Source of the DNA: Candidatus Liptonbacteria bacterium | GTDB lineage: Bacteria; Patescibacteriota; Minisyncoccia; UBA6257; 2-01-FULL-56-20 | Reading direction: 5' to 3' | Assembly: GCA_016204355.1 (NCBI GenBank) | Contig: JACQKT010000011.1 | Coordinates: forward strand, 1 to 34,150 | DNA length: 34,150 nucleotides | Part shown: positions 1 to 34,150 of the stretch, piece after piece | How positions within the stretch are numbered: position 1 is the first letter of the stretch | How the letters are laid out: each line of letters begins with the position of its first letter | Translations under genes and position numbers: made by a program | The notes under the pieces: model-generated | Seen by the model: the letters and a program-made list of their open reading frames with translations, nothing else | Told to the model about the DNA's origin: nothing | Database searches by the model: none

Positions 1-45
1 ATATTAGCGAGGCCGATATAATATCGCTCATCAATTAATCACTAT

Positions 46-261
46 ATGGATAACATTCGAGAAAATAAAACTAAAAATACTGTATACAAAGTGGGAAGTA
101 TTATACCCGAGAGCGGTCTTTATATATGCGTACCCTGTGGCAATAAAAAATACCTGAGGGCGGGGGCGCGTTTTGGAAATTGCTTAAAATGTCTTGGCAA
201 AGACTGGAGGTTATTTAGAAAAGGATTGGAACTTTGGGAAAAAATATATGAAGAAAAATAG
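46..261 (+). CDS. Small zinc-ribbon protein (CxxC...CxxC)
   Basis: 71-aa ORF with YICVPCGN...GNCLKCLGKDW; overlaps the next gene start; TATAAT at 17-22 upstream. Confidence 0.6.
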   Translation: MDNIRENKTKNTVYKVGSIIPESGLYICVPCGNKKYLRAGARFGNCLKCLGKDWRLFRKGLELWEKIYEEK

Positions 262-1291
262 CACAATAGTTTTAATCGTTTTTGCGGGAATAATTGCCGT
301 CGTTTTGTGGCAACGATTCACAAGAGATGATTTTAATTTGCCTCGTGGTGGGGAAGCAAAAACGGAAACGATATCCATTCCTGATGGCGAGGCAGATGGC
401 AATACTTCATTTTCAACAAAAGAAATTATGGTTACTGACGGTGTAAAACACAGCGTTCCCTTAAGTGAGATTATCGGCGGCGGACCGCCAAAAGACGGTA
501 TTCCGTCCATAGACAATCCTAAATTTATTTCTATCGCTGAGGCAGAAAAATTTTTAAACGACAGCGAGCCGGGCATAGCTCTCGATATCGGTGGTTCGGC
601 ACGATTCTACCCGTTTCAAATCCTAGTCTGGCATGAAATTGTAAATGATACTATCGGCGACCAGCGCGTACTCGTAACCTACTGCCCGCTTTGTCTTTCC
701 GGCATCGTTTTTGACCCGTTGGTCCGCGGCGAGCGCGTGGAATTCGGAACGTCAGGAAAACTGTGGAATTCCAATCTTGTCATGTACGACCGCAAGACTG
801 ATTCCCTATGGTCGCAGATTTTGGGCGAAGCGATTGTCGGGGAAATGACCGGCACGCAACTTAGAGTACTTTCTTCCGACATGACCAGATTCGGTGAATT
901 TAAAAAGCAGCATCCTCAAGGGACCGCACTCTCGCGCGATACGGGGGCGATTCGTTTTTACGGGCAAGACCCTTATGGTGATTACTATACTACGCCGGGG
1001 ACGTATTTCCCCGTCGGGGAAAAAGATAGTCGCTTATGCGATAAAGATTTTGTTTTAGGTATTGTAGTAAACGGAAAGGCAAAAGCGTATTTGCCGGAAA
1101 CGGTGAAGAAAGCCGGCGAGATAAGAGATCGTTTTGAAGGGAAAGATATCATTGCGCGATACGAAAAAGAAATCGATGCAGTTCGTCTTTTTGAGAAAAA
1201 AGCCGACGGCACGGTCGAGCGCATCAATCCGTTCGGAACGTTCTGGTTTTCTTGGGCCGCCGCACATCCGGGCACGGAACTATTTAAATGA
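248..1291 (+). CDS. DUF3179 domain-containing membrane-anchored protein
   Basis: N-terminal TM (STIVLIVFAGIIAVVLW); DUF3179-like LVWHEIVNDTIGDQRVLVTYCPLCLSGIVFD...FGTSGKLWNSNLVMYDRKTDSLWSQ. Start moved from 194 to ATG 248. Confidence 0.85.
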   Translation: MKKNSTIVLIVFAGIIAVVLWQRFTRDDFNLPRGGEAKTETISIPDGEADGNTSFSTKEIMVTDGVKHSVPLSEIIGGGPPKDGIPSIDNPKFISIAEAEKFLNDSEPGIALDIGGSARFYPFQILVWHEIVNDTIGDQRVLVTYCPLCLSGIVFDPLVRGERVEFGTSGKLWNSNLVMYDRKTDSLWSQILGEAIVGEMTGTQLRVLSSDMTRFGEFKKQHPQGTALSRDTGAIRFYGQDPYGDYYTTPGTYFPVGEKDSRLCDKDFVLGIVVNGKAKAYLPETVKKAGEIRDRFEGKDIIARYEKEIDAVRLFEKKADGTVERINPFGTFWFSWAAAHPGTELFK

Positions 1292-1354
1292 AATCTGACA
1301 TCGCAAACCATATAAATTAACGTCTTGCGGTGACATTATAATTGCTATTAAGAA

Positions 1355-1981
1355 ATGGACAACACTCAAATTAAAGGGACAAACTTAAAGCAAGAGGCGT
1401 CGCGCGAAATAAAACAGAGTGCGCGCGAGCTTGCGGAAAAAAGAGAAAAGCTCAAAAAAATAACAAAAAGAGCATTGTGGCTGTTTGTTGCCGCAGGCAT
1501 TGCGTATCTTCTTGTAACTTGGATAGTGGGCCAGTTCCCCAAAGGGCCGGACTACAGCCGAAGCTTCCACATTTTGGGAAGAGAGCATATCTCTCCGGGA
1601 AGCCCGCGACCCGAATATAATTCCGATCCGCCGACGTCTGGTCCGCACCATCCTAATCCTGCCGATGTCTCTTTCTACAGTAAGGAACTGCCGGACGAGC
1701 AATTAGTTCACAATCTCGAGCACGGGCATGTCTGGATTTCGTACCGCTCTGATTTGTCGCAGGAAGTCGTGGACAAACTGAAAGGATTTGCCGGCGGTAG
1801 TGTCATTGTTACCATGCGTTTAAGAAACGACTCGGACATTGCTCTTGCCGCCTGGGGCCGGCTCGATAAGTTCAATCTTGAAAGCGGCCCGTTCCCCGCA
1901 CAGCGCATAAAAGATTTTATATTGAGATATCAAAACAGAGGTCCGGAAAACCCCAATTTACCGAGCCATTTTCGACAATGA
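1355..1981 (+). CDS. DUF3105 domain-containing protein with N-terminal TM
   Basis: NSDPPTSGPHHP...EQLVHNLEHGHVWISYR is typical of DUF3105; TATAAT at 1337-1342. Confidence 0.85.
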   Translation: MDNTQIKGTNLKQEASREIKQSARELAEKREKLKKITKRALWLFVAAGIAYLLVTWIVGQFPKGPDYSRSFHILGREHISPGSPRPEYNSDPPTSGPHHPNPADVSFYSKELPDEQLVHNLEHGHVWISYRSDLSQEVVDKLKGFAGGSVIVTMRLRNDSDIALAAWGRLDKFNLESGPFPAQRIKDFILRYQNRGPENPNLPSHFRQ

Positions 1982-2099
1982 AAGAGTAAAATGAAATAAA
2001 GGCCGAAATAAAGCTACTTTTGGATTTTATATCAACATTGCATAATAATAATGATACGATTTCCAACAAGATGAAAATTAAAATTATAATTTAAAACCT

Positions 2100-2480
2100 A
2101 TGATATTACTTAGTCAGTACAGCGATATCGCATTCCTCGTTTTGCGCTTGGCGATTGCGGCAATCTTTATCTATCATGCACTGCCGAAACTGAAAAATGC
2201 TCAAGGAATGAGTCAGGTGATAGGTATGCCGGCCAGCATGATCTTTATGCTTGGTCTGGTCGAATTCGTTTCGTCTTTAGGAATGTTATTCGGCGTCTAT
2301 ATACAAATCGCAGCATTCCTTCTTGCGATGGTAATGGTCGGGGCCATCTACTTCAAGATTGCGAAATGGCACGTGCCGTTTGCGGCAATGGATAAAACCG
2401 GTTGGGAGATTGATCTTATTCTCCTGGCAGCCAGCGTTCTCATTCTTGTGAACGGCGGCGGGGCGATAGGAGTACAATAA
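2100..2480 (+). CDS. DoxX family membrane protein
   Basis: LRLAIAAIFIYHALPKLKN...GMPASMIFMLGLVEFVSSLGMLFGVY, four hydrophobic segments. Confidence 0.8.
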   Translation: MILLSQYSDIAFLVLRLAIAAIFIYHALPKLKNAQGMSQVIGMPASMIFMLGLVEFVSSLGMLFGVYIQIAAFLLAMVMVGAIYFKIAKWHVPFAAMDKTGWEIDLILLAASVLILVNGGGAIGVQ

Positions 2481-2484
2481 TTTT

Positions 2485-3444
2485 ATGCAATACGACCTTA
2501 TCATCATTGGTTCTGGCGCGGCTGGTCTCGGAGCTGCTCTATACAGCGGCCGATACCGGATGAAGACTCTGGTTATCGGCAGGGAATTCGGTGGCGAGAC
2601 GGCCAAAGCGGGAACTATCGAAAATTATCCGGGCATTCAAGCCGTTGATGGATATGAGCTTATGGATACAATGAAACAGCAGGTCAAAAAACTTGGCATT
2701 GAAGTGCTCGACGCGGAAGCCACTGAAGCGAGGCGGCAGGAGCATTGTTTTGAGATATGTGCGAATAAAACGACATATCAAACGCACGCGATCATTTTCG
2801 CCGTTGGGGCAGAGCGCCGTCGGCTTGGTTTGCCGAATGAAAAAGAGCTTACCGGCAAAGGCGTGCATTACTGCGTCACCTGCGATGGCCCCGTGTACAA
2901 CGGCAAGACAATCGCGATGGTCGGCGGCGGAGATGCTTCGGTTAAGGGCGCCGTACTTGCCGCAGAATACGTAGAAAAAGTATTCCTCATCGTGCGCGGC
3001 AAGGAAGTGACAGCAGAGCCAATCAATTTGGAAAGAATGAAGAAACTTGGCGATAAAATAGAACTCATTTTGGAAACAGAAGTCAAAGAAATCATTGGCG
3101 AAAAGAAGCTGGAGAAATTAATCCTTTCGACCGAGCTTAAAGGAGACCCGGAATTGATTGTTGACGGCTTGTTTGTGGAAATAGGGGCAATGCCGAATGT
3201 TGAGCTTGCAAAATCAATCGGCGCGGAGCTTGACGAACGCGGATACATCAAGACCGATGCCATGATGCAAACAAATATTGACGGCGTTTTCGCTGCCGGT
3301 GATACGGTCAATTATTTCGGTTCATTCAAGCAGGATATAACTGCCGCCGCTATGGGTGCGGTGGCGGCAACCTCTGCCTACAGCGACAGAAAAATTCACG
3401 GCGAGATTTGTCCGATTCACGCACAACCGGCGGCTGTCAATTAA
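2485..3444 (+). CDS. trxB: Thioredoxin reductase-like FAD/NAD(P) oxidoreductase
   Basis: GSGAAGLGAALYSGRY, redox motif YCVTCDGPVYNGK, VGGGDASVKGA, GVFAAGDT. Confidence 0.85.
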   Translation: MQYDLIIIGSGAAGLGAALYSGRYRMKTLVIGREFGGETAKAGTIENYPGIQAVDGYELMDTMKQQVKKLGIEVLDAEATEARRQEHCFEICANKTTYQTHAIIFAVGAERRRLGLPNEKELTGKGVHYCVTCDGPVYNGKTIAMVGGGDASVKGAVLAAEYVEKVFLIVRGKEVTAEPINLERMKKLGDKIELILETEVKEIIGEKKLEKLILSTELKGDPELIVDGLFVEIGAMPNVELAKSIGAELDERGYIKTDAMMQTNIDGVFAAGDTVNYFGSFKQDITAAAMGAVAATSAYSDRKIHGEICPIHAQPAAVN

Positions 3445-3479
3445 TAAAGGTCGGTGAATTAATAGTAAGATAAATAACT

Positions 3480-3653
3480 ATGAACGAAACAGAAAAAAAA
3501 TGCGCAAAATGCGGCGGAAAAACCACGGGGTACAAGTGCGATATGTGCGGCGCTGAAGCCGCTGAGCACGACGAGAAACACAGTTGCGGCGGAGGCCACT
3601 GCGTATCCAAGTGTACCGGTTGCAACCAGGCAGAAACACATTGCCCTTGCTGA
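3480..3653 (+). CDS. 57-aa Cys-rich (10 Cys) zinc-ribbon/metallothionein-like protein, absent from the ORF track
   Basis: Translated by eye: MNETEKKCAKCGGKTTGYKCDMCGAEAAEHDEKHSCGGGHCVSKCTGCNQAETHCPC*; fits between trxB-like and tlpA-like genes (gaps 35 and 3 nt). Confidence 0.75.
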   Translation: MNETEKKCAKCGGKTTGYKCDMCGAEAAEHDEKHSCGGGHCVSKCTGCNQAETHCPC

Positions 3654-3656
3654 AAC

Positions 3657-4199
3657 ATGATTAGGTCTTTGGTTGTTGTCGGTATTGCCGCATTGATTCT
3701 CGGGGGCGCCTGGTTGTTGATTTTTAACCGTACTGCCCCCGATGAATCAAATTCTCAAACGCAACTCCTGCCTGACCGGCAGGCAGTCGAGAAAGCGCCT
3801 GATTTTTCTCTGAAAGATTTTGAAGGTAAAACAGTGCGCCTCGCGGATTTTGCGGGCAAGCCGCTGATTGTTAACTCCTGGGCGGCATGGTGCCCGTTCT
3901 GCCGGAAAGAACTGGTCGATTTCGCCGCGGCGCAGAAAGAGTTTGGAAACAAAGTGGTTGTTATCGCCATAGACCGGGCGGAAGCGCGAGAAGTTGCTAA
4001 AAAGTATACCGACGAACTCGGCGTTACAGAGGATATTATTTTTCTTCTTGACCCCTCGGACAGTTTTTATCAATCAATCGGCGGATTTTCCATGCCGGAA
4101 ACCTTATTTGTAGATTCCGACGGCAGCGTTGTATTTCACAAAAGGGGACCTATGGATATCGATGAAATCCGCGAGAAGGTCGGGAAATTTAAAAATTGA
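3657..4199 (+). CDS. TlpA/ResA-like membrane-anchored thioredoxin
   Basis: N-terminal TM, WAAWCPFCRKEL active site (CPFC), thioredoxin-fold spacing. Confidence 0.85.
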   Translation: MIRSLVVVGIAALILGGAWLLIFNRTAPDESNSQTQLLPDRQAVEKAPDFSLKDFEGKTVRLADFAGKPLIVNSWAAWCPFCRKELVDFAAAQKEFGNKVVVIAIDRAEAREVAKKYTDELGVTEDIIFLLDPSDSFYQSIGGFSMPETLFVDSDGSVVFHKRGPMDIDEIREKVGKFKN

Positions 4200-4206
4200 C
4201 CCAGAC

Positions 4207-4581
4207 ATGAAAACATCCATTAACTCAGTTTTAAAAGTGACTGGCATTCCGGTTATTGTCGCTTCGCTTTGCTGTCTAACGCCGGTGATTATCGTTTTGT
4301 TCGGGCTGGGGTCGGTTTCGCTTGCCGCTTCGCTTGCAGACACGCTTTACGGTACGTATAAATGGGTTTTTCGCATTGCGGGGTTGGCGCTTCTTGGACT
4401 GTCGTTAGTTTGGTATCTGCGGCGCGAGAAAAAAATTTGCACGCTGGATGAAGCCCAAAAACGCCGCAATGAAATTCTCAATATCGTCGCCATTTCACTT
4501 ACGGTAGGAGTCGTCGGATATTTCTTGTGGCTTTATGTCGTGGTGGAATATGCCGGCAAATGGTTGGGTATCTGGAATTAA
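4207..4581 (+). CDS. MerT-like membrane protein with CC pair in TM1
   Basis: IPVIVASLCCLTPVIIVLFGLGSVSLAA resembles MerT-type TM1; further Cys in EKKICTLDEAQ. Start moved to ATG 4207. Confidence 0.55.
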   Translation: MKTSINSVLKVTGIPVIVASLCCLTPVIIVLFGLGSVSLAASLADTLYGTYKWVFRIAGLALLGLSLVWYLRREKKICTLDEAQKRRNEILNIVAISLTVGVVGYFLWLYVVVEYAGKWLGIWN

Positions 4582-4621
4582 AATAAGAAATCAGTATTTT
4601 CTTGCGATTCCAAAACGAAAC

Positions 4622-5044
4622 ATGAAAACAAAATACATAGCAACGCTGGCAATCATTGCTTTCCTGGTGCATATTATTTGGGAAAATGCTCAAGCCTCTC
4701 TCTATGTAGGCTACGAATCTTTTTCTCAGCATTTTCCGATGTGTCTAATCGGCACTGTAGGCGATGTCGCGATAACGCTTCTCGTTTTGGCATTTATGCG
4801 GCTTCTTAAAGAAGATGTAACACAGGCGACAGATTTCTTGGCGCTTGCCATGATGGGATTTGTCATCGCCGTTGCAATTGAACAGCATGCGCTGCTCACG
4901 GGCAGGTGGGGCTACGCACCCGCAATGCCGATAATCCCGATATTGGAAGTCGGGCTTACTCCAATCATGCAAATGATGTTGCTGCTCCCACTCTCATTCT
5001 ATCTGGCAAATTTGGCGAAGTCGGCTAAAAGTGCCTTTACTTAA
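4622..5044 (+). CDS. Small integral membrane protein, unknown function
   Basis: 140 aa, about four hydrophobic segments, in operon; start moved to ATG 4622. Confidence 0.6.
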   Translation: MKTKYIATLAIIAFLVHIIWENAQASLYVGYESFSQHFPMCLIGTVGDVAITLLVLAFMRLLKEDVTQATDFLALAMMGFVIAVAIEQHALLTGRWGYAPAMPIIPILEVGLTPIMQMMLLLPLSFYLANLAKSAKSAFT

Positions 5045-5045
5045 C

Positions 5046-7616
5046 ATGGTAAAAATCATTCAAAATAAGAACCAAATTCTATACCAATGCGAGGAATGCG
5101 GTTTGAAATACAAAAGTAAGGAAATCGCAGGAAAATGCCAGGCGTGGTGCTCGGAACATAAGAGCTGCAATCTCGACCTGATTAAATATGCTGTGGAAGA
5201 TAAAGATATCGCCGCGCCGAAGGAGCGCGCGAACACCCCGACAATCCTCGTCGTGTTTGGGGCGACTGGGGATCTCGCCGTGAAAAAAGTAATTCCCTCT
5301 CTCTGGAATTTATTCAGACACAAGCGCCTGCCGGATCGCCTGTCAGTAATCGGTTTTTCACGGAGAAATTTAACCAATATTGGTTTTAGGGAATTTGTCC
5401 AAAAAACAGTTTTAATGAGTGGTAATAACAAGACGACACGAAGGAAACTGGAACGTTTCGCCAAATTCTTCAAGTATCAGACAGGATTGTTCAACGATAC
5501 GGCGGCGTTTCGCTCGCTCGCCGATGCGATTACGGAGATCGAGGCATCGTGGGGTGTGTGCGCCAATAAGCTGTTCTACCTTGTCGTCCCGCCGCCGGAT
5601 TATGGCTTTATTTTCAAAAACCTCGCATCGGTCAAGCTAAATTTGCCGTGCGGCGGAAGCGGGGGCTGGAGCAGAATTCTCATAGAAAAACCTTTCGGCA
5701 CTGATTTAAAAAGCGCGCGCAAGCTCCAAGCGCTTCTGTCCTCATATTTTAAGGAAGAACAAATATACCGGATCGACCACTACCTCTTCAAAGAAATAGT
5801 TCAGGGCGTAGAGAATTTTCGGTTTTCCAACAATCTCTTCGAGCGCGCGTGGGATAACACGACAATTGAACGTATCGATGTCCGTCTTCACGAATCTATA
5901 GGAGTTGAAGACAGGGGTGGTTTTTACGATGCGGTAGGAGCACTGCGCGACGTAGGGCAAAATCACATGCTTTCCATGCTTGCCGCGATTACAATGGACA
6001 ACAACTTGGAGCCCGGCGCGGCATTCGTCCGAGAAAATCGCGCAGAAATTTTAAGAACCCTCGTTCCTTGGACCGCCAGCACGGTGAAAACCGATACATT
6101 TCGGGGGCAATATAGGGGATATGAGAAAATCAGCGGCGTCAAACCCGGCTCGAAAACAGAAACATATTTTGCGTTAAAAACCGGACTTCTGCATCCGCAC
6201 TGGAAAGGCATTCCGATTTTTATGGAAGCCGGAAAGCGGCTTGCGGAACCGCGAAAAGAAATTGTTTTGACACTCAAGCATCCGCCAGCGTGCTTGCTCT
6301 GCGAGGCAGGTTCGCATGGACCGAATAAAATCGTTTTCCGCATCGAGCCAAACGACGAGATAACCATTCATTTTTGGACAAAGAAACCGGGGTTTGAACG
6401 AATGCTTGAAGAACGGGTGTTTTCTTTCTTTTTGTACGAGAAAGAGATAAAGACGCAGTATGTGGAAGAATACGCGAAAATCATTCACGAAGCGATAATG
6501 GGAGAACAAGCGGTGTTCATAACGTCCGAAGAAGTTGAAGCGCTATGGAAATTTACCGACCCCGTTGTTAAGGGATGGAGGCGGAACATCGCTCCGTTAA
6601 CGCGATATGAGCCGGGCACCACGCCGACTCCGAAGATGTTAAAAATCAGTCCGGATATCTCTGACGAAAATAAATACGAAAAAAACACATTTCGCGCAAA
6701 CGGTGTCGCAATTATTGGCTTAGGGAAGATGGGGGCCAACATCGCGCGTCGCTTGATTTCCAAAAAGTGGAAGGTTGTGGGTTTTAATAAAACTATTGAT
6801 GCGACTAAGAAATTGGAAGAACAAGGAATGGGTGGCGCGTATTCGGTGAAAGAACTCGCAGAGAAATTAACTAAGCCGCGCATCGTGTGGCTGATGGTCC
6901 CCGCCGGAAACCCGGTGGACGATGCCATTTTCGGAAGGGAAGGACTTATCCATTTTCTGGAAAATGGCGACATTATTATTGACGGCGGGAATTCTTTTTA
7001 CAAAGATTCGGCTGCGCGCTACAAAAAACTCAAAAAACGAGGCATTCATTTTGTTGACATAGGTGTTTCGGGAGGACCGGAGGGAGCGCTCCACGGTGCG
7101 TCGTTGATGATAGGGGGCGATTCGAAAATGTTTCGGAAGCTTGAGCCGCTTTTTAACGAATTGTCGGTGCCGGATGGTTACAAATTTTTTAGAGGAGCCG
7201 GAGCGGGTCATTTCGTAAAAATGATTCATAATGGCATTGAATATGGCATGATGCAAGCGATTGCCGAGGGATTCACGATTCTCAAAAAGGCAAAATATAA
7301 ACTGAACTTATCGCAAGTCGCCGATGTCTACAACCACGGGAGCGTAATCGAATCGCGCCTTATTGACTGGCTAAAAAACGCGTTTGATGCGAATCGCAAT
7401 GATTTGAAGAATATTTCCGGTTCGGTCGGTTATACCGGCGAAGGGGCATGGACGGTGAAAACGGCAAAAGAATTAAAAGTACGAGCGCGCATTATCGAAG
7501 AAGCCCTGCGTTTCAGAATTAAATCGAAACGAGACCCAACCTATACGGGAAAAATTTTATCAGCTTTGCGGGAACAATTCGGCGGTCACCGGGTAAAAAA
7601 TAATAAAAAACTATGA
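5046..7616 (+). CDS. Fusion: N-terminal Cys/zinc-binding module + glucose-6-phosphate dehydrogenase (Zwf) + 6-phosphogluconate dehydrogenase (Gnd, short type)
   Basis: One continuous ORF. N-term YQCEECGLKYKSKEIAGKCQAWCSEHKSC; Zwf: VVFGATGDLAVKKVIPSLWNL, RIDHYLFKEIVQGVENFRFSN, GALRDVGQNHM; Gnd: AIIGLGKMGANIARRL, IIIDGGNSFYKDSAARY, DIGVSGGPEGALHGASLMIGGD, GHFVKMIHNGIEYGMMQAIAEG. Confidence 0.9.
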   Translation: MVKIIQNKNQILYQCEECGLKYKSKEIAGKCQAWCSEHKSCNLDLIKYAVEDKDIAAPKERANTPTILVVFGATGDLAVKKVIPSLWNLFRHKRLPDRLSVIGFSRRNLTNIGFREFVQKTVLMSGNNKTTRRKLERFAKFFKYQTGLFNDTAAFRSLADAITEIEASWGVCANKLFYLVVPPPDYGFIFKNLASVKLNLPCGGSGGWSRILIEKPFGTDLKSARKLQALLSSYFKEEQIYRIDHYLFKEIVQGVENFRFSNNLFERAWDNTTIERIDVRLHESIGVEDRGGFYDAVGALRDVGQNHMLSMLAAITMDNNLEPGAAFVRENRAEILRTLVPWTASTVKTDTFRGQYRGYEKISGVKPGSKTETYFALKTGLLHPHWKGIPIFMEAGKRLAEPRKEIVLTLKHPPACLLCEAGSHGPNKIVFRIEPNDEITIHFWTKKPGFERMLEERVFSFFLYEKEIKTQYVEEYAKIIHEAIMGEQAVFITSEEVEALWKFTDPVVKGWRRNIAPLTRYEPGTTPTPKMLKISPDISDENKYEKNTFRANGVAIIGLGKMGANIARRLISKKWKVVGFNKTIDATKKLEEQGMGGAYSVKELAEKLTKPRIVWLMVPAGNPVDDAIFGREGLIHFLENGDIIIDGGNSFYKDSAARYKKLKKRGIHFVDIGVSGGPEGALHGASLMIGGDSKMFRKLEPLFNELSVPDGYKFFRGAGAGHFVKMIHNGIEYGMMQAIAEGFTILKKAKYKLNLSQVADVYNHGSVIESRLIDWLKNAFDANRNDLKNISGSVGYTGEGAWTVKTAKELKVRARIIEEALRFRIKSKRDPTYTGKILSALREQFGGHRVKNNKKL

Positions 7617-8065
7617 ACATCGACCATTCACAAATTAAAGAGCTGGACTACAGCTACATCACCGACGGCATTTTCATCGGCACAAATCAGTGCTGTCAGA
7701 CGCATTTTGACGACAAATTGAGAAAAGAAGGAATCACTGCCGATATTTCTTTGGAAAAAGACCGGCTCGATGCTCCTTTCGGCGTTGATTTTTATCTTTG
7801 GATGCCTGTAGAAGACCATGCGGCCCCCAATTATGAACAATTGGAATTCGGAGTTTCCGCACTCGAGAAATTGGTCGCAATGGGGAGGAAAGTATATGTT
7901 CATTGCAAAAACGGGCACGGACGAGCTCCGACCTTAGTGGCCACTTACTTAGTGAAGAGCGGTAAAAGCCCCGAAGAAGCAGAGGCCTTGATAAAAGCAA
8001 AGCGCCCATCAATGCATCTTGAAGAGGTTCAGCGTGAAGCGATAATAAATTTTAGCCAAAAATAA
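7613..8065 (+). CDS. Dual-specificity/tyrosine phosphatase-like protein
   Basis: CX5R motif VYVHCKNGHGRAPT; 4-nt overlap with the upstream stop. Confidence 0.75.
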   Translation: MNIDHSQIKELDYSYITDGIFIGTNQCCQTHFDDKLRKEGITADISLEKDRLDAPFGVDFYLWMPVEDHAAPNYEQLEFGVSALEKLVAMGRKVYVHCKNGHGRAPTLVATYLVKSGKSPEEAEALIKAKRPSMHLEEVQREAIINFSQK

Positions 8066-8067
8066 TT

Positions 8068-8823
8068 ATGGACTTTTCACTTGTCATACCAGCATTCATA
8101 GCCGGCATTCTCACTTTTCTTGCTCCCTGCACGCTTCCCTTGGTGCCGGGTTATTTGGCGTTCATCAGCGGCGCGTCGGTTGAGGACTTGAAAGATCCGG
8201 AAAGAGCGAAGGGCGCGAAGCGCAGGATTTTTTTGAACGGAGTGTTGTACGTTTTGGGTTTTAGTTTGGTGTTTATCGCTTTTGGAATGCTCGCAGGATT
8301 TTTGGGAACGGCGCTTGCGCCCTATCGCATCTGGCTTACGAGGGTCGGTGGAATTTTGGTGATAACTTTCGGACTTTTTCTCATAGGGGTTCTTAAACTG
8401 CCGTTTTTAACTAAAGATTTTCAACTGAAGGTCGGCGGTGCAATCGGCAGGGGGCAGGGAAAGAGTTCGTTTATCCTCGGCTCGGCATTCGCTTTCGGCT
8501 GGACGCCTTGCGTGGGGCCCATTTTGGGGTCAATACTTCTTTTGGCATCAACTACGACAACCGCGATTCAGGGCGCGTTTCTCCTTTCCGTATTTTCTTT
8601 GGGTCTTGCCATCCCGTTTTTGGCTGTTGCCTTGGGAGTCGGCTCGGCGTCAAAATATATCGCAAAACTATCGAAACTTTTGAGCGTTATTTCCGTAATC
8701 GGTGGCATATTCTTGATCGGGCTCGGCATTCTGCTTTTCACAAACAAAATGACGCTGCTCATTTACTATGGCTATCAATTTTTTGATTTTATAAATTACG
8801 ACGCATTAATAGATTACTTATAA
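8068..8823 (+). CDS. ccdA: CcdA/DsbD-type transmembrane thiol-electron transporter
   Basis: LAPCTLPLVPGYLAFISG and FGWTPCVGPILGS motifs; six hydrophobic segments. Confidence 0.9.
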   Translation: MDFSLVIPAFIAGILTFLAPCTLPLVPGYLAFISGASVEDLKDPERAKGAKRRIFLNGVLYVLGFSLVFIAFGMLAGFLGTALAPYRIWLTRVGGILVITFGLFLIGVLKLPFLTKDFQLKVGGAIGRGQGKSSFILGSAFAFGWTPCVGPILGSILLLASTTTTAIQGAFLLSVFSLGLAIPFLAVALGVGSASKYIAKLSKLLSVISVIGGIFLIGLGILLFTNKMTLLIYYGYQFFDFINYDALIDYL

Positions 8824-8830
8824 TAAAACA

Positions 8831-10183
8831 ATGGTGAAGAATTATGATCTCGTGGTAATCGGCACCGGCTCTGCCGGTTCAACCGCCGCCGGGCATCTGC
8901 GCAGGGCCGGGTGGAGCGTTGCAATTATTGATAACCGCCCTTTTGGAGGAACTTGCGCCTTGAGGGGCTGCGATCCAAAGAAAGTTCTTGTGGGCGCGGC
9001 GGATTTGGTTGACTGGTCGGAACGCATGCAGGAAAATAAGGCGTTCAAAGGAAAAGCGGAAATTGACTGGCAGGCGCTCATGAAGTTTAAGAGAACGTTT
9101 ACCGATCCTCACCCCGGGAACAAAGAAAAAGGATTTGCTAAGGCTGGCATCGAAGCGTTTCGCGGCACGGCGCGGTTTACGGGCAAGAACACCATAGCCG
9201 TCGGTGATGGCACATTGGAAGGCAGGTTTATCGTGATTGCGACGGGTGCCAAACCGGCGAAGTTGCCAATGGAAGGCGCTGAGCACCTCCTTATAAGCGA
9301 TGACTTTCTTGAACTCGAAAAACTCCCCAAGCGCATGGTTTTTGTCGGCGGCGGTTATATCTCCCTGGAATTCGCCCATGTCGTGGCTCGCGCAGGAGCA
9401 AAAGTCACGGTTCTTCACAGAGGCGAACGTTTGCTTGAGGGATTCGATAAGGATTTAGTATACAAACTTGCTAAAGCAAGCAAAGAAGCTGGCATCAATG
9501 TGGTTCTCGGCGTTTCAGTAGAGGCAGTGGAGAAAAAAGGCGAAGGATTTATGGTGAGAGCGTCTTCCGATGGCAAAAAACAATTTTTCGACGCGGACAT
9601 AGTGGTTCACGGCGCGGGGCGCGCGCCGAACATTAGCGAGCTCGATTTGGAGAAAGGCGGCGTTCAAGCGGAGAAAAGGGGTATTTCTGTAAACGAATAC
9701 CTACAGAGCGTTTCAAATCCGGCAGTTTACGCAGCAGGAGACGTCGCGGCCAGCGGCGGACTGCCACTTACGCCGATTGCTGGCCTTGACGGCTATGTTG
9801 TTGCGAGAAACATCCTTGAGGGTAATAAATACACAGCGGATTACACCGCAACGCCAACAGTAGTTTTTACCATTCCGCCACTCGCATCAGTGGGACTTGG
9901 TGAAGAACAAGCGAAAGAACAGAACCTGAAATTCCGCGTGAATTTTACGGATACATCTGACTGGTATTCTTCGCGCAGGATTAATCAAAAGCACTCTGCC
10001 TCTAAGGTGCTTGTAGAAGAAGGCAGCGAGAAGATTGTGGGAGCGCACATTCTTGGCCACAACGCGGAGGAGATTATCAATATTTTTGCGCTGGCGATCA
10101 AACACAATTTAACCGCAAGTGACTTGAATGAAATGATTTGGGCATATCCTACGAACGCTTCGGATATACCTTACATGGTTTAA
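8831..10183 (+). CDS. Pyridine nucleotide-disulfide oxidoreductase (GR/dihydrolipoamide DH/MerA-like)
   Basis: GTGSAGSTAAGHLRRAG, GGTCALRGCDPKK (CX4C), FVGGGYISLEFA, YAAGDVAA; C-term AYPTNASDIPYMV. Confidence 0.85.
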   Translation: MVKNYDLVVIGTGSAGSTAAGHLRRAGWSVAIIDNRPFGGTCALRGCDPKKVLVGAADLVDWSERMQENKAFKGKAEIDWQALMKFKRTFTDPHPGNKEKGFAKAGIEAFRGTARFTGKNTIAVGDGTLEGRFIVIATGAKPAKLPMEGAEHLLISDDFLELEKLPKRMVFVGGGYISLEFAHVVARAGAKVTVLHRGERLLEGFDKDLVYKLAKASKEAGINVVLGVSVEAVEKKGEGFMVRASSDGKKQFFDADIVVHGAGRAPNISELDLEKGGVQAEKRGISVNEYLQSVSNPAVYAAGDVAASGGLPLTPIAGLDGYVVARNILEGNKYTADYTATPTVVFTIPPLASVGLGEEQAKEQNLKFRVNFTDTSDWYSSRRINQKHSASKVLVEEGSEKIVGAHILGHNAEEIINIFALAIKHNLTASDLNEMIWAYPTNASDIPYMV

Positions 10184-10209
10184 CTATGAAAACGGAGATA
10201 TCAACACTT

Positions 10210-10413
10210 TTACCCCGTTCGGTCTTGGGATAAAAAGTATTGACGGCTGCGGGGTAAGGATTCTCAAAAATATGAGCCTGAAGAGGCCAGCAAAGAAAAG
10301 AAAAAGCCGTCCCTGCTGTGGATTTTTCTTTTGCCTGTCCGGATTCGGACCAGCACAACCCCGTATTGGAAGGCCGTCGCGTAGCGACGGGTTGGGAAAC
10401 CAGAAGGTTTTCC
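10210..10413. other. Intergenic segment with a series of inverted repeats (candidate structured RNA or dispersed repeat)
   Basis: TTACCCCG(10210)/CGGGGTAA(10257), GTCCG-gatt-CGGAC (10337-10350), CCGTCGC-gta-GCGACGG (10374-10390), GGAAACC/GGTTTTCC (10395-10413). No plausible CDS. Confidence 0.45.
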
Positions 10414-10515
10414 AGGCGAGGGGCGGGGCGAGACGGAAGGTCGATTCCAAGCCACAAAGTTTCTATTTAATCATTAATGACTGGTCGAGAAAAACGATTA
10501 TAATAAAAATGACCT

Positions 10516-11091
10516 ATGAAAAGGAAAAAAGCTCAAATCATCGTCTTGTATGGGCCAATGGCTGTCGGCAAATTAACTGTCGGGAAGGTATTATCGAAAA
10601 AATTAGGATATAAGCTGACACACAATCATCTCATAAACGACCTGGCATTGAGCGTCTTCGAAAGAGGGACACTTGAAGCCAACAGAATGATAGAAAAGCT
10701 TCGCTACGAATTTTATGAAAAGGCGGCAAAATCCGGGAAAAATATTATTATCACGCATGCCTATTCGCATAATTTTGTTTCTCCGACAGGATTGTCAGAC
10801 TCGGAGTATATGAAAAAATTGGAGAAGAAATTGAAAAAGGGTGGCGCCAGCGTTCTTTTCGTTCATCTTCAGGCAAAAAATAAGACGCTTTTAAGTAGAG
10901 TTAAAAACGTGTCGAGAAAAAAATATGAAAAACTCACCGATGTATCAACAATGAAAAATCATCTGAATACAAAAGATTTTGCCACATCAGCTCCTGTTAA
11001 AAACAATATAGTCGTAGATAATACGAGCCTTTCACCTCAAAAAGTTGCCCAAATCATAATAAATAAAATAAATGCGCGAAATCGAAGTTAA
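10516..11091 (+). CDS. P-loop AAA/kinase-like protein
   Basis: LYGPMAVGKLTVGKVLSKKLGYKLTHNHL Walker A; TATAAT at 10499-10504. Confidence 0.7.
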   Translation: MKRKKAQIIVLYGPMAVGKLTVGKVLSKKLGYKLTHNHLINDLALSVFERGTLEANRMIEKLRYEFYEKAAKSGKNIIITHAYSHNFVSPTGLSDSEYMKKLEKKLKKGGASVLFVHLQAKNKTLLSRVKNVSRKKYEKLTDVSTMKNHLNTKDFATSAPVKNNIVVDNTSLSPQKVAQIIINKINARNRS

Positions 11092-11635
11092 ATTGAAAGT
11101 AAAAGACCTTGAGGCGCTTGAACAAGTTTTAAAAACCCGGGGATGCGTTCTCTCGGCGCCCGTTCGTCAGCACGACACGATTTATTCAAAGGCGGGAGAC
11201 ACTTCCATTTGGGAAAGAATGGAAGAAGGAGATATTGTTCTTCGCATACGCCGCGACGACAAGGGAGCCATGTTCACAATCAAACAGCAGTTAACGCACG
11301 AATTGGACAATACCGAATACGAAACGCGGATAGAGAACCCGGAAACGTTCCATAAGGCACTTTTGCTTCTGGGATTCGCGCCGGAAGTGGAGGTTAAAAA
11401 GACACGGCGCGAAGGCAAGCTGGGAAGCGATGAAATCTGCCTCGATGAAGTTGAAGAACTTGGTAATTTTGTGGAACTCGAACGGCTGACCGACGATGAT
11501 GTCGACCCCGAAAAAGTAGCCGAGGAACTGTACGGAAAACTGGAATCACTCGGCCTTTCCAGAAATGATGCGGAAAAGCGGGGATACGATACGCAGATTT
11601 ATCAGCTGAGTATTATAAAAAAGTCAAAACTTTGA
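11072..11635 (+). CDS. CYTH domain protein, class IV adenylate cyclase (CyaB)-like
   Basis: N-terminal EIEVK (ExExK) signature; IVLRIRRDD; KKTRREGKLG; CLDEVEELGNFVELE. Confidence 0.85.
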   Translation: MREIEVKLKVKDLEALEQVLKTRGCVLSAPVRQHDTIYSKAGDTSIWERMEEGDIVLRIRRDDKGAMFTIKQQLTHELDNTEYETRIENPETFHKALLLLGFAPEVEVKKTRREGKLGSDEICLDEVEELGNFVELERLTDDDVDPEKVAEELYGKLESLGLSRNDAEKRGYDTQIYQLSIIKKSKL

Positions 11636-11926
11636 ATTTTTATTCCTACCAAACGATTTTCGCAGCTCGGTTTTCGCTTTTTCCAGAATATTTTTTTGTT
11701 TTGCCGGCAGGTTTTTACCCGCGCGGTTGATATAGAAACTCAACATCGACATCGCGGAGCGAAACGGCTCCGATTTCCTGCGGGCGCTTGATTTGGCGGA
11801 ACGTTTAAGAGACAAAACGATACGCTGCGGGTCTTTCCATGTAAACATATTCCGTTCCAGGTCAAGCGCATTGCTTTCGCGCGTTACTTTATCAGACCAT
11901 CTTTTTTTGGATTTTGTCTTTGACAT
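11624..11926 (-). CDS. DUF3175 domain-containing protein
   Basis: RWSDKVTRESNALDLERNMFTWKDPQRIVLSLKRSA...RSAMSMLSFYINRAGKNL. Confidence 0.85.
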   Translation of the reverse strand: MSKTKSKKRWSDKVTRESNALDLERNMFTWKDPQRIVLSLKRSAKSSARRKSEPFRSAMSMLSFYINRAGKNLPAKQKNILEKAKTELRKSFGRNKNSKF

Positions 11927-11947
11927 TTTATTTCCGGCCGGGGAACG

Positions 11948-12715
11948 TTAGCCGTGCAGGAGGAATATTAAAACCAAGAGCAGGCGGTAAATTCCGAATG
12001 ACGTAAAAGTATGGCGCGCGATGTATCTGAGAAGCCACTTTACCGCCAGGACTGCGGTTATGAACGAAACAACGAAACCGAGCAACAAAACGCCGGCTTG
12101 GTCCGCATTCCATGCCCCTGCGCTTTTAAGCAGATCCAAGCCTGTTGCTGCCGCCATTGTCGGAACTGCAAGAAGGAACGAAAATTCCACGATTGTTTTC
12201 CGCGGGATTCCCATGAGAAGACCGCCGACTATCGTTGCCGCGGAGCGCGAAACGCCGGGAATCATTGCAACCGACTGGAAAAGACCCAGCGCGAGACACT
12301 GTCTGTAGCTTATTGCGTTCATATCGAGCGTTTCCTGTTTTGTCCCTCGCAAGAATTTTTCCAAAAGAATGAGAAAAATTCCTCCGACTGCAAGCGACCA
12401 TAGAACAACGGATATGTTCCCCAAAAGATAATTCTTTACAGCCTTATAAAACAGGAATCCCAGAATTCCGGTCGGAAGAAAAGCAACAAGAAGTTTTTTC
12501 AGAATCTCGATTTTGACAAGGTCTTTCCAGTAAAGCCACACGACCGCCAATACGGCGCCCAGCTGAATGATTATTTCGAACGATTTCACGTAATCGGACT
12601 GCGTTATACGTAAGACGTCGGAAGCAAGAATCAAATGCGCCGTGGAGGAAATCGGCAAAAATTCCGTGAATCCTTCGATAACGCCGAGAATGACAGCCTG
12701 TATTTCCGTGATCAT
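11948..12715 (-). CDS. uppP: Undecaprenyl-diphosphatase UppP/BacA
   Basis: GVIEGFTEFLPISSTAHLILASDVL; MIPGVSRSAATIVGGLLMGI. Confidence 0.93.
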   Translation of the reverse strand: MITEIQAVILGVIEGFTEFLPISSTAHLILASDVLRITQSDYVKSFEIIIQLGAVLAVVWLYWKDLVKIEILKKLLVAFLPTGILGFLFYKAVKNYLLGNISVVLWSLAVGGIFLILLEKFLRGTKQETLDMNAISYRQCLALGLFQSVAMIPGVSRSAATIVGGLLMGIPRKTIVEFSFLLAVPTMAAATGLDLLKSAGAWNADQAGVLLLGFVVSFITAVLAVKWLLRYIARHTFTSFGIYRLLLVLIFLLHG

Positions 12716-12848
12716 TTCTTATCTTAAGCATAACACGCATTCCGGGGCTGGTTCATATGTTGCGCTTTTCAACATCCTGAGCTGGCTTACGGCGAAAAAA
12801 AACATACCCCCGCACTTCATTCTCTCATTCGCGCAAGTCGGCAAATGC

Positions 12849-14618
12849 TTATGGCCTGTCCGCCAAAAATCCCTCGGTTTGCAGGTCAACCATTTTTTTG
12901 TAGGTCGGGCATTTTTTCATAAGTTCCGGGTGCGGGCCGATGCCGATTATTTTGCCGTTGTCGAGGACTATTATTTTGTCCGCATGCCGCACAGTTGAAA
13001 GCCGGTGCGCTATTATAAGCGTCGTCCTTCCTTTCATAAGCATATTTATTCCCTGTTGAACTTTTTTCTCGGTTATGCTGTCGAGTGCGCTCGTCGGCTC
13101 GTCGAGAACCACTATCTGCGGATTTTTGAGAATCGCCCTTGCTATTGCCATGCGCTGTTTTTCGCCGCCGGAAAGCCTAATTCCTCTTTCTCCGATCAGC
13201 GTATCGTATTCGTTCTTGAGTTTTCCTATAAATTCATGCGCGTGCGCCTGCTTGGCGGCGCTTATTATCCTTTCTCTACTCGCGCCCGGGTCGCCGTAGG
13301 CAATATTTTCGGCGACCGTTTCGTTGTACATCGCATTTTCCTGGAGCACGGTGCCAATGTGTTTTTTTATTTCTTCGGCGCGGAAATTTTTGATATCCGT
13401 TCCGTCTATTCGGATGGCCCCGCCCGTCGTATCTACCAGGCGGGTAAGAAGCATCATTATAGTCGTTTTGCCCGAGCCGGAATGCCCGACAATCGCGACG
13501 GTTTCGCCTGCGTCTATCTCAAAAGAAATATTTTTTATGCGAAAAGAATCTTTTTCGTTGTTTGAATAAAAAAACGAAACATTGTCGAAAGCTATGTTGC
13601 CCTTTACGCACGAAACTTCGGCGGGCTCGGCGGATTGTACGACTCCGTCTTTCTCGGACATCAGTGAAATCAGCCTTTCAATCTGCTGGGCTCGCCTTGA
13701 ATACTGCGGAAGTATGTCTCCAAGGAGATGCAACGGCACGAGGATTTCATTAAGGAGACCCATAAACATAAAAAGCGTTCCCAGCGTTATCGAGCCGTTC
13801 TGGACGAAAAATATGCCCGTGCCGAGAACGAGAAAGCGGGCAAATGCGTCCGGGTTCAGCGTTTCGGCGATACGCCACCTTTTATTCAGCTCCAATTGCG
13901 CTTCAACTGCCGTGTCGCTGTATTTTTTCTGCCGCTCCATAAAAATCTCCTCGTGCGGATTGAGCTTGTAGGTGACGATGTTTAAAACCTGGTCCGCGAG
14001 ATGTTCATGTTTTTCTTCCCAAAGCCTGTTAACTCTTTTTTGCTCGTCCTCGTATTTTTTGACGTGCCTGGCGATGAACCAAAGCGTAGGCGGAATGACT
14101 GAAACCGCTATCAGCGTCATTTGCCAGCTTATCGAAAGGGCGATAAAAAGCATTCCGACGAAACCGAGAATCGCCGAAAAGAAACGGCCGAGCCACCAAT
14201 TGGTCATCTCCCACGTGCTTACGTCGGCGTCGTCGACTATTTTCACGAGCCGGCTGGAATGACGAGCGGCGTGTTTCGAATAATCCATCCGCAGAAGGCG
14301 GCGGTAGCCGGAGAGATGCATTTTCTGCGAGCTCCGATTTCCTATGTACCAGGAAAGGTGCGATGCCCTTGCGCCCGTAAAATTCATGATGACTGCCAGC
14401 AAAAACCAAAAAATCACCACGATGACCAAAGTTCTTATCTGCGAATCTAGAAAAATCCTGTTAATCAGCCCCGTAGTCAGGGTGTCGACAACGACCTTGT
14501 AAAGATACGGCTCCGTGAGCCGCGCCCCGACGCTGATAAGAAGAAAAACAACCAAAAGAAACATCGAACGCTTCTGTTCGAGGGCGAGGGAAAATATGCA
14601 TTTAAGGTATTTGGGCAT
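12849..14618 (-). CDS. ABC transporter, fused permease-ATPase (exporter type)
   Basis: VGHSGSGKTT Walker A, LSGGEKQRMAIARAIL signature, IVVLDEPTSALD Walker B; N-terminal TMs. Confidence 0.92.
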   Translation of the reverse strand: MPKYLKCIFSLALEQKRSMFLLVVFLLISVGARLTEPYLYKVVVDTLTTGLINRIFLDSQIRTLVIVVIFWFLLAVIMNFTGARASHLSWYIGNRSSQKMHLSGYRRLLRMDYSKHAARHSSRLVKIVDDADVSTWEMTNWWLGRFFSAILGFVGMLFIALSISWQMTLIAVSVIPPTLWFIARHVKKYEDEQKRVNRLWEEKHEHLADQVLNIVTYKLNPHEEIFMERQKKYSDTAVEAQLELNKRWRIAETLNPDAFARFLVLGTGIFFVQNGSITLGTLFMFMGLLNEILVPLHLLGDILPQYSRRAQQIERLISLMSEKDGVVQSAEPAEVSCVKGNIAFDNVSFFYSNNEKDSFRIKNISFEIDAGETVAIVGHSGSGKTTIMMLLTRLVDTTGGAIRIDGTDIKNFRAEEIKKHIGTVLQENAMYNETVAENIAYGDPGASRERIISAAKQAHAHEFIGKLKNEYDTLIGERGIRLSGGEKQRMAIARAILKNPQIVVLDEPTSALDSITEKKVQQGINMLMKGRTTLIIAHRLSTVRHADKIIVLDNGKIIGIGPHPELMKKCPTYKKMVDLQTEGFLADRP

Positions 14619-14661
14619 TTATTTCTTAAGTTTATTGGAAATATTGAATATTTGCGAAATT

Positions 14662-14698
14662 AAAAAGCCCCAGTTCATTTAGCTAGTCAGGGCTTTTT
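14662..14698 (-). terminator. Intrinsic terminator
   Basis: AAAAAGCCC ... GGGCTTTTT, perfect 9-bp inverted repeat with 19-nt loop, downstream of the 14718-14942 gene. Confidence 0.7.
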
Positions 14699-14717
14699 AT
14701 CGCGAAGCTGCTTCTGG

Positions 14718-14942
14718 CTAAAGCGAATTCAAGTCCGAGTCTATGCCTTTGAAGTCCGGTTCTTCGACGTTTATATTGTCCAAATCCTGATTTATCGATG
14801 CCGTGTCGTTTCCCGCGGATGTGCCGCCCTGGGTTCCGGGAGCAGAAACATCGGAAGTTCTCTCGCTGTTCAGCCACAACCATGCTCCGGCGATAATTAT
14901 CACGACAACGGCGATGATTGCATAAAGTGATTTTTTGTCCAT
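14718..14942 (-). CDS. Small single-TM protein, unknown
   Basis: MDKKSLYAIIAVVVIIIAGAWLWL then low-complexity polar tail. Confidence 0.6.
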   Translation of the reverse strand: MDKKSLYAIIAVVVIIIAGAWLWLNSERTSDVSAPGTQGGTSAGNDTASINQDLDNINVEEPDFKGIDSDLNSL

Positions 14943-14946
14943 ATTT

Positions 14947-15663
14947 TTATTGATTTGTTGATGTTGCCGTCGACGTTGCCGTTGATGTGGCCGTTGAAGT
15001 GTTGTTCACCAGCTGGTCGATTCCGGAGATTCTGCCCAAGGCGACCGCAGCCTGGCGAACGGCGTCTCTCGCGGTTTTTACCACATCCCTGACTTTCACA
15101 AGGTCGTCGTGCAGAACTTGCCGTGCGATACCAACTTTATTCCTGAGCGTCGCATCGTCGGTGATATCGAGCGAATAAGTTTTGCCAACTTGAGCGGAAA
15201 CCGCCGTTCTCGCGGCAGAAATCGCGCTTTGTGCATTAGTGATAGCCGTGCGCACTGAGGCAACATCTTTTCCGTTCGCCTGAGCCGTGTCGGTTCTTGA
15301 TACGATGCGGTTCAAAACATTTTCTATCTGGTCAAGCACATTCGCGTAGTGGGTTGTCATCCGGGCATTCAGGTCCGAAATGCTCTGGTCAATGCGCTCC
15401 ACGATTTTTCTTTTGGCTTCGTCCCTGATGTTCTGGAGTTTCGCTTTAAGTTCCTCCCGACGGGTTTGTATCGTCCCTTGGAGTTCTGCGCGCCTGGCTT
15501 CGATTGTCTGACGGAAGTTTTCTCTCGCGTTTTGCACCTGTTGTTGAATCGACTCTTTGATTTGTCCCCGCGTATTTGTGCCCGACGCAGTCGAGCTTAC
15601 TTGCGCCGCTGCGGGAAGCGCAAGTATCAGCAAAAACACCGCGATTAATATGTTTTTAATCAT
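14947..15663 (-). CDS. Secreted coiled-coil protein, unknown
   Basis: Signal-like MIKNILIAVFLLILALPAAAQ, long R/E/K helices, STAT-repeat C-term. Start placed at ATG 15663, preceded by TATAAT 15670-15675. Confidence 0.65.
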   Translation of the reverse strand: MIKNILIAVFLLILALPAAAQVSSTASGTNTRGQIKESIQQQVQNARENFRQTIEARRAELQGTIQTRREELKAKLQNIRDEAKRKIVERIDQSISDLNARMTTHYANVLDQIENVLNRIVSRTDTAQANGKDVASVRTAITNAQSAISAARTAVSAQVGKTYSLDITDDATLRNKVGIARQVLHDDLVKVRDVVKTARDAVRQAAVALGRISGIDQLVNNTSTATSTATSTATSTNQ

Positions 15664-15828
15664 GTTTTTATTATACCATAATTGCGGCTTAGCGCAGCTC
15701 CTGCTATTTTTATCGGGCAAAATTAATCCGAATTTAAGTTGCAATCCGCCAATTTTTGTGTTATTCTTTGGCTGCTCTTAAGCCCCTGTCCAAACAAAGG
15801 CAGCCCTAAGCGGGCATTTTTAATTATT

Positions 15829-17670
15829 ATGAAAATAAGAAACATCGCGATAATCGCCCATGTCGACCATGGAAAAACAACGCTCGTAGACGCCCTTTTG
15901 AAGCAGTCCGAAAATTTTTCGGCAAAAAGTGCCAAAACCGAATTCAGCGAACTGATAATGGATTCCAACGAACTCGAGAGAGAGCGCGGAATTACGATTT
16001 TTTCCAAAAACGCTTCAATAAGATACAAAGACATAAAAATAAACATAGTCGACACTCCCGGGCACGCCGATTTCGGCGGAGAGGTCGAACGGATAATGAG
16101 AATGGTTGACGGAATCCTTCTTTTGATAGATGCCAAAGAGGGCCCCATGCCGCAGACAAAATTCGTTCTCAAAAAAGCCATTCAGGCCGGACACAAAATA
16201 ATCGTAGTCATAAACAAAATCGACAAGCCGGGAGCGAGACCGGTCTGGGCGCTCGACCGCGCCTTTGACCTTTTTATGGAACTTGGCGCCACGGACGAGC
16301 AAGCGGATTTCCCGATAATTTACGCTTCGGGAATTTCGGGAAAAGCCGGATACGACCACGACATAAATTCGATGTCCGATGTCCAGCCGCTTTTCGAAGC
16401 GATAGTGAAAAACATACCGGAGCCGAAAACGAACGAATCCGAGCCGCTGCAGATGCTCACCGTCAATCTTTCCTACGACAACTACAAGGGGAAAATAGCT
16501 GTCGGCCGCCTTTATTCCGGAATTCTCAAGAAAGGAATTGAAGTCGGGCGCGTAAATCGCGAAGGGAAAATGGCAAAAGGCGTTCTGTCGTCCGTGATGA
16601 CTTTCGAGGGGCTTGCGCGGGTTGAGGCGGAGTCGGCAGCGGCGGGCGACATTGTCGCAATCGCCGGAATTCCGGAAATTTCCATCGGCGAGACGATAAC
16701 GGATTTCGAGAATCCGCGTCCGCTTCCGACGATAGCCATAGAAGAACCGACGGTTAAGATGGTTTTTTCGGTGAATACCTCGCCATTTACCGGGAAAGAG
16801 GGGGAGTATTCGACTTCTAACAAATTGGGCGAGCGCCTGATGCACGAACTCGAAACCGACGTGGCTTTGCGCGTCGAGCCAACGGATTCCACGGATGCAT
16901 GGACCGTTTCCGGACGCGGCGAGCTGCATCTCTCGATATTGATTGAAAAAATGCGCCGCGAAGGATACGAATTCCAAGTTTCCCGGCCGCAGGTGATTAT
17001 CAGAGAAATCGGCGGCAAAAAAATGGAACCGGTCGAGCGCGTTTCGATAGAAGTTCCGGAGACTCTGACCGGAGTGATCCTCGGAGCTTTCGGGCCGAGA
17101 AAGGGTAATCTTGTAGAAATGCGGACGGAAACTCATTCGGCAAGCTTAGGGCAAGCCGGAACGGCCTTTATGGAATTTCTTGCGCCGACTCGCGGCCTTA
17201 TAGGATTTCGCAACCAATTCGCGACAAGCACGAAAGGGCAAGGCATAATGAATTCTCTTTTCGAGAAATACGAGGAATACAAAGGCGACTTCGAATCGAA
17301 TCCGCACGGCTCGCTGGTGGCTTCCGAAACCGGAACCACGAATTCATACGGGCTTTTGAACGCGGAAGGAAGAGGAGAGCTTTTTGTAGGTCCGGGACTC
17401 GATGTTTATGAAGGGATGATAGTGGGGGAAAATTCGAAAGCGAACGATATAAGAGTGAATGTATGCAAAGCGAAACAGCTTTCCAATATGCGCGCGAAAT
17501 CGGACGGCGGAATGGAATTCTTGAAAGTTCCGAGGACAATGACGCTTGAAGAAGCGATAGAATTCATCGGCGACAACGAGCTTGTTGAAGTAACACCGAA
17601 GTCGATACGTTTAAGAAAATTCTGGCTGCGGGAAGGCGACGAAAGCCGCGCCAAAAAGAGATTGCTGTAA
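15829..17670 (+). CDS. typA: GTP-binding protein TypA/BipA
   Basis: NIAIIAHVDHGKTTLVDALL, DTPGHADFGGEVERI, NKIDKPGARP; start moved to ATG 15829. Confidence 0.95.
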   Translation: MKIRNIAIIAHVDHGKTTLVDALLKQSENFSAKSAKTEFSELIMDSNELERERGITIFSKNASIRYKDIKINIVDTPGHADFGGEVERIMRMVDGILLLIDAKEGPMPQTKFVLKKAIQAGHKIIVVINKIDKPGARPVWALDRAFDLFMELGATDEQADFPIIYASGISGKAGYDHDINSMSDVQPLFEAIVKNIPEPKTNESEPLQMLTVNLSYDNYKGKIAVGRLYSGILKKGIEVGRVNREGKMAKGVLSSVMTFEGLARVEAESAAAGDIVAIAGIPEISIGETITDFENPRPLPTIAIEEPTVKMVFSVNTSPFTGKEGEYSTSNKLGERLMHELETDVALRVEPTDSTDAWTVSGRGELHLSILIEKMRREGYEFQVSRPQVIIREIGGKKMEPVERVSIEVPETLTGVILGAFGPRKGNLVEMRTETHSASLGQAGTAFMEFLAPTRGLIGFRNQFATSTKGQGIMNSLFEKYEEYKGDFESNPHGSLVASETGTTNSYGLLNAEGRGELFVGPGLDVYEGMIVGENSKANDIRVNVCKAKQLSNMRAKSDGGMEFLKVPRTMTLEEAIEFIGDNELVEVTPKSIRLRKFWLREGDESRAKKRLL

Positions 17671-18357
17671 TCAGGATTTGTAGGTAAGAATCTTTTCAAA
17701 ACTGCATTCACAGGGCATTTTGTGGCACTCGTGACAGTTATTGGAAAAGTGGAAAGCTATTTCTTTTGCGGCATTCAGTTTCATCGAATTCAGAACACCA
17801 AAAAAGCAGGACATCAAGTCCGCGGCTTCCGCTTTAACATTGTCGAAATCAACGTTGCTTCTGACGCTACGATAGGAAAGAATAGTTTCCGACAATTCTC
17901 CCATTTCCTCGGCAAGGTGAATCCCGGCGTGCTCGAGCGTGCGTTTCGAAGAAGGATAAATTTCCTCGAACATTTTCTGGAAATCGGCCAGAGTTTTCGG
18001 ACGGCGGCTTTCATCCGCACTGACGCTCCTTCTTTTTTCAATTTTATTTTCCTTGCAGACGCACGGGCATGAACCGCAGTAGGAACATAGATAAGGAAAT
18101 CTTTTCCAGGTTTCTTCTTCGACGTCCACGTGCATCTGATTCATAAAAGAAATAGACCAGCTGAGGGAAATCATGATGTTAAATTTCGTTTTCTCGCGGT
18201 CTCCTTTTCTGATTCCTTTCAGTCCTCTCATGAGAAAACGCTCGACATTGGCGAGCATGTCGGACGTCGTGAAATGCCTGTCGTTCGAAATTCCGTAAAG
18301 GTCTTTAACGAATTTTTGATACTCGGCTATGGTGGCGTTTTCGGCAAGAGAAGCCAT
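17671..18357 (-). CDS. MazG-like NTP pyrophosphohydrolase domain protein with two Cys clusters
   Basis: HLAEEMGELSETILSYR...VKAEAADLMSCFFGVLNSM (ExxE...ExxD-like) plus CSYCGSCPCVCKE and CHECHKMPCEC. Confidence 0.65.
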   Translation of the reverse strand: MASLAENATIAEYQKFVKDLYGISNDRHFTTSDMLANVERFLMRGLKGIRKGDREKTKFNIMISLSWSISFMNQMHVDVEEETWKRFPYLCSYCGSCPCVCKENKIEKRRSVSADESRRPKTLADFQKMFEEIYPSSKRTLEHAGIHLAEEMGELSETILSYRSVRSNVDFDNVKAEAADLMSCFFGVLNSMKLNAAKEIAFHFSNNCHECHKMPCECSFEKILTYKS

Positions 18358-18453
18358 GTAATTATATAAAGTATAGATGATAAATCCCGCACCTTTCAAC
18401 AGAAGGGTTCGGGATAAAGGTTGCGGCACGCGATGGCAAATTTTACATAAACT

Positions 18454-18485
18454 AAAAAAAACGAGGGTCGGACATGGCCCGACCC
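18454..18485 (-). terminator. Intrinsic terminator downstream of purB
   Basis: GGGTCGG-acatggc-CCGACCC with A-run at 18454-18461 (T-run on the - strand). Confidence 0.75.
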
Positions 18486-18520
18486 TTTTGGGATTATTAA
18501 AGATTTCTCGATTCAGCCCC

Positions 18521-19957
18521 TCAACCGTTTGCCAAATATGCTTCAGCCGCCCTTGCAATTTCGATCGCTTTTTCTTGCGCGCTGCCCGTGTATTTCTCGG
18601 GCGTGTTAAAGAGCTCGATGAAACTCTTCGGCATCTCGCTCAATGCCGCGCCGACGTCATGGTCGTCTTCGGCGATTTTTTCTACGGCGGCGATCAGAGG
18701 GATGTCGAGCGCCTGCGCCATCGGAACTGCTTTCCGGTTGACAAGCTCGTGCGCGTCTCCCGGATATCCCACCATCTGAAGCGCGATGTAAATCGGCTCG
18801 GCGAGGATAAACTTGGCGCTTTTGTCGAAGTTTCGCTTGCACGCCTTCGCATCGACGGTAATTCTCGACAGAAACGGAACGCCCTGTTTGTTTTTCCGCA
18901 ATAGCGTCGTCAGCTGCTGTGTCAGGTTGACGACGATTATCGGAAAATCGCGCATCACCGAACTGCCGACGAGGTCCCGCTGGTGTTCGCTTATCAGCGT
19001 ATCGAGCACTTTGCCGAACTCGTTTTTCGTGCGAAGCCACATCCCTTCTAGATTCTCGAAGTTGACGGGGTTCCGCTTGTGGGCCATTGTCGACGAGCCG
19101 ACCTGACCTTCTTCGAACGATTCGGCGATTTCCCCGATTTCGCTCCTCATGAGGTGCCTGCAGTCCCGCCCGAATTGGGCGAGCGATGCCGAGAGCATGA
19201 CGCACGAAAAGAGGAAATACGCGAGGGGCTCCGGCGGAAGTATCTGCGTGCTTATCGGCGCCGGCTGCAGGCCGAGTTTTTCGAGTACGCGCGCTTCGAA
19301 GTGCTTGCCGCCGCACATATCGGCTATTCTGAGGCCGACCTGCGCGTTGTAGGCGCCGACCGCTCCCGAGATTTTGCCGACGAGTCCGTTCCGACAGTTC
19401 TTCATCATGCGGACGTTGTAAAGAATCCGGCTCAAAATGGTTGCGAGCCAGAATCCGACGGTGATCGGAAGCGCGTGCTGGCCGTGAGTCCTGCCGATCT
19501 GAAGTTCGCCGGCGAATTTCCTGGTCAATCCGGCGAAGATCGTCACGACGTCGCGGATGTGCGGCTTCAGAACTTCATCATACGCGCGAGAAAACTGGAG
19601 GGCGCGCGCAGTGTCGAGCGGGTCATAACTCGTCAGTGGCACGTGAATCCAGCGTGCGAGAGAGCTCGGAATGTGCCCTTGAGCTAGACGCACCCAGGCG
19701 CGGATATCGTGATGCGTGACGGTCCGCTCCACTTCGTCGACCTGAGTCGTAGTGATTCCGCGAGTCAGGAGCGGAGGCCGTAATAGGGCCATAGTCTCCG
19801 GCGGAATTACGCCGATTTCGCCGAGAACCTGGAGCGTTGCGAGTTCCACTTCTCCGACGGGGACGTACAGATTGTCATAGCCGAAGATTTTTTGGAGCGA
19901 TTTCGGTTGGTAGTGGGGATTTCCTGGAAGAGTCAAATTCGGGGGAGTCGGTTCCAT
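18521..19957 (-). CDS. purB: Adenylosuccinate lyase
   Basis: Fumarase/ASL superfamily; QVGSSTMAHKRNPVNFENLEG signature; IGRTHGQHALPITVG; start moved to ATG 19957. Confidence 0.85.
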   Translation of the reverse strand: MEPTPPNLTLPGNPHYQPKSLQKIFGYDNLYVPVGEVELATLQVLGEIGVIPPETMALLRPPLLTRGITTTQVDEVERTVTHHDIRAWVRLAQGHIPSSLARWIHVPLTSYDPLDTARALQFSRAYDEVLKPHIRDVVTIFAGLTRKFAGELQIGRTHGQHALPITVGFWLATILSRILYNVRMMKNCRNGLVGKISGAVGAYNAQVGLRIADMCGGKHFEARVLEKLGLQPAPISTQILPPEPLAYFLFSCVMLSASLAQFGRDCRHLMRSEIGEIAESFEEGQVGSSTMAHKRNPVNFENLEGMWLRTKNEFGKVLDTLISEHQRDLVGSSVMRDFPIIVVNLTQQLTTLLRKNKQGVPFLSRITVDAKACKRNFDKSAKFILAEPIYIALQMVGYPGDAHELVNRKAVPMAQALDIPLIAAVEKIAEDDHDVGAALSEMPKSFIELFNTPEKYTGSAQEKAIEIARAAEAYLANG

Positions 19958-20019
19958 AACTGTCCTTTTTCGGTTGTTGAAGGGTTTTGGTACTGGCTTA
20001 TTTCTAACGGAGGCCTTGT

Positions 20020-20047
20020 CAAAAATCAATGGGGTGGTTGATTTTTG
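20020..20047. promoter_or_regulatory. Inverted repeat between divergent purB and purH promoters, candidate operator
   Basis: CAAAAATCAA-tggggtgg-TTGATTTTTG, perfect 10-bp arms; another TTGATTTTT at 20079-20087; overlaps a - strand TTGACA (20017-20022). Confidence 0.5.
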
Positions 20048-20143
20048 AAGGTATTTGGATTTAGTATGAATCCGCTCTTTGATTTTTCAATCGACGCCAG
20101 AAATGGCGTCAATTCCATTTTCCCGACAACAGAAGGAGAAAAG

Positions 20144-20734
20144 ATGAAGACCGGAACGGCTTTATTGTCCGTGTATCACAAGGAAGGAATAGTCGATTTC
20201 GCCCGCAAGCTTACCGAGTGCGGCTGGGATCTTCTGGCATCCGACGGTACCGCGAAAGCGTTGCGCGCGGCGGGTGTTGCAGTGCGGGACGTCGCCGATA
20301 TCGTCGGCGAGCCGATTCTCGGCCACCGAGTCGTTACGCTCTCGCGCGAAATTCACGCGGCGCTTCTGGCGAGGAAAGATTCGCCCGAGGATATGGACGA
20401 ACTTGCTCGAATCGGTGTTCCATACATCGACATGGTTTGCGTCGACCTCTACCCGTTGAAGGAAGAAATCGCGAAACCCGAGGCCACGCGCGCATCGGTT
20501 ATCGAAAAGACCGACGTCGGCGGGCCTACCATGCTTCACTCGGCGGCGAAGGGCGAACGGATTGTCATCTGTGATCCTGCTGACAGAAACAGGGTTCTCC
20601 AGTGGCTGGACGACGGATGCCCGAATGGGCAGGAGTTTGTTGACACCCTGGCTGCGAAAGCGGATGCGGTGGTGGCGGATTACTGCCTGACGGCAAGCCG
20701 GTATCGCGGCGGCAAATCCGACGAGACCAACTGA
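20144..20734 (+). CDS. Stand-alone PurH N-terminal (IMP cyclohydrolase/MGS) domain protein
   Basis: ALLSVYHKEGIVDFARKL, LASDGTAKALRAAG, IDMVCVDLYPL, EKTDVGGPTMLHSAAKGE; SD AAGGAG before ATG 20144; no AICARFT domain follows. Confidence 0.8.
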   Translation: MKTGTALLSVYHKEGIVDFARKLTECGWDLLASDGTAKALRAAGVAVRDVADIVGEPILGHRVVTLSREIHAALLARKDSPEDMDELARIGVPYIDMVCVDLYPLKEEIAKPEATRASVIEKTDVGGPTMLHSAAKGERIVICDPADRNRVLQWLDDGCPNGQEFVDTLAAKADAVVADYCLTASRYRGGKSDETN

Positions 20735-20769
20735 CGGGAAAATGCGATCAGAATCAGCAACAGATTGAG

Positions 20770-20807
20770 CGGCGGAGGTTTGTTCATACAAACCCCGCCG
20801 TTTTTTT
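20770..20807 (+). terminator. Intrinsic terminator of the purH-N gene
   Basis: CGGCGGAGGTTTG-ttcata-CAAACCCCGCCG followed by TTTTTTT. Confidence 0.85.
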
Positions 20808-20832
20808 AAATTTTAGCGCGGACAGAATTTTG

Positions 20833-20871
20833 AAAAAAAAAGAAAAAAAAACGAGACCTGGTCAGAGTCTC
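20833..20871 (-). terminator. Intrinsic terminator of the purC-purE gene
   Basis: GAGAC-ctggtcaga-GTCTC with long A-run at 20833-20851 (T-run on the - strand). Confidence 0.65.
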
Positions 20872-20912
20872 ATTGTTTTTGGCGGCGCTGGCGCGCCGGA
20901 CCTTTTTCTTTT

Positions 20913-22205
20913 TCAGACCGGTACGGTGTTGACCAGTCTCTTTTCGATGGCCCCGCGCATCTTGGCATAGATGAGGGGATTGCGAGCCGAGAGGATGTTG
21001 AGCGCGGCGAGAACCGCGTTCGCAGGTTCGAGCACGGTCATCACAGGTGCCGTTTCATGGAGGCTTCTGGCGCCAGCAGGAACCGCGATTACTGGAACAG
21101 TTGACACCCCCGAGAGCATCGAGGCGCCATCATTTCTGTCGCAGGCGGCAATTACGACCGAGTCCGGAACTTCCTGCAAAAGCTGGTTCAAGGTATTGAT
21201 TGCCGTTACCGGTTCCTTGTGTACGGAGCATGTAACGGGTTCCAATATGCCGCGGCAGTCCATTTCCTCTACGGCCCCGAAGAAAGGGTCAGCACTGTCC
21301 GACTTCGATCCCAGCCATAGGATGATGCGCTGGCGGGGCAGGCGGAAACGGCCCGTGATCTCGGCGACCTGTCGGTATTTTTCGGCAACGACATCGAGCC
21401 CGCCGCCGTCGCGGTAGACCTGCTTGTCGATGTAGGCGCCGTTTTCGAGCACGCGCCACGAGTCGTTATCGATGACGTCGGCCAGGAGCATCTTGCCGTC
21501 GCCGTCGAAGCCGAACTCGACTTTGAAGTCGACGAGTTTCCTGCCTTCAAGCTGCCAGGCCTTCTCTAGAACAAGGAAGGCTTCCCTTGCGATGCGGCGC
21601 ATTTCCGGGAAAAAGTTCTGCTCGCCGTCGAACAGGAGGATTTCCGCCCCCGGGATAACGAGAAACGGCTCCTGTCCGTGGATTGGCTTCGCAGGATTGA
21701 AGAGTTGGAAATTCGTCTTCGTTCCCTCGCTGACGTAAACCATGTAAGGGTCGTCGCACGGCAATTTGTGCTTTTTCCACCGCCTATCTTTCGTTTTCAG
21801 GAAATGCTGGCCCTTAAGACGCGGGAACAAATGCCCTTTCGGCAGATAAGGATTCCGCTTCAGCTCGGAACCGTGCCCTTCGCGCCGGATAACTATTTCA
21901 TGCGGAGACATCATGCAGTGTATCGCGATGAACGACGTGGCGCTGTCCTGTTCCATGAAGGCGACAGGAATGCCGCACGCCTTGAGAAGACGGAAAACGT
22001 TGCATGTCGTCTCGTTGGCGAACCTCCCCTTGCCGGAAATGACATCATGCCTGGCTCCGTCACCGGCCGTGATATCGTCCTTGGAGGCGACTATCGCCAA
22101 ATGCGGATTGTTCCTGACAGAAAAAATTTTCTTGGTTTTTCCTTCGGTTGCCAAAGGCCCCATCGGATATTTTTGGGTGAAGCGGTCTGTCGTTCTCGTA
22201 TCCAT
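20913..22205 (-). CDS. PAICS-type fusion: SAICAR synthetase (PurC) + AIR carboxylase (PurE-like)
   Basis: PurC: ATEGKTKKIFSV, KDDITAGDGARHD, FKVEFGFDGDGKMLLADVIDNDSWR; PurE-like: WLGSKSDSADPFF, VTCSVHKEP, IAACDRNDGASMLSGVSTVPVIAVP. ATG 22205 with SD AAAGGAGGG. Confidence 0.85.
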   Translation of the reverse strand: MDTRTTDRFTQKYPMGPLATEGKTKKIFSVRNNPHLAIVASKDDITAGDGARHDVISGKGRFANETTCNVFRLLKACGIPVAFMEQDSATSFIAIHCMMSPHEIVIRREGHGSELKRNPYLPKGHLFPRLKGQHFLKTKDRRWKKHKLPCDDPYMVYVSEGTKTNFQLFNPAKPIHGQEPFLVIPGAEILLFDGEQNFFPEMRRIAREAFLVLEKAWQLEGRKLVDFKVEFGFDGDGKMLLADVIDNDSWRVLENGAYIDKQVYRDGGGLDVVAEKYRQVAEITGRFRLPRQRIILWLGSKSDSADPFFGAVEEMDCRGILEPVTCSVHKEPVTAINTLNQLLQEVPDSVVIAACDRNDGASMLSGVSTVPVIAVPAGARSLHETAPVMTVLEPANAVLAALNILSARNPLIYAKMRGAIEKRLVNTVPV

Positions 22206-22260
22206 CAAAAGCCCTCCTTTCGAGCTATAAAATTGAGGTTATTTCAAGTTATACATCGGA

Positions 22261-22290
22261 TGCCGGGGCCGCTTTGGAGCGATTCCGGCA
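22261..22290. other. Imperfect hairpin between purC-purE and the bPH2-AlbA gene
   Basis: TGCCGG-ggc-CGCT-ttgg-AGCG-att-CCGGCA; no T-run. Confidence 0.4.
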
Positions 22291-22351
22291 GTTTGTATTT
22301 CTAAAATGAAATTATACAGTAAAACTCTCCCGAAAAGCAATTCCCGAAAAT

Positions 22352-23341
22352 CTATGCGACCCGTTCCGGCCAGCGCGAGCGCGAATACGATTCTATCTCG
22401 CTAAGTTTAAGGGGAGTGGAAATATTGCCGGTTCTCATATAAAAATGTTCGCTGTTGTCGGCTTTGAAATAAATCGGCCGCGGGCTCGGCAGTGCGTGGA
22501 CGACGCAGATATCCACCCCTTCCAAGTCATGGAACCATAATTTCACGAAATTACGGAATTCGGGGCCTATCATGCCGTTGAATGTCTGCGTGAAATGATT
22601 TTCGAAACCGTCGCTGTCTTTTCTCTGTATCGTTCTGTAATCGTTTCCGAGCCCGAGCGGCTTGCGGTCGTCGCTTATCCCGATTACCAGATATCCTCCT
22701 TTAGAATTGAGGAACGCCGCAACCGTTTTCATTGCCGCCTTTTCTATCTCGCGGTTCACTTGTCCGATTTTGTAGTCGAAACGCAGCGACGACTTGAATT
22801 CCAGTCTTTCGTTTTCTTCTTCTTTAAGAAGCCGCAATATATCCGGTTTTTCCCACGAAAAGTTTTCGTAGGGCGAGATCTCATTATTTATTTTTTCAAC
22901 GAATTTTTCCGGTCTCGATACGGTTTTTAAGTAGAACGCGGAACCGCCGGTTTCTATTTTTATCGTTCCATAATGAAGAAATTTCCCGATGGGATTCGAT
23001 AAAACGGAGAGAGAAGACAATCCGTTAAGCGGGAATTTGTTTTCTTTTTTTAAAAATACGCCGCGTTCATGGGTTATGAATCCCGAGTGGAACACATAGC
23101 TTTCGTAATACCAGGAAAGAAAAGCGTAAACGGTCAGAACGAACTGGGCTCCTGCGAGAAAAAGCATTTTTGCGGCCTGATACGAAAGAAAGTTCGAAAA
23201 CGAGAGCTGGGTGTAAAATTCGTATTTGGCATTCCCTAAAAGAGTCGCGGCGAAATAAAGCAGGAAACCCACCGCTTCCACGGCGGCGAATTTCCAGATA
23301 AGAACTATGGGGCTTCTTTTTGTCGCTATTTCCTTGTTCAT
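22352..23341 (-). CDS. Membrane protein: N-terminal TM/bPH2-like region + AlbA_2 (Schlafen AlbA-like) domain
   Basis: Two hydrophobic segments, then ENERLEFKSSLRFD...AAFLNSKGGYLVIGISDDRKPLGLGNDY and HFYMRTGNISTPLKLSEI, typical of AlbA_2 proteins. Confidence 0.7.
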   Translation of the reverse strand: MNKEIATKRSPIVLIWKFAAVEAVGFLLYFAATLLGNAKYEFYTQLSFSNFLSYQAAKMLFLAGAQFVLTVYAFLSWYYESYVFHSGFITHERGVFLKKENKFPLNGLSSLSVLSNPIGKFLHYGTIKIETGGSAFYLKTVSRPEKFVEKINNEISPYENFSWEKPDILRLLKEEENERLEFKSSLRFDYKIGQVNREIEKAAMKTVAAFLNSKGGYLVIGISDDRKPLGLGNDYRTIQRKDSDGFENHFTQTFNGMIGPEFRNFVKLWFHDLEGVDICVVHALPSPRPIYFKADNSEHFYMRTGNISTPLKLSEIESYSRSRWPERVA

Positions 23342-23465
23342 TTCCGGCTCTTTTCAATATCTTATCCCAGGCTTTCGAAGTAAGGCAAACCGGACTATTT
23401 CGGCCGCGCCGCGTTTGGCAAGCTCGCCAAAGGCGCTTTCAAAAAATAAGCATCCGATATAGCAT

Positions 23466-23873
23466 ATGCTTATGGCGGGATTTAAGGGAGAAAAGTCCGA
23501 AGGGGAACTGAACGAGAGCGAGAAGTGGCCGGTCGACGCCAACTTTCGGGAACATATGCTCGATGTTGATGTCGGCAACAGCCTTATGCACGCATTGATA
23601 AGCGCGCAAATTGGAAACACGGAAGACATCCAGAAACTCCAGGCTTATGAAGAGTATCTCAGAGAAAAATCCTCGGCTTCGGCGACCCCCGATCTTTATT
23701 ACGATTACGTTATGGAGAAAAGCAACCCAGTGCTCGTTGAAAAGTACAATTCGAGAATACGTGCGTTCAACGAGGAATTGCCGGAAATCAAACGCCAAAA
23801 AAACAGGCAAAGGGTTGAAGATTTTGTCAACGAAATGATTGAATTGCTGGAAACAAAAAGAGGAGGGGATTGA
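23466..23873 (+). CDS. Hypothetical protein
   Basis: 135-aa charged ORF, divergent from the neighbour; no recognised family. Confidence 0.5.
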   Translation: MLMAGFKGEKSEGELNESEKWPVDANFREHMLDVDVGNSLMHALISAQIGNTEDIQKLQAYEEYLREKSSASATPDLYYDYVMEKSNPVLVEKYNSRIRAFNEELPEIKRQKNRQRVEDFVNEMIELLETKRGGD

Positions 23874-23901
23874 ATCGACAATATTTCCTAATCTAAATAG
23901 G

Positions 23902-25083
23902 CTAGAAACCCTTAAAGAATCCAAGAACTATTTCCACTTGTTTGCGGTTTACAGGTCCGAATACTGCCACTTGAGACTGGTTCATTATCGAAAAATCAGT
24001 GGGGCGTATGGCATCTTTTCCGTTTGGGTCGCCATAACATTGACCATAGTAATATCCGACCTTCACCCCATCGTCCATGCTTTTCCACCACGACACATCG
24101 GAGGGAAATAATGTTTCCCATTGTCCGTTTTGTTGCAGAGTGCTTTTCCAATTCGTGTAGAAAGGATCAACTTGCCCAACCATATCTCCCCAGAGTTTTT
24201 GCGCATCAGCGGGTGTTGCAACGCAATCCGGCGCGCGAATACGCGGCGCGGAACCGGGCTTATCAAAGGGAGAATCGGTTTTTTCGTCCGCAAGGCCGAA
24301 TATCCCGTGTCCTAATTCGTGCGCAAGCTGGCTCGGAGATGTTAGCGGTTCCTGTACATTTACGAAAACCGCCTTAGGCTGCAGTTTGTCTTTTGTTAAA
24401 GAAGAGAATGAATTGTCTTCAAGCGTTATTCCGAACCCGACCGAATGAGGAGTAATGAAAGTGTTTATGCCGGGACTTTGTTTAAGTTTATTTAAGAATA
24501 TAGGTACGACGTATTTTAGACCAGTTTTGTTTATCGAACCTTCTTCGTCTACGGCTTTGTTGCGAATATCGTCTTGTGTCGTTCCATTTATTATCGCCGT
24601 GTCGTACCAAACATTGAATTTCCCCTTGTTAGAACGGAGTGGTTCTATCGCAAAAGGTCCGAATGCAACGCCGTTCCGTACCGGCGAGCCGCCCCAACTC
24701 AACATTTCAATGCCGGTATTTTTCAGTTCGTCTATCGAAGAAAAATTTATGCCGACAATAACAAGATTTATACGGTCAGCCCTTGCATCGTTGTGGCCTT
24801 GAACCAAGTTTTCTAAATTCGCCGGCTTGAGAGGCGAAATTTTTTTGCCGGATGTGCCTGTTCCGCTTTCCGGAGACGTGGTTGCCGGCAAGGGATTTGA
24901 CGAAACAGTTGTGCTGGCCGCTTCGTTTCCCGTAGATACTGGAACAGGATTTTGTGGAGCTGATTCCGGACTATCGACAGGTGGGTTTTCTTTTGAGGTG
25001 AAATAAACAACCCCGGTACCTCCGAGTATTAAAGCGCCGAAAATAAAAAGCAGGGCAATAACTGAAAATCCTTTTTTGTCCAT
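23902..25083 (-). CDS. Membrane-anchored M64-like zinc metalloprotease
   Basis: LAHELGHGIFGLADEKTDSPFD: HExxH plus GLxDE; N-term MDKKGFSVIALLFIFGALILGG. Confidence 0.65.
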   Translation of the reverse strand: MDKKGFSVIALLFIFGALILGGTGVVYFTSKENPPVDSPESAPQNPVPVSTGNEAASTTVSSNPLPATTSPESGTGTSGKKISPLKPANLENLVQGHNDARADRINLVIVGINFSSIDELKNTGIEMLSWGGSPVRNGVAFGPFAIEPLRSNKGKFNVWYDTAIINGTTQDDIRNKAVDEEGSINKTGLKYVVPIFLNKLKQSPGINTFITPHSVGFGITLEDNSFSSLTKDKLQPKAVFVNVQEPLTSPSQLAHELGHGIFGLADEKTDSPFDKPGSAPRIRAPDCVATPADAQKLWGDMVGQVDPFYTNWKSTLQQNGQWETLFPSDVSWWKSMDDGVKVGYYYGQCYGDPNGKDAIRPTDFSIMNQSQVAVFGPVNRKQVEIVLGFFKGF

Positions 25084-25136
25084 CTTAATCTGGATAAGCT
25101 AATCTTACCACGCGTTTTCGGCAAGATAAGACTGTG

Positions 25137-25160
25137 AAGGGCTGCCCGAGGGCAGCCCTT
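25137..25160. other. Perfect hairpin AAGGGCTGCC-cgag-GGCAGCCCTT
   Basis: 10-bp stem, 4-nt loop, 1 nt past the stop of the 25162-25725 gene; no T-run. Confidence 0.6.
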
Positions 25161-25161
25161 G

Positions 25162-25725
25162 TTAGAAAGCTCTGAAAAAGATGATTCCCGGTTTCGCTGC
25201 GATGGCGAAGCGGGCGATTCTTTTTCTTTTCGTGTCCAGAACTGCAGGCACGAATATCCCGCCGTTTGTTCCTTGTTGTTTTGAAATCCAGCGGTCGAAC
25301 GTGTCGCACGGATGTCCCGGGCAGTCGTATGGCTCTTTTCCACTCCTGTCCATCCAAGAGTAGATGGGCAGATAGCGCTCACCGGGAAGTTCCCATGGCC
25401 CCTTTTTCTCGAATTCCCCGGTATGCAGATCGAAGAAGAGCTTCATTTCCCGAACGCATCCCGGCGAATCGTAAGATTTCCGTGCGTGTTCGCTGATCCT
25501 GAACGGGGTTATGTTCGAAAGCAGCCCCAGTCCATCAACCCTCACGGCACGGACAACCATATGGCCGCCGAACTCGTAAACTTCCTCCCGATGAAAGACA
25601 AGCCGCCTTCGGAAGCAGCCGTTATTCAACCTTCTTATTTCAACTTCAACCCGGCCATTTCCGTCGGCATAAACCACGTCGCCGATACCGAGATTCGTAA
25701 CCACTCTTTCTTTGTCCTTCTTCAC
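25162..25725 (-). CDS. Hypothetical protein (GTG start)
   Basis: 187-aa ORF; SD AAAAGGAGAAAG upstream of GTG; 3' hairpin. Confidence 0.6.
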   Translation of the reverse strand: MKKDKERVVTNLGIGDVVYADGNGRVEVEIRRLNNGCFRRRLVFHREEVYEFGGHMVVRAVRVDGLGLLSNITPFRISEHARKSYDSPGCVREMKLFFDLHTGEFEKKGPWELPGERYLPIYSWMDRSGKEPYDCPGHPCDTFDRWISKQQGTNGGIFVPAVLDTKRKRIARFAIAAKPGIIFFRAF

Positions 25726-25844
25726 GAACTTTCTCCTTTTTAATCAGATGTCAATATGCGCCGCAACCGCGATTGCGATGCAACCATAATTGCGCCGAAA
25801 TTTTATCCCAACTACCAATTAAAGTAAAGAAATAAACGCCGATT

Positions 25845-26234
25845 TTATAACGACTTTAGCGTTGTCGGTTCTTTTGCTTCTTCATAACAAACGGCTTCTA
25901 TATTGTGCCTGTCGGGGTCGTGTATGAAAGCGGCGTAATAGTCCGGGCTGTAATCCGTTCTCAATCCCGGTTTGCCGTTATTTTTTCCTCCGGCTTCGAG
26001 CGCTGCGACATGGAAATCGTTCACCGCTTTTCTTGTTTTGGCGAGGAATGCCACATGTGTTTCCTGCGCGGACAGCTTTTGGACTATCCAGAAACTTGTG
26101 TGCCCGTCTGCCATAAACCCGGCAGCGCCCGGAAATTCCATGTTCAGCTCATAGCCGAGCGGCTTCAAGGCGGCGAGATAGAATTTTTTCGATTTTTCGA
26201 AGTCCCTAACCGGAATCGATACATGTTCGATCAT
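25845..26234 (-). CDS. VOC/glyoxalase family protein
   Basis: MIEHVSIPVRDFEKSKKFYLAALKPLGY...YYAAFIHDPDRHNIEAVCYE; start moved to ATG 26234. Confidence 0.85.
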   Translation of the reverse strand: MIEHVSIPVRDFEKSKKFYLAALKPLGYELNMEFPGAAGFMADGHTSFWIVQKLSAQETHVAFLAKTRKAVNDFHVAALEAGGKNNGKPGLRTDYSPDYYAAFIHDPDRHNIEAVCYEEAKEPTTLKSL

Positions 26235-26240
26235 AGTAAA

Positions 26241-26246
26241 ATTATA
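26241..26246 (-). promoter_or_regulatory. Extended -10 (TGG-TATAAT) 6 nt upstream of the VOC start codon
   Basis: + strand ATTATAcca at 26241-26249. Confidence 0.55.
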
Positions 26247-26289
26247 CCAAAAAAGTTGATTATTTTTGAGTGAAGATGCACTACTCCAC

Positions 26290-26323
26290 AATATTCTAAC
26301 ATTCTGCAGAATGTTAGAATATT
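26290..26323. promoter_or_regulatory. 34-bp perfect palindrome upstream of dinB
   Basis: AATATTCTAACATTCTG|CAGAATGTTAGAATATT, zero-length spacer, between divergent VOC and dinB. Confidence 0.75.
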
Positions 26324-26356
26324 TCGTATGGTTGTTAACGCGGGAAAAATTGAAAA

Positions 26357-27430
26357 ATGAGAATAATCGGTCATTTGGATATGGACGCGTTTTTCGCCGC
26401 CATCGAGGAGCGCGACAAACCGCGTTTGAAAGGGAAGCCCATTGTGGTGGGCGCCGACCCGAAAGAAGGGAAAGGGCGCGGTGTGGTTTCCACGGCGAAT
26501 TACAAGGCCCGGGAATACGGCATCCGTTCCGCTTTGCCGATTTCTGCAGCATGGAGATACTCCGAAGTGGCGCGGAAGCGGGGACTGTCGGCGGCGGTTT
26601 TTCTTTCTCCGGACATGAAGCGATATTCGGAGGTTTCCGCCCGAGTTACGGCGATTGTCAGAAAATATGTCCAGCATATCGAAGAAGCTAGCGTCGACGA
26701 AGCGTATCTCGAGTTGTCATTCACCGGCTCATACGAGCAGGCCGAAAAGCTCTGTCGGAAAATAAAAGAAGACATCAAATCGAGCGAGAAAATTACGGCT
26801 TCCGTCGGTGTCGGCCCGAACAAACTCATTGCAAAAATTGCGTCGGACAGGCAGAAACCCGACGGGCTGACCGTGATACGCGAGGAAGACGCGGAAAAAT
26901 TCTTGGAAACGCTTTCGATAAGGATAATTCCGGGAGTGGGGCCGAAGACCGAGGAACGTTTCCGCGCGCTCGGCGTACGGACGGTCAAAGACGCCAAAAA
27001 ATTCTCGAAAGAAAAACTCGAAGAAATGCTCGGCAAATGGGGGAGCGAGCTTTACGAAAAACTTCGGGCGCGGGACGATTCGCCGCTCGTCGAAGAATGG
27101 ATTCTGAAATCCGTAGGCGAACAGGAAACTTTCGAAACGGACACCACTGACCCGAATTTTTTGCAGGAGCGTCTGCGATACCTTTCCGACGGAGTTTATG
27201 AGCGGTTCAAAAAAGACGGCTTCAAAAATTTTCGCGCCGTTACGGTAACCGTCCGCTTTTCGGACTTCACTACCAAAAGCCGCGTGAGCACTTTGAAAAC
27301 CGCCGCCTCAAGCAGGGAAACGATGTATTTCGAAGCGATGAAACTTTTAATGCCCTTTTTGGACAAGCGCGAAAATCCTCAGCGGAAGAAAATCCGCCTT
27401 ATCGGCGTAAGAGTGGGAAAACTCGGTTGA
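26357..27430 (+). CDS. dinB: DNA polymerase IV (Y-family)
   Basis: IIGHLDMDAFFAAIEERD, EEASVDEAYLEL, SVGVGPNKLIAKIASD, IPGVGPKTEERF. Confidence 0.95.
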   Translation: MRIIGHLDMDAFFAAIEERDKPRLKGKPIVVGADPKEGKGRGVVSTANYKAREYGIRSALPISAAWRYSEVARKRGLSAAVFLSPDMKRYSEVSARVTAIVRKYVQHIEEASVDEAYLELSFTGSYEQAEKLCRKIKEDIKSSEKITASVGVGPNKLIAKIASDRQKPDGLTVIREEDAEKFLETLSIRIIPGVGPKTEERFRALGVRTVKDAKKFSKEKLEEMLGKWGSELYEKLRARDDSPLVEEWILKSVGEQETFETDTTDPNFLQERLRYLSDGVYERFKKDGFKNFRAVTVTVRFSDFTTKSRVSTLKTAASSRETMYFEAMKLLMPFLDKRENPQRKKIRLIGVRVGKLG

Positions 27431-27513
27431 CATTTATGAAAAAACACTTATTGTTAGGATATATAATTGATTCAAGTATGACATCATATCTGCGTCAAAA
27501 CTTTATTTGGTGG

Positions 27514-27541
27514 AACTCGCAAACCTTTCGAGGAGCGAGTT
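27514..27541 (+). other. Hairpin AACTCGC...GCGAGTT followed by TTG
   Basis: Perfect 7-bp arms, 14-nt loop, in the dinB/Thr-editing intergenic region. Confidence 0.45.
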
Positions 27542-27577
27542 TTGAATAATTTATTTTAAGCATACAAATAACTTGAA

Positions 27578-27607
27578 GCCCGCTCCTTGAGCGGGCGTTT
27601 TGTTTTT
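27578..27607 (+). terminator. Intrinsic terminator
   Basis: GCCCGCTC-ctt-GAGCGGGC followed by GTTTTGTTTTT. Confidence 0.8.
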
Positions 27608-27652
27608 CAAAACGTATTGCAGTTTAACAATTTAACTTGTCAGGAGAACGAG

Positions 27653-28069
27653 ATGAAAGCGATTTTCTTCCATGCAGACCGTTTTGGGTTTAAGGTCGAA
27701 AGCCCTTCGAAGCGGCTCGGTGGAACCAAACCGGAAGAAGCAGAAAGTTTGTCTCTGGACGTTCGAGAATGCCTTGCGGCGTTATTTCACGTTGAAGAAG
27801 CCGACGGAGAATATCAGGTCCGCAGGCTTTGCAAGGACATCAAGCGGATTGCCGAAAGGGTAGGCGCAACACGCCTGGTAGTGGCTGCATTCGGCCATCT
27901 GTCGGACAGTTACGCTCCGCCGAGCGTGGCTATGGAAATCTCCCGGCAAGTTGTGGAGTCCTGTCGCGGGTGGGGATATGAAGTTCATACCTCGCCTTTT
28001 GGCCACAACAAGACCCTTGTGCTCCACTGCAAAGGTCACCCCGACGCCGTCAAACATCGTGGGTACTGA
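27653..28069 (+). CDS. Stand-alone archaeal-type threonyl-tRNA synthetase editing domain (tRNA-Thr-ED)-like protein
   Basis: MKAIFFHADRFGFKVES...LVVAAFGHLSDSYAPPSVAMEISRQV...GYEVHTSPFGHNKTLVLHCKGHP matches the archaeal ThrRS N-terminal editing domain pattern; SD CAGGAG before ATG 27653. Confidence 0.75.
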   Translation: MKAIFFHADRFGFKVESPSKRLGGTKPEEAESLSLDVRECLAALFHVEEADGEYQVRRLCKDIKRIAERVGATRLVVAAFGHLSDSYAPPSVAMEISRQVVESCRGWGYEVHTSPFGHNKTLVLHCKGHPDAVKHRGY

Positions 28070-28073
28070 AAAA

Positions 28074-28109
28074 CCAGGTTGCCGGGCAGCGACATGCTCG
28101 GCAACCTGG
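28074..28109. other. 11-bp stem-loop CCAGGTTGCCG...CGGCAACCTGG after the Thr-editing gene
   Basis: Perfect 11-bp arms with inner AGC/GCT; no strong T-run. Confidence 0.6.
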
Positions 28110-28134
28110 CATTACTAACTTAAAAAAACAAAAA

Positions 28135-28827
28135 ATGAAAACTTTGGGAATTTTAGGAGGGGTTGGCCCTCAAACAACTTCAAAGGTTTATCTTTCTGTC
28201 ATTAAGATGATCAGAGAGGCGGGCGGAGAAAAATATCCTCCAATAGCGATATATAACCTGCCCTTTCCGTTCGCCGTCGAACATGAAGCGATAATTCAGG
28301 GCATCAGCGCCGAAAAAATGATTCCTTATCTTGTCGACGGCGCAAAAATTCTGGAAAAATCCGGAGCGGACTTCGGCATACTTCCGTGCAACACATTGCA
28401 TAAATTCATGCCGGAAATCCGTAAAGCAGTTAAACTTCCGTTCCTCAGTATTCTGGAAGAGACCGCGTCGGTGCTGAAAGACAAGAATGTAAAGAAAGTC
28501 GGGATATTAGCGACTGAAACAACAATAAAAAGCAAAATTTATGAAAATGCCTCGAAAAGTAACGGAATAGATATTTTGTATCCGTCCGAAACAGAACAAA
28601 ATATCGTGAATAACATGATAGTCGAATTGTTGAACGGGAAAGAAACAAGCTTCCAAAAAGAGAAATTAACTGCAATTTGTGCCGCATTACACGAACGGAG
28701 AGCGGAAATCATTCTGCTGGCGTGCACCGACCTCCAGCTTGTTGCATCCGAAATAAAAACCCCTGTGCCGGTTGTCGACACTACGGAGATTCTTATAAAC
28801 GCTTCCGTCCGGGAAATGACAAAATAA
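28135..28827 (+). CDS. Aspartate/glutamate racemase family protein
   Basis: MKTLGILGGVGPQTT, GILPCNTLHKF, ILLACTDLQLV: two catalytic-Cys motifs. Confidence 0.9.
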   Translation: MKTLGILGGVGPQTTSKVYLSVIKMIREAGGEKYPPIAIYNLPFPFAVEHEAIIQGISAEKMIPYLVDGAKILEKSGADFGILPCNTLHKFMPEIRKAVKLPFLSILEETASVLKDKNVKKVGILATETTIKSKIYENASKSNGIDILYPSETEQNIVNNMIVELLNGKETSFQKEKLTAICAALHERRAEIILLACTDLQLVASEIKTPVPVVDTTEILINASVREMTK

Positions 28828-28859
28828 GGAACTGTTTTCGATTGGCCGAGCCGAAACGG

Positions 28860-29756
28860 TCAGTCGAAAATCGAAATGAGATATTTGTCGATTTCGCTCT
28901 GGCTCAAGTTATAGAAATACTGGTTTTCGTTGTGCAGTCTTGTCGCGAGCGATACGCCGACAAACCGCCAGTGCCACGGCTCGAACATGTAATAAGTGTT
29001 GTTTTTGGGGTACGAAAGTATGAAACCGAATCTGTAGGCGTTGGCGGTAAGCCAGGTGTAAGCGGAAGATTTTTCAAAAAGGGAAAAATCGGCCGCAACT
29101 TCGGGAGTCGTGATGTCCACAGTCGTGCCGAGCTGGTGTTCGGAATATCCCTGGTCGGCCGAAAATTGGTTCGCCGTTCCGGCGCCGTAGAGCACAGTCA
29201 GCGACGATTTTATGTTCTTCTGTTCGTAAAACGACCTAAATGCGGAAAGTATCCGGAGCTCCGTTCCGTCGCGCTTGGCGGCCTCGAGCATTCCGGTAAG
29301 GTAGGGAAGAACGCCCGAATGAACGAGCTCCGGCTCCGTTTTGTCATTCAGATATTTTGCATCGATTGCCGAAAGACTTGCCGGCGCATAATTTTCGTTC
29401 AAAAAATATACTTTGGAATATTTCTTTAGTAATTGCGTGTCGGTTTCGCTTAACTTTTTCAATCCGGCGACTGTTCCCGAGATGTCTTTAATCGTCGCCT
29501 CAAATTGGCTGTTTTTATTTTGTTCCGTCTGCAGGGACTGGGACAGAGAAGAGTTCTCGTTTTTCGCGCCCGCAAGCTCGGCCGTCGTGGAAGCGAGGGA
29601 TTCCTGAAGCGCCGCGTTATCGTTTTGTAGTTCGGAGATTTTGTTCTGAAGGGAAATATTCTGATTATTCAATATCCAATAACCGTATCCTCCTCCGCCC
29701 AAAATCCCGATTGCGATAACCGCTCCGCCGGCGAGCAATAAATTTTTCGAAAGCAT
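28860..29756 (-). CDS. D-Ala-D-Ala carboxypeptidase, VanY/M15B-like, membrane anchored
   Basis: QGYSEHQLGTTVDI, YRFGFILSYP, FEPWHWRFVG; N-terminal TM and coiled coil. Confidence 0.9.
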   Translation of the reverse strand: MLSKNLLLAGGAVIAIGILGGGGYGYWILNNQNISLQNKISELQNDNAALQESLASTTAELAGAKNENSSLSQSLQTEQNKNSQFEATIKDISGTVAGLKKLSETDTQLLKKYSKVYFLNENYAPASLSAIDAKYLNDKTEPELVHSGVLPYLTGMLEAAKRDGTELRILSAFRSFYEQKNIKSSLTVLYGAGTANQFSADQGYSEHQLGTTVDITTPEVAADFSLFEKSSAYTWLTANAYRFGFILSYPKNNTYYMFEPWHWRFVGVSLATRLHNENQYFYNLSQSEIDKYLISIFD

Positions 29757-29796
29757 TGGTTTATTCTACAGAAAATTCGTTAGACGGGGAATATCT

Positions 29797-29832
29797 AAAA
29801 AAATGGCTTCTGCGTGCGAGGCCGCAAAAGCC
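29797..29832 (-). terminator. Intrinsic terminator at the 3' end of the candidate ncRNA
   Basis: - strand GGCTTtTGCGgcctcgcaCGCAgAAGCC-ATTTTTTT. Confidence 0.75.
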
Positions 29833-30094
29833 GAGCTGTTCGGGTATGTATCCGATTGGAACTTTCCCTGGGGGCAACCCACGGCCCCGAGATCGATGCA
29901 ATCTCTTGCTGTTAACCGTTTAAAACTACGAATCTGTGCTTCTATGTTCGTATGTTTTAAGACAGGGCGTGGTCTTATCCTTGGAGAGGTACAGCAACAA
30001 TTCTCTCGACGGAAGAGGAAGCGTCGTGTGTTCATCCTCAGCGTGCCATCGTTAGGCGCATCCGCCTATCCAAAGAATCCGTGAACGCGAACTT

Positions 30095-30118
30095 TTAGGT
30101 AGTGCGGGTTTTGTGCAT
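30095..30118 (-). CDS. Possible 7-aa leader peptide MHKTRTT
   Basis: ATG CAC AAA ACC CGC ACT ACC TAA preceded by AAAGGAGGTG (extended perfect SD) with 5-nt spacing from AGGAGG. Confidence 0.35.
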   Translation of the reverse strand: MHKTRTT

Positions 30119-30145
30119 AGGCACCTCCTTTGTGGTTGAGAGGAA

Positions 30146-30559
30146 TTAACTTGGAGGTTTGAATGTATACAGCGAGAACAGCTGCTGCGTTGTGCGAATT
30201 ACTCCGGCCATGGCTTTCCCGGCGCGGCTCAGGTTAACCGTTACTTCGTGGAAGCTCTTCTCGTTGCGCCGGTTCCCGAAAAACCGCAGCGTTACCGAGG
30301 CGACAAACATCGGATTGAGAGTCACGATTGCCAAAAGCCGTGAAGCCTTGCGAAACGCGCCAACCGTTGTGTTTTTATCGAGTATCCCGCGTAGCCACTT
30401 GGGGCATGCTCCGTCCCAGTTTTTCCCGTTGCCAACGCACATGTTCTGGATGCAATACGCCAGAGAAATAATCATTTCAAGCTCTTTTGGGAGCTCTTCC
30501 CACGACGAATTAAGCACCCGTTCCGCATACGCGTCGTACACTATCTCTATCCTTTTCAT
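30146..30559 (-). CDS. Hypothetical protein
   Basis: 137-aa ORF, plausible composition; no recognised family. Confidence 0.5.
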   Translation of the reverse strand: MKRIEIVYDAYAERVLNSSWEELPKELEMIISLAYCIQNMCVGNGKNWDGACPKWLRGILDKNTTVGAFRKASRLLAIVTLNPMFVASVTLRFFGNRRNEKSFHEVTVNLSRAGKAMAGVIRTTQQLFSLYTFKPPS

Positions 30560-30646
30560 GGGTATTTCTCCCAGGTTAAGTTGCTGGAATTAGCCTATCA
30601 GAGGACAAGACTTTTTTCAAAATAGCCGGCACGCGTGTAGGATTTT

Positions 30647-31279
30647 TTAGTCCGTTGATATCCCGAGATTCTTTAAATCGGTTTTTAGCTGTTCATTATT
30701 TTTGAACAAAATGGGAACGTAGCCAATTTCATCTGCCTTTTCCAAACTTTTAGGCGTGTCGTCGATAAAAACCAGTTCTCCGGGGCGAACGCCGAGTTTT
30801 TCGAACAACACATTAAACGCTTCCTTGTGCGGTTTTTGAAAACCTATTTCGCCGGAGATGACAATTTCGTCAACCAGTTTTGCTATTCCCGTGGCACTCA
30901 ATTTTTCCCTCAATTGCGAGTTCGAATTGCTGAAAATGCCGGCTTTTAATCCTTGGCTTTTGAGTATGGGAAATAAATCAAGAAGTTCGCGGTTTATTAT
31001 CCTTTTGGATTTACTCTCCCTTTCGAACGACAAAACCCTGTCTTTTATTTCTTTGCTGTCGGTGAATTTGGATACGACTTCGATAATCATATCTTCCCAG
31101 CTCATGTTTTTAATGTTGGAAAGATGATTGTATTTGAAATACTCGTTTCTGAAATCATCAGCAGGAACGCCGACAATCTCGGCAATTTTTCCTAGAAAGT
31201 TGCCTGCGAAATCCCCGGCGTTCTCCAGCTCTATAACGCCTCCGTAATCGAAAACTACGGCTTTGATTTTTTTGTTCAC
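30647..31279 (-). CDS. HAD-superfamily hydrolase (GTG start)
   Basis: KAVVFDYGGVIE, GIFSNSNSQLRE, KPHKEAFNVLFEKLG, LVFIDDTPKSLEKA. Confidence 0.9.
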   Translation of the reverse strand: MNKKIKAVVFDYGGVIELENAGDFAGNFLGKIAEIVGVPADDFRNEYFKYNHLSNIKNMSWEDMIIEVVSKFTDSKEIKDRVLSFERESKSKRIINRELLDLFPILKSQGLKAGIFSNSNSQLREKLSATGIAKLVDEIVISGEIGFQKPHKEAFNVLFEKLGVRPGELVFIDDTPKSLEKADEIGYVPILFKNNEQLKTDLKNLGISTD

Positions 31280-31286
31280 ATTAATT

Positions 31287-31784
31287 TTAATTGCGAAAAT
31301 CTAGAACTAGCGTCGACAAATCGACTTTTTTGCGTTCTTCTCCGAAAATTCTCGAATCGAAGCACCACAATTCCGTCGGGGTTATTTTGAAAAATTGCCA
31401 TAATGCGCCGGAGCCGCCGCTTTCGGAAGTTTTTTGGCGAAATTCCTCATTGCCGGGGCTTCGTCCAAAATAATATTTCGCGGCTTTTTGAATTTCCGAT
31501 ATTTCGGTCAGATGTTTTGCCTGACCTTTTAATTGGAGCCCGATTACGTCGCCGCTGGGGAATCTTTCTGTTTTGAAAATCGCGACCGACACATTCGGAT
31601 TGGCAAGAATATTTTGGCTGTGCTTCGCATCCATCATCGAGATAAAAAAGAGTTCCATGGTTTCGCTATAGGCAAACGCCACGGGATTTGTCCATGATTC
31701 GCCGTTATTTACGGATGAAAGCGCCATAAATTCCGTGCGGTCGAGCGCTTCTTTTATCTCTTTATTCCAGTCGATATTCTGCAT
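31287..31784 (-). CDS. Pyridoxamine 5'-phosphate oxidase-like flavin-binding protein
   Basis: ALSSVNNGESWTNPVAFAYSETMELFFISMMDAKHSQNILANPNVSVAIF; start moved to ATG 31784 to avoid overlap. Confidence 0.8.
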   Translation of the reverse strand: MQNIDWNKEIKEALDRTEFMALSSVNNGESWTNPVAFAYSETMELFFISMMDAKHSQNILANPNVSVAIFKTERFPSGDVIGLQLKGQAKHLTEISEIQKAAKYYFGRSPGNEEFRQKTSESGGSGALWQFFKITPTELWCFDSRIFGEERKKVDLSTLVLDFRN

Positions 31785-31786
31785 GT

Positions 31787-32110
31787 TTATATCCCAATCT
31801 CGATTTTCCACTGCATTGGGATAAGGGTCAGATTGATAGAATGCTTGAACCCGCTTATTCGTTTCCATTCCGATAATTTGGATTTTATTTTCGCAATGAG
31901 TTTGTCCGGGTCGGCGATTTTATGCGCGCTCATTTCGACAAAAATTTCAACTGGGGCGACTTTAACTTTAATTTCCGAACTGTTCGCGTAAACAAACACA
32001 TCATCTATGTCGGTTATTTCCGATACGATTTTCTGGGCGTTTTCGGACAGGGCGGTTATTTCGTCTTTGCTGACTTTATCGTTGTCGTAGTCTATGCGAA
32101 TTGCCGGCAT
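31787..32110 (-). CDS. Hypothetical; possible tautomerase-superfamily fold
   Basis: N-terminal MPAIRIDY (Pro after Met), about 107 aa; TGTTATTCT -10-like element upstream. Confidence 0.45.
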   Translation of the reverse strand: MPAIRIDYDNDKVSKDEITALSENAQKIVSEITDIDDVFVYANSSEIKVKVAPVEIFVEMSAHKIADPDKLIAKIKSKLSEWKRISGFKHSINLTLIPMQWKIEIGI

Positions 32111-32166
32111 ATCAAATGTAGAATAACATAATTAATTTTGTCGTAATATCGGCGTGCGCGAATGTT

Positions 32167-32760
32167 TTAATTCAAAAATCCGCCGTTTCTAATGTCGTCG
32201 AGTTTGGTATACAAACGTGAGTTTATTCCCAAAGAAGCGGCAACATCAACATTTTTCTGGTCGTCGTCGAAGTAGGCGAATTCTTCCGGTTTCAATCCGG
32301 TTATTTTGAAAATTTCGGCGAAATACTCTGGTTGCGATTTCAGATAGCCGAGTTCATATGAGAAAAAGCATTTGGCAAATTTATTTTTCAAATCAAGCCG
32401 TTCCGCGAGATAGTTCGCTCGGTATTTTTCCTGGTCGCTCACGAGATAACATTTAAATCCCTTCTCCCTGATTTTTTCAATTTCATTCATAACTTCAGGG
32501 TCAAGTATCGCATCGGATGTAAACCAGTATTCGAGAAAAGCGGCAACGCCATTCGGCCAATTCCATCCCGGCAGATGTTTGACCAATTCTTCTTTAAGGT
32601 CCAATTTGCCTCGCTGACAAGCCCGAAAATCGTTTTCAAAAAACGCGTTTATTTCATCAGCCGGAGCGTTGTATTCTCTGGCGAAATATTGGCTGACAAA
32701 ATATTCCTTATATTTTTTTAGAACTACGCCGTCGGCGTCAAAGAGAATTGCTTTGAGCAT
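32167..32760 (-). CDS. HAD-superfamily hydrolase
   Basis: LKAILFDADGVVLKK, YLVSDQEKYRA, FAYFDDDQKNVDVAASLGI. Confidence 0.88.
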   Translation of the reverse strand: MLKAILFDADGVVLKKYKEYFVSQYFAREYNAPADEINAFFENDFRACQRGKLDLKEELVKHLPGWNWPNGVAAFLEYWFTSDAILDPEVMNEIEKIREKGFKCYLVSDQEKYRANYLAERLDLKNKFAKCFFSYELGYLKSQPEYFAEIFKITGLKPEEFAYFDDDQKNVDVAASLGINSRLYTKLDDIRNGGFLN

Positions 32761-32777
32761 GTTTAATAGCGCATGAA

Positions 32778-33467
32778 CTATATTTCAATAATTGTTGAGA
32801 TAGGCAAATGGTCGGAACCTCTTGAATTTTCTACCTTGAACGAACTTGTTTTAATATCTCTGCTTACGAAAATGTAATCCAGGCGTGTATCAACGGCCTG
32901 CGGGTTGCACTTGCCGCACCCTTCTGGGTAAACGCTCCATGTGGGCGACGATGCAGGATCTGTATCAATCATTATCCCGCGAATTTTTTGTATGGTTGCG
33001 CTATCCGGTGTCGCATTAAAGTCGCCCATAACTATGGTATTGTTGCTCGGCAAAACTTTGATAAGATTTTCTATTTGAATAAGTTGTGTTTCGTCTTGCT
33101 GTTGATGAGTGTGCAACAGGTGGGTTGAAAACACATGTAGTATTTTGTCTCCTGCGCGGATATCGGTTTGAACGGCGGCGCGGCCATTCACTTCAGACAA
33201 AATAAATGTTTTAGTTTCAACAATATCGTATTTGCTGAATATCGCAGGTCCGTCTTTCCATACTTTGCCGCCCCATTCTTTCGCAATTGGGGCGAAAGAA
33301 TGTTTATATCCCAGCTCGTCGAGATATTTAATGATTTCTCGTTCGGGGTCGTCAGCCCGCGCTTCCTGAAGGCCTACAATATCCGCATCGGAATTTTTAA
33401 GAAAATCGGCGATTTGGTCAAAATGTCCTTCAATCCAAATGTTCCAAGATAAAACCTTGAGCTGCAT
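32778..33467 (-). CDS. Endonuclease/exonuclease/phosphatase (EEP) family protein
   Basis: LKVLSWNIWIEG, IVGLQEARA, NTIVMGDFNATPDS, RLDYIFVS, GSDHLPISTIIE. Confidence 0.92.
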   Translation of the reverse strand: MQLKVLSWNIWIEGHFDQIADFLKNSDADIVGLQEARADDPEREIIKYLDELGYKHSFAPIAKEWGGKVWKDGPAIFSKYDIVETKTFILSEVNGRAAVQTDIRAGDKILHVFSTHLLHTHQQQDETQLIQIENLIKVLPSNNTIVMGDFNATPDSATIQKIRGIMIDTDPASSPTWSVYPEGCGKCNPQAVDTRLDYIFVSRDIKTSSFKVENSRGSDHLPISTIIEI

Positions 33468-33510
33468 GTTTATAATTCTACATTATCGGCTGGCGGGCGC
33501 GGGGGAGTTT

Positions 33511-34044
33511 TTATTTAGTTAAATCGTAAGAGAAAATCTGTACCGGAATGCCTTTGACGCGGGCTTTTTCGACAGCATCCGAAGTTCCGAGACTTTCGCT
33601 CATCTCTGTCTTTACCGGAAAGGCGATGAGTTCGTCGGAAGCATTTATTATTTTCGAATTTCTTCCGTAGTATTTTTCTTTTTTGTTCTCCTCGGTGAAA
33701 TCGGGATTTTGCTCCTCTATTATGGCTTGCGGGTTCGCTTGTTCGAGTTTCGTCAGTTGAGAAATAAGGTTCTCGGCCTGTTCGGGGGTAATTGTTCCAA
33801 GTTGCGCGTGCTTTTTATAATGTTCGGCGTATTTTTCAAGCGTAGTCGGGAGGAATATTCTAATTCGCTCGGCTTTTGGATTCAGCTTCAAGGCCTCATC
33901 GAGGGTTATATAATCAACGCCGAGCGCGCCCCCGGAAACTATGCCATCCCCGCGCGCCATAATTTCACGCACCGTATTTCGTATTTTATTCTCAATTTCT
34001 TCGTTTGTTTTTCTCCAGCTTCCGCTGATAGCAATCCATTTCAT
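33511..34044 (-). CDS. SLOG/DprA-like Rossmann-fold protein
   Basis: WIAISGSWRKTNEEIENKIRNTVREIMARGDGIVSGGALGVDYITLDEAL: GS...GGA.GVD nucleotide-binding pattern. Confidence 0.65.
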   Translation of the reverse strand: MKWIAISGSWRKTNEEIENKIRNTVREIMARGDGIVSGGALGVDYITLDEALKLNPKAERIRIFLPTTLEKYAEHYKKHAQLGTITPEQAENLISQLTKLEQANPQAIIEEQNPDFTEENKKEKYYGRNSKIINASDELIAFPVKTEMSESLGTSDAVEKARVKGIPVQIFSYDLTK

Positions 34045-34148
34045 TGGTTTTTTCTCAAATTATTTTTCTTTCGCCCGCCGGGCCAGCAAACGGGGCAGGC
34101 GCCGGTTCCTCGAAACTTATGCCCCCGGCTGCAGGTTTTGGATTTCAT
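34041..34148 (-). CDS. Small zinc-ribbon ORF at window edge (start may lie outside), absent from the ORF track
   Basis: Translated by eye: MKSKTCSRGHKFRGTGACPVCWPGGRKKNNLRKNQ*; its stop overlaps the SLOG gene start as ATGA. Confidence 0.5.
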   Translation of the reverse strand: MKSKTCSRGHKFRGTGACPVCWPGGRKKNNLRKNQ

Positions 34149-34150
34149 AA

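Follow-up and report, generated by a model that had tools for sequence, protein, structure and literature searches.

A putative bifunctional Zwf-Gnd enzyme of Patescibacteria, probably joined to a Cys-rich zinc-finger-like module in a Candidatus Liptonbacteria genome

In a 34,150-nucleotide stretch of a Candidatus Liptonbacteria genome (contig JACQKT010000011.1; the window hereafter), one reading frame places two dehydrogenases of the oxidative pentose phosphate pathway behind a Cys-rich module. This raises the question of whether the protein is an NADPH source gated by metal or thiol state or a conserved enzyme to which a neighboring gene has been joined. Patescibacteria are often thought to lack the oxidative branch of this pathway or to retain it in reduced form. 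The single uninterrupted frame at 5046-7616 runs from the ATG at 5046 to the TGA at 7614-7616 with no internal stops and encodes 856 amino acids, comprising the Cys-rich module (residues ~1-58), a glucose-6-phosphate dehydrogenase (G6PD; residues 65-526) and a decarboxylating 6-phosphogluconate dehydrogenase of the short type (6PGDH; residues 554-853). Its features are as follows.

5046..5219, + strand: Cys-rich zinc-finger-like module, residues 1-58, with Cx2C...Cx3C and a fifth Cys (A2, an alignment of 14 module homologues; AF2 model)
5193..5195, + strand: in-frame GTG (V50), where internal initiation could yield a Zwf-Gnd N-terminus of normal length
5250..5804, + strand: G6PD N-terminal (NADP-binding) domain, residues 69-253 (PF00479, E 2.5e-53)
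5817..6623, + strand: G6PD C-terminal domain, residues 258-526 (PF02781, E 2e-70; TIGR00871)
6624..6704, + strand: linker between the dehydrogenases, residues 527-553 (530-547 of low confidence in the model; one frame in 46 loci)
6705..7166, + strand: 6PGDH NAD(P)-binding domain, residues 554-707 (PF03446, E 2e-46)
7206..7604, + strand: 6PGDH C-terminal domain, short type with an R...FGGH tail, residues 721-853 (PF00393, NF007161, TIGR00872)

The feature at 5046-7616 is far beyond chance. Pfam profiles matched G6PD_N at residues 69-253 (181.9 bits), G6PD_C at 258-526 (237.6 bits), NAD_binding_2 at 554-707 (158.4 bits) and 6PGD at 721-829 (75.9 bits), the last match being confined to positions 1-115 of the 290-position profile, which is what a short-type 6PGDH should give. 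Against the NCBIfam models, the Zwf half (residues 65-526) scored 434.1 bits for TIGR00871 (zwf; cut-off 400.6) and the Gnd half (residues 554-853) 365.5 bits for NF007161 (cut-off 271) and 353.3 bits for TIGR00872 (cut-off 297.2). An earlier, sequence-only reading of this DNA had the coordinates and the Cys motif right (CEECGLKYKSKEIAGKCQAWCSEHKSC at residues 15-41), and its placing of Zwf and Gnd in a single chain agrees with these domains, which follow in order and lie above the curated cut-offs in both halves.

In an alignment of 24 one-frame Zwf-Gnd fusions (A1), the invariant residues include K215, D244, H245, K249 and H307 of the Zwf half and S675, G676, G677, K725, H728, N729, E732, R842 and H848 of the Gnd half, together with F845, G846 and G847 of the Gnd tail. 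Alignments with solved G6PD and 6PGDH chains show that these residues fall on known catalytic motifs. The Zwf half matches the EKPxG Lys, the RIDHY His and the Lys that follows it, the QNH His and the GxxGDL motif of G6PD (compared with the human and 9emm chains), and the Gnd half has the SGG and K..HNGIEYG active site and the FGGH tail. Neither half has lost its active site or its nucleotide-binding motifs, which upholds the sequence-only reading on this point. Both halves are likely to use NADP, because N581 of the Gnd half replaces the Asp found in the NAD-dependent short 6PGDHs 8ihe and 4e21 and because its FNKT motif resembles the NRT motif of NADP enzymes; TIGR00872 carries the name NAD+-dependent, contrary to this assignment. 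Comparison with the fused locus L052 gave a purifying pattern for Zwf-Gnd (pN 0.25, pS 0.80). The protein is thus best described as a putative bifunctional oxidative pentose phosphate enzyme, Zwf-Gnd, of Patescibacteria, with its catalytic activities predicted from these motifs.

Zwf-Gnd in one frame was found at 46 distinct loci, mostly in Patescibacteria. Separate adjacent genes with zwf followed by gnd occur at 31 loci, two of which are the same sequence, and the gnd-first order was found in 32 records, mostly from other phyla. Among 151 relatives, 25 hold a complete one-frame fusion, the genome of the window included, and a 26th copy is cut by a contig end. A scan of the contig collection added nine fused records (L052-L060), with titles naming Wolfebacteria, Doudnabacteria and other Patescibacteria as well as bins named Actinomycetes, Coriobacteriia and Slackia, and twelve further fused loci came from a sample of 380 genomes of the phylum. 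In L054, L057, L059 and L060, which are titled Coriobacteriia, Actinomycetes or Slackia, the fusion branches among patescibacterial sequences, which would reflect either gene transfer or mis-titled bins. The linker between Zwf and Gnd is bridged by one frame in 45 loci besides the window, and for this reason an artefact or read-through at this position is excluded. The sequence-only reading had called a Zwf-Gnd order with a metal-binding-like domain unusual; the order itself is common in Patescibacteria, and it is the attachment of the module that is confined to this genome, since the architecture recurs in the 45 other loci and none of them carries the module.

In the zwf tree the window groups with L052, L003, L005, L004 and L056 (support 98), and fused and tandem zwf intermix within one branch. 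One member of the window's family shares an identical zwf with a record of Candidatus Liptonbacteria (L029 and L071). The fused label requires at least 11 changes on this tree, 4 of them forced by the starred branches, compared with 34.7 in shuffles. The simplest story would be that a tandem zwf-gnd gene pair fused early, followed by a few splits or by repeated fusions.

The module, by comparison, is an independent small gene family that, judged from the sequences searched, is joined to Zwf-Gnd only here. It is carried by 75 of 384 genomes of the class, mostly as genes of 52-90 amino acids that usually stand alone. The stand-alone homologues open with the same MVKII or MVNII as the window module, indicating that the ATG at 5046 is the likely module start. 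Positions C15, C18, Y22, A28, C31, W34, C35, C41 and N42 are invariant in A2 and all are kept in the window module, so that the five conserved Cys are retained in the fused copy. Comparison with the module of the relative G004 showed a purifying pattern (pN 0.18, pS 0.86). The extra N-terminal Cys-rich module of the sequence-only reading is thus present, but it is a separate and widespread small gene and not part of the conserved enzyme.

A single-sequence AF2 model of the module (mean pLDDT 88.8) has strands at residues 2-7 and 10-15, helices at 25-38 and 43-51 and a CxxC turn, which fits a zinc-finger-like knuckle. A fold search with the module returned no match with an E-value below 0.001; its best hits, to zinc-finger knuckles and a ribosomal protein, were weak, and the profile matches of the module to zinc-finger chains span short knuckles. 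Searched alone, the module scored 23.6 bits for DUF7128 (PF23447; residues 1-37), under the cut-off of 25.7. The GDCCVxC (seleno)protein domain NF041374 reached 18.1 bits, short of the cut-off of 40. Homologues are repeatedly found next to genes for TlpA, MerT/MerC-like proteins, phosphatase and CcdA or next to metal P-type ATPases; the module adjoins metal P-type ATPases in L134 and L148, and in L038 (G009) it is part of a fusion with a P-type ATPase that has a heavy-metal-binding domain. On the basis of the Cys pattern and these neighbors, the module is probably metal-binding.

The module also stands at the N-terminus of a membrane-like protein of 550-570 amino acids in L140, L143, L149 and L049; L140 has no Pfam family match, and L049 has a weak zinc-ribbon match over the module alone. 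In four genomes of the order (L040, L041, L043 and L048; family code f9) it heads a membrane-anchored protein of ~360 amino acids. The stand-alone module gene of G004 (L032:2893-3069) has a TGA in place of C18, the second Cys of the CxxC. Selenocysteine was considered at this position and rejected: no SelA (PF03841) was detected in G004, and the TGA is more likely to be a lesion or an error of sequencing.

The fusion gene lies in a same-strand cluster (194-10183) that encodes DUF3179, DUF3105, DoxX, thioredoxin reductase-like, TlpA and MerT-like proteins, a small membrane protein, module-Zwf-Gnd, a phosphatase, CcdA and a flavin disulphide reductase. Around the module, parts of this cluster are found again in other Patescibacteria. 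Neighbors of the fusion gene are listed below.

2485..3441, + strand: thioredoxin-reductase-like flavoprotein, a likely NADPH consumer (PF07992, E 1.1e-42; G009 and G107 have a relative in the corresponding cluster)
3657..4196, + strand: TlpA/ResA-like thioredoxin, in one cluster with the fusion (PF08534, E 1.7e-22; adjoins the module in L032-L034)
4204..4578, + strand: MerT-like membrane protein (PF02411, 26 bits, under the cut-off of 32.9; the L135 relative lies between TlpA and the module)
4622..5041, + strand: small membrane-like protein of the gene next upstream, whose stop lies a single base from the module ATG (no Pfam match; L052 relative)
7613..8062, + strand: dual-specificity phosphatase-like gene (PF00782, E 1.1e-12), its ATG overlapping the fusion TGA (ATGA, 7613-7616)
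8068..8820, + strand: CcdA/DsbD-type membrane thiol transporter, a conserved neighbor (PF02683, E 8.2e-17)

The pyridine-nucleotide oxidoreductase at 8831-10183 was rejected as a mercuric reductase, as it is without the C-terminal Cys pair. The phosphatase neighbors the module or zwf-gnd in L032, L033 and L034. In G004 and G009 TlpA is followed by the module, the phosphatase and CcdA, and zwf is absent there. The G107 series runs TlpA, module, two genes (the first matching glycoside hydrolase family 130), a small membrane gene, zwf-gnd, phosphatase and CcdA; here the module and zwf-gnd share a strand, the module standing ~3 kb upstream. In L005, L006, L007, L029, L052, L056 and L061, zwf or zwf-gnd is immediately preceded by a small membrane gene, and no match to this zwf-preceding gene of the relatives was found in the window. 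TlpA, CcdA or the phosphatase occurs in the flanks of 4 of the 46 fused loci (the window, L006, L007 and L052), most of the flanks being ~1.5 kb long, and a flavin reductase lies near the L004 and L056 fused loci.

We consider it probable that a conserved Zwf-Gnd enzyme has captured a neighboring zinc-finger-like gene, which it carries as a passenger within a thiol-redox/metal cluster; catalysis, NADP preference, the thiol link and the function of the module are parts of this picture that we infer. Most likely, deletion of the gene that normally precedes zwf-gnd joined a stand-alone module in frame to the N-terminus of Zwf. Such a deletion would explain both the neighbor orders and the missing small membrane gene. 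Zwf-Gnd sits in the conserved thiol-redox and metal-handling cluster of this genome, where the fused protein could supply NADPH to the neighboring thioredoxin reductase and the CcdA-TlpA relay, a link suggested by the gene neighborhood. The module would most likely be a tethered passenger that keeps its own metal-binding role, and the locus would show the capture, by a metabolic enzyme, of a stand-alone and probably metal-binding gene of a thiol-redox cluster.

The alternative that survives best, and that we nevertheless regard as unlikely, is that the junction between the module and Zwf is an assembly or base-calling artefact and that a module gene of ~52 residues slightly overlaps the real Zwf-Gnd gene. 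This junction is known from one assembly, a draft genome that is 90% complete in 28 contigs; the module is kept separate in relatives and was found in the zwf frame in none of the other genomes searched. When every single-base change was tried in silico, one extra base at ~5184-5201 restored a 52-residue module and a separate Zwf-Gnd in another frame, mostly with zwf starting at ATG 5188 or GTG 5193. However, substitutions that make a stop at codons 50-60 leave Zwf without a start codon, and the workable stops for split genes, at K47 or Y48, both fall on conserved module residues. The junction also offers too little room for the usual module tail, a stop, a start and the usual Zwf leader without overlap, and the missing small gene that usually precedes zwf-gnd points to a real rearrangement. 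The module junction is accordingly held to be probably real, and the Zwf-Gnd junction is not in doubt.

The module might also be bypassed in translation, with initiation at GTG 5193 yielding mainly ordinary Zwf-Gnd and the long form being minor. This codon (codon 50) is in frame and lies 13 codons before the NTPTILVVFG core, which is the leader length of the relatives, but it has no obvious Shine-Dalgarno sequence upstream, and the position of the module ATG, one base from the upstream stop, would suit coupled translation of the long form. We judge internal initiation to be improbable as the main route.

A regulatory role, in which binding of Zn, Cu or Hg or oxidation of thiols by the module would switch the dehydrogenases on or off, was suggested by the sequence-only reading. 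The survival of the five conserved Cys in the fusion, the thiol-redox character of the gene cluster and the position of module homologues beside or fused to metal P-type ATPases (L134, L148, L038) and near MerT/MerC-like proteins are consistent with such gating. Against this, all other fused Zwf-Gnd found are without the module, and the arrangement is not repeated elsewhere in the genomes searched. A model of the whole protein from a shallow alignment of ten sequences (mean pLDDT 76.2, pTM 0.54) places low-confidence links at residues 41-61 and 530-547 between its three parts; residues 41-61, with a pLDDT of ~35, have no defined contact, and the model does not indicate a contact between module and enzyme, which is weak evidence given the shallow alignment. 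With 45 other fused loci lacking the module, metal gating is unsupported as the main reading, and we think it very unlikely. The larger proposal of a single-chain enzyme in an ultra-small bacterium, with NADPH controlled by a metal- or thiol-sensing module and fed to the thioredoxin reductase/CcdA/TlpA relay, appears more doubtful still; if gating were true, sugar oxidation would be tied directly to metal or thiol stress.

Under the preferred reading of a captured passenger, the enzyme itself would carry out two steps, the Zwf half converting glucose-6-phosphate to 6-phosphogluconolactone and the Gnd half 6-phosphogluconate to ribulose-5-phosphate, with NADPH probably formed at both. G000 has both a transketolase and a PF10432 isomerase, indicating a probable ability to make glucose-6-phosphate and to use ribulose-5-phosphate. 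The canonical phosphoglucose isomerase (PF00342) was not found in G000 or G003, and G003 is also without the PF10432 isomerase. Profile searches found no 6-phosphogluconolactonase (PF01182) in the 856-residue protein or in the genome of the window, and a search with PF10282 gave only partial matches, in frames of ~1000 amino acids. The lactone between the two steps would probably be hydrolyzed spontaneously or by an unrecognized enzyme. The proposed yield of 2 NADPH per glucose-6-phosphate is thus a sound expectation for two dehydrogenase steps, but the lactonase that would act between them has no recognized gene here. That the fused enzyme disposes of the lactone, whether by direct transfer or by a hydrolytic activity of its own, and so needs no lactonase is very improbable: the scarcity of PF01182 (3 of 151 relatives, G126 being the sole fused genome to have it, near zwf-gnd) and the merely partial PF10282 matches would suit it, but the protein has no extra domain, most unfused relatives also lack a lactonase, so that its loss is not tied to the fusion, and delta-lactone hydrolysis can be spontaneous (PMC3148214). 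The widespread occurrence of this one-gene enzyme without a recognized lactonase suggests a minimal NADPH source for Patescibacteria.

A Zwf-Gnd fusion in bacteria is apparently undescribed, as no earlier report of one in bacteria, Patescibacteria included, was found in the open-access literature. The window also holds, at 20913-22208 on the - strand, a PurC-PurE-type fusion in which SAICAR synthetase (PF01259) is followed by an AIR-carboxylase-like domain (PF00731, 28.4 bits, just under the cut-off of 30), in the same order as vertebrate PAICS. G6PD-6PGL fusions are described by Stover et al. (2011), and the only earlier G6PD-6PGD fusion found in the open-access literature, that of the diatom Phaeodactylum tricornutum, comes from the same paper, which notes doubts about the legitimacy of its gene model (PMC3148214). 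The diatom protein resembles that of the window in having both enzymes in one polypeptide, but it belongs to one eukaryote that has further 6PGD copies as well as a gene for 6PGL (PMC3148214), whereas the fusion described here is found in many bacterial genomes, has a short-type 6PGDH and mostly occurs with no recognized 6PGL. The G6PD-6PGL fusions (animal H6PD, apicomplexan 6PGL/G6PD and the G6PD::6PGL of Giardia and Trichomonas) likewise join G6PD to a pathway partner, in their case the lactonase, which was not found as PF01182 in the window protein or genome. Bacterial tandem zwf-gnd or gnd-zwf pairs place the same enzymes side by side but as two polypeptides. The pair with zwf first is frequent in Patescibacteria, and records from Chloroflexota, Chlorobi and Thiobacillus have gnd first, unlike the Zwf-Gnd order. 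The Gnd half shares its length, catalytic motif and FGGH tail with the short 6PGDHs (TIGR00872/NF007161; 8ihe Gnd2, 4e21 and 6vpb) and differs in being fused behind Zwf and in having Asn for the Asp of the NAD-specific enzymes. The module shares a Cx2C knuckle with DUF7128 (PF23447) and small zinc-finger-like families, from which it differs by an additional, fifth Cys and a second helix.
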